Source: Rhabdophis nuchalis (lineage: Eukaryota > Chordata > Lepidosauria > Squamata > Natricidae). From it: DNA of 64,000 bases. The notes under the pieces are model-generated. The model worked only from the letters and a program-made list of their open reading frames with translations, had not been told where the DNA came from and made no database searches. Below are positions 1-64,000 of the stretch, in pieces. The translations under genes and the position numbers were made by a program. Each line of letters opens with the position of its first letter. Positions within the stretch are counted from its first letter, which is position 1. The stretch is taken from the NCBI GenBank assembly GCA_039707465.1, contig CM077651.1, positions 21,697,019 to 21,761,018 on the forward strand, in the 5' to 3' direction.

Positions 1-282
1 TTAACGAACTGAAAATTCTTGACATTCCTGTGGCCGGAAAGGATTCTCAAGACAGCCTGTGACTGCGCATGCATGCAATTATTTTAAATGTAATTGGGGA
101 ACGTGATTGATGACAAGCAGAGGGGAGGGGGCATAAGGGGGTAAAGGGCAGAAGCCATCCAATTATTGCCAGTTCTGGCTACAAACGAGACTCACCATGA
201 TGATACATTCAATAAACGGACATTTCTTTGAACTGTTACGTGAGGCCGTGAATCATTTGAAGTTTCTCTTGGGAGCTTGACA
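1..282 (+). repeat. Possible LTR-like 3' end (truncated by window start)
   Basis: The segment carries an AATAAA signal near 212 followed by about 70 bases ending in TTGACA, just before a hAT-like element. This is the layout of the R-U5 part of a long terminal repeat. The left end is outside the window, so no terminal repeat or target duplication can be checked. It could equally be unique sequence with a chance poly(A) signal. Confidence 0.25.
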
Positions 283-295
283 CACTGCTTCTAAT

Positions 296-665
296 CAGTG
301 GTGGGATTCAAATAATTTAACAACCGGTTCTCTGCCCTAATGACCAGCTGGGTGGGCATGGCTTAGTGGTCATGTGACCGTGTGGGCGTGGCCAACTCAA
401 TATCCCTCAGGTTGATGGGCACTTCGCCTTAGCAGTTACAATGTAATAAAGGTTAATTGGAGAGGCAGTTTCTGTAAGCAGGGCAATAAAGATTAGGCTA
501 GGAACAACACCAGAAAGTTTCCCTCCTGCCTTCCTGACAGGATTAGCCCTGTAAAATGGAAAAAAATAAAATGAGATTTCTTCCAAAAACTGGTTCTTCG
601 AACTGCTTAGAATGTTAACAACCAGTTCTCCCAAATAGGTACGAACAGGCTGAATCCCACCACTG
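296..665. mobile_element. hAT-like non-autonomous element (CAGTGGTGGGATTC family)
   Basis: Inverted termini CAGTGGTGGGATTC and its reverse complement bound a 370-bp non-coding element. The flanks CTTCTAAT (288-295) and CTTCTAGT (666-673) form an 8-bp target duplication with 7 of 8 matching. An 8-bp duplication with CAG-type ends is the hAT superfamily signature. Relatives lie at 4691, 8518, 26210 and 30548. No transposase is encoded. Confidence 0.85.
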
Positions 666-673
666 CTTCTAGT

Positions 674-1699
674 CCACTGTGTCAGGTTGCAAAATATCTC
701 AGATTCCTTTGCAAACTGCTGGCACGTGGAGTCCACACCAGTGTAGAAGCCTGCCATCACTTATTTGTATGATGCATCAAGAGAAAACATTTACACATCT
801 TCACAGATTTGCAAACAGCCCTTTCGCCAATCCAGCCTTTTTTGAATCCCTATGCTACAGAGTTTGGGATGTCATTTTCATTCTGCAAGTAGGTCAGAAA
901 TAACCCCTTGCATTTCTGTGCAGTTGAAAGAATGCTAAATGAAATTCCATTTCAAGATACTCAATTCAGTTCCAAGATATGCAATTTGCTAAAGGGGCTT
1001 AGAGAGGGGAAAAAATTATTGAATTAGACATCTGCACACCATTTTGTACTGTGCACCTTCCTGTCTCCTCATCCATTAGTGAAATTGACTTAAATGGTCA
1101 GCATGGTAAATGGTCTGAATGACTTAGATGGTATTAAAATTCCACTAATTAAAGTAATTTTTGGATTCACCTACTTGCTTTTATCAAGGTCACTTAACAA
1201 AAAAGCAAAGTATATTAATGTTCTACTTCCTCTTTATTGAATGGGCTCAGGAGGATCAGAAGGGAAACCAGATTTCTCCTCAATATTTTCTTTTCAATCC
1301 TCCTAGTCTATTTAACTCAGGATATTCCTACAGTGCCTTAGATTCCACACTACAATCCCTCAAAATCCATCTGAAGGTAATCTACGATTATATTTACTTC
1401 TGCCTCAAAACACTGAGAACAAAGAGCAAAAAAATTCATTTAATCATTGCCCTCTCTGAGCTGAGACAGCTCCGGGAGTAATAAAAATTCTCTCCATGAG
1501 GAAGAATGGAGGAAATAAAGGAATTTCTACCTCCCTGCCCATATTCTTATTTAATGTTTTGAGCATTGGTGTGATGGCATGCAACATATTCGAGTGATTT
1601 GTTTAAGCTGGCAACTAAAAAACAACCACCTTATTTTCCTTTGAAACATGCAGTGCAGATGAAACCTAGGAAGCAAAATTAAGAAAAAAAATCCTGTAC
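674..1699. other. No recognised feature
   Basis: AT-rich sequence without a repeat end, conserved domain or RNA gene that I recognise. The open frames here are short and lack codon structure. Confidence 0.5.
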
Positions 1700-2068
1700 A
1701 TTTGTATTTGTTTTTATTAGTTTGTCAAACATGTACAAGATAGCAGGTATCAATATAAACATGGATATGAATGAAAGGAATGAATGAATACAAATCAATG
1801 GAGACAGTAGGACAGGGACGGTAGGCACGCTGGTGCGCTTATGCGACGCCCCCTTTATGGACCTCTTAGGAATGGGGTGAGGTCCACAGTAAACAGTTTG
1901 AGGTTGAAACTGTGAGGGTTAGAGGATGTAACAACAGAGTCAGGTAGAGCATTCCAGGCGTTGACCACTCTGTTGCTGAAGTTGTATTTTCTGCAATTGA
2001 GTTTGGAGCAGTTTACCTTGAGTTTGTATCTATTGTTTGCCTGTGTATTATTGAGGTTGAAGCTGAAT
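1700..2068 (-). mobile_element. LINE 3' fragment (jockey/L2-like group), left part
   Basis: This stretch matches 37857-38240 over most of its length (shared GACAGGGACGGTAG, CTCTTAGGAATGGGGTGAGG and TTGCTGAAG blocks). The minus strand of that copy translates to a degenerate LINE ORF2 C-terminus. The two are copies of one family. The element is interrupted at 2069 by a hAT-like element and may resume briefly at 2520. Confidence 0.6.
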
Positions 2069-2243
2069 CAGTGGTGGGTTTCTGCAGGCTCGCACCTACT
2101 CGCAAGAGCCGGTTGGTGAAATTTAGAGAACCGGTGAGAGGGGGTTCCACCGGCGTACCTGGAAGTAAATCTGGCCCGCCGCTGCCAGTGACCCAACAGA
2201 AAGGAAAGGAAAGGAGGGAAGGAAGGAAGGAAGGAAGGAAGGA

Positions 2244-2335
<92 letters not shown>

Positions 2336-2511
2336 ATTTATTATCACAATTGAGTCCAAAATTTTGGTTGCTAAGCAAGAGCGTTGTTAAATGAGTTTCA
2401 CCACATTTTAAAAGGTGGCCACTCCCACCCTGTCACATGACTGCCAAGCCACGCCCACAAAATAGGCCACACCTACAGAGTAGGTTCTAAAAAATTTGAA
2501 ACCCACCACTG
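2069..2511. mobile_element. hAT-like element with internal (AAAG)n, nested in a LINE
   Basis: Termini CAGTGGTGGGTTTC and GAAACCCACCACTG are inverted repeats. The flanks AGCTGAAT (2061-2068) and AGCTGAAT (2512-2519) are a perfect 8-bp duplication. The element interrupts a LINE fragment and carries a GGAA/AAAG microsatellite at 2210-2335 as an internal expansion. Confidence 0.88.
2210..2335 (+). repeat. (GGAA)n / (AAAG)n microsatellite
   Basis: About 125 bp of pure purine tetranucleotides inside the hAT-like element. The Lys/Glu-rich and Phe/Leu/Ser-rich open frames across it are products of the repeat. Confidence 0.97.
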
Positions 2512-2550
2512 AGCTGAATATACATTTATTATGTATTTATTGAAATACAG

Positions 2551-3461
2551 TTAGTCCTCAACTTACAATCTTTTGTTTAGTGACCATTTGAAGTTAAAAC
2601 GGGGCTGAAAACAACTGACTTGTGATCATTTTTAAAGACCATTGCAGCAAATGACCACCACTCCGTCACATAATCAAAATTTTGATGTGTTGGAAGAAAA
2701 TTGCTGTCCAGTTCCAATCCAGGGGAAAGACGCTGGAAATAAAATGGAGGCTGATTGGGAAGAAGGACTGTCTTTATTGCTGAGCAGAAGCAACAACAGC
2801 ATGTAGTTCTGGGACAGCTGACAAATGGATTGAATGAGTGCATGGACCTTTATAGGTTTTTGTGACTTTGAAGTTTGAACTGTACTTGGGATTGTGCAGT
2901 GAAGGAGCCTTTGTGTCTTTTGCCATTTCAATGGTGGTGGGTTAATCCTATTATGTCCTCAAGGTCATGTCCAGCCTTTCTTAATCCCATTACCTGGAGC
3001 GGAAGGTGTTTTGGTTATGAATAGATTGGCCGAGTCTTTCTTAATGGTCACAGAATATCCACTTCTAAAGACTTCAGGCATCTGCTGGAGGCTGTTGGGG
3101 CTGCTTTCTGCCTTTAAGATATTTTTTCCCCAATTTCTCCTTTGGGGAAATATAGTATTCTGCCTCTTCATATTCCCCAAAACATGTCATTCTCTGGGAG
3201 GAGTAGGCTTCCCACAGATGCTTGGCAATTGGCTCATATTTATTGCAGTGTCTGAGGGTCATGTGATCTCCTTTTGTGACCTTCTGACCATCAAAGTCAA
3301 TGCAGAAGCCAGATTCACTTAACAACCATTTTAAACTTAAGAAATGCAGTGATTCACTTAACAAGTGTGGCAATAAAGGTCATTGAATTGGGCAAAAGTC
3401 ACTTAACAACTGTATTGTTTAGCAGTGGAAATGTTGGGCTTAATTGTAAGTCAAGGACTAT
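2551..3461. mobile_element. Interspersed DNA repeat (TAGTCCTCAACTTACAA type), split by an LTR
   Basis: The left end TAGTCCTCAACTTACAA and right end TTGTAAGTCAAGGACTA are inverted repeats of each other. The interior matches a second copy at 8238-8769 in inverse orientation. Positions 2688-3216 are a later insertion. I do not know the superfamily. Confidence 0.65.
2688..3216 (-). mobile_element. Solo LTR inserted in an older repeat
   Basis: A 529-bp block begins TG and ends CA and is bounded by GATG on both sides (2684-2687 and 3217-3220), a 4-bp target duplication. The other copy of the host repeat reads continuously across the site. On the minus strand a TATAAA-like box near 2851 and an AATAAA signal near 2776 lie in the order expected for U3-R-U5. 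No internal retroviral or Gypsy genes are present, so this is a solo LTR. Its superfamily is not determined. Confidence 0.7.
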
Positions 3462-3879
3462 CTTCTCTGGAGACCTAGATTTGAACTCCTGGTGCCATTT
3501 TGATCATTTATGTACGTGGATTTGAAAGAAAATGGGCCATAGAGAGTCTCATTTTTCCCTGTTAAAAAACATTTACCAAGAAACAAGGAAAACACGCACC
3601 ACTTTTGCCAAACTATCAGAACAGTCAAGCAGCTGTGCTTCCCCCATTCTTATCCTTCTTAATTGTTTTACGTTCTCTGTAGCCATTTTCTCCTTCTGAA
3701 TGACAGCTGGATGCAGCCTAATGTAGAAGTAGCAAATAGCTATTTTGTGCTTTCAAATATACAGGCGCAGAATAATTCTCAGTAAGCATATTTTAGCAAA
3801 TGATGACGAGTTTAATGTATGTACCTGGTCTATACATGTCTCTTTGTTACCCAATGCTAGCACTATTGCTACATAAATG

Positions 3880-4050
3880 GGTTCCTACTGGTTCGGACCA
3901 TTTTGGCTGAGCAGGTAGTAACTGTGCATGTGCAGAAGCAATTTTTTAACTACTGTGCATGTGCGTGTAACATGCATCAATCATGTGTAGCACGCATGAA
4001 GTGCGTTCCTGAGTGAACTGGCAGTAGCAGAAGCCAGAATCCACCCCAGG
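3880..4050. mobile_element. Degenerate hAT-like element
   Basis: Contains TACTGGTTCGGACC at one end and GAATCCACCCC at the other, with an interior of GTGCATGTGC repeats like the copies at 18350 and 19435. No clean target duplication is seen. Confidence 0.4.
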
Positions 4051-4497
4051 TAAGAAGCATTTTAATATTACAGTGGCTGGCATCCTTGCATCAGATGGGC
4101 TGGTCTAAGGTGGCCTGCTGGCTCTTCTCTGGCTGATAAATCTTTGATAGTCTCCTCTTCAGCTCCACCAAGAGCTTCTATGATAAGAAGAGAAGTCCTG
4201 TGGTCCTTTTCTTCAGCAAATGTTTGTAGATTGTGCCTAATCTCTCCATTTTTCCCTGAACTAATCTAGCTTCTGTTTACGGGCTCTTACTGGATTTCTC
4301 TAAAACCAGTAATCCAAGATCAAGCTACCTGCCAAGATATTGGCAAATAAAAATCTCATCCTTGGGCTTCTCTCCAGAGCTTCTACTCTATATTATTCAT
4401 TAAGCAGCAGATAGCAAACACAAAATAGCAATTGGATCTAGCCAAGATCCCATGCTTTATTGCTAAACAATCCAACAGATACCCTTTTCCCCTATGG

Positions 4498-4636
4498 CAG
4501 GCCTGTCAAACGGGCGGCCCATGGGCTGGATGTATCACGCACAGGCCACACCCAACCCAGCTCAGGGAAGGCAAAAAAGACCCCATCGCCATACATCACG
4601 ATACATCAGGTGATGCGATTGAGTTTGACACCTGTG
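4498..4636. mobile_element. hAT-like element (GTCAAAC family)
   Basis: Ends CAGGCCTGTCAAAC and GTTTGACACCTG are imperfect inverted repeats, related to copies at 9668 and 30270. The flanks CCCTATGG and TCCTATGA suggest a decayed 8-bp duplication. Confidence 0.6.
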
Positions 4637-4690
4637 TCCTATGACATATATAGCTAAACTTCAAGTCTATGCCCCACCTAAGCATCTCTA

Positions 4691-4922
4691 AATCCTGCAA
4701 AGAGGACAGGAAGGAAGCATTCTGGTGTTGTTTCTAGCCTAATCTTTATTGCCCTGCTTACAAAAACTGCCTCTCCGGTTAACCCTTATTCCATTGTAAC
4801 AGCTAAGGTAAAGCGCCCATCGATGTGAGTGACAGGGAGTTGGCCACGCCTACCCAGTCACTCTATCCAGCTATTCATTAGGGCAGAGAATCGGTTGTTA
4901 AATGATTTGTATCCCACCACTG
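4691..4922. mobile_element. hAT-like element, one end missing
   Basis: Matches the inverse of 296-665 (TCTAGCCTAATCTTTATTGCCCTGC block) and ends at CCCACCACTG. The opposite terminus is absent. Confidence 0.65.
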
Positions 4923-5169
4923 GCTATAATCTTCTTTAACTTTTGTAGTTTTGCATCATATTCCACTACATATCATATTCTAGCCTTTTGAACGTGTTTC
5001 TTAAATTTTCGAGAACTTTTTCTCTTAGTTCATTTTAAAATTTTGGCCACAGTCCAGAAATCTCACAGCTTGTTAGTGATCCCAAGGAAGATTTATAATT
5101 TTCCTATTCACTCCACAACAAATTTTGTGAAAATGAAGCATTTGAAACCTGGTGAATGGTATGAAATAA

Positions 5170-5450
5170 TGGTCTGAAAGGGCAGAACAAGAAGCAATGG
5201 GTGGAAACTAATCAAGGAGAGAAGCAACTTAGAACTGAGGAGAAATTTCCTGATAGTTAGAACAATTAACCAGTGGAATAGCTTGCCTCCAGAAGTTGTG
5301 AATGCCCCAACACTGGAAGTCTTTAAGAAGATGTTGGATAGCCATTTGTCTGAAATGGTATAGGGCTTCCTGCCTAGGCAGGGAGTTGGACTAGATGACC
5401 TCCAACGTCCCTTCCAACTCTGCTATTGCATTGTATTGTATTGGTCTGTC
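5170..5450 (+). mobile_element. CR1 LINE 3' end
   Basis: The sequence encodes a degenerate CR1 ORF2 C-terminus (Asn-Leu-Glu-Leu-Arg-Arg-Asn-Phe motif, then WNSLPPEV-like residues). It ends in the CR1 3'UTR signature GTTGGACTAGATGACCTCCA with a TTGTA-rich tail. It is 5'-truncated. Confidence 0.85.
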
Positions 5451-6287
5451 AATCAAGGCAGCAAAGTTAACCCATATATTCTGTGGGAGAATACTTTCGT
5501 TACCACCTAAAATTATGATGCCTTCTTTCCAGGAGGGGAAAGACTTACAATGGCTCCAAAATGTACAGCATTTTTCCTCCATTTTACTCCTATTGATGGC
5601 GATTTTGGAAAAAAAGCATGAAGGGTGAAAAAGTCTGTAGAAGAAAAATTCAGAAATAAGCAAGTTTGTATATTAACCTTGTCTGTTTATGTTGATAAGT
5701 AAAGCAACATTGCCTGTTTGTTTTAGGTGAGTTACAGATATTCCTTATAACCTTTATTCAGTGCTCTTCTATGTTTCCTAGTTTCCATCAGCAAAAAATG
5801 GTTTATGTGGGGAGCTCCTATCATTTTATCTCAAACCATCTGAGAAGGAAGTTAAGATGAAAGAAAATAACCATCCCTAAATTGCCCAGTGAATTACTGT
5901 GGCTGAGTGTGGACTTGAATCAAGATTTCCTCAATCAGGGTCCAAGCCCATAAAAAGATAGTCTACCTAAGTTCTGCTATGTAAGTAGTGTTGCATTTAT
6001 TTAATACACCATTTGTGTTTTCCCTCAAGACAAGAGATTTTTTTTTTCTGTCAGTAAGAAAAGACATAATGACAGACTTAATAGAGCTGCGCGTGAGAAC
6101 TTTGTTCCATTTTTGGTAATCAGATAATTTAAACTAAACCAGAAATAAATTAAAATGTGAAGGATCAGACAGAATCATAGCAAAAGTAAAGCCCTCATGT
6201 AAAAATGTCCAAGGTATAGTTTAAGTATATCAATTGATATACTTAATGACCCTGAATCTATATTAGATTTTGAAACAGAATATATAT
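5451..6287. other. No recognised feature
   Basis: AT-rich sequence with no repeat terminus or coding signal that I recognise. Confidence 0.5.
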
Positions 6288-6358
6288 CATTCATTCATTC
6301 ATTCATTCATTCATTCATTCATTCATTCATTCATTCATTCATTCATTCATTCATTCAT
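6288..6358 (+). repeat. (ATTC)n microsatellite at a BovB 3' tail
   Basis: About 17 copies of ATTC directly abut the 3' end of a minus-strand BovB fragment, so it reads as an expanded LINE tail. Confidence 0.95.
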
Positions 6359-6800
6359 GGATTGTATATTGTTGTTAGTTGCAAAGTCATGCCCATTCCA
6401 TCATGACCCAATGGACAAGGTTCCTCCAGGCCTTCCTGTCCTCTACCATCCTCTGCAGCCCTTTTAAGCTCTCGCCTACTGCTTCGGTAATTCCATATAA
6501 CCACCTCATTGTCTGTCGTCCCCTTCTTCTTTTGCCCTCAATCTTTCCCAGCATGAGGCTCTTCTCCAATGAGACCTTCCTTCTCATTAGGTGGCCAAAG
6601 TGTTTGAGTTTCATCTTCAGGATCTGGCTTTCTAAAGATCAGTCAGGGTTGATCTCCTCTAGGACTGACCGGATTGATCGCCTTGCAGTCCAAGGGACTC
6701 GCAGGAGTCTTCTCCAGCACCATAGTTCAAAGGCCTCAATTCTTCAGTGCTCAGCCTTTCTTATGGTCCAACCTTTACAGCCATAGATTGCAACTGGGAA
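6359..6800 (-). mobile_element. RTE/BovB LINE 3' fragment
   Basis: The minus strand encodes a characteristic BovB ORF C-terminus: GHLMRRKVSLEKSLMLGKIE, then an Arg-rich GKRRRGRQ stretch and a WLYGITEAV segment, then an EDRKAWRNLVH-like end. The upstream part continues with frameshifts to about 6800. It is a 5'-truncated copy. BovB is known for horizontal transfer between squamates and ruminants and supplies the 3' tail used by Sauria SINEs. Confidence 0.88.
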
Positions 6801-7845
6801 AATCATTTTTCCCAGTTGTAACTGGGATTTTATATACAGGAAGGAAAATCTGTAGTCCTCAGAGATGGCTGAACTACAATTCCAAAAATTCTTCCTTACT
6901 ATCATTTTGGTTGGAGATTTATTGGAAGTTGTAGTTCAACAACTATCAAAAGAGCTACAAGTAAACACTACTAATCTAAATAATGAAAAGCATCCAATTG
7001 TAAAACACACAGCAGGAAACCTGTAAGATAGACAAGAAATCTTCGATCAGCCTTCCTCAGTCTGAAGCTCTGCAGATATATGAGATTTCAATTTTCACAA
7101 TTCCAAGGAAACACAGTTTTGCCACTGCTGGTTGAGAGTTACGAGGATCAAAACACTGTAAATTTGGTAAGCACCACCAAGTTAAAGAAAGATGTCCTAC
7201 GTAAAAGAATTTTACTCTGCCTCTTGGCAAAATTGTTTTCCTCTCTCATAGACATTTCCTGTTCTCTTAAAATCTATTGTCCCTCACGTTCTCTAAAAAT
7301 ATCCTTGCTTCACCAGTGTTATTTGTCCGGTACACTTTTTTTTTTAATTAAAGACATAAAATTGGTGAGATTATGTCCTTGCTTCTGCCTTTGTGAAATT
7401 TGCAGATGCATTTCATTCAGAATTAGTCCACAAAAGTTCCATGTTAATGTTGAAAACAAATATTTTATTAACAAAGAAAGTTATATGCTGTCTCTTCAGC
7501 TTTTTATTGCTAAGGTGGAAATTAATAAGCCCAAACATGATGTCTCTGAAAAGCAAATAGTGAAGTAGGGATTCTTTTTACCATAGCAAAATTTCACATT
7601 TTAACCAAATGGAAGGGAAGACATCTTTAAAGTAGCAGGTGGGTGATTTAAAAGCACACTCAATGAATTCAGTGCAAACATGCTCCTCCTTTACCAGGAA
7701 GATTACTAGAAACTTAATTATGCAACTTAACTTTCCACTTAATGGTTTCAGACTGAAATTAGAAATAAAAGAAAAAACAAAAACAAGTTTTAAGTTGCCA
7801 CACTGTAAAAACCACCATTTGCAGAATATATTTTCCTTAACCATA
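6801..7845. other. No recognised feature
   Basis: Contains an open frame of 162 codons at 7080-7568 without a recognisable domain. Composition is AT-rich and typical of non-coding DNA. I see no splice or promoter evidence for a gene. Confidence 0.5.
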
Positions 7846-7853
7846 CGTTAAAG

Positions 7854-7945
7854 CAGGGGTCCCCAACCTTTGCAACTTTAAGTCTGAAGGACTTCAGCTC
7901 CCAGACTTCTCCAGCCAGTTTTGCTGCAAAGGTTGGGGACTCCTG
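7854..7945. mobile_element. Palindromic hAT-like MITE
   Basis: Termini CAGGGGTCCCCAACC and GGTTGGGGACTCCTG are inverted repeats. Flanks CGTTAAAG (7846-7853) and CGTTAAAG (7946-7953) are a perfect 8-bp duplication. At 92 bp it is shorter than the 135-bp relative at 24442. Confidence 0.9.
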
Positions 7946-7997
7946 CGTTAAAGGATGTCTATATGAATAAAGCTCTGTTTTATTGTCCAAGTTAATA

Positions 7998-8105
7998 ATA
8001 GCAATAGCACTTAGACTTATATACCGCTTCATAGTGCTTTTACGGCCCTCTCTAAGCAGTTTACAGAGTCAGCATATTACCCCCCCACAATCTGGGTTCT
8101 AATAA
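7998..8105 (+). repeat. Interspersed repeat fragment (ATACCGCTTCATAGTGCTTT type)
   Basis: Carries ACTTATATACCGCTTCATAG and the CTAAGCAGTTTACAGAGTCAG block, which I recognise as a common squamate interspersed repeat. Its class is not determined from this fragment. Confidence 0.5.
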
Positions 8106-8237
8106 TGTTGCAATTTGGAGGATTTTTTATTATATACTTTAAAAAAAAAAAGTGGAAGTGAATCTACCTTATTGAGGTAGGGTTTTTAAAATGTAAATTC
8201 GCCAATGTAAGCTTGTTAAAAATATAACTAATCTATT

Positions 8238-8769
8238 AAAGATAGTTCTAAATTTATGGCCACAATTGAGCCCAACATTGATGTTGTTCTGAGAAATTGG
8301 TTAAGTGAGTTTTGCCCCATTTTATGACTTTCCTTGCCACATTTGTTAAGTGAATCACTGCAATTGTTACATTAGCAACACGGTTGTTAAGTGAATCTGT
8401 TTTTTCCATGGACTTTACTTGTCAGAAGGTCGCAAAAGAGGGTTACGTGACTTCAGGACGCTGCAACCTTCACAAATGTGAATCAGTTGTCAAGCATCCG
8501 AATGTAAATCATGTAAGCAGTGGTGGGATTCAGCCAGTTCGCACCACTTTGGGAGAACCGGTTGTTAACTTTCTAAGCAGTTTGCTGAACTCGTTGTTGG
8601 AAGAAATCATTAGGGCAGAGAACCAGTTGTTAAATTATTTGAATCCCACCACTGCATAAGGATGCTACAACAGTCATAAGTGTGAAAAAGGTCATAAGTC
8701 ACTTTTTCAGTGTCGTCGTAACTTCAAACGGTCACTAAACAAATTGTTGTAAGTCGAGGGCTACCTATA
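8238..8769. mobile_element. Interspersed DNA repeat (TAGTCCTCAACTT type), second copy
   Basis: Matches the repeat at 2551-3461 in inverse orientation, with GTTAAGTGAATC blocks and an end TTGTTGTAAGTCGAGGGCTA. It is interrupted by a hAT-like element at 8518-8654. Confidence 0.65.
8518..8654. mobile_element. hAT-like element nested in another repeat
   Basis: Ends CAGTGGTGGGATTC and GAATCCCACCACTG bound 137 bp, an internally deleted relative of 296-665. Flanks CATGTAAG and CATAAGG are consistent with a duplication that lost two bases on one side. Confidence 0.8.
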
Positions 8770-9159
8770 TTGCATTTATGGTTGCTAGCCTTGTTGTTCA
8801 GACTGCTATAGAAAGCCCCTTCATTTTCAAAGTATCTTTGCTTTTACCGTACATGGGGACACTGGCATTTCAAAGCATAAACAAAGACCAGAATCGCCAT
8901 GTATTCACAAATAATTGGACTTTTTAAAAAAAATCTCTCACTTAAGAATCAAGAGAAAAATTCGGTCACCCTTTTATCTTCTTTAGTGTATTAAACTCTT
9001 TAGTGTATTAAACTAAACTCAGCATAGAAAACCTTCCTGAAGTGATAACACAGTACATGATTTGGCAGTTGTTTTCACAGGATGTTTTCCTAAAGGACTA
9101 CCTGTATTTTCAGAAAATTTGCTTACAGATTTGCACCCTTTAGAAAGGGAGGGAGGGAG
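8770..9159. other. No recognised feature
   Basis: No repeat end or coding signal is recognised here. Confidence 0.5.
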
Positions 9160-9318
9160 CAGAGGTGGGATTCATTTACCTTTCCTAACAGTTAGCAAAT
9201 GTGAGCAGGTTCACATTAAGCACATGTTCAGTGCTCATGCAGTACATTGGGGCGGGTGGGTGGAACCAGTGCTACCGGTTCGCCCGAACTGGAAAGAACC
9301 AGATGAATACCACCTCTG
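9160..9318. mobile_element. hAT-like element (GGTTCGCCCGAAC group)
   Basis: Ends CAGAGGTGGGATTCAT and ATGAATACCACCTCTG bound 159 bp. Flanks GGAGGGAG and GAAGGGAG match at 7 of 8. The interior has the CTACCGGTTCGCCCGAAC block seen at 28648. Confidence 0.8.
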
Positions 9319-9667
9319 GAAGGGAGGGAGGAAAGCAGAGAGGAATACGTTCCCACAGTAAGTCTCACATTCTAGAAATTCTAGAGATGGTTTCTCTGTA
9401 TAAGTGAATCATTCTCAGTACATCCTAGATCATTAAAAAGTCATTTGCCTGACAAACGATATGCTCCATATGGCTTGCACAAGTTGGCCGACATCAATTA
9501 TTTTAATGCATTTGGATTTATGGAAAGATATTCCTATCTTTACCCCAAAGGAAGATAGCCTTGCATGTAAGAGCAATTTCAACTGAAAGATGGAGTAGGT
9601 AGAAAGGAATGATAAACATAAACAAGGCACCTTAAAACGATGTCACTGAACTGCATATATTCTAGCT

Positions 9668-9886
9668 CAGAGGTGTCAAAATCAATTTCATGGAGAGCTC
9701 CATCAGGGTTGTGTTTGATCTTGGGGGGCAAGGGGCATGGCCAGCTAAACACCACTCATATTGGGGTAATGCTTGTGGGGCCTGAGCACTCTGCCAGTGA
9801 AAACAGAGCTCAGGCAGCCTCGCGGGCCAGATCTAAGCACTCTGCGGGCTGAATCTGGCCTGCAGGCCTTGAGTTTGACACCCCTG
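9668..9886. mobile_element. hAT-like element (GTCAAA family)
   Basis: Ends CAGAGGTGTCAAA and TTTGACACCCCTG bound 219 bp. Flanks TTCTAGCT (9660-9667) and TTCTAGCT (9887-9894) are a perfect 8-bp duplication. Confidence 0.9.
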
Positions 9887-9899
9887 TTCTAGCTGGTAG

Positions 9900-10480
9900 A
9901 ATGAAGACAATGGGTGCTTGCAAAGTTTTGCTTGCATGGAGTGACTTGAGCATATTTACGTAAAACTGGGCTTTGGATGCATTTGTGCTATAGAATGGCT
10001 CAAATGTGCACAAATTGATAATTTGTTGGTGAGATAATTGAAGTAAACCTCTGCCTCCATTACCCAGATGGAGGTATAATCTATCAATATCACTATGAGG
10101 AGATAATGCATAGTGAATGGTAATCAGTTTTCTTGTTTTTTGATCCAAATTGTCCAGTTCACCTTGTATCCAGTTAATAATTCCTGCAGTATATTGTATC
10201 TCAGGTATGGCCGAATTATTGATGTTTTGATGGTTTTTCCATTGTTTACTTTTGCCTTTATCAAGCTTTGCATTCTTTGTGTATTCTTTTTAATCACATT
10301 TCTAGCATGTCCATGCTTGATGTTATCCAACCATAAAATGCCCAGATACTTGTAGGTTTCATTCTGGTGGCTCCTGATGCTTTAGCCATTCACCATTTCA
10401 ATTCCACCAGTGTTTGTGATTTTACCCCAATTTATTGTTACTGCAGCATATTTCTCTAGGCCAAATTTCGAATGTTATAC
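9900..10480 (-). mobile_element. Dong/R4-type LINE ORF fragment
   Basis: The minus strand reads, with frameshifts, a late-ORF segment containing MQSLIKAKVNNGKTIK, then DQKTRKLITIH and DIDRLYLHLGNGGRGLLQLS. The TRKL..H...P..D.DRLY..R..GGRGL pattern is typical of R4/Dong (Rex6-like) LINE ORFs downstream of the reverse transcriptase. Both ends are truncated and the frame is broken. Confidence 0.65.
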
Positions 10481-10517
10481 CTGTGCTAAAAAAAATTATG
10501 TTGTTTGTCAATAACTG

Positions 10518-10910
10518 GATTGACAATTGTTGCTGACTTGATGAAAGTAAGGTTCTACATTTAGGCAAGAAAAACAAAATGCACAGGTACAGTATAGGTG
10601 GTACCTTGCTCTATAGTAGCAACTGTGAGAGGGATCTTGGAATCCTAGTGGGCAACCATTTATATATGAGCCAGCCATGTGCAGCAGCTGCCAAAAAAGC
10701 CAACACAGTTCTAGGCTGCATAAATAGAGGGATAGAATCAAGATAATGTGAAGTGTTAATACCACTTTATAATGCCTTGGTAAGGCCACATTTGGAATAC
10801 TGCATAAAACATATGAGGAACGGTTGCAGGAACTGGGTATGTGTAGTTTAATGAAAAGAAGGACTAGGGGAGACATGATAGCAGTCTTCCGATATCTCAG
10901 AGGATCTAGT
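10518..10910 (+). mobile_element. CR1 LINE fragment with internal deletion
   Basis: Shows CR1 ORF2 C-terminal sequence (CTTGGTAAGGCCACATTTGG, then ATATGAGGAACGGTTGCAGG). Compared with the copy at 21475, about 110 bases between ACTGCAT and AAAACATATGAGG are missing. The 3' end is cut off by a Sauria SINE near 10915. Confidence 0.8.
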
Positions 10911-10914
10911 AGGC

Positions 10915-11215
10915 AGTGTTCATCTCCATTTCAAAGCTGAAGCACCAACGCTGTCCAAATACGTCTCCGTGGTCATGTGGCTGGCAAGACTAAACGCCAA
11001 AGGTGCAAGGAACGCTGTTACTTTCCCACCAAAGGTGGTTAATATTTTTCTACTTGCATTTTTACATGCTTTCAAACTGCTAGGTTGGCAGAAGCTGGGA
11101 CAAGTAATGGGAGCTCACTTTGTTATGTGGTGGTAGGGATTTGAACCGTTGAACTGCTGACCTTTCTGATCGACAAGCTCAGCGTCTTAGCCACTGAGCC
11201 ACCACATCCCTCCAG
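10915..11215 (-). mobile_element. Sauria-type SINE (3'-truncated)
   Basis: On the minus strand the head has a tRNA-like A box region (TGGCTCAGTGGCTAAGACGC) and B box (GGTTCAAATCC). It is followed by the conserved body with the CCACCTTTGGTGGGAAAGTA block. The BovB-like CCTTTACC tail is missing. Confidence 0.85.
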
Positions 11216-11802
11216 TCAGTAATATAACTACTGACAACGCAAATATTTTCCTATTTATTGTTTGGGACTAGGTTAAATGGATGTTTGGTCCAAAATACTT
11301 ATTCTTTACATGTTCAGGCAAATGCCCATACAGGTTTCAACATTGCTTTGATCTGTCTTCTTTCTTTTTTAATGCACATCCTAAAAGACCACAGAAGAAC
11401 ATAAATCCTGAAAAAAATACATTTCTGACTTTTTAAAAATAATTTCACAGTCATGAGCTCAGTGGTTAAGTGTGGGGAAAATATAATTGCAACTCTATAT
11501 AATTGTAAGTCAATGAAGATGAAGGGAGAAGAAGCTATATTTTAAAATACTATAAATGAGGAATAATCATTGACTATTCCTAATAGGTCAAGAACTAAAC
11601 AGTAAACATCAAAAACATGTTTTTCCATGATCATATAAGATAGGAGATGGAAAAGGGGAGAGAGAGGGAGGCGGGGGGGGAGGGAGGGGGGAGAGAATAA
11701 ATCACATTGTCTATCAACCTCATATTAAAGTATCTAGAAGATTCTCTCATAGGATTTATTGTAAATTCAACTGGTAGAGATTGATCTTTATCTTTCCATA
11801 TC
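11216..11802. other. Unique sequence with a G/A-rich run
   Basis: Holds a purine-rich tract at 11656-11697. No gene or repeat terminus is recognised otherwise. Confidence 0.5.
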
Positions 11803-12478
11803 TTTATTTATTTATTTAATTTGATTTCTAGACCGCCCCCTCTCCCCGAAGGGACTTGGGGCGGTGTACAGGTAAAAATTAAAACTACTAAAATTAAAAC
11901 AATACAAACAAAATTAAAATCGAATTAAATAATCCCCTGTACAAATTTATAAAAGTTAAAAACAACCCCATAAAACCAAATAAAATCTTTTAAAATCACA
12001 GATTGGGCGAGCAGCATGAAATTAGGCCAAGCCGGCTAGATGGAACAAGTGCGTCTTGAGTTTCTGGTGGAAGGAGCGGAGGTCCGTGGTCGTTCTGATA
12101 TCAGGGGGAAGGTTATTCCAAAGGGTCGGGCCCATCACAGAGAAGGCCCTTCCCCTGGGCGTCGCCCGCTGGCATTGCCTGGTGGACGGCACCCGGAGAA
12201 CTCCCTCTCTGTGAGAGCGAATCGGCCGAAGGGATGTATGGGGCAGGATACGATCCCGCAAATAACTAGGTCCTGTGCCATGGAGCGCTTTAAAAATGAT
12301 AACCAACACCTTGAAACGCACCCGAAAGTCCACAGGCAGCCAGTGCAGCCTGCGCAGGAGCGGTGTTACGTGGGAATATCTAGAAACTCCCAAAACTGCC
12401 CGTGCGGCCGCATTTTGGACCAGCTGCAGCCTTCGGGTGCATCTCAAGGGGAGCCCCATGTAGTGAGATCTACCAAAA
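11803..12478 (-). mobile_element. CR1/L2-like LINE 3' end
   Basis: The minus-strand frame at 12022-12489 encodes the ORF2 C-terminus: MGLPLRCTRRLQLVQNAAAR, then HWLPVDFRVRFKVL and WNNLPPDIRTTTDLRSFHQ. The 3'UTR has the ACCGCCCCAAGTCCCTTCGG hairpin-like segment and a (TAAA)n tail at 11803-11820. The reverse transcriptase domain is absent by 5' truncation. Confidence 0.9.
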
Positions 12479-12489
12479 AGACAGCCCAA

Positions 12490-13011
12490 GTTGTTATAAA
12501 TAGTCTATGTAGAACCTATTCTGTTTTACTTGTGAATCAGTGCCTGCTATTGAGTTTGTCCAAAGCTGGCAGGCAACTAAAATGGAATTGTAATTAATGT
12601 GGATTCCCTCTGGAACACTTACACTTTTTCCATACAAATTGAGAAAGGATTGTTCATTGCAGCTATGAAAGAGACAACAAGCAGAGCTGCAAGAAAAGCT
12701 GACTTTTTAATCCCCCCCTTCTCTCTTTCCCCTTCTCTTTTTCACCTTCTTTTCTTTTGGTTTTCCCCTCTCTAAGAATGTTTTAATCTAACTCCATCCT
12801 CCATCTTTTCTATTCCCGACATGGTTCCAAATTATCACAGGAAAAAAATAGCAGACAAAAATGGTAGAAATTCAAACTTGCAGAGGTTCTACAAAATATC
12901 ATTCTTTTTCATGCATTTCTCCAGAAAACTTTCAAAAAATAAGGAGAAAAAGGCCAAATAACCTTCCACCATACTATGTGAAGTAAAGGTTCCCTTTACT
13001 TTGACTTAAAG
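12490..13011. other. No recognised feature
   Basis: Pyrimidine-rich around 12715-12775. No coding or repeat structure is identified. Confidence 0.5.
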
Positions 13012-13366
13012 ATAAACATAAAGGTTTCCCTCGTACATATGTACTTGTCGTTCCCGACTCTAGAGGCTGGTGCTCATCTCCATTTCAAAGCTGAAGAGCC
13101 AGCGCTGTCCAAAGACATCTCTGTGGTCATGTAGCTTGCATGACTAAATGCTGATGGTGCACAGAATGCTGTTATCTTCCCACCAAAGGTGGTACCTATT
13201 TTTCTATTTGCATTTTACATGCTTTTGAACTGCTAGGTTGGCAGAAGTGGGACCAGTAACAGAAGCTCACTCTGTTATGCGGGACTAGGGATTTGAACTG
13301 CTGAACTGCCCAATCTTTCTGATCGACAAGCTCAGCGTCTTAGCCACGGAGCCACCGCATCCCTAA
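13012..13366 (-). mobile_element. Sauria-type SINE
   Basis: Nearly full length on the minus strand: tRNA-like head at the high-coordinate end, conserved body, GACTCTAGAG... region and a CATATGTACGAGGGAAACC tail matching the BovB 3' end. Confidence 0.9.
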
Positions 13367-14254
13367 GTCAAGATGGTTTGACTTAGACAACCTATTATAC
13401 AAAACTTACTAGGAAAGAAAGGGAATACAAGAAGAGAAGAGAAAGATAAGTTCTATTGGAGAGTGAAGAGAGAGCTGGCCAACAACAGCAGATACTCAAC
13501 ACTGCAGAAGAGAGCTAGATTCTCACTTGTGCCCTTTAAACTATCTCACCACTGTCTGAGTGCCTCTATAGTCAGCCTCGAATTGTAAAAAAATTCAACC
13601 AGGTGGAAATTCTTCTTGGCTAGTCTTACATTTTAATCTGAAGTAAACATTGATAATAGTAGACAGCAAGGAAAAGGGATGGATTATTTTTCAAATCATT
13701 GTTAAAATGAATGATTCAATTTGGATTAAGATGCTTCATATTGCTACTGAATGCAAACAAACAAAGCATAACCACACACCCTGTATTCATTGGGCTTCTA
13801 TTCATTATGAAAATAGGACAGCAAATTATATCCTTTTGAAATGGAAGCATTACAGGGGTAATTTACAAAATATGTTAATCCATTTGATTGTCTTTTTTCA
13901 AAGAAGAAAATGTCCCATATACTTTTGAAAACATTATCATTTTAAAACTCTCTAAGCCCTAAATGCATGGTTTTGTTTTATTTTCTGGGAAACATTTCTG
14001 TATATGTCTAATGCCCAAATTTGGATGCATTTGCATGCTATGGGCTTTGTAATTGTCAGAAATATTAAAGCTTTAATTGAATGCAAGCCATAATGGTAAA
14101 TTGCCTTAAATTGATTCACTTCTAGCTTCCACATTGTTCTGGCTCAGATGCAATGCAAATCAGCTGGTCTATCAGGGGCGACTGGTGTGCTGAAACGTTC
14201 CATTATGTAATGCTACTTGTTCTTTTCAGGAATCTCTAATGGTAAATATATGCA
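13367..14254. other. No recognised feature
   Basis: AT-rich unique sequence. Open frames at 13650-13928 and 13952-14134 have no recognisable domain. Confidence 0.5.
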
Positions 14255-14740
14255 TATATATACTAGCTGGATACCTGTGGCTTGCAACAAAATTGTGATC
14301 GGGCAATGCAGGAGAAATCCAGTTCACTCCAGTTCAATTTGTTGATACAGTGGTGGTCAGTGATTGAAACACATAAGGGAATGTTGTCTTGATTCCAGAA
14401 ACAGTTCCATAGGTGGAAGACATGGACATTTTGGTGAGACATTTAGTACTGTAAGGAGCCCAGACCACTCTTGAGTGTCTGCCAATTTGAACTGAGGTAA
14501 CGGAATGTGAGGCAACTGGCAGTTGGAACAGAGTTATTGTCAGGTGGGGAGGGGGAGTCAAACTCCTTAGCATCAGAGCATGTAAATTACTGTATAAAAA
14601 TACTAATGACCTTATGGTCATTTCAAAAAATCCTTTCTTAGCGAGCACCTAGAAGCCAAGAGGAACATACATGCCAAATTTCAAGTTGGTATGTTTTATA
14701 GTTCTGGAGATTTTGTGATGAGTGAGTGGTACTTGGCTTT
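14255..14740. repeat. Unclassified repeat (ACTAGCTGG start, GTTCTGGAGATTTTGTGATG end)
   Basis: Starts TATATATACTAGCTGGATACC and ends with an AAATTTCAAGTTGGT...TTCTGGAGAT segment. The element at 56360-56790 has a related start and end, so both seem to belong to one repeat type. I cannot place it in a superfamily. Confidence 0.35.
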
Positions 14741-14820
14741 GAGAGAGAGAGGGGGGGGGAGGGAGGGAGGGAGGGAGGGAGGGAGGGAGGGAGAGAGAGA
14801 GAGGGGGAGAGAGAGAGAAA
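14741..14820 (+). repeat. (GGGA)n / (GA)n polypurine tract
   Basis: Eighty bases of GGGA and GA repeats. Confidence 0.95.
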
Positions 14821-15124
14821 TTACCTGTTCATCCAAATATTTGGATGATTTTTAAATTCAAAAATACCCAAAAGGTAGATATTATCTTCAAACTCAATTC
14901 TCCTTTTCTTTTCTCCCTTTTTGTCACATTAATTAATTTAATTGTTTATCAGTTGGGAAGGATCTGAGCCCTTCAGATTTTCCAGCCCAGAGAGACATTT
15001 GACATAATGAATGAAATAAATAATTGTAAATTTGAGGAGGAAATATATAACCTTGACCTGTTTCTCATATGCGTTAATTATATTGCACAAAGGTTTGAGT
15101 TTCTTTATGAGGGTCTGATAGGGA

Positions 15125-15327
15125 TTTTTTGGTCAGGCCTCTATGACTTATTTCAAACATGTTCTCTCACCAGCTGCCAGCTAATCAGATATTTGCTCAG
15201 GGCCTCATAAAATAAAATGAGCACAAATATGTTTGGTAAAGGGTCCAGTTCATTGTCTTTGTTTCTGTGTATAGGTCAGAATTTCAGCTTTTCTTGAAAC
15301 TCTGCTTGAATAATTGGCTCTTTCTTA
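15125..15327 (+). repeat. Direct duplication, copy A
   Basis: A 203-bp block (from TTTTTGGTCAGGCCTC to TTGGCTCTTTCTTA) recurs at 16888-17197 at about 90 percent identity. This copy has no MITE and preserves the empty site GTCCAGTT. Confidence 0.9.
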
Positions 15328-15467
15328 TGAAGACTTATTAGATAACCAGGAGAGATTAAAGACAAGACAAGAATTAAAGAATGAAAGAATGCATATAGAC
15401 TGGTGGCCATACATACTAATACAGACTAGGTATAAGAAAGACCAAAAAACAGATGGATTTTATAAAG

Positions 15468-15530
15468 CAGGGGTCTCCAACCTTTGCAACTTTAAGTCTG
15501 AAGGACTTCAGCTCCCAGAATTCTCCAGCC
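15468..15530. mobile_element. Half of a palindromic hAT-like MITE
   Basis: Begins CAGGGGTCTCCAACCTTTGC like the 135-bp MITE at 24442 but stops at TTCTCCAGCC, the centre of the palindrome. The second arm is missing. Confidence 0.75.
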
Positions 15531-15570
15531 AACAAATAGGAAAGCAATAAAGGGAGGAAAAAAAGACCGA

Positions 15571-15665
15571 GATTTGATTTGATTTGATTTGATTTTTATA
15601 CAGCACCTATCTCCCAGAAGGGACTCAGGGCGGTGCACAGGAAGTTAAAATATAGACATACAAAC
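15571..15665 (-). mobile_element. CR1/L2-like LINE 3' tail only
   Basis: Contains the ACTCAGGGCGGTGCACAGG 3'UTR block with a (GATTT)n tail at 15571-15597. Only about 95 bp remain. Confidence 0.75.
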
Positions 15666-15733
15666 ATATAGATAAGTGCAATTACAAATATTAAAATATG
15701 ATTAAATTTGAGATACCCTGTGCTAAAGATATA

Positions 15734-15776
15734 TATATCTATTTCAGGCTTTTTAGCCTTCTTCAGCTGGCCATAC
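15734..15776 (-). ncRNA. Partial hammerhead motif (stem I lost)
   Basis: The minus strand has CTGAAGA, stem II AGGCT/AGCCT with an AAAA loop and GAAA. The array boundary replaces the 3' strand of stem I with TA-rich DNA, so this copy should not cleave in cis. Confidence 0.6.
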
Positions 15777-15781
15777 TTCAT

Positions 15782-15862
15782 CTACTGGGATTTGAACCGG
15801 CACTTTCCAGCATTTCAGGCAAGCCTTCCTATGCCTTGAGCTAACCGACTTTCCCTGATTAC
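15782..15862 (-). other. tRNA-like segment upstream of hammerhead
   Basis: On the minus strand GTCGGTTAGCTCAAGGCATA resembles a tRNA 5' end with an A box, and GCCGGTTCAAATCCCAG carries a B box about 50 bases later. The T-stem pairs poorly, so this is a tRNA-derived pol III promoter candidate and not a functional tRNA gene. The second copy is at 16122-16202. Confidence 0.55.
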
Positions 15863-16063
15863 ATCAGCCTTTTACAGGACTCTTATTGATGAGAGAATAT
15901 TTTTACAGCTCCTGTTTTTAGGCCCGTTTAAGGGAGGAGACAAACTGTCATCCTTCTCTGCCCTTCGACTCAACCTAGAGATCATCCAGACAGAGACCCA
16001 TTAAGATTGCTGCTGTTTTTTAGGTATGTGTTAGATTTTTAAGGGCTGATTTAATAATTAAGA

Positions 16064-16110
16064 GACCAGGATAGATCTATTTCAGGCTTTTTAGCCTTCT
16101 TCAGCTGGCC
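16064..16110 (-). ncRNA. Predicted type I hammerhead ribozyme
   Basis: Minus-strand order: stem I GGCCAG, core CTGAAGA (CUGANGA with N=A), stem II AGGCT-AAAA-AGCCT, GAAA, self-complementary stem III ATAGATCTAT, cleavable C, stem I partner CTGGTC with one G-U pair. An outer stem I AAG/CTT follows an internal TAT/T loop. All conserved core positions are present. Confidence 0.85.
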
Positions 16111-16260
16111 ATACTTCATCTACTGGGATTTGAACCGGCACTTTCCAGCATTTCAGGCAAGCCTTCCTATGCCTTGAGCTAACCGGCTTTCCCTGATTAC
16201 ATCAGCCTTTTATATATATATATGTTAGGTTTATGAGCTGATCAATAAATAAATCAGAGA

Positions 16261-16307
16261 GACTAGTATAAATCTATTTTGAGCTTTTTAGCTCTCATCA
16301 GCTAGTC
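16261..16307 (-). ncRNA. Hammerhead-like motif with mutated GAAA
   Basis: All stems and CTGATGA are present on the minus strand, but GAAA reads AAAA. G12 is the general-base guanosine of the hammerhead, so this copy is predicted inactive. Confidence 0.7.
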
Positions 16308-16576
16308 ATACCCTCATCAGCTAGGCAGAAAAGGAAACAGTATGTCTCCTCCCTTAATTGGGACCCTAACAGGGTGTTGTGGAACAATTATATATATATA
16401 TTAGTGTCACAACACCCTGTTAGGCCCCAATTATTAAGGGAGAAAGCATACTACTCTCCTTTTCTGCCTTTCGGCTCATCACCAGAGACCATCTAGATAG
16501 AAAGCCCTGAGTTCTGTTGTGTAATTTTTTTATATGTGTGTTACGTTTTTGAGCTGATCAATAAATAAGTCAGGGA

Positions 16577-16623
16577 GACTAGGATAGATCTATTTCGAGC
16601 TTTTTAGCTCTCATCAGCTAGTC
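16577..16623 (-). ncRNA. Predicted type I hammerhead ribozyme
   Basis: Minus strand: GACTAG, CTGATGA, GAGCT-AAAA-AGCTC, GAAA, ATAGATCTAT, C, CTAGTC, with outer GGG/CCC pairs beyond a TAT/T internal loop. Every invariant core base is present. Confidence 0.88.
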
Positions 16624-16669
16624 ATACCCTCATCAGCTAATCATATCCTTCAAATCCCAGTAAGGGTAT

Positions 16670-16716
16670 GACTAGCTGATGAGAGCTAAAAAGCTCGAAA
16701 TAGATCTATCCTAGTC
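16670..16716 (+). ncRNA. Predicted type I hammerhead ribozyme
   Basis: Plus strand: stem I GACTAG (16670-16675), CTGATGA (16676-16682), stem II GAGCT/AGCTC with an AAAA loop (16683-16696), GAAA (16697-16700), stem III ATAGATCTAT (16700-16709), C17 at 16710, stem I partner CTAGTC (16711-16716). Cleavage is predicted after 16710. The outer GGG (16664-16666) and CCC (16718-16720) can pair. The upstream CAAATCCCAG is a remnant of the tRNA-like B box. Confidence 0.9.
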
Positions 16717-16887
16717 TCCCTGCCTTATTTATTGATCAGCTCAAAAACGTAACACACACACACTCACACACATATATGGTACATACGTATGTATAGATAA
16801 AATAAATATAATGGATATTTAAAAAATGTTGAAGTGTTGCATAGACAATATAAATGTATATTAAAAATAAAAAATAATTTAAAAATA

Positions 16888-17197
16888 TTTTTGGTCAGGC
16901 CTTTATGGCTTATTTCAAATATGTTCTCTCACCAACTGCCATCTAATCGGAGCTTTGCTCAGGGCCTCATAAAGTGAAATGAACACGAATGTGTTTGGTA
17001 AAGGGTCTAGTTCAGGGGTGTCCAAACTTGGGAACTTTAAGACTTTTAGACTTCAACTCCCAGAATTCCCCAGTCAGCCATGTCTTAAAGTTCCCAAGTT
17101 TGGACACTCCTGGTTCAGTTCATTGTCTTTGTTTCTGTGTATGGGTCAGAGTTTAAGTTTTTCTTGAAACTCTGCTTGAATAATTGGCTCTTTCTTA
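16888..17197 (+). repeat. Direct duplication, copy B (with MITE insertion)
   Basis: Matches 15125-15327 at about 90 percent identity, apart from a MITE at 17013-17112 plus its duplicated target. Confidence 0.9.
17013..17112. mobile_element. hAT-like MITE with paralogous empty site
   Basis: Ends CAGGGGTGTCCAAACTTGGG and its inverse bound 100 bp. Flanks GTCTAGTT and GTTCAGTT correspond to a single GTCCAGTT in copy A of the duplication. Confidence 0.92.
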
Positions 17198-17494
17198 ATA
17201 TTATCTTGTGATGAATAGAGCCTGTTTAAAGAAACTGCAAGCATTCACTTAGGATAAGACCTTTTCATAAGCATTTCCCTCAGAGGACTTGCCTCTGAGG
17301 GAAAGAATATCAGTTCTCTAGGTTTCAGGAAGGTACATGTCAAAGACTTTTTAGGTAACAGCCGCCATTAGTAAAAGCCCCTTCCAACCTAATTCATTCA
17401 TTGGTCCATAGGAACAATACAAAAGTACTATATAAAAGTCCATATGAGAATCATAACACTTTCTCTATATGAATATACACAGTTCTTCTTAGCT
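17198..17494. other. No recognised feature
   Basis: Unique sequence with a local CCTCAGAGG palindrome near 17278-17300 and nothing else recognised. Confidence 0.45.
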
Positions 17495-17878
17495 CAGGGG
17501 TCGGCAAATTTAAACATTCAAAGAGCCATTTGGACCCGTTTCCCACAGAAAAGAAAACACTGGGAGCCACAAAAGTCCTAACCAGAAGCCCCCTGTTCAA
17601 TTCAGGAGCTGACTAGAAGTTCAGTTCTCCCACCATAGAGTACGGCATCCTTTTTCCTCTATCTGTCATAATAGAAAGTCCTATCAATTGTGGAGACAAC
17701 TGGAAAACCCTCCCCTTGCCATAGAATCGTCTCTTGGTGCACTGTGCTTCTCTCTCTCCCTCTTCCCCCACCCCACTGGAAGCCTCTCTCAAAAGTGTGC
17801 CAACGACCATTGATGGAGCCGCAGCAGAGGGATGAAAGAGCCATATGCGGCTCTAGAGCCGCAGTTTGCTGACCCCTG
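17495..17878. mobile_element. hAT-like element (CAGGGGTCGGCAAA ends)
   Basis: Ends CAGGGGTCGGCAAATTT and TTTGCTGACCCCTG bound 384 bp. Flanks TCTTAGCT and TCTTTGCT match at 7 of 8. The interior GAGCCATTTGGACCC and ATGCGGCTCTAGAGCC pattern is typical of Charlie-like hAT derivatives. Confidence 0.88.
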
Positions 17879-18349
17879 TCTTTGCTTACAGTCAGATTGC
17901 TCAAATTGTGTTCCATGGAACCTCAGAGTTCCAACAGAACTTAATGGGAAGTCGAAATTTGTTTTAAAAGAATGTTTATTCAAATGGATACAGGGTGTTA
18001 ATAGCAGATTGTCTAAAGTACAAGAGAAAGGATGAGATTTATCAACATTCAGACAGCATGTGGGCGCTCATGGCCTTGTGTCTAAATTGTATTTGTTGCT
18101 TTGCTGCCTTTTAGTTAGTGATTAGTTTAAAAAAAAAGTTTGATTTTGGGAAAAAAAATGAAAACCCCTAAGTCTAAAGAAAAAATACAAACTTGATAGC
18201 TTGTCTGTCGGGATGGGATTTGGGGCAAAAAATGTATTTGTAAATCAAATATGTCGAACATCGTACTTGTAATGACCCTGAGTGGCCCACAAAGTAGAAC
18301 ATATCCAATACCATAAAAGCAAAATAAGGCCAAAATCCCAGGGGCTAAT
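17879..18349. other. No recognised feature
   Basis: No repeat ends or domain are recognised. Confidence 0.45.
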
Positions 18350-18622
18350 CAGGGGTGGGTTCTGGCAGAGACTACTGCCAGTTCGCTCAGGGACGCTTCG
18401 CACACGCATGCTTGATACCTGCTGTGCATGCATGCGCAATACCACTAAAATTGCTCGGCGCATACGCAGAAGCAAAAAACAAAGTGGCAGCACCTACGCC
18501 GCCACCAGGAAAACTAGTTTGGGGGTGTGGAGGTCTGGGTCGCTGCCGGTTCCACTGATCCAGCCCACCAAACTACTACCGGCTCATCTGAACTGATCTG
18601 AACTAGAACGAACCCACCACTG
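18350..18622. mobile_element. hAT-like element (GCGCATACGCAG type)
   Basis: Ends CAGGGGTGGGTTC and GAACCCACCACTG bound 273 bp. Flanks GGGCTAAT and GGGCTACT match at 7 of 8. Interior CpG-rich GCATGCGCA blocks are shared with 19435 and 28648. Confidence 0.88.
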
Positions 18623-18679
18623 GGGCTACTACACCCAGCATAAAATCCACATAGACCCTTCGTATGTCTAATTCAGGAC

Positions 18680-19380
18680 TTGGGGAGAGGGACAGGTTTT
18701 CAGAACTCATTTAAAGGACAGCAAATTTGGGGCCACCCATACCTATCGGGGGGAACTGTTCCAAAGAGCAAGTTGTATAAGAGAGAAAGCACACCACCCA
18801 GTTCCACTGGGTGACACTGTTTCAAAGATGGAACCTGGAGCACGGCCACCCTCTCAGATGGGCAGAGATAAAGGCCCTGTCAGCCCTACCAAACTTATGC
18901 CATGAAAGGCTTTTTAACTTGAACCAGTATTTGTTATAGTGCACACTGCACAGGTGTTACATCACTATATTCTAAAACAGCTACAGCTTCTAAGTGATGT
19001 TTAACAGCCACCCCATGTATAGCACACTACACATTACAATTTGTGCTGCACATTGCATATTGAAATAGCCAAACACGAATTGTACTAAGGAGTGAGTAAC
19101 TGTGAGAAAGGATTCCCAGTTCATTGCAGAACAAAGTAAATCGGGTCCACGCTGGTGCCTGCTTTTTAAGCAGGGGCCTTGAGTCCAGAACGATCTCCAG
19201 TTCGCACACTAGTTCCATCTGGAGAAGTTGTACCTCATTCAGAACTAAAGATAGAGACTCCATGGTTCTTGGAAAACAATAAACACACAGCATCTTAATC
19301 TTTTCAGGGTTGAATTTATGCCTATTCCTCCCAATCCATCCACAACAGCCTTCATGCACTGGAATAAGACTTGATCAAAC
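18680..19380 (-). mobile_element. Old, degenerate CR1/L2-like LINE fragment
   Basis: The order of recognisable words (ACTGTTCCAAAGAGC, ATGAAAGGCTTTTTAA, then a segment like GGINKLNP...KTE on the minus strand near 19300) follows that of the younger copy at 60878-61650. Divergence is high, so this is an ancient insertion. Confidence 0.55.
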
Positions 19381-19434
19381 CAGGGTACACGCCCTTCTGC
19401 AGAACCACTACCACACTTAAGGATGCATTTATCA

Positions 19435-19636
19435 CAGCGGTGCAATTCAGCCGGTTCTATCTGGTTTGGGAAAACCATTAGTGGCAGCAGCGGTAGGCTC
19501 TGCCCACCTGCCCAGACGTCATCACATCCCATTTTTGATGCTCTGTGCATGCGCAGAAGGTCCTGCACATGCACGGAAGTGCCGTGTGTGCTCAGATTTG
19601 CAAACTGGTAGTGAAGGTAAGTAGATTTCACCCCTG
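19435..19636. mobile_element. hAT-like element
   Basis: Ends CAGCGGTGCAATTCAG and TTTCACCCCTG are imperfect inverted repeats. Flanks ATTTATCA and ATTTACCA match at 7 of 8. The interior has CTGTGCATGCGCAGAAGG. Confidence 0.8.
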
Positions 19637-20455
19637 ATTTACCACCACACAGAGCCAATACCATATCACTTGCTGGATTTAAGGTTCAAGTGTTTGGGTT
19701 ATTAGTACCAAATATTTATTTTCTTACAAGATCAAATGTTTTCCAGATAAGCAACAAGAGCCTCGGTCAAATTGAAGCGACTCCTCCAGTATGAGTCTAA
19801 CTTTGAGTGGATGCAACCAACACAATAAATTTCTAGATTCCTAAATTCATCCCTCCCCAAGAGAGGGTCACCTTCAGCAAGGCCTCTGGCTGATTACTTG
19901 TAGATAAAATAAAAGTAGTAAAGAAAGCAATTTTTTTAACCATGAGATTTTCGACCCCCTCCTGCAGACAAGTGCAGGTCTACAACATAGTATTTTTAAG
20001 CAGTGCTATTTAATTCCATCTCCAGCTATAAAAGAGGGAACTGATGAAATTTAGCTTTTACCGCTGGCGGAGAGAGGTTCCTGATGCCATTAACAGTAGA
20101 AACACAGATGCTTTTTTACTGTTTTACTTGCAGGAAAGGAGAAGCTTCTGGCTTCTACTTTCCATTCAACCAACTGCACCACTGCCCACAATCCAAGAGT
20201 AGGTGGGGATTTGATGCCCAGCTAGCTGCACTAACTGTTGTGCCTGGGTGCTCTTAATGTAATGGCTTCTGAGACCACAACGGTGCAGATCGATTTCTTG
20301 CTGTTTGCAACTTAGCACAACTTAGTGGATGCTTTGCTAATATAGTCTTTAGTTGGATAAGCATCATCTTATCGGAAATAAAAAGGAGAAGGGAAGATTT
20401 TGAGAGGGAGATAGCGTAAAATAAATATTTGCAAGCAAATATATTAATATCAGGG
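19637..20455. other. No recognised feature
   Basis: No gene, repeat terminus or RNA motif is recognised in this block. Confidence 0.5.
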
Positions 20456-20690
20456 GTCGGCTAATCCTCTAGCAAAGATTCTGCACGGTTTGGCGAACCG
20501 AAATCCCACTCCTGGCTGGGCTCGCCCACCTTGCCCTTCCCCTTCCAGGAGTCTCCACATGGCCCATTTTGGATGTCAAGTAAGTGCAGGCCCATGCAGA
20601 GGCTCAGGGAGGGAGAAAACACCCCCTTCTGCTGTGGTGTATGAGGCCAACTTGGCCACGCCCACCCATCAACCAAGTGATCGCACGGTC
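20455..20690. repeat. Degenerate hAT-like element, 5' part
   Basis: AGGGGTCGGCTAATCC followed by GGCGAACCGAAATCCCACTCC and GGCCACGCCCACCCATC resembles the hAT-like elements of the window. A LINE end follows at about 20690, and a terminal remnant (TTGACGCGCACCCC) reappears near 21405, so the LINE may have inserted inside it. Confidence 0.45.
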
Positions 20691-21390
20691 ACTCAAGCCC
20701 TCGTCATTTCCCGTCTGGACTACTGCAACGCTGTCTACATGGGGCTTCCCTTGAGGTGCACCCGGAGACTCCAGTTAGTCCAGAATGCGGCCGCGCGGGG
20801 GATTCTGGGAGCGTCTAGATACTCCCACGTGACACCTCTCCTGCGCGAGCTGCACTGGCTGTCTGTGGCTTTCTGGGTGTGCTTCAAAGTATTAGTAACC
20901 ATCTTCAAAGCGCTCCATGGCAAGGGACTTAGCTATCTGCAAGACCGCCTCCTGCTACCAAACACCTCCCACCGACCAGTCCGCTCCCACAGGGAGGGCC
21001 TCCTCAGGGTGCCGTCGGCCAGGCAATGCTGGCTGGCGACCCCCAGGGGGAGAGCCTTCTCTGTGGCAGCTCCTGCCCTCTGGAATGACCTACCCCCTGA
21101 CCTACAGACAACCACAAACCTGCACCAGTTCCGTCGGGCCTTAAAGACCTATCTGTTTCGTGCGGCCGGCCTGGCATAGTTTTTTAAATTGCTTTAGTTT
21201 TTAAATTGGTTTTAGTAAGGGTTTTTTAACTGGATTTAGATCAGGCCAATCCATTTAATATATTTTTAATTGTATTTTAATTGGATTTTATGCTCTATCT
21301 TATTGTTCTTACTATTGCCTGTACACCACCCTGAGTCCCGCAAGGGAGAAGGGCGGTCTAAAAATTTAATAAATCTAAATCTAGAGAACC
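20690..21390 (+). mobile_element. CR1/L2-like LINE 3' end
   Basis: The plus frame from about 20690 reads TQALVISRLDYCNAVYMGLP, RLQLVQNAAARGILGASRYS, HWLSVAFWVCFKVL and WNDLPPDLQTTTNLHQFRR and ends at 21179. The 3'UTR follows, with CCCTGAGTCCCGCAAGG and an AATAAATCTAAATCT tail. It is 5'-truncated and lacks the reverse transcriptase core. Confidence 0.92.
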
Positions 21391-21474
21391 CGTTGCTAAA
21401 AAATTTGACGCGCACCCCAGATTAATATGTATTGGAAATATTCCTGAGGTTGGTGCTCGTGTAAAAGAAACTAA

Positions 21475-21967
21475 TACCGCATTCAGTTTTGGTCGCCACA
21501 ATGTAGAAAAGATGTGGAGACTCTAGAAAAAGTGCAGAGAAGAGCAACAAAGACGATTAGGGGACTGGGAGCTAAAACATATGAGGAACGGTTGCAGGAA
21601 CTGGGTGTGTTTAGTTTAATAAAAAGAAGGATTAGGGGAGACATGATAACAGTCTTCCGATATCTCAGAGGCTGCCACAAAGAAGAGGGAGTCAAACTAT
21701 TCACCAAGGCACCTGAGGGTAGAACAAGAAGCAATGGGTGGAAACCAATCAAGGAGAGTAGCAACCTAGAACTGAGGAGAAATTTCCTGAGAGTTAGAAC
21801 AATTAATCAGTGGAACAGCTTGCCTCCAGAAGTTGCGAATGCCCCAACACTGGAAGTCTTTAAGAAGATGTTGGATAGCCATTTGTCTGAAATGGTATAA
21901 GGTTCCTGCCTAGGCAGGGGGTTGGACTGGAAGACCTCCAAGGTCCCTTCCAACTCTGCTATTGTAT
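21475..21967 (+). mobile_element. CR1 LINE 3' end with intact C-terminal frame
   Basis: The frame at 21514-21900 encodes METLEKVQRRATKTIRGLGA, EERLQELGVFSLIKRR, NLELRRNFLRVRTINQWNSL and ends SHLSEMV. The CR1 3'UTR (GGTTGGACTGGAAGACCTCC) follows. The family is typical CR1; upstream domains are missing. Confidence 0.92.
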
Positions 21968-23127
21968 TAATAGTTGGCTGCTGGTATAAAAGCTTAGGTT
22001 AATTTAAGTGTGGCTATAGCTAAGAGCCTGTGGTGCATTCTCCTTGATTATTGAAACAAGAAAGGGGACAACCTGAACAGCACAGGTCAAAGTTAGAAGC
22101 AAAAGAGAATTGAACTCAGAGAGAAAGAAGTGATTTAAGTTGCAGGTCTAACCAATAGGAAGTTTGCTATGCATCGACAGGCCAACGAAGTCTTTTAGAC
22201 AAGGAAAGGAGACATAAAGTACAGAGTCTGTCTTATAATCATCCCTACATCCTGCAGGTTATATTGGGGTAGAAAACTGGTACCGCTCAAGGTGAATTTC
22301 AACAGGCAGAAGAGGAACAGCAGCTGCATCAAACCAAAGATAATGATCCACGTGAGCCATTCTGATCACACACAAACATAAAATCTATCTCTTTCCATTC
22401 TTCTGATTGGAATGCTAGTGTTTTATCACTTTTGTCATTCTTTTGAACTAGGGTTTAATTCATTTTCCCTGAATATACAAAAAATCCTTGACAAACATGA
22501 AACACAGAAAGGTTATGTCAAACGCTGTGAGAGTTAGTAGAGTAATTGGGATTATTATTTGCTAAGGTTTATTTATTGAGAGAACTTTTCAGGAGAACAG
22601 AAAAACTCTGTCCTTGGAATAAAATAAAAATGATTTGTTAATTTATACCAGTCTTTGTCTCTACCTTCTTCTGGCTTACAGAAGAGAAAGAGAAAAGAAG
22701 AAAATGTACTGAAATTTTATTATGTAAGAACTTAAGGCGAATAGGTCATTTATTTGAATATGTGGCTTACATATTACATGCAGAACAAAAGAAAGAATGA
22801 AAAGCAATACATAGTTTGTAACATTAAGACTATTCAAAACACACACACATACAGCAATTATAAAACGTGTGTGTGTGTAATACATGAGTAGTTTTACTGC
22901 CCTTTTGTCATTGAGAAGATCATCTCAACCCAAGTTTCTCCTCAATTTATGATGAAGGATCTCATAGTAAAGCCATGCCAGTACCAAGCTAGAATTTGAT
23001 TCTAGATAGGGGATTCACATGATGGAATGTTTCTCTATGCCTACTAAATAATAAACAGCCCTTGTTAGATGTAGAGAAGAGCTGAAGCACAAGAAAAAGA
23101 GAAGTAAGGGAGAGCGAAGGTATTTAT
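21968..23127. other. No recognised feature
   Basis: AT-rich unique-looking sequence with a short (AC)n/(GT)n near 22838-22880. No gene is supported. Confidence 0.5.
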
Positions 23128-23850
23128 CTTCATTTATTTATTTATTTATTTAATAAATTTATAGACCGCCCCCTCTCCCCCATGGGGACTCGGGGCGGTG
23201 CACAGGAAATTAAAAATCCAATAAATACAACAATATACAAAATACAAAATATTAAAACCGAATTAAACTACCCCTGTGCTAAAATCAATATTAAAACCCC
23301 TAAAACCCTAACAATTGCCCCTTAAAATTCTGATTAAACAATTTCTTTCTACGGCTAGGTATGTAAAAAAAATAGGCCAGGCCGGCCTGATGGAAGAAGT
23401 GAGTCTTTAACGTCTGGCGGAAGGAGCGGAGGTCCGTCGTTCTGATTTCGGGTGTTAGGTCGTTCCAGAGGGTTGGGCCCACCACAGAGAAGGCCCTTCC
23501 CCTGGGGGTCGCCCGCTGGCATTGCCTAGTGGACGGCACCCGAGGAAGTCCCTCTCTGTGGGAGCGAATCTGCCGAAGGGATGTATGGGGCAGGATGCGA
23601 TCCCGCAGATAACTAGGTCCCGTGCCATAGAGTGCTTTAAAGGTGGTAACCAACAACTTGAAGCGCACCTGAAAGGCCACAGGCAGCCAGCTCGCGCAGG
23701 AGCGGTGTTACGTGGGCAAACCTGGAGGTTCCCAGAACTGCCCGCGCGGCTGCATTCTGAACTAGCTGCAGTCTTCGGGTGCACCTCAAGGGGAGCCCCA
23801 TGTAGAGAGCATTGCAGTAGTCCAGACGGGATGTCACGAATGCATGAGTG
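23128..23850 (-). mobile_element. CR1/L2-like LINE 3' end
   Basis: Tail (ATTT)n at 23131-23152, then the ACTCGGGGCGGTGCACAGG 3'UTR. The minus-strand ORF2 C-terminus follows, split by a frameshift near 23690 (MTSRLDYCNALYMGLPLRCT in one frame, FQVRFKLLVTTFKALYGTGP in another). Confidence 0.92.
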
Positions 23851-23889
23851 CATGCATTAAGGAGGTTGACAAATTGTTTGATATCAGTT

Positions 23890-23970
23890 GGGTATGAAAA
23901 TGCTGGCTGGGGAATTCTGGGGGCTGAAGTCCAGATATCTAAAAGTTGCCAAGATTAAGGAACACTGGTG
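23890..23970. mobile_element. Second half of a palindromic hAT-like MITE
   Basis: GGCTGGGGAATTCTGGGGGC to AAGGAACACTGGTG matches the right arm of the CAGGGGT palindromic MITEs. The left arm is absent. Confidence 0.5.
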
Positions 23971-24142
23971 TAGAGGAATTTAGTTCTACTCTTGAGAATG
24001 AAATGGGAAGGCAGAATGAATCTAGGGAAATCAGAAAACACGAGAGACACAGAACAACCTCAACTTAAACTGGAAAAGGATGCAGTGGAAATTTTGGATA
24101 AAATTTCAAGTTTCGATTAATATATCCTATACCTATAAATAT

Positions 24143-24630
24143 AGGGCTCAGTGGCTAAGGTGCTGAGCTTGTCAATCAGAAAGGTCGGCAGTTCGGTGGT
24201 TCAAATCCCTAGCACCGCGTAATGGAGAAAGTTTCCATTACTTGTCCCAGCTTCTGTCAACCTAGCAGTTTAAAAGCACGTAAAAATGCAAGTAGAAAAA
24301 TAGGAACCACCTTTGGTGGGAAGGTAACAGTGTTCCGTGTGCCTTTGGTGTTTAGTCATGCTGGCCACATGACCCTGGAGACGTCTTCGAATAGTGCTGG
24401 CTCTTCGGCTTTGAAACGGAGAGGAGCACAAACTCCTAGAGCAGGTATCTCCAACCTTTGCAACTTTAAGTCTGAAGGACTTCAGCTCCCAGACTTCTCC
24501 AGCCAACTTTGCTGGCTGGAGAATTCTGGGAGCTGAAGTCCTTCAGACTTAAAGTTGCAAAGGTTGGAGACCCCTGCCCTAGAGTGAGGAACAACTAGCA
24601 CATATGTGCGAGGGGAACCTTTACCTTTAT
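24143..24630 (+). mobile_element. Sauria-type SINE interrupted by a MITE
   Basis: Head AGGGCTCAGTGGCTAAGGTG with B box GGTTCAAATCC, body CCACCTTTGGTGGGAAGGTA, then after the insertion AACAACTAGCACATATGTGC and an (ACCTTT)n tail of BovB type. Essentially full length apart from the insertion at 24442-24576. Confidence 0.92.
24442..24576. mobile_element. Palindromic hAT-like MITE nested in a SINE
   Basis: 135-bp near-perfect palindrome from CAGGTATCTCCAACC to GGTTGGAGACCCCTG. Flanks TCCTAGAG and CCCTAGAG match at 7 of 8, and removing one restores the SINE consensus order. Confidence 0.93.
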
Positions 24631-25150
24631 CTTTATACCTATCATCCTAATATTTATTTTTATGGTATAAGTTTCTTAATCTCACTGACCATTAAGGACT
24701 GGTCTCTCTGTCTATGTCTTTCTCTCCCTCTCTCCCTTTCTGTCTATAGAAGGAACTTTGCATGCCCAATAAGCATTTTTTGCTAATTGCTGCTATTAGT
24801 TGCCAGCTTTAAGCAGAAAAATGGAAGAAATGGGTCAAAGTAGGTAAAAGTAACATCAATTAAGATTAGTTAGTGATGGGAGTAATTCCTGTGCTATGCT
24901 TGAAAGTATTGAAAATATTCTTTAATACAATATTTCTGAATAGATTAACTCCACTACATGGAAATGTTTTTATAACTGGTTGCTTTTTCTAGGATCAGTT
25001 AACTCAAATCCTCCTAACCTTTTAGGAATAATGGGCATCTTCAGCTTTTGGAGAACATGTTGTGAAAAATTATTGCTTGGGCAGGCTTTGGAAAACAGCT
25101 TCCATCATTGGTTACAAGTACAGACTTACTGGAATACTGTTTGGGGGGGG
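24631..25150. other. No recognised feature
   Basis: Contains a TCTCTC tract near 24700-24740. Nothing else is recognised. Confidence 0.45.
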
Positions 25151-25153
25151 GGA

Positions 25154-25286
25154 GTATTTGAGACAGAGAGATAAAGAGATAGAGAGACACACAGAGAGAC
25201 AGAGACAGATAGAGACACAGAGACAGAGAGAAAGACAGATAGACAAACACACACATATACACACACACAAACACAGAGAGAGAGAG

Positions 25287-25319
<33 letters not shown>
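25154..25319 (+). repeat. (GA)n/(CA)n microsatellite
   Basis: A run of GACAGA, CACA and GAGA units. Open frames across it are repeat artefacts. Confidence 0.95.
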
Positions 25320-25321
<2 letters not shown>

Positions 25322-25433
25322 TAGTAATGTTTCTGTAGGTTGCCTAACCTGAACTATTGTTCCTTTCTGGTCTGGTTTGAGTAATTGAACTTAGAAATTA
25401 CAGTGGAATCAGGAACAGCCGATAGTTTCTTCC

Positions 25434-25452
25434 CTCCCCCCCCCCCCCCCCC
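25434..25452 (+). repeat. Homopolymer C run
   Basis: About 17 C residues broken by one T; length in the assembly may be unreliable. Confidence 0.9.
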
Positions 25453-26209
25453 ATAAAATATTGCTCTGTCTATCCGGCTCTTTCCTTAAATTTTTGTCCT
25501 AGTTTATTTTAATCAGATTTCTTGGCTTACATTTTACATCATCTTGGGCTGGCTTAATGCGATGTAGATGACTTGTTTCCTAGCTTTATTTCTTTTGTTC
25601 TGGTTCCTTGCACGGAACTGATGATACCATTTTATGAGTGACCATAAAGATTAAGACTATTCCTCGTTTTTCACAGCAAAGAGCACACCTGAGCATCAAT
25701 TCTCCTCTCTTCCCCCATCAGTACTTTTCCACATTGGTGGAGGACTTATCTTCTGAACTATTCCTCTTTTTAACGTTATTTTGAAAACAGAGGAAGTTCA
25801 ATTTATTCTAAAACATACGAAAGGAAACATCATTCAAGCAATCTGGGTAGGCCCTGACAAATGGAAGCAAATGGAAGAAACAAGAAAATGATGTTTTCTT
25901 ACTGGAAAATTACTGACTATAATTTCCATTTTAATTTGCACCTAGCCCACTTCCAGTCAATTTTCATTTCAGAGTAAACTCTTATGGCACTCAGTTCAGT
26001 AACAAAAATAAATTGATGTTTATTTATAAAACAAACAACAGAAACAATAAAAACACTGGCCAAAAGGGATATAAGATATGAATAAGAACCAATAATTTAT
26101 ATTGTCTACACTTATTTCATGTAACTATGTTGAAAGGTACAGAACTTTTCAGAGCCACTGTAAATAATCCTTTGGGTAGTGAACATAGACAATTCCAAAG
26201 GACTTTAAT
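25453..26209. other. No recognised feature
   Basis: Unique-looking sequence without a supported feature. Confidence 0.45.
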
Positions 26210-26571
26210 CAGTGGTGGGATTCAAATAATTTAACAATCGGTTCTCTGCCCTAATGACCAGCTGGGTAGGCTGGTCATGTGACTGCGTAGGCATGGCCAA
26301 CTCAATTTTACTCATGTTGATGGGCGTTTTGCCTTAGCTGTTTCAATGTAATAAGGGTTAACTAGAAAGGCAATTTCTGAAAGCAGGGCAGTAAAGATGA
26401 AGCTAGAAAAAAACACCAAAATATTTGCTTCCTGCCTTCCTTACAGTATTAGCCCTGTAAAGTGGAAAAAAACAAAATAATATTTCTTCCAACAAGCAGT
26501 TCTCCAAACTGCTTAGAAAGTTAACAGCCAGTTCTCCTGAATAGGTGCAAAGTGACTGAATCCCACCACTG
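26210..26571. mobile_element. hAT-like element (CAGTGGTGGGATTC family)
   Basis: 362 bp with perfect terminal inverted repeats and a perfect 8-bp duplication ACTTTAAT (26202-26209 and 26572-26579). Same orientation as 296-665 and collinear over its full length. Confidence 0.93.
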
Positions 26572-26654
26572 ACTTTAATCTTTTATACATAATGACAATA
26601 GAATAGAAATGGAAAATGGGACACACTATGAGCCCTGCATTATTTTGCACCAGA

Positions 26655-26815
26655 GGCAGCAGTTGTGGCCTAGAGGTGGAGCTCTCGCCTCCCAATCAAG
26701 AAGTTGTGAGTTCAATCCTAGGCAGATGCAGATGTAGGGTCTCCTGCTTGGGCAGGGGGTTGGACTAGATGACCTGCAAGGTCCCTTCCAACTCTGTTAA
26801 TCTGTTATATAGGGG
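26655..26815 (+). mobile_element. tRNA-headed SINE with CR1 tail
   Basis: The head GTGGCCTAGAGGTGGAGCTC resembles a tRNA A box and GAGTTCAATCCTAGG is a B box. After about 30 bases it continues into the CR1 3'UTR (GGTTGGACTAGATGACCTGC and CCTTCCAACTCTG). The composite suggests a SINE mobilised by CR1. No clear target duplication is seen. Confidence 0.75.
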
Positions 26816-27737
26816 CATCCCATTTTTTAAAAATATGCATTAAAATGCATTTTTAAATATTTATGTAAACAAACATGGACTAGAGTTGATTGACTTCAAA
26901 TCAGAAATTACTCACCTTTAAAAAAAATCCACAAATTAAAAGTTCTGCAAATTGTTTTATTGTCATATGTGTTTTACTATAGTTTTGGGTTCTTATTATT
27001 ACCTCTGCTACTCTTCATTGATTGTATATGACCTGGATAGTGTATATAAATTGCATATCTCCCTCCCTAAGCAAGCATATAATTTCTCCAAAATAAATAT
27101 GTTCTCAAATGTTCCAACTGAGGAACAACACCAACAGAAAAAAAAAAAATACTTTCAGTAACACAGACAGTCTAATTCAAACAAGCACTGTTTGCTAACC
27201 TGAAGGGGAAGAATGTGCTATCCCAACTTTTCTTCATTTTACCCTGGTGACTATACCTTGGTTCATTTCCAGCATAAAATCCACTCTTAAACGGCTTGTT
27301 TCAATCACTCCAGTAAGCATTTTGAAGTCTGTTTTGTAGAAAGGCCTGTTTCAACCTAGAAATACAGCTCGCACCAGTGCAGCATTCTTGTTTGAGCTCC
27401 AGACAACTGTTTTGAATTTGAAATGCTGTGTTTGTCCTTCGTTCACACAACATGCCCATCTGAAATATGGTTGGGCTATTACTCACAACCAGACAGCATG
27501 ATGATAAAGCAGTGTATTATGCACACCCAAGCAATTGCATTAATTAATAAATCATGATTCAATTAACTATGGATTATCCTATGTGAATAAAGACTGTTTC
27601 GATTCCTTACCCTTTGGGTCATTTTTTGTTCACCTCAAATGCAAAGCGGTTTGCAGCAATTGCAAAGAATAGATTGTATATTTATTTGTATATTTCTGAA
27701 AGAAGAAGGAGAGGAAGTGACATCACAGGCAATGAAG
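26816..27737. other. No recognised feature
   Basis: AT-rich; nothing supported. Confidence 0.45.
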
Positions 27738-28112
27738 CAGTGATGGGATTCATTTTTTTTAATAAGGGTTCTGTGGGTCAGGCTTGGTGGGCTTGGTGTG
27801 GCTTGGTGGGCATGGCAGGGGAAGGTTACTGTAAAATCTCCATTCCCTCTCCACTCCAGGAGAAGGATACTGTAAAATCTCCATTCCCTCTCCACTCCAG
27901 GGGAAGGTTACTGTAAAATCTCCATTCCCTCTCCACTCCAGGAGAAGGATACTGTAAAACCCCCATTTCCCTCCCGATGTTGAGAATCGGGAGGCAGAGA
28001 ATAGATGAGGGTGGGACCAGTCAGAGGTGATTTTTACCAGTTCTCCGAACTATTCAAACTTTCCACTACCAGTTCTCTAGGACTGGTCAGAACCTGTTGA
28101 ATACCACCTCTG
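27738..28112. mobile_element. hAT-like element with internal 41-bp tandem repeat
   Basis: Begins CAGTGATGGGATTCAT and ends ATACCACCTCTG, with a perfect 8-bp duplication CAATGAAG (27730-27737 and 28113-28120). Four GAAGGTTACTGTAAAATCTC-type units start at 27821, 27862, 27903 and 27944, exactly 41 bp apart. Confidence 0.92.
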
Positions 28113-28120
28113 CAATGAAG

Positions 28121-28647
28121 TCATGAGACTCTCAATGTCATGAAGGATTCAGCAGAACTTTGTTCTATTGGAGTTCTGCACGTTACTCCCCTCCCCATTT
28201 TTATAAAAAGTCTGCTTCATTTTGTCAAGCTGTTTATTGTTATTCAATACCCAAATATAACATTTAATGTATGTTTCCAATGTCTCAAAGTACAAATATT
28301 CATATACATACCATTTTCACTAAATCTTCCACTTTTCTCAGAGATTTTACATATTTGTCCCTAATAAATACTGTATTTTTTTTAAAAGGATTGAGGTCAA
28401 AGCATTCCGACCCTCCAGGTTTTGTTCTGACTTCACTTGAAGTTTATTGATATTAGGAGACACCACTCCCACTGTGAAAAAGCCTCTTCCAGTAAGGTCA
28501 GCATGCCATGTTGCAAAGCTGGACTGCTTCCAATAAGAGGATGCTTTGATCTTGAAACATTTTCTACATCTCTAACAAAAGTCTGCTTTTGGGGCCTTTT
28601 TTTATTTTTTGGAAATGGGTTTGATGCACATTTCTATTTGCTGCTTC
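28121..28647. other. No recognised feature
   Basis: No repeat or coding signal is recognised. Confidence 0.45.
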
Positions 28648-28901
28648 CAGGAATGGGTTGCTGTTGGCGTTACTGCCAGTTCGCTGTGTGCACATACACA
28701 ATTGCCTGTAAAATTTTCTGCGCATGCGCAGAACATTAAAAACAGACCAAATAAAAACCCCAATGCCGGAAGTGCCAGCAGCAACTGGGGAACCAGTTTG
28801 GAGGCGTGGCCAGCCAGGGTCGCTGCTTGTACTGCGACCCAGGCCAACAAACCACGACCAGTTCGCCCGAACCGGTGCAAACCAGTAGCAACCCACCTCT
28901 G
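28648..28901. mobile_element. hAT-like element (GCGCATGCGCAG type)
   Basis: Ends CAGGAATGGGTTGCT and AGCAACCCACCTCTG bound 254 bp. Flanks GCTGCTTC and GCTGCTGC match at 7 of 8. Confidence 0.85.
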
Positions 28902-29475
28902 GCTGCTGCCAACATAAGCCATTTAATTAGAGGGGGAGAGAAGCAGAGAGAGTCATTATTAGTGGATCACCCCAATTCACTCTCTCCACTGAATCCTGTG
29001 GCAGATTTATTTTATGCTCAGGCATAGAGATTTATTTGATTGATGATCAGAACCATAAAAAATAGCATTTTTTAAAAAAAAAAACTGATTTAAAACTGTA
29101 TGTAAAATTCTAATGACATAGCATGTAGCATAACTCACCCGAGCAAAAATATTTATTCTTCATTAGGCACGGATCTAATTCAGTAATAATTTGTTTCATG
29201 AGCTTTAATATCCGTGACAAAAATTATTAGCTATATTATTATATGTAATACTAGGCTTGTTGCCTGATAAGAGAGAGGCTTCTCTAATTCACCTGGCATA
29301 TGTTCCAACAAGGGAGGTAAGAGATTGATAGTTGGCTTGATAATACGAGCAGTTTATAACACCACATCTTGGGTGGTTTCTGTTGGATCTGAGTTGCAGG
29401 GACAAATTATTGTGGAAAAGGGAATTTGGGCTCATCTACCAGTGAGAACTGTTGTAGGTAAAGCATCATGGTTGG
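28902..29475. other. No recognised feature
   Basis: AT-rich; nothing supported. Confidence 0.45.
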
Positions 29476-29479
29476 CTCT

Positions 29480-29872
29480 GAAAGAAGAACACTCTTGAAT
29501 AGGAGTTAAACATGCCTAGCCTATCAAAGAGAAGAATTAGGGGAGACATGATGACTGTCTTGCAATATTCAAGGGGTTGTCCCAGAGGATACTCATTCTT
29601 CAAAGTACCCGAGGGCAGGATGAGAAGCAGTGGATAGAAGATCATTAAAGACAGTCCCAACCTTGAAGTAAGGAGAAATTTCCTGACAGTGAGAACAATT
29701 AATCAATGGAACAGCTTGCTCCCACAGTGGTGGGTCTCCAACACTGGAGGTTTTTAAGAGTAGAGTGGACAACCATTTGACCAGGATGGTATAAAGTCTC
29801 CTGCCTTGAGCAGGGGGTTGGATTAGAAGATCTCTGGGGACCCCTTCCAACCCTATGATTGTATGTTTTAAG
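29480..29872 (+). mobile_element. Older CR1 LINE 3' end
   Basis: Recognisable CR1 words (AGAATTAGGGGAGACATGAT, GGAGAAATTTCCTGACAGTG, GGGTTGGATTAGAAGATCTC, CTTCCAACCCTATGATT) with more substitutions than the copy at 21475. Confidence 0.85.
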
Positions 29873-30009
29873 TGTGATTAAATAGTTACTTGGATGCCAT
29901 CTAAGGTATTCCAAATGCTCCTTAACATAATGTAAAATTAAACTCCTTAATATAATGTGAAATAAGTTCATTCTGCTGCAACATAGACCATACTAGGACC
30001 ATTGCTCTT

Positions 30010-30150
30010 CAACAGAACTTTGAGGTATCCCATTGCATGCCTCCCTCTATGTAGTTGTAATTCCATTAAAGACTACATGCTGGGTGTTGTTTGTCAGCCA
30101 GTTGCAAATCCTTCTGGTGGTGGTACTATCTATCCCCCATTGTTCTATCT
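30010..30150 (-). mobile_element. CR1 reverse-transcriptase fragment
   Basis: ATGTAGTTGTAATTCCATTA, ACTACATGCTGGGTGTTG and CTTCTGGTGGTGGTA correspond to 34670-34750, the minus-strand CR1 RT region. Confidence 0.6.
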
Positions 30151-30269
30151 CACCTTGCTTTGCTATTATCTTACATTGTTTTATCTTACCAAGAAATAGA
30201 CTGAGGTTTATTTAGTCTTTTGTTGAATAGCAAATAATTTGTTCTTAATAATTTGTTTATGGACTAAGG

Positions 30270-30404
30270 CAGGGGTGTCAAACTCATGTTGTCATGGCAT
30301 TGTCACATGACCTGTCATGACTTTTCCCCATTTTCTTTAACCAGGCATGGGTATGGCCAATGCATGACGCATCCAGCCTGTGGGCCATGAGTTTGACATT
30401 CCTG
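30270..30404. mobile_element. hAT-like element (GTCAAACTC family)
   Basis: Ends CAGGGGTGTCAAACTCATG and CATGAGTTTGACATTCCTG bound 135 bp. Flanks GACTAAGG and GTCTAAGG match at 7 of 8. Confidence 0.9.
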
Positions 30405-30547
30405 GTCTAAGGACAATAGCTGGGTGGATAACACAAACAGGTTTACTCAAGTTGAGCCATCAAAAACGGAGGAATCTACCCTGTTTCAAATATCCATATC
30501 CATATCTATATCTAATCTATATCTATATCTAGATAGATCGATACCTC

Positions 30548-30873
30548 CAGTGGTGGGATTCAGCTATTTGGGAGAACCGGTTGTTAACTTTCTAAGCAGT
30601 TTGGAGAACCAGTTGTTGGAAGAAATCTCATTTTGTTTTTTTCCACTTTATAGGGCTAATCCTGTAAGGAAGGTGGGAAGCAAACATTTTGGTGTTGTTT
30701 CTAGCCTAATCTTTATTGCCCTGCTTACAGAAACCGCCTCTCTGGTTAACCCTTGCAACATCAATCTGAATGACATTGAGTTGGCTATGCCTACAGGGTC
30801 ACATGGCCACTGCCTACCCAGCTGGTCATTAGGGCAGAGAACCAGTTGTTAAATTATTTGAATCCCACCACTG
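30548..30873. mobile_element. hAT-like element inserted at a GATA repeat
   Basis: Ends CAGTGGTGGGATTC and GAATCCCACCACTG. The left flank contains GATA-like sequence and the right flank is the long GATA array, consistent with insertion into a GATA tract. Confidence 0.88.
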
Positions 30874-31029
<156 letters not shown>

Positions 31030-31267
31030 CACACTCATCATACATCATACATACATACATACATACATGCACACATGCATTAGTGTTCCTAATTAGGAGT
31101 AGTATGTCTTGGCTTTTACTTTCAAAGATCCTCCTTCTGGCATTACTGATGCATTTCATACTCATTTAGTACATGGAAAATTGCTTGTTGGAACCTATTT
31201 TGGGCAGTTTCTGTTCCTAGATCAGGAAGCAGACTGGAAGGAAAGGAAAGAAGAATATTACACAGGG

Positions 31268-31376
31268 GCTCACAGCTCCTACCTTGATAATAGCCGCCCT
31301 GGGTCCTCTGTGGAGAAGGGCGGGATATAAATTTAAATAAATAAATAAATAAAATAAATAAATAATATATTCTTCC
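31268..31376 (+). mobile_element. LINE 3' tail only (CR1/L2-like)
   Basis: TAGCCGCCCTGGGTCCTCTG, GAGAAGGGCGGGATATAAAT and an (AAATAA)n tail. Confidence 0.75.
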
Positions 31377-32292
31377 TTGAAATATTTAAGGATGCAAAAA
31401 GACAAATATGTTGTCTCAGTCATTACGGCAAACAGACAGTCCTACTTTTGTTTTCTCTCTCTCCCGTTCTTTCTTAAACAAACAATTGTACTGTTCCCAA
31501 TTTACACCCGGAAACTTTAAGAAGTAGACAAAAGGGGGAAAAAACAGAAAGAAAGAAACTGACTACAAATTTGGTAAAAATAATTTGCAACTCTGCTTTG
31601 TACAACTTTATGCAGGTGTTACTAGCAATATTGTTTTTAAAAAAATAACAAGAACAGCGGATGTTCTTTTTCTTTCAGCCAGCCAAAGAATTCAGACACT
31701 ATGAAAATAACTAGATCTTCTGCTTTTCAGTGTCTTTTTTGTTTCTCTTCCTTCTAGCTCTGAAGCCGTAAGCCGGCCTGCAGAGAGAATCAGGAAAAAT
31801 GTCCAGCACAGGTGCTGGTCAACACTTGGACCGTTCTTCCTTCTTCTAATGTATCTTTCTTTGGCCAGGAGGCAACATGCCAATCCAAGTCTCTCTTAGC
31901 CCAAGGCTTTGCAGAACTGTTGGTGCTGGCTAGCCTTTTGCACTCCAAGAATCCTCACTTCACATGGGAGCCTGGTTATTTTCCTTCTAACTGTGGGCTC
32001 CTACAATTGCTTCCAGATGCCTTGGCATATATTTTATCACAACTCAAGAGTTACTTAGCACAAGCTCATCAGGGTTCCAAATACGCCTTCTTTTTAATCA
32101 CAGAAAATTGGATTTCCAATTAATAAGCTTGGTGGGGCACAGAGTGACTTCAAATAAACATACCAAGGAGACTTTGAGTACTCTGTGGAAGTTTCTGTCT
32201 CAGTTTGTATGGGTACCGTAATGTGCTGAACCAGAAATTCTTGTGCTGTGAAGGCTAAACATACCTTTCAAGTGGGGTAATATGCTCTGAAG
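31377..32292. other. No recognised feature
   Basis: The 31692-32123 part is moderately GC-rich with open frames on both strands but no recognised domain. Confidence 0.45.
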
Positions 32293-32622
32293 TCTGCTAC
32301 TGGTTCGCTTTGCTACCGGTTTGCTTTGCACGTGCATGCAAGCTTCACATGCATGTGCACTGCAGGTGCTACCGCACAGCGCTGAAAAAGATTAAGAAGC
32401 CTTTCTGACTCTGCAAAGCTAAGTAGAACAGCGAGGCGGGGGAAACAGCTGTGCCACACAATTTAGATTCACTAGAAAGCTGATTGTCGTACAGCTGATC
32501 GGAGGATCTATCGGTTTAGCCAAACTGGTAGCATTTTTTAAATTACCGGTTCGGGTGAACTGGTAGAATTTTTTGCTACCAATTCAGGGGGACTGGTCCG
32601 AACCGGTAGCTTTTCACCCCTG
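32293..32622. mobile_element. hAT-like element, degenerate left end
   Basis: The right end AGCTTTTCACCCCTG is clear. Flanks CTCTGAAG (32285-32292) and CTTTGAAG (32623-32630) match at 7 of 8. The interior has GTGCATGCAAGC and CTACCGGTTTGC blocks. Confidence 0.7.
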
Positions 32623-32654
32623 CTTTGAAGCACTAGTATCAATAATACAATAAT

Positions 32655-33125
32655 ACAATATTGTATTATTGGAAGGGACCTTGGAGGTCATCTAGTCCAA
32701 CTCCCTGCCTAAGCAGGAAGCCCTATACCATTTCAGACAAATAGCTATCCAACATCTTCTTAAAGACATGCAGTGTTTGGGCATTCACAACTTCTGGAGG
32801 CAACTTCTGTTCCACTGGTTAATTGTTCTAACTGTCAGGAAATTTTTCCTCAGTTCTAAGTTGCTTTTCTTCTTGATTAGTTTCCACCCATTGCTTCTTG
32901 TCCTATCCTCGGGGAATAGCATGTCTCCCTTAGTCCTTCTTTTTATTAAACTAGACATACCCAGTTCCTGCAACCGTTCTTCATATGTTTTAGTCTCTAG
33001 TCGCTTAATCATCTTTGTTGCTCTTCTCTGCACTCTTTCCAGAGTCTCCACATCTTTTCTACATTGTGGTGACCAAAACTGGATGCCGTACTCCAAGTGT
33101 GGCCTTACCAAGGCCTTATAAAGTG
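32655..33125 (-). mobile_element. CR1 LINE 3' end
   Basis: The minus-strand frame encodes MVRPHLEYGIQFWSPQCRKD, ETLERVQRRATKMIKRLETK and KSNLELRKNFLTVRTINQWN with an internal gap. The 3'UTR (CTTGGAGGTCATCTAGTCCA) and an ATTGTATT tail lie at the low-coordinate end. Confidence 0.92.
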
Positions 33126-33129
33126 GTAA

Positions 33130-34130
33130 AGTTTATATAAAGTCTGTCTGTGACTAGGGCTTTTCACTTAAAAAGAAATGTGCTAAAAGTGAGGTCACAA
33201 TATGGTACTATTCTTTGGAAGGAGAGCAAAAGCATGTCAATCGGTCCAAATCTATCTCAAATGTTGAAAACAATCAAAATAGTCTAATTGGTTTAAGTTT
33301 TTTATTCAGTTCAAAAACCCTGATGTTGCCCAGGTATTCGTGGCAATTTGGAAAATCAGATCAATTCAGAAAAAGTGCCTCTGCAAGTACACAAAAACGT
33401 ATAAATCTGCCAAATCAGATCTTTCTAAATCAATTCAGAAGGGTGATTTGGAGATTCAGTTCAGAAAGCCAATTGGATTAGGAAATTAGATTGAACTGCT
33501 GTTGAATCCAATCTTTGAACTGAATCTTTGAACACAGTCCTATTTTCCAGAGGGCACATTAAATCTCTCTATCCATACCTCATCCCAATTCAACAGTAGT
33601 CCCGTTATCACAGCCCTTTTAATAAGTTAGTGTTACTTTTCAAAAATGCTTTCTTTGGTGGTAATAGGACAGTCTGTAATATTCATCAATGATCTGGGGA
33701 GCACTGCAAATCCCTAGCTGCGTAGGCAACAAAACAAAGTGACTTCCTGCATTGTGCTTATGCACAACTTAGGAAGAATGGCAAATTTTCAGAACAAAGA
33801 GGGAACACATCCTCTCTCCTCCTTGGTCCTCTCACTGACAGGAGTTCTGTTTCATTGATCCATGTTGATGATATAAGTGCCAAATATGATTTACTCTACA
33901 ATGCTGTGATACCACCTCTGTCATTACAATTAGGATAATGCACTGAAGGAGAAAATAGAAGCAGAGGAACAGAGATACAGAAGGAGGAAAGGGTAAAGAC
34001 TCGTGATTATCACTTTGCTGAAGTAACTACCTTGGCTCTGCACCATTTCATGGCTTTGGTTTTGACCCAGAAGTACCAGAACTTCTAACAGATGCTTTCA
34101 ACTTTGCAGAGTACAGAATAACAGAGAAGG
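33130..34130. other. No recognised feature
   Basis: Unique-looking AT-rich sequence. Confidence 0.45.
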
Positions 34131-35130
34131 GAAGCTGGAGATCTTCTAGTTAAATCAAGCTCAAGCAGGAGACCATATACCATTCTGGAAAATGACTGTC
34201 CAATCTCTTCTTAAAAACCTCCAGTGATGGAGCACCCACAACTTCTGTAGGCAAGTCATTTCATTGATTAATCATCAATAAATCTCTCCTTAATTCTAGG
34301 TTTGATCTGTTCTTCATAGGCTTCCATCCATTACTTCTTGTCCTGTCCTCAGGTGCTTTGAAGAATAGATTGGCCTCATTTTCTGTGACAATCCCTCAAA
34401 TATTGAAAGACTATCATGTCATCCCCTAGTCCTTCTCTTTGTAAGACTAGACTTACCCAGTTCCTGCAACCATTCATTATGCTTTAGCCTCCAGCCCTCA
34501 ATCATCTTTGTTGCTCTTCTCTGCACTCTTTCTAGAGTCTCAACATCTTTTTTTATACTGTGGTGACCAAAGCTGGATCCAATATTTCAAGTGCAATCCT
34601 ACCAATGCTTCATAAACCAGTACTTCATGATACTATCGGTATCCCCTTGGTAATGCAGCCTAGCACTTCTCTCCATGTAGATGCAATTGCATTGAGAACT
34701 ACATGTTGTGTGAAGTTGACCTGCCAGTTATGAAGCCATCTGGTGGTAATGTTGCTTATCCTACATTTTCCTAGGCTGTGGTCTACTTTGACAAATGCCT
34801 TACTGAAGTCCAGGTATATTCTGTCCACAGTATTTCATTGATCCACTCATTGGTCCACTAATGCATAATGGTCATTTCGCCAAAGAAGGCAATAAGGTTT
34901 GTTGAAAACATGATCTGTTTTTGACAAACGCATATTGGCTTCTAGTAACAGTTTTGCTTGTTTGTAGATGTTTGAAGAGCTGTCGCTTGATTATCTTTTC
35001 CAGGATCTTTTCAGGTATTCATATCAGGTTGATTGGTCTGTACTTTCCTGAATCCATTTTTGCAGACTTGGTTCATCACTTTGTCCCTGGTCAAATTCCA
35101 AGACTCACTGAATATCATTTTTTCCTATCT
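34130..35130 (-). mobile_element. Old CR1 LINE including part of the RT domain
   Basis: From low to high coordinates the minus strand gives the CR1 3'UTR, ORF2 C-terminus and degenerate RT. A short frame at 34625-34828 reads DRIYLDFSKAFVKVDHS, which is RT motif A of CR1 with a substituted Asp. Several indels break the frame. Confidence 0.8.
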
Positions 35131-35149
35131 CTCTACTGAGAACCTTCAC

Positions 35150-37360
35150 TGTACCTGGACTCTGGAATGCTCTTCCTGTTATAGGGTATGCATGATGATG
35201 TTTTATGGGCTCCAAGTGATGACACCTTGCTTTCTAAGCCCTCCATGGATGAGAACTAGATAAATGGCCTTGGGGAGTTTATTTTCCTTCTTTTAAGAAG
35301 GAAGTTTTTCTCCATCTTTAAAATGCATATGCTTTTTTGCTGAAGTAATTAAGGTAAGTTAATAATTGGATAGTAAAATGCTTTGAAAGGGGAGTGTAGG
35401 TCTAAATTAAATGATAAACACCAACTTATATAATGCACCAGAAATAAATAAAAACACCTGGAGGCAGTTTGGTGAGATATTCGGGTTAATTAGAAATGCT
35501 GCATTTGTTCATATTTTATTTCTTTGTCCTCTTCCCCTATGACAGTTCCACTTTTTAAATTTTTTGCATCCAAATATATTCTGCTCAAAATAGCCAAATA
35601 GAGGTTGCATGATGACTTACATTCCTGCAGTAGACATTTCATTTTTTCCCATGTCATAAGGAAAAGCAACACCATAAATTTCCAAATGGTGACTGAAGAA
35701 GTGGCTCAAGGAAGTGAGCCAAGTTACGTGCGGTATATAGGGTTTGAAGGGTGTCGTGGGGGATGAGCATCTCCTGGGGCTACTTCGTGAATTACATATA
35801 AGGCAATTGACTGATTAGAGGAAAAAAAGTTGAGCTCTCTTCCTGGGTTTTTAACTTTAGTCACTTTGCTGAAGTACGTTACTATATTCCAACATACGCA
35901 TCAGCATTATCACAGACACCGCCTAATCTCTAAAAATTAAGTCAGTGTCAGGAGCAGAATTGGGGGGGGGGGGAATGGGGTCCTATTTATAGCCATTCTT
36001 AGCTTTGCTTCCACTTCTGTTCCTTTTCTTTAAGTTCAGTACCAACTCCTACAGACAAGATGGAGGAGATTTGATATAGATCTTGTATTATTTTGTATGG
36101 TGGTAAATCAATAATGACAGTCTCTCTTGCTTAATTTTACTGTGCCAGCTGCTATTAAAGGCACAAAGGAAAGAAAAGAAGAATGGCAGCCTTGATTCCT
36201 TCAGTCTTTCTTCTAAGGGGAGAGAAGCCAAAATCTTAACATGAATCAGGCATTAGTCAAAGAAAGCCTCCCACTCCCACCTATCAAAATCCAATCTGTC
36301 CTGAAATGGGAGGATGGTTCTAGATTTGCTAAGAATATAGAAGTGAAGGCAGGTATTTTTCTCTCTCTAATATTCTTTAATTTCTTACATTCAGGCTCCC
36401 TTTTTCTTTCAGATAAATACCATAGCTAAAAAAGGCACCCTTCCATTAGCATTCTCTTTCTTTCTATCAGAAATGTGACATCTGACCATCATTGCTTATC
36501 TGTATTCTAATTTCAAAGAGTGATCAGATATGAACTGTGGGCTTCCAACCACAGGATGGCAGCAAAAAGCTACACAACGCTCTTTGCTGCCATCTAATGT
36601 TTGAGTAAAGGTTTGCTTGCACCTTACATCTGGTAGCCCAAGTGGCAGGTCCATGAGCAGCTGAAAGGAGACTGCAGGGTGGGAAGGTGGGGAATGAACC
36701 TTTAGACCTGGGATCCTTTCTGTCCCCCCAGAAAGACAAGCCTGAGGATCAGATTGTGTCCTCTTGGTTTTCTTCAGGTGTGTGAGGAAACCCTTAGAAA
36801 AGGGAAAATAAAAGCTGTCCTTTCTCATTTTTTTAGCCCTGCAGCTGGGTGGATCAGGCCCTTCGCAGTCACCCTCCATGACTGTACAAGTGCCACTTTT
36901 CCATTGAGCGGCACTCCCAGTGACCTCATGGATGTGCCTAGTAAGTTTTTGGGACTCTTGTAGAGGAAAACATGTCCCTGGTTTCTTCTGAGGTGTCTTT
37001 CAGCTTCCAACGTGGCCCTCCGCCCAAATTACTCAGCTCTCACAATACTTGGAGAGCCTGGGCTGAAATGGGGTTGGGAACTTCAAAATAAATGGGAGCT
37101 ATTCTCTCTCCTGCTCTAGGTGACCCTCACCCTTTTCTTTGCTTATGGGGCATCTCCTTTTGGACAGCCCTCTGATGGGGAAGGCGTTTTGTTGGCTTGG
37201 CCGCTCAAAGAGGGCTAGGTAAGGGAGGCTTTTCAAACCAACCATGCCTGCCACATCTGGTTTGGCCCAGTGTCTACCCAAAGGTAGTCATGGAAATCAA
37301 GTGGGCAAGGAGATGCAGCCACGCCGCACTTCCTTTTTCTATCACCCTGTTGCCCTGTCC
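35150..37360. other. Upstream intergenic, no recognised feature
   Basis: Includes a G10 homopolymer at 35964-35974. The GC-richer 36500-37330 part has open frames on both strands (longest 127 codons on the minus strand) without a recognisable domain. Confidence 0.45.
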
Positions 37361-37367
37361 CATGGGC

Positions 37368-37598
37368 CAGTGGTGGGATTCAAACTTTTTTACTACTGGT
37401 TCTGTGGGCATAGCTTGGTGGGGGTGGCTTGGTGGACGTGGCAGGGGAAGGATACTGTAAAATCTCCACTCCCTCCCCACTCCAGAGGAAGGTAACTGCA
37501 AAATCCCTGTTTCCTCCCAATCAGCTGGGACTCAGGAGGCAGAGAATAGATGGGCACAGTCTCCAGAACTGGTCAGAACCTGCTGAATACCACCTCTG
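37368..37598. mobile_element. hAT-like element, relative of 27738
   Basis: CAGTGGTGGGATTCAA to ATACCACCTCTG, 231 bp, with flanks CCATGGGC and CCATGAGC. It carries two of the GAAGG-ACTGTAAAATC units that are expanded at 27821. Confidence 0.88.
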
Positions 37599-37786
37599 CC
37601 ATGAGCGGAGTGTGTGTGGGGATGTCTTCCAGAAGGAAAAGAAAGCAAAGTTGCCCCTCTACTGCTTTTTTAAATCCCTTTAAAACAAGTCTGGCAGTTA
37701 TGTGCTGAATTTGGAAAGCACCAGGTTGGAGGTACCACAATGAGAGACCCCCAAAATCATTCCAAGGCCAGAGGTGACTTCTTGAC

Positions 37787-37856
37787 CATTCATTCATTCA
37801 TTCATTCATTCATTCATTCATTCATTCATTCATTCATTCATTCATTCATTCATTCA
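37787..37856 (+). repeat. (ATTC)n microsatellite at a LINE tail
   Basis: About 17 ATTC units abut the 3' end of a minus-strand LINE fragment, the same arrangement as at 6288. Confidence 0.95.
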
Positions 37857-38260
37857 ATTTGTTTTGTCAAGCGTGTATAACAGATATAAGTATATACAAG
37901 ATTATGAATACATGAAATGGATACGAATAAATGGGGTTGTTAGGACAGGGACGGTAGACACGTTGGTGCGCTTAACTCCCCCCCCCCCCCCTTATAGACC
38001 TCTTAGGAATGGGGTGAGGTCAACAGTTGACAGTCTTAGGTTAAAGTTATCGGGGTTTGGGGATGTAACAACAGTCAGGTATTGGATTCCAGGCATTGAC
38101 CCCTCTGTTGCTGAAGTGGTATTTTCTGCAATCGAGTTTGGAGCGGTTTACCTTAAGTTTACATCTAATGTGCGTATTGTTATGGTTGAAGCTGAAGTAA
38201 TCATGGGCAGGTAGAACATTGCGGTAGATAATTTTATATACTACGCTTAGGTCAGACCGA
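37857..38260 (-). mobile_element. LINE 3' fragment (jockey/L2-like group)
   Basis: The minus strand translates to THLRSDLSVVYKIIYRNVLP, then RCKLKVNRSKLDCRKYHFSN and RGVNAWNPIPD, the typical end of a LINE ORF2 in this group. The same family occurs at 1700-2068. It ends just before the GPC6 CpG island. Confidence 0.75.
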
Positions 38261-39283
38261 AGGTGCGTCCAATGTTCATTCCCGGGAAAGGGCGGGGGGA
38301 GACGGGGCGGGAGAAAGAGACATTCTTCCCCCCCCCCTCGACCCCTCCATTCCCATTTGGGAAAAGGGGACCCAGAGAGTGTGTGAGGGGAAAAAAAAAA
38401 ATTCCAGCCCGGGTTTTCCTTCCCGCCCTTCTTTCTGTAAGCCGGCTCTGCAATTTGGAGCACGTTTCGCTCGCGCTGCCGTGTGCGCGTCCGCAGCTCG
38501 CTCGGCTGCTCCGGGTAGCCTCGCGCGCGGCACAGCCGCGGCTTCCCTCTGATCTCCGGCGAGGCGAGCCTCTCTCTCCCCCCCCCCCTCTTTTTTTCTC
38601 TCTCCCCCACCGCTTGATGTCTGCCTCTCACCCGGGCGAAACGCGTCTCGCCGCGCCAGCCAATCCTCGCTTTCCCGCGCGGCGCTTCCTCCCCGCTGCC
38701 TTCAACCTGAGAGCGCGGCTTGGGCGCTTTCGCTGCTCCCTCCACCGGGCACCCACGGCCCCGCGCAACCCGGGGCGTGGGGGAGAGACTTGAAACCCGC
38801 CCCCCACCCACCCACCCACCCTCACGCCAGCCGCCGCCGGCCGAGGAGCCACGGGAGGAGTGGGGCGCAAAGAGGCAGCGAGGCAGCGGCTCTTTTGCGC
38901 CCTTCGGCTCGGGCTCCCATCCCCGTAGCCGGCTGCTCTCAAAGTTTGCGGGGCTCGCTCGGGGAGGTCTGCGTGGCGCCTAGACACGCGCGGGTGGGGT
39001 CTCGGGGAAGGCACTTCGCGCTGGAGGGCTCCGCTCGGCGCCTTTGGGAAGAAGAAGAGGAGGAGGAGGAGGAGGAGGAGGAGGAGGAGGAGGAGGAGGA
39101 GGAGGAAGAAGAGAAGGAAGAAGAAGAAGAAGGAGAAGAGGAACCGTTCTCGGGGATTTATTTTTCCAGTGGATTTGGCGTCTCTCCCTGGTTTTTCCCC
39201 CCCACAAGCCAGCGGGATCGGGTCTTTTTTTGAGGGGGGGGATCCGTGTTTTTCCTCTTGGAAAGAAAATTTGGGGAGCCAGC
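38260..39283 (+). promoter_or_regulatory. GPC6: GPC6 CpG island, promoter and 5'UTR
   Basis: GC content and CpG frequency rise sharply over the AT-rich surroundings. GC boxes such as GGGGCGGG near 38303 and many CCGCCC-like blocks occur, with no clear TATA box next to exon 1. This is typical of a broad CpG-island promoter. A CCCACC tract lies at 38798-38820 and a long GGA/GAA polypurine run at 39047-39142. The transcription start cannot be placed from sequence alone. Open frames on both strands here are by-products of high GC. Confidence 0.8.
39047..39142 (+). repeat. (GGA)n/(GAA)n polypurine tract in the GPC6 5'UTR
   Basis: About 17 GGA units followed by GAA-rich sequence, 140-240 bp upstream of the start codon. 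(GGA)n can form G-quadruplexes. Confidence 0.95.
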
Positions 39284-39446
39284 ATGGTTGCCGGGATGGG
39301 GCCGCTGCTTTGGGCTCCCCTCGGGCTGTTGCTGTCACTTCGGGCCGGAGCCGCTGACGTGAAAGCGCGGAGCTGCGGCGAGGTGCGGGAGGCGTACAAA
39401 ACGAAAGGCTTCAGCCTGGTTAACATCCCCTATCAGGAGATCGCAG
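39284..39446 (+). CDS. GPC6: Glypican-6, coding exon 1 (partial gene)
   Basis: Encodes the first 54 residues plus one base of glypican-6, a GPI-anchored heparan sulfate proteoglycan of the cell surface that modulates Wnt, Hedgehog and other growth-factor signalling. The translation starts [20 protein letters not shown], a hydrophobic signal peptide of about 23 residues. It continues into [20 protein letters not shown], with the first conserved glypican cysteine, and ends near IPYQEIA. From memory, this mature N-terminus fits GPC6 better than its close paralogue GPC4. The ATG at 39284 has A at -3 and G at +4, and gives 22 residues before the Ala-Asp-Val boundary, as in mammals. An in-frame ATG at 39296 is possible. 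The exon ends at CAG/GTAAGG, splitting a Gly codon (phase 1). The frame stays open upstream through the GGA repeat, which I treat as 5'UTR. Confidence 0.95.
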
Positions 39447-42400
39447 GTAAGGCACCTGGGGAGGCGGCGCGGGCGGGCGCGGGGCGACGGAGCTTCTCTT
39501 TTGGGGGTGCCTGCGGCGGCGGCGGCGGCGGTTCCTTGTTGGCTTTGCCCACCTTCTGGGTTTGACTTTTCTCTGGATCTCGCCTTTCTCCGTCCGTAGA
39601 AGCGAGCAGCGGTGGCTTTCTCCCCTCCGAGAGCAGCGCTTGGGAGCAGTTGAACTAGCCATGAATTGCTTCTTTGTGCAGTGAATAGAGAATCCTTTTT
39701 GAAGATTTCTAAAGCGACTTTCAGGGGATGGACAAATTGGGAGAGAGAGAGAGAGAGAGAAGCTTGGCAACAACTTTCTTTTCTTCCTTCTTTCCTTTTC
39801 CTTCCTTCCTTCCTTCCTTCCTTCCTTCCTTCCTTCCTTCCTTCCTTCCTTCTGTCCTTCTTTCTAAAACTATTTTTAGTCCTTTCTAGGAAAAAGGGAA
39901 GGAAGGAAGAAGAAAAGAAGGAAAGGAAGAAGGAAAGAAAAAATAAAGGAAAGAAGAAGGAAATAAGGATTTCCTTCTTTCTTTTTCTTTCCTTCATTGT
40001 TTCCTTCCTTCCTTCTGTCCTTCCTTCCTTCTTTTCTTCTTCCGTTCTTTCCAACAGGGATATTCCCCCCTCCCAGTTTAGAGTTGGCTTCAAGAAGTTT
40101 TTAGTTGGCTTCAAAGAATTCAACAGCTGGAACACAAGCAGTTGGTTCTCTTCTACAATCTTGGATCATCTTGTCTAGCATTAATTCATAAGCTCCCAGG
40201 ATACTATGAAACATATGAATAAAATTATTCAGCTTGAAACTGGAGGAACCTTACAGGGTTTCAACTTTTAGATGTCCACAACCAGTAACAATTGTCCTTT
40301 GCCAGTAGGGTGTGCTCTTTATCATACAGGAGCCCTACTGCCTCTATTTGGCAAAACACCTGTAAAAGATACAATGCTTCCTACACCTGAGGGAGATTGA
40401 AAACACCAGAACATTAGAAAGTAAAACAACACAAAACTGGGTAGATAAGTTATTGTGAAAGACATGCCTTTAAATTGTGTCTTTATATGTCGTATATGTA
40501 TGTATGGCCATTGAAATTTCCCTCTTCCTTTTGCACAATTGTGGCACAATGTGTGAAGTTTCTGGCTTGGGCTTCTACCTTTTTCACTGTAAGCCAAGCT
40601 GAATTCTTCCTAGGACAATATTTAAGCCACTTTGGCAACAAGAAATGGTAGGAATTGCAGCCCCGTTGTGCTATGGTAGTCCCATTAAGCCTGGGAGCTG
40701 CTCTCTCCCAGACTTGGTTGAACGAATGCATGACTAAGTGGGGGGGAAAAGTTGCACTTGTGAGTGAAAGGGTAGGAGAATTAACGGGTGAAACGTGCTG
40801 TCCATAATTTTTCAAAACTGAATGAAACCCCTCATTGATATACACTGAGTGTATACCAGCTTCCAGTGAGTCTCCTGTAGAGCTGAATAGCATACTGTAA
40901 TAATGATTTTTTTTTTAAAAAAAGGGATGTAGTAGTCATTTTTAAAGACCCTATAAAATAGAAACAAACATACGAAATTAAAATGAATGTTACTCTTCTA
41001 CCGTGCATTGTTCCAGTTTGGTTAATTTCATTTGGGTAAAGTTGTGAACTGGAGTCCTTTCCCAGATTGAATGTGCAGGAGTATATTTAGAGGACTTAGT
41101 TTGATGGGGCATTAATTGTGCAATTCATTCATACTTTAAATAAATAAATAAATAGAAGCTTCAGCCCAGATGTTGCTTACTATTTACAATGGAGCAGGGA
41201 TTTAAAAACTCTCTTCTTAAGAAGCAGAGTAGCTTAGGAAAGTTTTTTTCTTAACATATTTTAATTAGTTTTCTTTCCCTTCCTTGTAGTGCTAACATTT
41301 TCCAAGGTCTTCTCTTATTTTTTTAAAATATACAGTAATTGAACCCATATTTGCTGGTGGCCCCTCATAATAAGACTACTCTAGATTTTTTGAGACACAC
41401 TTCCGATTATCAACAATCAAAACAATCCATGCAGTTCTCAGAAAATGTTACAATTATGTGCAGTATACTTGTTATGTCCTATTCATAGCAGAGGAGAAAA
41501 AATATATCTGGTTTGTGTATTTTGGGTTGCAGACTAATAATGCATTACACAACTTTTCTCAACCAATGAATGGATGTAAGATTTTCACAAGAAACTGAGG
41601 CTGTTTCAAAATTGGTGTTTTGTGTATGAGTAGAAACATGGCAGTCATAAATTGTGAGTGAGTGTTGATCTGGTCTCACTTGGCATGTGGAGCTGACTTT
41701 CAGGTCATTGGTTCAGCCTGTAGCTATATAGATTAAAGTCTGGGTTGATATTATATAAAGCTGTAGCTGGCATTAGCTGAAATGGTTGGAGGAATCATTC
41801 TTTTAGCTTCTTTAAAAATAGTTTGAAAGATGCAAACCACATCCTTTAAAGGTTTTTTTTTAAATAAACTATTGGGTAATTTGTTTATTCAGTTCTTAAT
41901 TGCATTTATATCCTTATAAATGATATCCTTATATGTTGGGTTGCAAAAGAAAGTACTTTGTGGTTGAATATATCTTCTTGGTCCAAGTCCAACATTTTAA
42001 TAGTTATAAGGGAGAATTTAAACAGAATTGTTGGGCGGGAGTGGGGTGGGGGGTGAATTCATTTTTTCCTACTTCACTGTTTCTTTGGAGGTCCAAATAA
42101 CACCAAAGTATTTCTGCCATCTCAGTGGAGTGGAGCTGTGTTTTTCTGTTGCCCTGCCCTTTCTAATGAATTCACATAGATAGCCTTCTAATGCAACATC
42201 GCCCAAACTTTTGGGCACCAGAGACCAGTTCCATGGAGAGAGGTTTTTCCATGGACTGGAGTGGGGGGGCACATGGTTTTGTGTGCTGCCTGCATCCCGC
42301 AAGTGGGGCTTTGCTTGTTTGTGCAGGCTGGTTTCTGTTCTAATGTAATCATTTGTGCAGAAATTCAGTTGTCTCTCGTGCTGTGCAGACAGCCACAGTT

Positions 42401-43780
42401 TTGTGACTCCCTGTGCTGGCTTAGAGTCACATCATCAGAGAGTGTGCTGGTCTGGACCATTTTAGGAAAAAAAAAACCAGAAGTATATTTGTACAGAGTA
42501 AGATTATGTCCCTTTTGGGAGAGGCTGGGAGAGAAATACTACAAGCACAACTAGTTTGCTAATAAACCAAATTGGGATTCAAGGACTCAGATGGCAAAAT
42601 GACCAACAAAAATCAGAGAGTTTCAACTTTGCAGGAATGTTAAAATTTTTGTGTTCTGTTTTCTTTCTTTCTCCCTCTTTCCACCCCACCATTAACTTGC
42701 TAATGATTTATAGCAGGTATTTCTTTAGGCTGAATCTAAAAGTGTTCCTCAGTCAGGTTTTCCCTACAATAATTGTTCTTTTCTTTTAAGTCAGTGATAG
42801 ACAAGACTCTGCTCCTTATATGCCTATTGCCATTTTTATCCAATAAACTTCATATCCCCTCTCAGCTCCTCTGCTTTAGGGATGACTCCTCCACAAAGCC
42901 TGGAAAAGCTTCCATAATTGATGTTGAAATATTCACAAAATAGCGGAAATAAGTGGTGGGAAGACTAATAATCAGCCTTTGGTTTAAATACCGACATTAA
43001 TCAGTGTTAAATCCGATATTGCTTTTCAACTTTGTCTTAAGATTTCAACACCATCAGCTCCCCTCTGTGGTGCGTGGAATATGAATATTGCTGCTAATCC
43101 AAGTGGATTTTTTTCTTTTTATTAAGTTTCATTGACTTTTGGGTTCTGTGGGTTTAACTCCAGTTGATGCAAGTTAATGGAAACATTTCAGTTTGATTAT
43201 ATCTATTTGAGGGAGAGGTTGGGTTGTTTTAAGGGAATATAATTAGCGGTATGGTCTTTTGTGCCTGGCACTGAGTGCTTTGATTAGAGGAAAACTAGCT
43301 TGGAAAAAGACACTTGGGCATTAAATGTTGCGATTATTATTTTGCCACCACCTGCGATAATTCTTTTGTGACCGCCCACAGCCAATTTAACCACTTAATG
43401 AAGATATGATCTGTGCATCTGTTTTTGTTACTCCTTAACAAGGTTATATATAAATCAATTAATTCAGGTGTTCATGTGCAACTTTAATGATGCTTCAGGT
43501 TTTAGAGAATCTGAAATAAATAGAATATGAACAAATAACTGACTATATCTTGTCTTTCTCTTAATGTAGAGTTTTAGGTGTGGGTGCACATGATTATATG
43601 TTAAGGTGCACATGCTTAGATTTTTCAAAAAAATAGTCATAAGATGGGGTGCCTATTTAAAACAGATTTGTTATTCATTACATAATATAAGGGGAAGAAA
43701 TTGAGAAGTTTTCTTTTGTTAGAATAAACCAAGCAAAAGTTATTGGGGCTTTTTTTTGATGGAAAGATTTAAAAAGGGAT
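39447..43780 (+). other. GPC6: GPC6 intron 1, 5' part
   Basis: The donor site GTAAGG starts at 39447. The first 150 bases are still GC-rich. Purine/pyrimidine microsatellites lie at 39737-39762 (GA) and 39797-40030 (CTTC and GAAG). From 40100 the sequence is AT-rich and repeat-poor. A degenerate repeat occurs at 42200-42300 (CCAAACTTTTGGGCACCAGA). No exon is seen. Confidence 0.75.
39737..40055 (+). repeat. (GA)n, (CTTC)n and (GAAG)n microsatellites
   Basis: A GA run (39737-39762), a CTTC run (39797-39852), then mixed GGAA/GAAA and CTTC clusters to 40055. The GGAA-rich and CTTC-rich parts can fold on each other. Confidence 0.92.
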
Positions 43781-43789
43781 CATCTAGGC

Positions 43790-43924
43790 CAGGGGTGTCC
43801 AAACTTGGGAACTTTAAGACTTGTGGACTTCAACTCCCAGAATTCCCCAGCCGGCAAAGCCGGCTGGGGGATTCTGGGAGTTGAAGTCCAAAAGTCTTAA
43901 AGTTCCCAAGTTTGGACACCCCTG
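43790..43924. mobile_element. Near-perfect palindromic hAT-like MITE
   Basis: 135 bp from CAGGGGTGTCCAAACTTGGG to its inverse, pairing almost completely around AGCCGGCAAAGCCGGCT. Flanks ATCTAGGC (43782-43789) and ATCTAGGC (43925-43932) are a perfect 8-bp duplication. Confidence 0.96.
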
Positions 43925-43932
43925 ATCTAGGC

Positions 43933-45180
43933 CTTCTGTGCCTCATGGAAATACCACATCTCAATTGTTTTCTAGAAAACCACATGGTTTATATGGACTT
44001 CAGAAATCAAACTTGATTTAAAGGAGTCTTAATTTTTATTCTCTAAAATGTGAATGGGAGACAGACTTAAAAAAGGCTAAAAACCAATGTGTGCTTTCAT
44101 TTAACTGGAATCAAAACACATAGAGGTGAATTGTAATGAATCTTATATTTCTCCTAAAGACCTTTGAGTGTATAAAATGTTTAAAAACCCAGATACCCAA
44201 ACATTGGCATTCCTTTTGACTTTGTATATCCAAGATTTCTCAAGATTCTTTTTATTCTAGATGATGATACAGCACAGTGTCATGTATAAACCGTTCATGA
44301 TTTAGTATTTGTAGCATTTTGTGCCCTCTCAGAATATTGTTTAGAAACCACAGCCATTATCTAGCAGAATGCTTACTACTTTGCTGTTTTATTAAACTGA
44401 TGTTAAATTGTTAAGTGTAACTTTTTATGCGCCAGCTAGCAAATTTTGAAACAGAACATATACATCTAAATCTGTTCAGGGATTTCTGCATGAAGAATGT
44501 GCTGTGTTGCAAATTCTTTTAGAGTCCTGGATGGCTAAGCAACATTTTCATTCTGGAAAGATTCTGCTTCATAACACAAAATTCTACAAGAGATTTTGAG
44601 ATTCTCTCTCTCTCTCTTTCTATTGCTGTCCTCTGAACTGCATATGGGTCACGCAGAAAGATAGCAATTCTAAAAATAAAAACAATCCTGCAAAACAGGA
44701 CAAATTCAGTGTTCAAGCCAAATCATTGTCCAGACCCAAACCCTGTAGAAGAGTTGTGGCAGCTTCTGAAGTGAGCATCTCATGGTAGAAAACCTTCAAA
44801 TATTACTCAAATGAAGCAGTTTGCCATGGAGAAATGCACAAATTCTGGTTGTAATTTTTTGCTTGTGGTATTCATTGGTTCAATGTCATCTCTAATGCAG
44901 TTGTATATATCTATAGGAAGTGAGTGTGGATGGATTGTGGAACATTTAAATTTCTGCTTAATGAATTATTAATGTATGTCGAATTTTAGAGAATGAATAA
45001 ATCTTGTTGGGATATATCCGATGTATTTTCCTAGCAAACTACGACAGTAGGGTCAAAAGAGATAGATGCTGGGAAATGTACTTAGGGAGATAAAATAATG
45101 ATTGTAAGCAATCATGGGAAAGCAGGTGAAGATCTGGTTGAAACATTACCTCAGAAATGGCAACCCAATTAAAACAGCGA
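43933..45180. other. Intron 1, no recognised feature
   Basis: AT-rich and repeat-poor, with a short (TC)n at 44605. Confidence 0.45.
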
Positions 45181-45187
45181 AGGAAAC

Positions 45188-45372
45188 AGCCTGCCGAGCC
45201 TCTGCCAGCAAAAACGGAGGCCATCCGCAGCCTTCTCAAGCTCCATTTTCACTGGCAAAGGGCTACAGGAGGCTTTCACAGCCAAAAACTGAGTCTAGGT
45301 GGGTCACACACAGGCCCATGGGCTCCCTTTTCACTGGCAGAGGGCTGCAGGAGGCTGGCATAGCCAAAAACA
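45188..45372 (+). repeat. Imperfect 83-bp tandem repeat
   Basis: CTCCATTTTCACTGGCAAAG at 45241 recurs as CTCCCTTTTCACTGGCAGAG at 45323, followed by matching GGCTRCAGGAGGCT and AGCCAAAAAC blocks. Confidence 0.75.
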
Positions 45373-45616
45373 AAGCATCAATGAGTGACTATAAATGTCT
45401 ATAAGGAGCAAACATTATTGTAGTGGGTATTGGACGGGAGTATGTAAATATACATTAAAATATTAAAGCAGTTTAAATTCAGTAATTATTTCCTAAATGA
45501 GTTTATACTGTAAAAGGAATCAATATGATAATTCAAAAAACATTTGAAGCTACATATATATATATATATATAAGACCTACATACCTATACCCATGAAAAT
45601 CTACGAATATATATAT

Positions 45617-45735
45617 TCGAAGCACCAGCCTGAAGATGATGAATGAGATTTCATCGAAACGTCGTGAAGATACTTCCAATTCTACGCGGGAGAAAACCCG
45701 AACAACCAAAGACCTACATACAAACACCCGCGAAA
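45617..45735 (+). mobile_element. Penelope-like element terminal fragment
   Basis: GAAGATGATGAATGAGATTTC and CATCGAAACGTCG translate as MMNEISSKRREDTSNSTREK. This is the C-terminal tail that follows the GIY-YIG domain in many vertebrate Penelope-like elements. TA repeats lie on both sides. Confidence 0.65.
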
Positions 45736-45769
45736 ACCTCAGAAAACATATATATATATATCAAGTGGA

Positions 45770-46048
45770 TATATTGTTACAGCTTCCTGTTAGGCCTATT
45801 CAAGGGAGGAGACAAACTTGTCATCCTTCTCTGTCCTTCGACTCAACCTAGAGACCATCCAGACAGAGACCTATTAAATTGCTGCTGTCTTTTTAGATAT
45901 GTGTTAAATTTCTTTAAGGGATGATTAATAATAATTAATTAAGAGACCAGGATGGATCCATTTCGGGCTCCTTAGCCCTCGTCAGCTGGCCATACTTTCC
46001 CTACATCCTGGTCTCTTAATTAATTATTATTAATCATCCCTTAAAGAA

Positions 46049-46051
<3 letters not shown>
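45770..46051 (-). repeat. tRNA-hammerhead family copy (first type)
   Basis: Matches the 15.9-16.1 kb array (GGAGGAGACAAACT, CAGACAGAGACC and AGAGACCAGGAT blocks). The tRNA-like part is replaced at 46004 by an inverted copy of 45908-45953, giving a hairpin with arms of about 46 bp. Confidence 0.7.
45945..45991 (-). ncRNA. Predicted type I hammerhead ribozyme
   Basis: Minus strand: GGCCAG, CTGACGA (CUGANGA with N=C), stem II GGGCT-AAGG-AGCCC, GAAA, stem III ATGGATCCAT, C, CTGGTC, with outer AAG/CTT pairs. Stems II and III differ from the 16-kb copies by changes that keep pairing. Confidence 0.87.

Positions 46052-46127
<76 letters not shown>
46052..46127 (+). repeat. (AT)n microsatellite
   Basis: About 38 AT units between a hammerhead repeat and a Penelope fragment. 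Confidence 0.96.
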
Positions 46128-46134
<7 letters not shown>

Positions 46135-46738
46135 CAACGTTTCGACAAGATCTCACTTGTCATCATCAGGCAGGCTTGTGTCTGTGAGTGTGACTGCGGA
46201 GGCATCGCCCCTCTTTAAATCTTGGTGGGGGGGGTGGAGTGCTGACTATTGTTGTGAGTGGGTTGATTGGCTGTGCAGTTGCATCGTGACTGGTAGATTG
46301 ATGCTGATTGGTCTCATTTGTATGTTTCTCCTTGTTTTGAATTTCAACGGCTTGGCTGGAGGGTGGGGCTCGTCTGCTGGTCAATGCTGGCTTCCAGATA
46401 TCTGGTAGGTGGGAGGTATCATCACGTCTGTTCATGCTGCTAGATTGTTTCTCTATTTCAATGGCTTCTCTGATTATTCTCCTGTTGAGCTGTTCCGCCT
46501 TGGAGATCATTTTAGTTCCTTGAAAGTCAATGTCATGTCCTGTAGTTTTGAAATGTTGATAGAGAGATGAGGTATTAAGATGATTTTTTAAAGCATTTTT
46601 ATGTTCAGCAATACGTGCACTAATCCTTCTGTTGGTTTGTCCTATGTAAGTGGCAGGGCAGCTTTTACATGGAATTTTGTAGACTCCTTGGTTTTCTAGC
46701 TGGATCTTGTCTTTTGTGTATATATGTAAATGTTTCAC
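46128..46738 (-). mobile_element. Penelope-like element fragment with GIY-YIG endonuclease domain
   Basis: The minus-strand frame 46166-46738 (190 codons) reads GVYKIPCKSCPATYIGQTNR, then RISARIAEHKNALKNHLN and TTGHDIDFQGTKMISKAEQL. This is the GIY-YIG nuclease of Penelope-like retroelements, with the CxxC insert, the YIG motif, the conserved Arg and the Glu of AEH. The reverse transcriptase domain, expected upstream, is missing: the fragment ends at 46738 against a hammerhead repeat. The 3' part contains a CTGATGA...GAAA segment (46140-46169) that resembles the hammerhead reported in Penelope elements, with one extra base. Confidence 0.9.
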
Positions 46739-46915
46739 AACAACCTGTTATTAGGTAGGCCCCAATTAAGGGAGGAGACATACTGTTTCCTTTCCTGCCT
46801 TTCAGCTCATCACCAGAGACCATCTAGACAGCAAGCCAAGAATTATGTTGTGTAATTTTTTTTTATATGTGTGTTAGTTTTATGAGCTGATCAGCTCATA
46901 AAACTAACATATGTA
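46739..46915. repeat. Second-type hammerhead-family repeat (body only)
   Basis: Shares AATTAAGGGAGGAGACATAC and CATCACCAGAGACCATCTAG with 16320-16480. It ends in the palindrome TTTTATGAGCTGATCAGCTC (continuing symmetrically). No ribozyme core is present in this piece. Confidence 0.65.
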
Positions 46916-46919
46916 TATT

Positions 46920-46982
46920 TATATATATGTGTGTGTATGTGTGTGTTTGTGCGTGTTTGTGTGTGTGTGTGTGTGTGTGTAT
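46920..46982 (+). repeat. (TG)n microsatellite
   Basis: GT-rich dinucleotide run between two hammerhead-family pieces. Confidence 0.93.
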
Positions 46983-47152
46983 GTCACAACACCCTGGTAA
47001 GCCCCAATTAAGGGAGGAAGCATACTGCTTTCCTTTTCTGCCTTTTGGCTAATCACCAGAGACCATCCAGACAGGTTTTGAGCTGATAAATAATTGGGGC
47101 TTACCAGGGTGTTGTGACACAAGCATATACTTATTCCCCATGTCTCAGCTGA

Positions 47153-47222
47153 TGAGGATAGCACCAGTGGTCTAGTGACAATTACAACTGCCTCACATGT
47201 GATACTTCCCTGGTTCGAATCC
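47153..47222 (+). other. tRNA-like segment upstream of hammerhead
   Basis: AGCACCAGTGGTCTAGTGAC resembles a tRNA 5' end with A box, and CTGGTTCGAATCCCAG carries a B box. A G appears deleted from the T-stem. It is a candidate pol III promoter for the downstream ribozyme and not a functional tRNA. Confidence 0.6.
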
Positions 47223-47234
47223 CAGTAAAGGTAT

Positions 47235-47281
47235 GGCTAGCTGATGAGAGCTAAATAACTCGAAATAGATCTAGCCTACTC
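47235..47281 (+). ncRNA. Degenerate hammerhead motif
   Basis: CTGATGA and GAAA are intact, but stem II has a mismatch (GAGCT/AACTC), the base before the cleavage site is G instead of U, and stem I is mispaired (GGCTAG/CTACTC). Predicted inactive. Confidence 0.7.
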
Positions 47282-47339
47282 TCCCTTGTTTATTTATTTA
47301 TCAGCTCAAAACCTAACACACACACACACACATATCACC

Positions 47340-48690
47340 ATAAATAAATGGTGGTATAAATTTTAAGTGAATTTAATACTTGTTAAAATCTATTGCCTTC
47401 TGTATTGGTGACCCATTATTTGTTACTGCTGAGCTTTTTGGAAATTGCTTCTATTTTCTTTTGTGTGTCTCCTTTGTTGGCAGCTATACTCAAGAGAATG
47501 TTTCAAACTTCTCCTGTTACATATTCATTAATGGAATTTTAAACCATTGTCAAAAGTGTATTTTGGCCACTGAACCCAATTACCACACATATAAAACTTC
47601 TTCCAATTAAGGAAAAATATTGACACACATAAAACATGCAGATTTAAAGTATTCAAGTAATTTCTTAGGGGAATAGCAAAAATAATTATCTAATTATCTT
47701 AGCTGGGGGAAATTAGTAATTCAATTCAAAACTTACAAAGAACAAATTGCAAAGTCAAAAAGAGGAAAAGGCAACATTTACCCCTACTTCTTGGGGACTG
47801 GAAGTGAGATCAGCCTCTCATTTGGAGGCTGAAATTCTTCCTGGAGATGGAAGAGATAGTTTAAAAAGTTATATTCCTAAAAAGTCCCATCGGACAAGTC
47901 TAGAGGGTTCCTGTATAGGAGAGGAAGACTGAAGCCACTTCACAAAATAAAGATAACAAGGATCAAGAGGATTTTGGCTGGTCTAAACTGATAAGAGTTG
48001 TTTTTCCATGAGCTGTAGAAATCAACTTGCTGGGGTGTGCAAGATTTCCATGAAAGCAATGCTATGGGAATTTCTTCTATAATTCTAAGAATTTTTCTGG
48101 GTTGTGAGGGAGAACAGTTAGGGATTTATGGGATGTTCATGTCTGCATAACCAAAATTTGGAGGTTGTATGAAAGAAATAGATAAGTTAAAATCACCAGT
48201 CACCCTACCAGATCTCTTCTTGGGCTATTCCACCTTATCTGCCTTTGTTCTAATTGTGGCACATTATAGGTGTGACTATTTCCCCCAAGTGAAAGAGTTC
48301 CACCCACTCATAAATTTCTGCAGCTAAAACCTAAGCTATAGATGGAACAAATGAGGGAATTCTTCTTCCCTAGGAATACACACACACATGCACACACACA
48401 AACACACACACGGACACTGGTCTGCTTCTCCCTTTTAACCAGAATTACTAGGTTCCAAATGGATATGCCGTATATGCTGCTACTACCAAAGACACAAAAT
48501 TGGAACTTCAATGAATGAATGATTTTTATTTTAATAATGGCAATAAAATGAGGTTATAAATATTAGTTTACCTGCTTCAAATTACATGAGGTAAGTTGTC
48601 TATGAGGCTAGCAATCATGAATCCATGCAATCAAAGTTATAGACCAAGATGGGAATAGATCTGCAACTAAGTAAAAAGAAGCATTAAAAG
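47340..48690. other. Intron 1, no recognised feature
   Basis: Includes a short (CA)n at 48378-48410. Nothing else is recognised. Confidence 0.45.
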
Positions 48691-48721
48691 GAAATAAAGA
48701 TTCTCTCCTGCTATATTTTCC

Positions 48722-49077
48722 CTGTTATTTCACATACTAGTATTCCAATATTTGAGGGGCTGCCACAAAGAAGAGGGGAGCAACTTATTTTCGAAAGCAC
48801 CAGAAGGCAAGAATAGAAACAATGGATGGAAACTAATCAAGGAGAGAAGCATCCTTGAATTAAGGAGAAATTCCCTAACAGTGAGAACAAGAACAATTAA
48901 CATGTAGAATAGCTTGCCTTCAGAAGTTGTAGGTGCTTCATCAGTGGAGATTTTTAAGAAAAAACTGGCTGGATGGTCATCTATCTGAAATGGTATAGAG
49001 TCTCCTGATTGAGCAGAGGGTTGGACTAGAAGACCTCCAGGTTCCCTTCCAGCTCTATTCTGATTGATTGATAGTTT
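48722..49077 (+). mobile_element. CR1 LINE 3' end (donor copy)
   Basis: CR1 words TATTTGAGGGGCTGCCACAA, GGAGAAATTCCCTAACAGTG and GGGTTGGACTAGAAGACCTC, with a TGATTGATTGAT tail. Confidence 0.88.
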
Positions 49078-49585
49078 TCCCAGGATTTTGGGGGCGTTTG
49101 ACCAGACCTAAGTCAGAAGAATGCACTTCTTGGCAGAGCTTTAAAACATTTCCGATTCAAACATGAAAATATACGTACTTCAGAGCATTTGGAGGCAAAC
49201 CTACATCACCATCAACCGGTCAAACAAATATTTCCCTAAATGAAGACGATACCTCAAGGAAAGTCACATAATCAAGGCCATTGGGTTTGCTAACACAGGG
49301 GTCTCCAACCTTTGCAACTTTAAGTCTGAAGGACTTCAGCTCCCAGAATTCTCCAGCCAGCTTCGTTTTGATTACCGTATTTGACTTTTTAGTTGGGAAA
49401 CCCATTCTTGACCCCAATTATTGATGCCGCTAATATGATAAAACTGATTATCCAGTTGTTTTGTTGCAGAGATGCTTATCCCACTCAGCAAAACTTTTAA
49501 TTAAAATTCCAGTTCATTCTTTACTCCAGAAAAAGTAACTTACCTGCAGAAATGAAAGTAATAGAGGGAGATGGCTCGTGCAGAG
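49078..49585. other. Intron 1 unique sequence with a half MITE
   Basis: Only the half MITE at 49296-49358 is recognised here. Confidence 0.45.
49296..49358. mobile_element. Half of a palindromic hAT-like MITE
   Basis: CAGGGGTCTCCAACCTTTGC to TTCTCCAGCC, stopping at the palindrome centre exactly as the copy at 15468 does. Confidence 0.75.
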
Positions 49586-49987
49586 CACCGTTTTTTAACT
49601 AGGATTGGTCTTGGTACTTTTTGATTACAGTCGAGATTCTCTCCTGCTATATTTTCCCTGTTATTTCACATACTAGTATTCCAATATTTGAGGGGCTGCC
49701 ACAAAGAAGAGGGGAGCAACTTATTTTTGAAAGCACCAGAAGGCAAGAATAGAAACAATGGATGGAAACTAATCAAGGAGAGAAGCAACCTTGAATTAAG
49801 CAGAAATTCCCTAACAGTGAGAACAAGAACAATTAACATGTAGAATAGCTTGCCTTCAGAAGTTGTAGGTGCTTCATCACTGGAGATTTTTAAGAAAAAA
49901 CTGGATGGTCATCTATCTGAAATGGTATAGAGTCTCACCGTTTTTTAACTAGGATTGGTCTTGGTACTTTTTGATTACAGTCGAGAT
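49586..49987 (+). repeat. Copied CR1 segment between 52-bp direct repeats
   Basis: 49634-49936 copies 48698-49004 with four substitutions and one 4-bp gap. The flanks 49586-49637 and 49936-49987 are identical 52-bp sequences. The copied block includes non-CR1 sequence left of the donor element, so this is not a retrotransposition of its own. Confidence 0.92.
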
Positions 49988-50204
49988 AGGATTTTTTTTT
50001 AAAGCAGCCCAAGCCTGACATTTAAATCTATTTTTACAACATTATCAGAAAGGAATTACTCTGAATCATTGCATCAGAAGAAATTCCTCAGGAGGAGCAA
50101 AGATACTCAGTGTTTCCTAGATTAAGTAAGGTAAGTATTTGCCTGGAAAGAAATCCCATTCAATTTGACACAACTTATTTCTGAGTAGGTATGTATAAGT
50201 GATT
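49988..50204. other. No recognised feature
   Basis: Short unique stretch. Confidence 0.4.
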
Positions 50205-50684
50205 TTTTATGTTTATGTTTATTGGATTTGTATCCCGCCCTATCTCCCCGAAGGGACTCAGGGCGGCGCACAGGCAAAGATTAAAAACAATACAAAATAC
50301 AATATAACTACTATAAAAATATATTAAATTTAAACCCGTGCTAAAAACATCTTAAAAAATCATCTAAAAACCCTTAATAAAATCCCCACAATTTGTTAAT
50401 AAAGTCTAAGCCAGGCCAGCCAGATGGAAAAAATGAGTTTTAAGCTCCCGGCGGAAGAGGTGCAGGTCCGTGATGGTGCGAATGTTGGGAGGTAGGTCGT
50501 TCCAGAGAGCCAGACCCACCACAGAGAAGGCCCTTCCCCTGGGGGTCACCAGCCGGCATTGACCAGCAGACAGCACCCTGTGCGAGCGGACAGGACGGAG
50601 GGAGGTGTGTGGTAGGAGGCGGTCTCGCAAATACCCAGGTCCCATGCCATGGAGCGCTTTAAAGATGGTTATCAATACCTTGAT
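50205..50684 (-). mobile_element. CR1/L2-like LINE 3' end
   Basis: The minus frame 50406-50675 reads MITIFKALHGMGPGYLRDRL, RPVRSHRVLSAGQCRLVTPR and WNDLPPNIRTITDLHLFRRE. The 3'UTR has ACTCAGGGCGGCGCACAGG. Confidence 0.92.
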
Positions 50685-51114
50685 TGTAGAAACTCCCTTT
50701 GATTTAGAAGTCCAAGACAGATTTCCCTGTAATAAAATTCATGCATATAATATCCCCTTTCAAATAAGGCCATGCTCAGAAGCATTCTGCATAAGCTGCT
50801 AAAATAATAAATAGAAAGTAGATAGCAATAATCTCCATATCACAGCCACTCCTTTCATGAAAGCGCATTCATACTTTGGAAAGGAATACAAGTGATTTTG
50901 CTCAGCATCGGCTTTATTTTTCATTCAGTTGTAAAGTGGCTATGCCCACCACAGTTAATTCACTAACTTTGCCACTACGTAATAGCTTCTTACCTTGAGA
51001 TGTGATTATATGGAATGCCAAATTTTTCAACTTTCAATTTCCACAGCTTAGGGGTGGCCAAAAGTAGTGACATGTTTTGAGGTTTGTAAAGATTAAATAA
51101 TTTAGATGTTAGTT
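50685..51114. other. No recognised feature
   Basis: No signal is recognised. Confidence 0.4.
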
Positions 51115-51177
51115 GGTTTAGTTAGTTTATTCGATTTGTATACCGCCCTATCTCCCAAAAAGGGACTCAGATGTGTG
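51115..51177 (-). mobile_element. LINE 3' tail remnant
   Basis: TTCGATTTGTATACCGCCCT followed by CTCCCAAAAAGGGACTCAG, the last bases of a CR1/L2-like 3'UTR. Confidence 0.65.
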
Positions 51178-51320
51178 TTGTAACTACATAAATATCATAA
51201 CTTTTTAAACATTTTGTTTGTTTCATCACACCGGCCAGAGCATTTTGTAGAGTTTCCTGTTCATTTCTTTCAGTTTTTCTTATTATTTTACCACCTGCCA
51301 ATGAAACTCTGATGTGGTAA

Positions 51321-51673
51321 AGCTAAAAGTTGCCGTTGCACATATGTGCTAGTTGTTCCCAACTCTAGGGGGCGGTGCTCATCTCCCTTTCAAAGCCGAA
51401 GAGCCAGTGCTGTCTGAAGACGTCTCTGTGGTCATGTGGCCGGCATGACGAAACAATGAAGGCGCACAGAAAGCTGTTACCTTCCCATCAAAGGTGGTTC
51501 CTATTTTTCTACTTGCATTTTTACAAGCTTTCGAACTGCTAGGTTGGCAAAAAGTTGGGACAAGTAGCAGGAGCTCACTCAGTTACGCGGTGCTAGGGAT
51601 TCGAACCACTGAACTGCCCACCTTTCTGGTCAACAAACCCAATGTCTTAGCCACTGAGCCACCATGTCCCTTT
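51321..51673 (-). mobile_element. Sauria-type SINE with target duplication
   Basis: The minus-strand element is flanked by ACTCTGATGTGGTAA at 51306-51320 and 51674-51688, a perfect 15-bp duplication as made by LINE machinery. Head, B box (GGTTCGAATCCC), body and CATATGTGCAACGGCAAC tail are all present. Confidence 0.95.
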
Positions 51674-51689
51674 ACTCTGATGTGGTAAG

Positions 51690-52690
51690 AAACCCCTTTT
51701 GATTGCTCAAAAAACCATTGGATGGATCCGTGATGACATGTTCTATGTATCCAGGTATGCCCAGTGAGTTTAACGTTCCTCCCATTGTCAGGTGTTCTTT
51801 ATCTTTTTTAAAGACCTGGCTGAGTGTGACTTAAAACACTGTCTCATATTGACCGGGCTTTGATATTTGAATAATATTACTAACAATTGCAATTGCTTGG
51901 GTTAAAACTTCCTGCTTTTCCTCATATGAACAAGGTTATGATGTTTACACAATGTTTGCCCTAGCTATTGACATGATTAAGTGTGTCATTCAAACCCAGC
52001 CGTGTTGTAGCTTCAGTGGTAAGTTTAGCGTAACATGAGTAATGAAGTGTGATTCAGCTGTAATTGGGTGTAAGAGAACTATATCTGCCATTTCTCTTCA
52101 GGTCAAGTTGTCTTCACACATTAAGTTCTGAGCACCGGCAGTAAAATCCTATCAGTAATTCACTCCTTTTAAAATAGGATGTATTGGCTGTAATTTTCAT
52201 TACATTGTTGGAGACTTTGAGTATTGTCACCCAGCAATATGCCTCGAGTGTGTTTTGAATTTTTTCAAAGAAGTATCATTAAAAAAAGTAAAACTATGTT
52301 TTCCACAAATTGATTGGCATTATTTACAAGTATGTTGAGATTTCCAAACTGCCATATCTTGGCTACATCTCTGGCAATCAATATTACATTGAATCGAAAA
52401 TCATGAAGCTAAAATAATCTTAATTTTTATTGCAGTAGCAAAATGAATGGCAGTTTGTCTTCTAATAGTGCAGACAAACTACTGCTCATCTTAGCTCTAT
52501 CTGAAGGACCATTCTGAAGTTACAACGTTATTTATCATTTGTTCAATATATTTAACAAGAAAGAAACATTTCTCTTGGCTGCCTAGCAAATTTCATCATC
52601 CTACTCAGTCTCTTGAAAATGTATTTATTTTTTTTATCTCGCCTTTATTATTTTTATTAGTAATTCAAGGAAGAGAATGTACATATTACT
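51690..52690. other. Repeat-poor intron block
   Basis: AT-rich with no repeat signature. Candidate for conserved non-coding sequence, but nothing in the sequence alone proves it. Confidence 0.4.
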
Positions 52691-52940
52691 CCTTCCTCTT
52701 CCTATTTTTCCCATAAGAAAATAACGGTTGGAAGGGATCCTGGAGGTTTTGTGATCCCAATCCCCTGCTCAAGCAGGAAATCTATATCATTTCAGACAAA
52801 TGGTTGTCCAGTCAAGTCTCTTTTTGAAAGCCTCCAGTAATGGAGCACCTACAACTCCTGCAAGCATGTCATTCCACACAGATTAATTGTTCTGTCAGGA
52901 AATTTTCCTTAGTTCTAGGTTGCTTATCTCCTTGATTATG
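52690..52940 (-). mobile_element. Older CR1 LINE 3' end
   Basis: GGTTGGAAGGGATCCTGGAG, CCCCTGCTCAAGCAGGAAAT and TGGAGCACCTACAACTCCTG are CR1 3' words on the minus strand. Confidence 0.85.
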
Positions 52941-52949
52941 AGATGGGTT

Positions 52950-53036
52950 TTTTCTTTGAAGACATTTTGCTTCTCATCCAAAAAGCTGAGGACGCTTCTT
53001 GGATGAGTAGTGAAACGTCTTCAAAGAAAAAACCAG
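52950..53036. repeat. Short imperfect inverted repeat
   Basis: TTTTTTCTTTGAAGACATTT and the later ACGTCTTCAAAGAAAAAAC pair, with TCATCCAAAAAGC and GCTTCTTGGATGA inside. Confidence 0.7.
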
Positions 53037-53424
53037 AAAGTCCAGCTGCCTCTTGAAAAAGCACCTTTGGGGGCAAAGAAGCACTTTTGAATGTGAGTGT
53101 GTATAGGAATGTAAACATTATTATTCTATAATGTTTCACACTACAAGAGCAACCATACCTGTATTAGAGTTTAGGCAGAATGGATCTTAATAGAATATGA
53201 TCACATTGAACTTGCCCAGGGAATCCGTGGAATGGAACTGCATGGGTTAGTTCTAATGTTAAGAACATTAGAACATTAAGCTGGTCTCGCTTAATGCTTA
53301 GATCGGATTATTATATATAGCTCCTGCCACATTCGTAAATGGACGTTGGGTTTTTAGTGGGAATTTTAGCACAGGCCCTTAATTTAATTCTTTTTATTCA
53401 TATTTATTGTATTGTATACTATTT

Positions 53425-53515
53425 ATTGGTTTTAATTTCCTGTGCACCGCCCTGGGTCCGTTTCGATGGAGAAGGCGCGGTATATAAATCGAATGAAATG
53501 AAATGAAATGAAATA
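53425..53515 (+). mobile_element. LINE 3' tail with (GAAAT)n
   Basis: TTCCTGTGCACCGCCCTGGG, then GGCGCGGTATATAAATCG and (GAAAT)4. Confidence 0.75.
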
Positions 53516-54233
53516 ATGTGCCTAACAGCTGCATCTTTGCATAGGAGAAAAACACATGGGAATAAATATCTACAGATTGGGGAATTGATGGAACTACAGT
53601 ATTATTTTATTTCACATGTCCTTTCGCAGAGAGATAATAACTAAATGTTTTTGTTATCCAGAGCTATAGGTAGAACACACTATTTTTATAATGACGGTAG
53701 AGGTATCTAAAAGGCATCTGAATTTCAGGATGAAACTGTCATAGTTATATAGTTCCACAATCTCCATGGGAATTGTGTTCTTAGTAGCTAACAAATGTCT
53801 AGAGAATTAATGTCCCTCTTGATTTTGTTCAACTACCATTCCTATCAGCCTTAATCAGAGTTGACAGTGATCAGCAATAGTGGAAGATACAGACCAACAC
53901 AATCTGGATGACTGCAAATCCTTCTCCCAATTATATTAAACAGCATACTGCTATATTACCTAAGAGACCTGGAAAAGCTGTATATTGTTTTGTAACAAAG
54001 GGGAGATTGTGTTGATGTTAGCATTTATCCAAGTGAGGCTTCGCTGCTTCATATATAAAGATCACAAGTTGTTCCATATTATCCTGAAAGAAGCATATGG
54101 AAATGAGATGTATCTTATCAGCTGTGTTCATATACTTTGTCCAATAACATCTGACTCAGAGCGTTGATAATTTATGTAAAAACACCATTTTGTATTTCAG
54201 GATTAGTTTAAATTGTCCTTCTCACAAGGAATA
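53516..54233. other. No recognised feature
   Basis: AT-rich unique sequence. Confidence 0.4.
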
Positions 54234-54235
54234 TA

Positions 54236-54751
54236 CACTATATTGCCAAAAGTATTTGCTCACCCATCCAACTAATCAATCAGGTGTTCCAATCACTTCC
54301 ACAGGTGTATAAAATCAAGTACCTAGGCATGCAGACTGTTGTTACAAACATTTGTGAAAGAATGGGTCGCTCTCAGGGTGGAACTGTGATAGGATGCCAC
54401 CTGTGCAACAAATGCAGTTGTGAAATTTCCTCACTCCTAAATATTCCACAGTCAACTGTCAGCTGTATTATAAGAACGTGGAAGTGTTTGGGAATGACAG
54501 CAACTCAGCCACGAAGTGGTAGGCCACGTAAACTGACAGAGCGGTGTCAGCGGAGTGCGAAGAGGTCACCAATGTTCTGCAGAGTCAATTGCTACAGACT
54601 CCAAACTTCATGGGGCCTTCAGATTATCTTAAGAAGAGTGCGCAGTGGACCGACATCATATTGAACCCTATGGATTAGGAATGGGATGCCACTTACTGTA
54701 AGTTCATATGTGAGTAAAGGGAAGTGAGCAAATAATTTTGGCAATATAGTG
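54236..54751 (+). mobile_element. Tc1-like transposon, internally deleted
   Basis: Terminal inverted repeats CACTATATTGCCAAAAGTAT and its counterpart ending GGCAATATAGTG are flanked by TA on both sides (54234-54235 and 54752-54753), as expected for Tc1/mariner. The 516-bp element keeps the transposase N-terminus: MGRSQGGTVIGCHLCNKCSC, then the helix-turn-helix-like SSLLNIPQSTVSCIIRTWK and GRPRKLTER. A deletion removes essentially the whole DDE catalytic region, so it encodes no active enzyme. Confidence 0.93.
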
Positions 54752-54810
54752 TAGTTCTGTGTTGTTGTTTTTTTTTTAAATAAATTGCATGGCCTGCTGC
54801 TTCTTTCTGA

Positions 54811-55030
54811 GAAAGTTTGGTGTAATGGTTAAGGCAGTAGACTAGACTCTAGGAGGCTGGGAGTTCTAGTTCCACCTTAGGCATGAAAGCCGGCGGAGCC
54901 AATTACTCACTCGGAGTCTAATCCATCTCACAGGATTGTTGTTGTGAGTGGGAACAGGAGGAGGGAGTGTTATGTATGTTTGCTACCTTGAGTTACTTAT
55001 AATTGTAAGAAATAATAAATTGTAATAAAT
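54811..55030 (+). mobile_element. tRNA-derived SINE (second type)
   Basis: Head TTTGGTGTAATGGTTAAGGC (A box) and GGGAGTTCTAGTTCCACC (B box), body CTTAGGCATGAAAGCCGGCG and TCTCACAGGATTGTTGTTGT, tail TTGAGTTACTTATAA with AATAAAT. I recognise the general pattern of a widespread squamate SINE distinct from Sauria SINEs. Confidence 0.75.
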
Positions 55031-55439
55031 AGGGGGGAAATCTAATAGAATAAAGTACATTTAAAGATACACCCATATTTGTGATGTCAAAACCCATTAT
55101 ACAGAAAAGATAATCTAAACATAATTGCTAAGTAAATAAAAAGGCAATTTGCACAGCAAAGTTTTTCCTTAACTCAAGTAGCCAGTAGCAGCTGTGGTTT
55201 TTGCATAGATCTATCTGGTACACCAATTGTATGCTGTCCTGGGCTGGGAAGCCCTACTCAAATTTGTTAGTATTCATTTATTTAACAAATGTATATAGCA
55301 ACCCAAATGTGACTTTCTTTGATGTCTGATCATAAAAACATTATAAATCACTAAGTAAAAGCAGAAAAAAACACCAAAAGATAAAAATTCGAAATAGTGG
55401 GAGAGGCAACTATCACTTAATATTATACAACCATCGTAC
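55031..55439. other. No recognised feature
   Basis: AT-rich unique sequence. Confidence 0.4.
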
Positions 55440-55775
55440 TATCTCACCATGAGACCCACAAAGCTGATGAAGAAAACATGTCTTGGTGGCTTTTCAGAAG
55501 GCAAGGCTGATCTCACCTCAGAGGGAATGATTTTCCAGAGGGCAGGACCCACAACAGAAAAGGCACACTACCTTGCCTCCACAGATGTGCCTTCTTAGTA
55601 GATGGGACCTTCATCACATTATCCTGCTTGACCTGATGGGATGGGTACATTGGAGAGGCAATCCTGCAAATAATCTGGTCCCATGTCATGGAGGCATTTA
55701 AAGCAGCAACTTGAATTCCACCAGGATCTTTGCATGGCCACTTATCTCCAGTTGTACCCACCTGCTCAATAAGAT
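55440..55775 (-). mobile_element. Old CR1/L2-like LINE 3' fragment
   Basis: TTTTCCAGAGGGCAGGACCC, ACAACAGAAAAGGCACACTA and CCCATGTCATGGAGGCATTT follow the order of the younger copy at 60960-61150 with many changes. Confidence 0.65.
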
Positions 55776-55867
55776 TTTCAAAAGTTGACTTGCTTTGAAT
55801 TCTGTTTATTAAACAGTGTCATCATATGAAACTCGGGAGAATGTCCTCTCCTCACTTAATTTGCCCT

Positions 55868-56310
55868 CTGGAATTTATTTATTTATTTAAATTTATACCC
55901 CGCCCTTCTCCTAAAAAAGGACCCAGGGCGGTGCACAGGCGTTATTAAAACCATACAAAAATACAAAATTATAAAAACTATTAAACTTTCCCTGTGCTAA
56001 AACTAATAAAACTCTAAAATTTAAAATTTTCCCTATAAAAGTCAGAAACGGGGATTATGCTAGGCCGGTTTGTTGGAATAAATGAGTTTTAAGACGTTGG
56101 CGGAAGAGGCAGAGGTCCCCGATGATACGTAAATGGGGGGATAGGTCGTTCCAGAGGACTGGGCCCGCCACAGAGAAGGCTCTTCCCCTGGGCGTCGCCA
56201 ACCGGCATTGCCCGGCAGACGGTACCCGGAGAAGGCTCTCTCTGTGGGAGCGGATCGGTCGAAGGGATGTATGGGGCAGGAGGCGGTCGCGTATATAGCT
56301 AGGCCTTGTA
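55868..56310 (-). mobile_element. CR1/L2-like LINE 3' end
   Basis: The minus frame 56055-56336 reads RPSYIRDRLLPHTSLRPIRS, RVPSAGQCRLATPRGRAFSV and WNDLSPHLRIIGDLCLFRQR. 3'UTR GGACCCAGGGCGGTGCACAG and a (TTTA)n tail at 55876-55890. Confidence 0.93.
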
Positions 56311-56359
56311 GAATAGCATTCTCCACAAAGGTCCATCTAATGTTGATTCTACTGTCTTC

Positions 56360-56790
56360 ACGAGAGCCTTATATACCTGACTAGCCGTTCCCGGCCATGC
56401 GTTGCTGTGGCCCAGTCTGGTTAAATGGCCAACCAATCCGTATGTAGATCTACAACTGCACACACAAACACGTACATACAACCATTGTATAACCCCCAAC
56501 CTACCTACCTACTGTATTTCTCCACCTACCTACCTACCTACCTACCTACCTACCTACCTACCTACCTACCTACCTACCTACTGCATTTCTCCCTCCCTCT
56601 CTCTATCCCTATAGCTGTCTACCTACCTACTTTCCGTTGCGTGTACCTGGCACAGGTGTGACATCTACACAATCTATATATATCATTGGTGCCGTACTTG
56701 AAAGGAACGTTGTGTGAAAATTTGGAAGCGATTGGTGCAGTACTTTTGGAGATGAGCGGTTTTGAACAAACTCGTTACATTTTTATTTAT
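56360..56790. repeat. Unclassified repeat with internal (CTAC)n
   Basis: TATACCTGACTAGCCGTTCC, GCGTTGCTGTGGCCC start and a GTGAAAATTTGGAAGCGATT...TTTTGGAGATGAGCG end, related in plan to 14255-14740. Interior (CTAC)n at 56499-56582. Confidence 0.4.
56499..56582 (+). repeat. (CTAC)n microsatellite
   Basis: About 18 CTAC units with one break. Confidence 0.95.
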
Positions 56791-58620
56791 ATAGATGTAG
56801 TGAGTGGGCTGTTGTGCGAGCCCAACGTTGAATTAGAGATTATAGTTAAATATGACTTTTTCCCTAGCAGGGTCATTTTTAATTATGCCCATTGTTTATA
56901 TTATTTGTTGTTTAATCCTTGTAAACCACTTACAACACATGCATGCACATATTCAGACATTGAAATAATAAGTAGAGCTGTATTTCAGCACAGTACCCAC
57001 ATCTCTTTGTACATTAAAAATGAATGAAGTTTAGAAAGGAAGATAATGTTTTTAAAAAAAACACATTTCTACAAAATGTAGAGTTTTGGAGGTTCTCTGA
57101 CTAACACTGCCTCCTATAATTTGCTTCCCTGTTTCATTGTTTTTTTTTAAGGTTAACAAAACAAAAACAAGTGTTTGGTAGTTGCCAGTACACCCCCTCA
57201 TGTGTTGCAGAGGCTCAGAGACTCCAATTTAGAAAAGTGTAGAGAGGATTTTCCCACATGCACTTAAATTTAGCATAGACTCGTACCAGGCACAATTAAG
57301 TCTTGAAATAACAAACCTGTTGGATATGTCTTTCATGTAAAGCTGAAACGGAATTTATTATTATAGCTTGCATCTCTTTGCAGGCCTTTCCTGAAAACAT
57401 ACAGATATTTTAAATATCAGTTGGAAAGCATGTATCAATTGCATATTCTTTGCTTTTCATATTTTGTTTTAAAAATGCATTATGCTGGTTCCATTTATAA
57501 TAATCCATTTAAATTAATTTGCATCTTATTTCCTGAGCGTTCTATGTAACTGATTAGAAGCCATTCTTTCCTGGGTTGGTAGTAACTTAAAAAGCAACTG
57601 GCTGTTTGCTTCTGACCATGCTAAAACCAACATTTGCAGGAGTTCCCAGCTTATGTACTTCTTCGGTAATTATGTATACACATTTAATATTAAGGATGTG
57701 AAAATGACTCTGCAGACACTGGTTTCTGCAAAGAACAGTTATTTTAACAGACAGGGGAATACATGCTTCAGAGGTTGTGATTCATTCTAGAGAAAGAAAT
57801 GATGCAGTTTTATTCTCAATGTGGATTGAAATATGGTTGTTGAAAGAGCCAAGGACATTTCTGGCAACTGAGAAGCAAGCATGGGAGAGAGAGAAGGGAA
57901 GGCACTAGGAAGATTGGTTTAGGCAGGACGATGGGATATGTCATGCTTGGAACTGCTAAGGAAAGAAAAGGATTTAAGTTGCTCGACAGTCTTGGACCAA
58001 TTGGCCCCTAAATTCATTCTGTGATCCCTCTGAAACTTTATTTCAGCCAGAACATGTAACAGAATTAGGTTTTGCTTTAGCAAACTTTATCCAACACAAA
58101 ACAGCACGTAAGGTATTTAGGAAACCCAATAGTTTGTTTCGGATTGTTAGCAAAGCATGCTCTCCCATTTGTGCACATTCTTTCTTAACAATCAAAGCCT
58201 GACTTGGCTGGGATTGTTGTCGTTTTAACCAGAATAGAGAAGTACTTATTATTTCAGACAATTTTCAGGGATATCCAACCTCATAAACAGCAATTCTGAG
58301 CAGGTAACAACATTAAAGTAAGTCAATAAAAAAGCAACCAGTCACAATGGCATACATACAGCCGAGGACAGCAGCTTCACAACCATAGCAGTTATCCCTT
58401 GGGTCCCCTTAATATCCAGCAAACTCAGAGCTAACTAGGCAAGCTGACTTTCAAACTACACTTTATCTTTCATTCAAAAATTCATAATCAATCAGAAATA
58501 GAAAAATACAAAAAACAAAAATACTTAGTACATATTCTCAACGATGTTAATTCGCTATTTGCAGCCAAGTGTCACAGCAAGAAGCTTTTGAGGACTTTCT
58601 TCCAATTGAACCCCTTAAAA
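56791..58620. other. Repeat-poor intron block
   Basis: No repeat ends or coding signal. Open frames are short. Confidence 0.4.
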
Positions 58621-58621
58621 G

Positions 58622-58633
58622 AAATAAAGAAGG

Positions 58634-58679
<46 letters not shown>

Positions 58680-58716
58680 CCTTCTTTATTTTTGGACCCA
58701 TATATATGGGTCCAAA
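58622..58716. repeat. Two adjacent perfect palindromes around a (TA)n core
   Basis: AAATAAAGAAGGGACTA (58622-58638) pairs with TAGTCCCTTCTTTATTT (58675-58691) around (TA)18. It is followed directly by TTTGGACCCATA and its complement, a second palindrome to 58716. Confidence 0.93.
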
Positions 58717-58719
58717 ACT

Positions 58720-60667
58720 GCTTTAAAGGAATGGAGAATAGAGGATATCAGGGGTACAATCCTCATTTATAAGAAAGGGATAAAACCTGAGTTGAATAAG
58801 CACTTATGCCACCCTATTCCCCTTTATGTAACAGTGAAACAATTAAAAGCCAAGGAAATATTCTAATTGGCACACAAAAGGAAGTTTTTTCCCATTGATC
58901 TTTCTGCTACATCATCAAAAATACCCTGTTTTCCCTAGTTGTTTTCATTTCAGCAGGTGTGGCTGTTCTTAATTCTCACCTTGGACAGGGGAATTGAAAA
59001 TTCTTCCAGTAAAATACCGTAATATTTATTATGTGCCCGAGGCATAGGAGGCATTTGTCATTAACACCAGCCACCCGATTTTGTGCAGTACACATACTAT
59101 TGTCATCAGTAATCTTCTCCTTCAAGCAACGTACAACAATTCTTTATTGCCTTTAAAGATATCTGAATAGCCTCATTTGGAAGAAAAGGCATCCTCAGCA
59201 ATTACTATAATCCTAAACATAAAAAAGAGGCAAATGAAGCCAAACATTTAGCCGGCTCCTCCCTACTTGGCAAGCCTTCCTGCAAGAGTGCGCTGCGCGT
59301 TGTGGTGATTCTGGCTTTCCTGAGCCAATTCTCCTGCGATACTCAGTTGGAAGATATTAATAGCACCTGACTGTTATTTGTTTCACGCAGCCTTTGGGGA
59401 GGAGGTCTTGTAGATGCTTTGTATGCCCAGAAGGAGGCTCCCCTGTGTTGGTTGGCCCTGAAGGCAGAACTGCATCCCCGGCTCATTTTACTCTCTTTAT
59501 TGCAGAATTGATTTTCACGGCTCCTGACAGAAGCTGTTTGCAGTGCGGGCAAAGGAAATGGCTCCTGCTCCAGACACAAACAGCAAATTGCTGCGCTGGT
59601 TTTTCCAGAGCCCTACAAGGGCTGTTACCTTAAGATTTTAATAGCCTTTTAACAGGTTTCCTGTTGAGCAGCAGATGTAAAGGAGAGGGACAGCTGGGCG
59701 GTTGGATTCCCCACCTCTTTTGGAAGCAAAGGGCTTGCAATTACTGGATTAAACAATGGTCTGTAAACAACTGCACTTGAAATACGTTGTGCAATTATTG
59801 AAGTATTAAAAGTCTACATAGTTCACATATGAAAGGGCACGCACGTGTTCGTTTTTTGTTTTCGCTTTGCAAAGTTTATAAATGCGGCAACTTCTGCACA
59901 CTGTCTTCCTGCTGTAAAAAGTATGATGTCAAAGAAAATAGGAGATCAAGGCAATAAAACCTGGGTTCTTAAAGTGAAACTTTTCACTTGTTTATTTTTA
60001 AATGCATGTGCTGCCTTTAAAGCAGGGTGATTATTTTCTGTGAAAGAGGCTTATATAATAGACATGTAGACAATGATATCTAAAAAGTTAAAAATCTAAA
60101 ACATTTAGCATGAAGCACATATAAATCCATGTGCCAATGAGTAGAAATTTAATAAGCAAAAGCAAGAACATAAAATGGATATGAACTGGCAGAAACTAAA
60201 CAGCAATGATAGGACCGACTTAAATTCCCTCCAGCAGCTCTAATCAAATCAATCAAGCAATAGTTTTGGAGTTAGCTTTAGTTGGATTGTACTTTTGCAA
60301 TCTTTGGTAGGCTTATTCTGAAAAATCCAGCTCCTGCTTGCATAACTGCAGTTTTTGTCTTTGGGATGCAATGCTCCACCCCCAATCCCCCAAAATAAGA
60401 TAAATGCTTGTGTATATGTGCAAAAAAATGAGATAAATATGTTTTCTCAGAAGCAGCCTGTATTCCATGGAGTTATTTGCTTTTGCTGTTGCCCCTTTTT
60501 AACAATTTACAGCTATTTTACTTAGTAGAAATCATTATAATAAAGTAAAACCTGCTTGAGAAACTAAAAGAATCTACCTGTAGTTCTTATCCCAGTATGA
60601 GCTATGTATGAACTTGAACTATGGGCATTTTGCACTGGGACTAGTGAAAATAATTGGTATTTTAACC
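58720..60667. other. Repeat-poor intron block
   Basis: No mobile-element ends. The 59240-59740 part is GC-richer than its surroundings and repeat-free, a possible regulatory element of GPC6 intron 1. This is inference only. Confidence 0.4.
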
Positions 60668-62975
60668 TTTATTTTTATTTATTTATTTTATTAAATTTAT
60701 ACCCCGCCCTTCTCCAAATGGACCTAGGGCGGCGCACAGGGATGTTAAAATACATACAAAATATATAAAATATATAAAATTTAAAAAACTTATTCTAATA
60801 AATAAACCCTGCTTTAAAAACTTTAAACCGAATTAAAAGTCCCAAGTTTAAAACTATCTAATAGTCAGTAATGGAGGTTACGCTAGGCCGGCTAGATGGA
60901 ATAAATGTGTCTTCAGACACTTGCGGAAGAGGCGGAGGTCAGAGATGGTACGGAGTTCAGGGGGTAAGTCGTTCCAGAGGGCTGGGCCCGCCACAGAGAA
61001 GGCTCTTCCCCTGGGTGTCGCCAGTCGGCATTGTCCAGCCGACGGCACCCTGAGGAGGCCCTCTCTGTGGGAGCGTATCGGTTTGAGGGATGTATGGGGC
61101 AGGAGGCGGTCTTGCATATAACTAGGCCCCGAGCCATGGAGCGCTTTAAAGATGGTCGTTAAAACCTTGAAGCGCACCCGAAAGACCACAGGAAGCCAGT
61201 GCAACTCGCGCAGGATAGGTGTTATGTGGGAGTGTCTAGGCGCTCCCGTAATCACCCGCGCGGCTGCGTTCTGGACTAGCTGCAGCTTTCGGGTGCACCT
61301 CAAGGGGAGCCCCATGTAGAGAGCATTACAGTAGTCGAGTCGAGAGGTGACGAGTGCTTGAGTGACTGTGCGTAAGGCACCCCGGTCCAGTAAGGGGCGC
61401 AATTGGCGCATCAGGCGTACCTGATGAAACGCCCCCCTGGCCACGGCTGCCACATGATCTTCCATAGACAGCCGGGAATCCAGGAGGACACCCAAATTGC
61501 GCGCCCTCTCCACGGGGGCCGGTGTTTCGCCCCCAATGGCCAGAGTTGGAATAATCTGGCTGAACCGGGGCGCCGGAAGCCACAGCCACTCAGTCTTGGA
61601 CGGGTTGAGCTTGAGTTTGTTACCACCCATCCAGATCCGTACGGCTTCCAAGCACCGGGACATAACCTCGACGGCATCGTTGGGGTGGTCTGGGGTGGAT
61701 ATGTACAACTGAGTATCATCAGCGTACAGATGATATCCCACCCCAAAACCACTGATGATCTCGCCCAGCGGCTTCATATATGTGTTGAACAGTAGGGGCG
61801 AGAGGACCGACCCCTGAGGAACCCCACATATGAGGGGTCTCGAGGCCGACCTCTGCCCCCCTGCCAACACATATTGCGACCGACCAGAGAGGTAGGAAGA
61901 GAACCACCGCAGAACGGGGCCTCCCAGCCCCAACCCCCCCAGTCGGCGCAATAGGATACCATGGTCGATGGTATCAAAAGCCGCTGAGAGGTCTAATAGG
62001 ACTAGGATAGAGGAATATCCTCTATCCCGCGCCCTCCAGAGATCATCAACCAACGCGACCAATGCCGTCTCGGTGCTGTGCCCGGGTCGGAAGCCGGACT
62101 GGCGCGGGTCTAGATAATCAACTTCCTCCAAGTGTCGCGGAAACTGTTGAGCCACCACACTCTCAACAACCTTCACTAGAAAGTGGAGGTTGGAGACAGG
62201 ACGATAGTTCTCTGATAATGCTGGATCCAGGGACGGCTTCTTGAGGAGGGGCCTTACTACCGCCTCTTTCAAGACGGCAGGCAAGGACCCCTCACTCAAA
62301 GATGCGTTGACAATGCCCTGGAGCCAGCCTCGTGTCGTCTCCCAGGATGCCAGTACAAGCCAGGAGGGACACGAGTCCAATAAACATGTGGTAGCCCTAA
62401 GTCTCTTTGACAACTTGTCCATATCCTCGGTGGTAACAAAATCAAACTCCTCCCAAGATGGTGTCACAAGAACAGCCTCGGCCCGCTTGACTGGACCACT
62501 GTCGATGGAGGGTAGCTCGTTCCGAATCCGAGTGATTTTCTCCTGCAGATAAATCCCAAATTCCTCTGCTCAACCCTGTAAAGGGGCTTTCCGCGGCCTC
62601 TGGTGAAGGAGGGAGCGGGTCACCCCAAACAGGGTGGCAGGGCGGTTATCTGCGGATGCAATAAGAGTGGCACAATACTCACGTTTGGCCACTCTTATCG
62701 CCACTAAGTAAGTCCTAATATGATCTCTCACTAGTGTTCGGTCGGCTTCGGAGCGAGAAGATCTCCATCTGCTCTCTAGGCGTCTCTTGTGGCGCTTCAT
62801 CTCCCTAAGCCCCTCGGTAAACCAAGGCGCCCAGATGGTTCGTCGCCGCAAGAGAGGCCGCAAGGGCGCGACTCGGTCCAAGGCCCCCGTGGCCGCACTT
62901 AACCATGCGGCCACTAGGTCCTCAGTCGAGTCGCGGGGCAAGTCCACAGGAATTGGCCCAAGCTCCTAAAACCTC
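60668..62975 (-). mobile_element. CR1/L2-like LINE with long ORF2 (5'-truncated)
   Basis: The minus strand shows a (TAAA)n tail at 60671-60692, a 3'UTR with TAGGGCGGCGCACAGG, then ORF2. It is the longest LINE copy in the window. It stops upstream at about 62975, so the endonuclease domain is missing. Smaller copies of the same group are at 11803, 20690, 23128, 50205 and 55868. Confidence 0.95.
60878..62947 (-). pseudogene. LINE reverse transcriptase ORF2, one in-frame stop
   Basis: Two frame-aligned segments, 62570-62947 (125 codons) and 60878-62467 (529 codons), are parts of a single 690-codon frame split by one TGA at about 62570. The region up to the next Met is also open. The first segment is the linker after the endonuclease (IWAPWFTEGLREMKRHKRRL). 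The second holds the RT: SENYRPVSNLHFLVKVVE, motif A LLDLSAAFDTIDH, motif B CGVPQGSVLSPLLFN, motif C YADDTQLYIS, then the C-terminus RLDYCNALYMGLPLR and WNDLPPELRTISDLRLF. Both YADD aspartates and the motif A aspartate are intact. The product would be a LINE RT, but this copy lacks the endonuclease and promoter region. Confidence 0.93.
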
Positions 62976-63726
62976 CTAAAAAATCTACTGCACAATTGAT
63001 TTAAATTGTTGATATGTGTTCTCTGTTAATATTTGAGTGACATTTCCCCCCACAAAAGTACAGGAAGAGGACTTTTGAGCAATTAGTCACATTGTTTTTT
63101 AAAAAAGAAATCTGTTTATGGAAAAATTGTTGATGCTTCTTTTTCATTAATAATACTATGTATATATTGCCAGCTCTGAAGCAAACCTGGCTGAAGCCAT
63201 CATCTGCTGCCTCATAGTTGCTAGGAAGCCTGAGAGGGGGAAGGGAGGGCAGAAGTAGATAGCCCAGCTAATAGTCAAAACAAAAAGTTTTCCTGTGGGA
63301 ACCAAGGTCATCGTAACAGATCGATGATGAAGGAGGAGAGGAGCCTGGCAGCTGTATTCATTGGACAATGTGACTGGTGACACATGGGAGTGGGGAAGTT
63401 TTACTCTTTTAATTAGGTGAAAAACACGGAACCTTTAGAATTGGTCTTCAGCGGCTGTGCCAATATGATACATCCAATAAAGATGTTCTTTGAGAATCTA
63501 CCTGCTTCCAATGGGTTCTGCTTCCAATGGGTGCATTACTCGGCTGACATTTATACTGTAGGCATATTTCCTTATATTAATTAGTTTCCATATATTGAAA
63601 ATTGACAAACAGGCCAACTGGAAAATATATTTTGAATTCACAGTGTGTCTATGATCTTATAACCAGGACGAACTATTTTGCATATGTCAGATATTTTTCA
63701 GCCAATCCTACAGATTCATACAGTTG
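62976..63726. other. No recognised feature
   Basis: AT-rich unique sequence. Confidence 0.4.
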
Positions 63727-64000
63727 ATTAAGCGACTGGAAACTAAAGCATACAACAAACATTGTGGGAACTAAGGTATTTCTAATCTAAAGAAGAGAAA
63801 CACTAGGAGTGACATGATAGCAGTTTTCCAATACTTGAGGGCTGTCACAGAGGAGTCAACCTCAATCAAGATCACAATTGCATGGTGTTAATGCCACTTT
63901 ATAATGCCTTGCTAAGGCCATACTTGGAATACTTCATTCAGTTTTGGTCTCCACGATGTAAAAAAGATGTGGAGACTCTAGAAAGAGTGCAGAGAAGAGC
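63727..64000 (+). mobile_element. Two CR1 LINE pieces in non-canonical order
   Basis: 63727-63862 corresponds to the part of CR1 with GGAGTGACATGATAGCAG, and 63870-64000 (GGTGTTAATGCCACTTTATA to AGAGTGCAGAGAAGAGC) to a part that normally lies upstream of it. The second piece continues past the window end. Confidence 0.8.

Follow-up and report, generated by a model that had tools for sequence, protein, structure and literature searches.

The closest described systems are the non-LTR retrozymes of salamanders, namely Rtz331 and Rtz353 of the axolotl and the satellite repeats of newts, which measure ~330-350 bp and occur in two subfamilies (PMC7229834). RNA circles have been shown for the axolotl elements of 330 and 350 bp, and the axolotl genome contains 126,247 such hammerheads (PMC7229834). 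Penelope-like elements have been named as candidates for the mobilization of retrozymes because both have type I hammerheads and tandem copies and because the two occur together (PMC7229834), and retrozyme repeats were described in a review as carrying no conserved motif that would betray the mobilizing partner (PMC7761336). In a rotifer, Penelope shows direct and inverted terminal repeats, partial tandems, and a palindromic inverted junction, features that were read as self-priming (PMC3846280). A Penelope of Anolis was described to start reverse transcription at internal sites matching its genomic ends (PMC11167929). In Schistosoma mansoni, nearly all of 2,368 tRNA-Gln-like matches were SINEs similar to Sm-alpha, a tRNA-derived SINE with a hammerhead (PMC2770079). 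As for the conserved intronic hammerheads of amniotes, Perreault et al. (2011) proposed a Xenopus-like mobile element as their origin (PMC3088659).

We analyzed a 64-kb window (the whole stretch of squamate DNA under study), in which two loci hold copies of a hammerhead-bearing element of two subfamilies, A and B (Table 1). The unit size and the presence of two subfamilies were as in the salamander retrozymes; moreover, the element shares with those of the axolotl its non-coding nature, a type I hammerhead, a weak palindromic stem III, and co-existing Penelope elements (PMC7229834). It differs in that the copies here are known from one 64-kb window and from sequence alone. In addition, term searches of the main text of the axolotl study showed no tRNA-like head: SINE and polymerase III are not mentioned, and tRNA appears only with regard to the ligase, processing, and references (PMC7229834). 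The sequence-only reading, made previously on this DNA, had regarded the joining of a tRNA head to a hammerhead as unusual. However, this combination is not new, because Sm-alpha and Sj-alpha of Schistosoma are likewise SINE-like and carry a hammerhead, although the host is distant (PMC2770079). Penelope-like elements share the hammerhead motif, partial tandems, and inverted copies with palindromic junctions (PMC3846280, PMC11167929). Unlike them, the element encodes no protein, and its hammerhead, with a distal stem I and a complete stem III, is not of the minimal form. What is new here is that a retrozyme shows copies ending at (TA)n/(CA)n tracts as well as palindromic inverted copies, both in the manner of Penelope. 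Among the papers listed in word searches, no title or beginning of an abstract described a squamate retrozyme, and the texts consulted contained no amniote retrozyme, no vertebrate retrozyme with a pol III head, and no retrozyme with Penelope-like ends.

Table 1. Features of the element and of its Penelope-like neighbors (positions in the window)
Feature	Position	Strand	Evidence or score
Type A element, composed of head, hammerhead, and body followed by another head and a cut-off second hammerhead	15733-16212	-	~1.4 units, period 338
Second type A hammerhead, broken off no more than 5 nt from the cleavage position	15733-15772	-	own model 48 bits
Second type A head, tRNA-like, from A box to B box	15788-15843	-	A+B pattern
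Type A hammerhead, complete, CTGAAGA	16064-16110	-	own model 84.4 bits; HH9 26.4 bits
First type A head, tRNA-like, from A box to B box	16126-16181	-	A-box start to B-box start 45 nt
Type B hammerhead, G12 lost	16261-16307	-	own model 82.9 bits; HH9 28.5 bits
Tail-to-tail palindrome of type B body pieces, (TA)n tip	16323-16469		inverted-pair search, alignment
Type B body downstream of cleavage site	16395-16582	-	reference in alignment
Head-to-head inverted type B pair, 96-nt arms 99% complementary, 32-nt spacer	16535-16758		repeat/inverted-pair search
Type B hammerhead, complete type I	16577-16623	-	own model 89.5 bits; HH9 33.5 bits
B-box remnant upstream of plus-strand hammerhead	16649-16662	+	sequence inspection
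Type B hammerhead, complete type I	16670-16716	+	own model 89.5 bits; HH9 36.0 bits
Second Penelope-type minimal hammerhead motif; internal ATG opens 41 stop-free codons, as far as translated	45630-45660	+	loosened descriptor
Type A body, 86% identical to first locus	45771-45950	-	alignment
Head-to-head palindrome around hammerhead	45905-46053		inverted-pair search; orientation from sequence
Type A hammerhead, complete, CTGACGA, compensatory changes in stems II and III	45945-45991	-	descriptor; HH9 26.4 bits
Minimal hammerhead motif of Penelope type, with an additional nt preceding the 6-bp stem II	46139-46169	-	loosened descriptor
Penelope-like element, GIY-YIG endonuclease end of ORF	46166-46744	-	Pfam GIY-YIG E 0.001, 19.7 bits, cut-off 22.6
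Fragment of type B body whose head end bears a perfect palindrome of 38 nt (46872-46909)	46723-46893	-	inverted-pair search, alignment
Type B body fragment; 46982-47010 with inverted partner 47091-47119	46982-47074	-	inverted-pair search, alignment
Sole complete type B head, tRNA-like, from A box to B box	47168-47222	+	A-box start to B-box start 44 nt
Degenerate type B hammerhead lacking U16.1 of stem III and one pair each in stems I and II	47235-47281	+	own model 74.1 bits

Hammerheads were searched with a descriptor of the core, stem II, stem III, UH, and a stem I of at least 4 bp, which gave core starts at 16676+, 16617-, 16104-, and 45985-. The first three belong to complete type I hammerheads located exactly where the sequence-only reading had drawn them (16670-16716 on the plus strand, 16577-16623 and 16064-16110 on the minus strand). 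All three have CTGANGA and GAAA in the core, and their stems I and II measure 6 bp and 4-5 bp, respectively; stem III is palindromic and ends in UC. The fourth complete type I hammerhead, found with the same descriptor at 45945-45991 on the minus strand, lies beyond the interval 15735-16760 considered previously. Four complete hammerheads in the 64-kb window compared with none in 60 dinucleotide-Markov windows of equal length, and chance cores were thereby ruled out. In the copy at 16261-16307, the alignment bore out the reported loss of G12, which is changed to A. Collections of viral and prokaryotic contigs yielded 0 matches each to the hammerhead pattern, as expected for such collections.

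The alignment of six ribozyme copies, two of which are identical in sequence, needed no gaps, and 95% of the cells were paired. Changes on both sides occurred at 6 of the 17 pairs, which was reached by 5 of 500 shuffles, and in 10 cells, which was reached by none of 500. The covariation score was 0.388 compared with 0.223 in shuffles (0 of 500 reached 0.388), and slid alignments scored at most 0.206. Compensatory changes were found in all four helices, i.e., distal stem I, core-proximal stem I, stem II, and stem III, indicating that the ribozyme fold was kept while subfamilies A and B diverged. The distal stem I sits beyond a UAU/U internal loop, which is how natural type I hammerheads with loop contacts are built. 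A fold kept during subfamily divergence argues against the view that the element is an ordinary tRNA-SINE, moved by a LINE and now decaying, in which a captured hammerhead is a passenger. This view agrees with the element size, which is within the SINE range, with the presence of a LINE reverse transcriptase ORF in the window, and with A and B boxes that match the pattern also matched by three ordinary SINEs (24152, 51661, and 11201); we nevertheless consider it unlikely, also in light of the copy ends described below.

A covariance model built from the six copies recovered all of them as well as the truncated copy (48 bits), and the next match scored 10.3 bits. The sequence-only reading had proposed a check against Rfam: at the gathering cut-offs there were 0 matches in the window, and the hammerheads were matched only below the cut-off, by HH9. 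Hammerhead_HH9 (RF02275) was the best of the Rfam hammerhead models, with 26-36 bits against a gathering cut-off of 52. Its top scores at the first locus were 36.0, 33.5, and 28.5 bits, and the second locus gave 26.4 bits at 45933-46003. A further match of 26.4 bits, at 16052-16118, was obtained when a shorter stretch was searched and was not among the rows of the longer-stretch search. Folding energies of the six copies were mostly unremarkable (z from 0.06 to -2.23), so that energy alone is no proof of ribozymes. MicroRNA precursors were rejected as candidates; 11 miRNA rows outscored the best hammerhead row, yet all were below their own cut-offs and sit on or across the two palindromes, where any near-perfect hairpin scores. 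The hammerhead folds are real.

The anatomy of the units was then compared with that of retrozymes. On the minus strand of 15733-16212, a body of ~195 nt lies between the first hammerhead and the second head, and the second type A hammerhead breaks off at a TA tract. The tandem array with a 338-bp period that had been described here is real as a repeat (142 nt at 15733-15874 and 16071-16212, 99% identical), but it extends over only ~1.4 units. Beside it, as far as 16758, three type B hammerheads stand in an inverted arrangement. The second locus, at 45.77-47.33 kb, was absent from the earlier annotation and holds further copies. Although no complete type B unit occurs in the 64-kb window, its length of ~334 nt follows from the overlap of the body 16582-16395 with the piece 47105-47275, whose first 30 nt match 16419-16390. 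No stop-to-stop frame of at least 90 aa overlapped 15735-16760. Lengths of 338 nt (A) and ~334 nt (B) are inside the ~170-400 nt of non-coding sequence used as a criterion for metazoan non-LTR retrozymes. Of the tandem units bounded by hammerheads that are likewise used for retrozymes, the window shows the one partial type A tandem, and type B copies are inverted or single. The designation as a retrozyme, put forward from the sequence, is well supported by this anatomy: non-coding units of ~335-340 nt, one partial tandem, a type I hammerhead, and a weak palindromic stem III.

For the tRNA-like heads, we used a pattern of A and B boxes (pol III type 2) separated by 25-50 nt, which was based on the consensus boxes and written after the heads had been inspected. 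The pattern was found at 16181-, 15843-, and 47168+, upstream of three of the seven ribozyme copies, and at three ordinary tRNA-SINE loci (24152+, 51661-, and 11201-). In total, the window gave seven rows, one locus being counted twice, and 100 random windows gave 2 matches altogether. The pol III-like head is thus supported as a sequence signal. Both boxes had been ascribed to each type of element; this applied to type A, which has two heads, and for type B only to 47168-47222, outside the interval considered at that time. Among the three type B copies inside that interval, one retains the B-box remnant at 16649-16662 and two have neither box. The segment 16649-16708 aligned at 92% to the head end and hammerhead of 47105-47275. 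No A or B boxes were present on the own strand of the ribozyme copies at 16617-, 16301-, and 45985-. Two type B copies carry a repeat of the ribozyme core region directly upstream, where the 47168 copy has its head, and the head may have been lost by deletion between such repeated core pieces. At 16610-16649 and 47145-47165, a type B piece with the motif CTGATGAGG was seen repeated upstream, flanking the place of the head.

A real tRNA gene was ruled out, as ARAGORN with the bacterial code recognized no tRNA, Rfam searched to E 10 gave no tRNA row, and single-strand folding produced no cloverleaf. The loss of any tRNA fold, together with the retention of both boxes in only three of seven copies, would suit a retrozyme that has no working pol III promoter, is transcribed by read-through, and bears the boxes as a relic of an older SINE fusion; the published retrozyme model permits read-through by pol I, II, or III (PMC7761336). 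However, the type A and type B heads both match the consensus boxes at a spacing of 44-45 nt despite a weak likeness above the B box, where 14 of 500 shuffles reached the alignment score; this likeness fits separate tRNA origins of the two heads as well as a common one. Moreover, TTTT is absent from the sense strand. Six element segments (1412 nt) contained 0 TTTT and 18 AAAA runs. Base shuffles predicted 4.6 TTTT (zero in 0.1% of shuffles), whereas dinucleotide shuffles predicted 2.0 and reached zero in 11%, by which the absence is not significant. The three ordinary SINEs, at 300 nt each, had 0, 1, and 0 (1 in 900 nt). The absence of TTTT fits a terminator-less pol III unit and is not proof of one. 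We consider a unit devoid of a working promoter quite unlikely. The 5′ end of the type A copy lies 31 nt above the A box, and pol III usually starts closer to the A box than this.

Inverted-pair searching gave 12 pairs in the window. Five were at the two loci (16323-16469, 16535-16758, 45905-46053, 46872-46909, and 46982-47119), two were cross-matches among those copies, and five were elsewhere. The five locus pairs comprised four head-to-head and one tail-to-tail arrangement. Other palindromes were observed at 24432-24585 (~90% self-complementary) and 52946-53034 (~82%). A tract was defined as alternating TA or CA of at least 8 nt, and the ends were chosen by the author from the alignments; ten ends were inspected and nine counted, one being left out since its tract is common to the neighboring end. 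Eight of the nine ends were at most 20 nt from a TA/CA tract, a zone that makes up 2.3% of the window, with the caveat that the element body itself contains a short ACACACATATA motif. The exception was 46723, with no such tract nearby. Thus, the structure known from Penelope-like insertions, a partial tandem and head-to-head inverted copies with a palindromic junction, is present; it had not been part of the sequence-only reading. Ends at TA/CA tracts and copies in tandem and inverted order disfavor transposition as a LINE-driven SINE. They might be expected if one old element had been scrambled by slippage and inverted duplication in a microsatellite-rich hot spot, leaving no present family, since inverted copies and TA/CA tracts occur at both loci and several copies are degenerate. 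Such a local accident is very improbable in our view, given that the two loci are 30 kb apart, hold both subfamilies, and repeat the same architecture, and that an identity of 99% persists between the two type A repeats.

At the second locus, the copy 45771-46053 stands between two Penelope pieces, the end of a GIY-YIG ORF at 46166-46744 on the minus strand and a start piece at 45630+. The ORF end matched one protein of Phrynocephalus at 75% identity, in an alignment spanning 60% of the query, and one of Ahaetulla at 68%. The strict Penelope descriptor gave no motif, and the form allowing one extra base before stem II was adopted after the motifs had been seen; this loosened form gave 0 matches in 60 random windows. 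Both motifs (45630+ and 46169-) carry an extra T between CTGANGA and stem II, unlike the hammerheads of the element. Of three Penelope piece ends that were checked, two were near TA/CA tracts and one was not. The element itself is not an autonomous Penelope: the first locus has no frame of 90 aa, and the fragment at 46166-46744 is a separate neighbor. Structure at the two loci points to a Penelope-like mobilizer, and the proximity at one locus could reflect nested insertion into the same tract. The in vitro insertion of Anolis Penelope did not need hammerhead cleavage (PMC11167929), which calls for caution in transferring a ribozyme-dependent cycle to the element.

From these observations, we regard it as reasonably probable that the copies are tRNA-headed, non-autonomous retrozymes of subfamilies A and B that were moved by a Penelope-like element. 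RNA polymerase III would start at the internal A and B boxes and read through tandem units, for the sense strand contains no run of four T. The type I hammerhead would cleave the transcript into unit-length pieces and would probably work best as a dimer, given that stem III consists of no more than three weak pairs closed by a palindromic GATC loop, much as in salamanders. By analogy with the axolotl work, a host ligase may close some monomers into circles. Finally, a Penelope-like element would copy the RNA and insert it at (TA)n/(CA)n tracts, with self-priming of the cDNA giving rise to the partial tandem and to the palindromic inverted copies. Four of the seven ribozyme copies lack a complete head, which counts against this reading, as do the sub-threshold Rfam scores, the lack of a recognizable tRNA, the 31 nt between the 5′ end of the type A copy and its A box, and the low share of ribozyme stems predicted for the copy at 45985. 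If it is true, a pol III head in a unit with no terminator would also account for the multimers on which the ribozyme acts, and TA/CA-tract ends with self-primed palindromes would be a signature of the enzyme that moves animal retrozymes.

Predicted folding was examined in the context of the units. Stems I and II formed together in 76% (linear) and 59% (circle) of the predicted ensemble of the 338-nt type A unit, and in 82% (linear) and 79% (circle) for a type B copy with its own body. For the copy at 45985, the values were 4% (linear) and 11% (circle), and within its hairpin the ribozyme stems were not formed in the predicted ensemble. In the predicted hairpin of 16535-16758, the probability of the hammerhead stems was 0.0, since the two arms form a duplex (-170 kcal/mol). 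The two best-scoring hammerheads (16577-16623 and 16670-16716) are therefore predicted to be unformed in a read-through transcript and probably silent there, which makes the circle junctions sought at 16710 unlikely to arise from this inverted-pair locus. If transcribed, the hairpin 16535-16758 would be a source of dsRNA; several miRNA models match it below their cut-offs.

HH9 is the single intronic ribozyme of RECK in amniotes. The ribozymes of the element have in common with it the core and AAAAAG at loop II, and they score below the HH9 cut-off. Kinship with HH9, as judged by sub-threshold scores, may thus reflect a shared constraint on natural hammerheads. We suggest, tentatively and with considerable doubt, that squamates carry a recently mobile, Penelope-moved, tRNA-headed retrozyme whose ribozyme shares its stock with the amniote intronic HH9. 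If true, this would be a living mobile relative within amniotes, where papers have so far pointed to frogs, other amphibians, coelacanths, and trematodes, and the conserved intronic hammerheads would have a closer candidate source in an HH9-like ribozyme that is mobile within amniotes themselves.

Other features of the window were also recorded. GC-rich sequence contains a probable first exon of a glypican gene at 39335-39451 on the plus strand (25.6 bits to Pfam Glypican, E 7e-6, slightly under the cut-off of 26.4); if it is one, the second ribozyme locus would sit in the first intron. At 54212-54661 on the plus strand, a Sleeping Beauty-type helix-turn-helix match (E 7e-7, below the cut-off) is probably a Tc1/mariner remnant. 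The LINE reverse transcriptase frame at 60881-62569 on the minus strand is stop-free over 563 aa. The best five of its 7970 matches, from which we conclude that the host is a squamate and probably a snake, were to four snakes and one tegu: Pituophis (81% identity, 36% query cover), Erythrolamprus (72%, 83%), Naja (73%, 83%), Ahaetulla (76%, 43%), and Salvator (66%, 99%).
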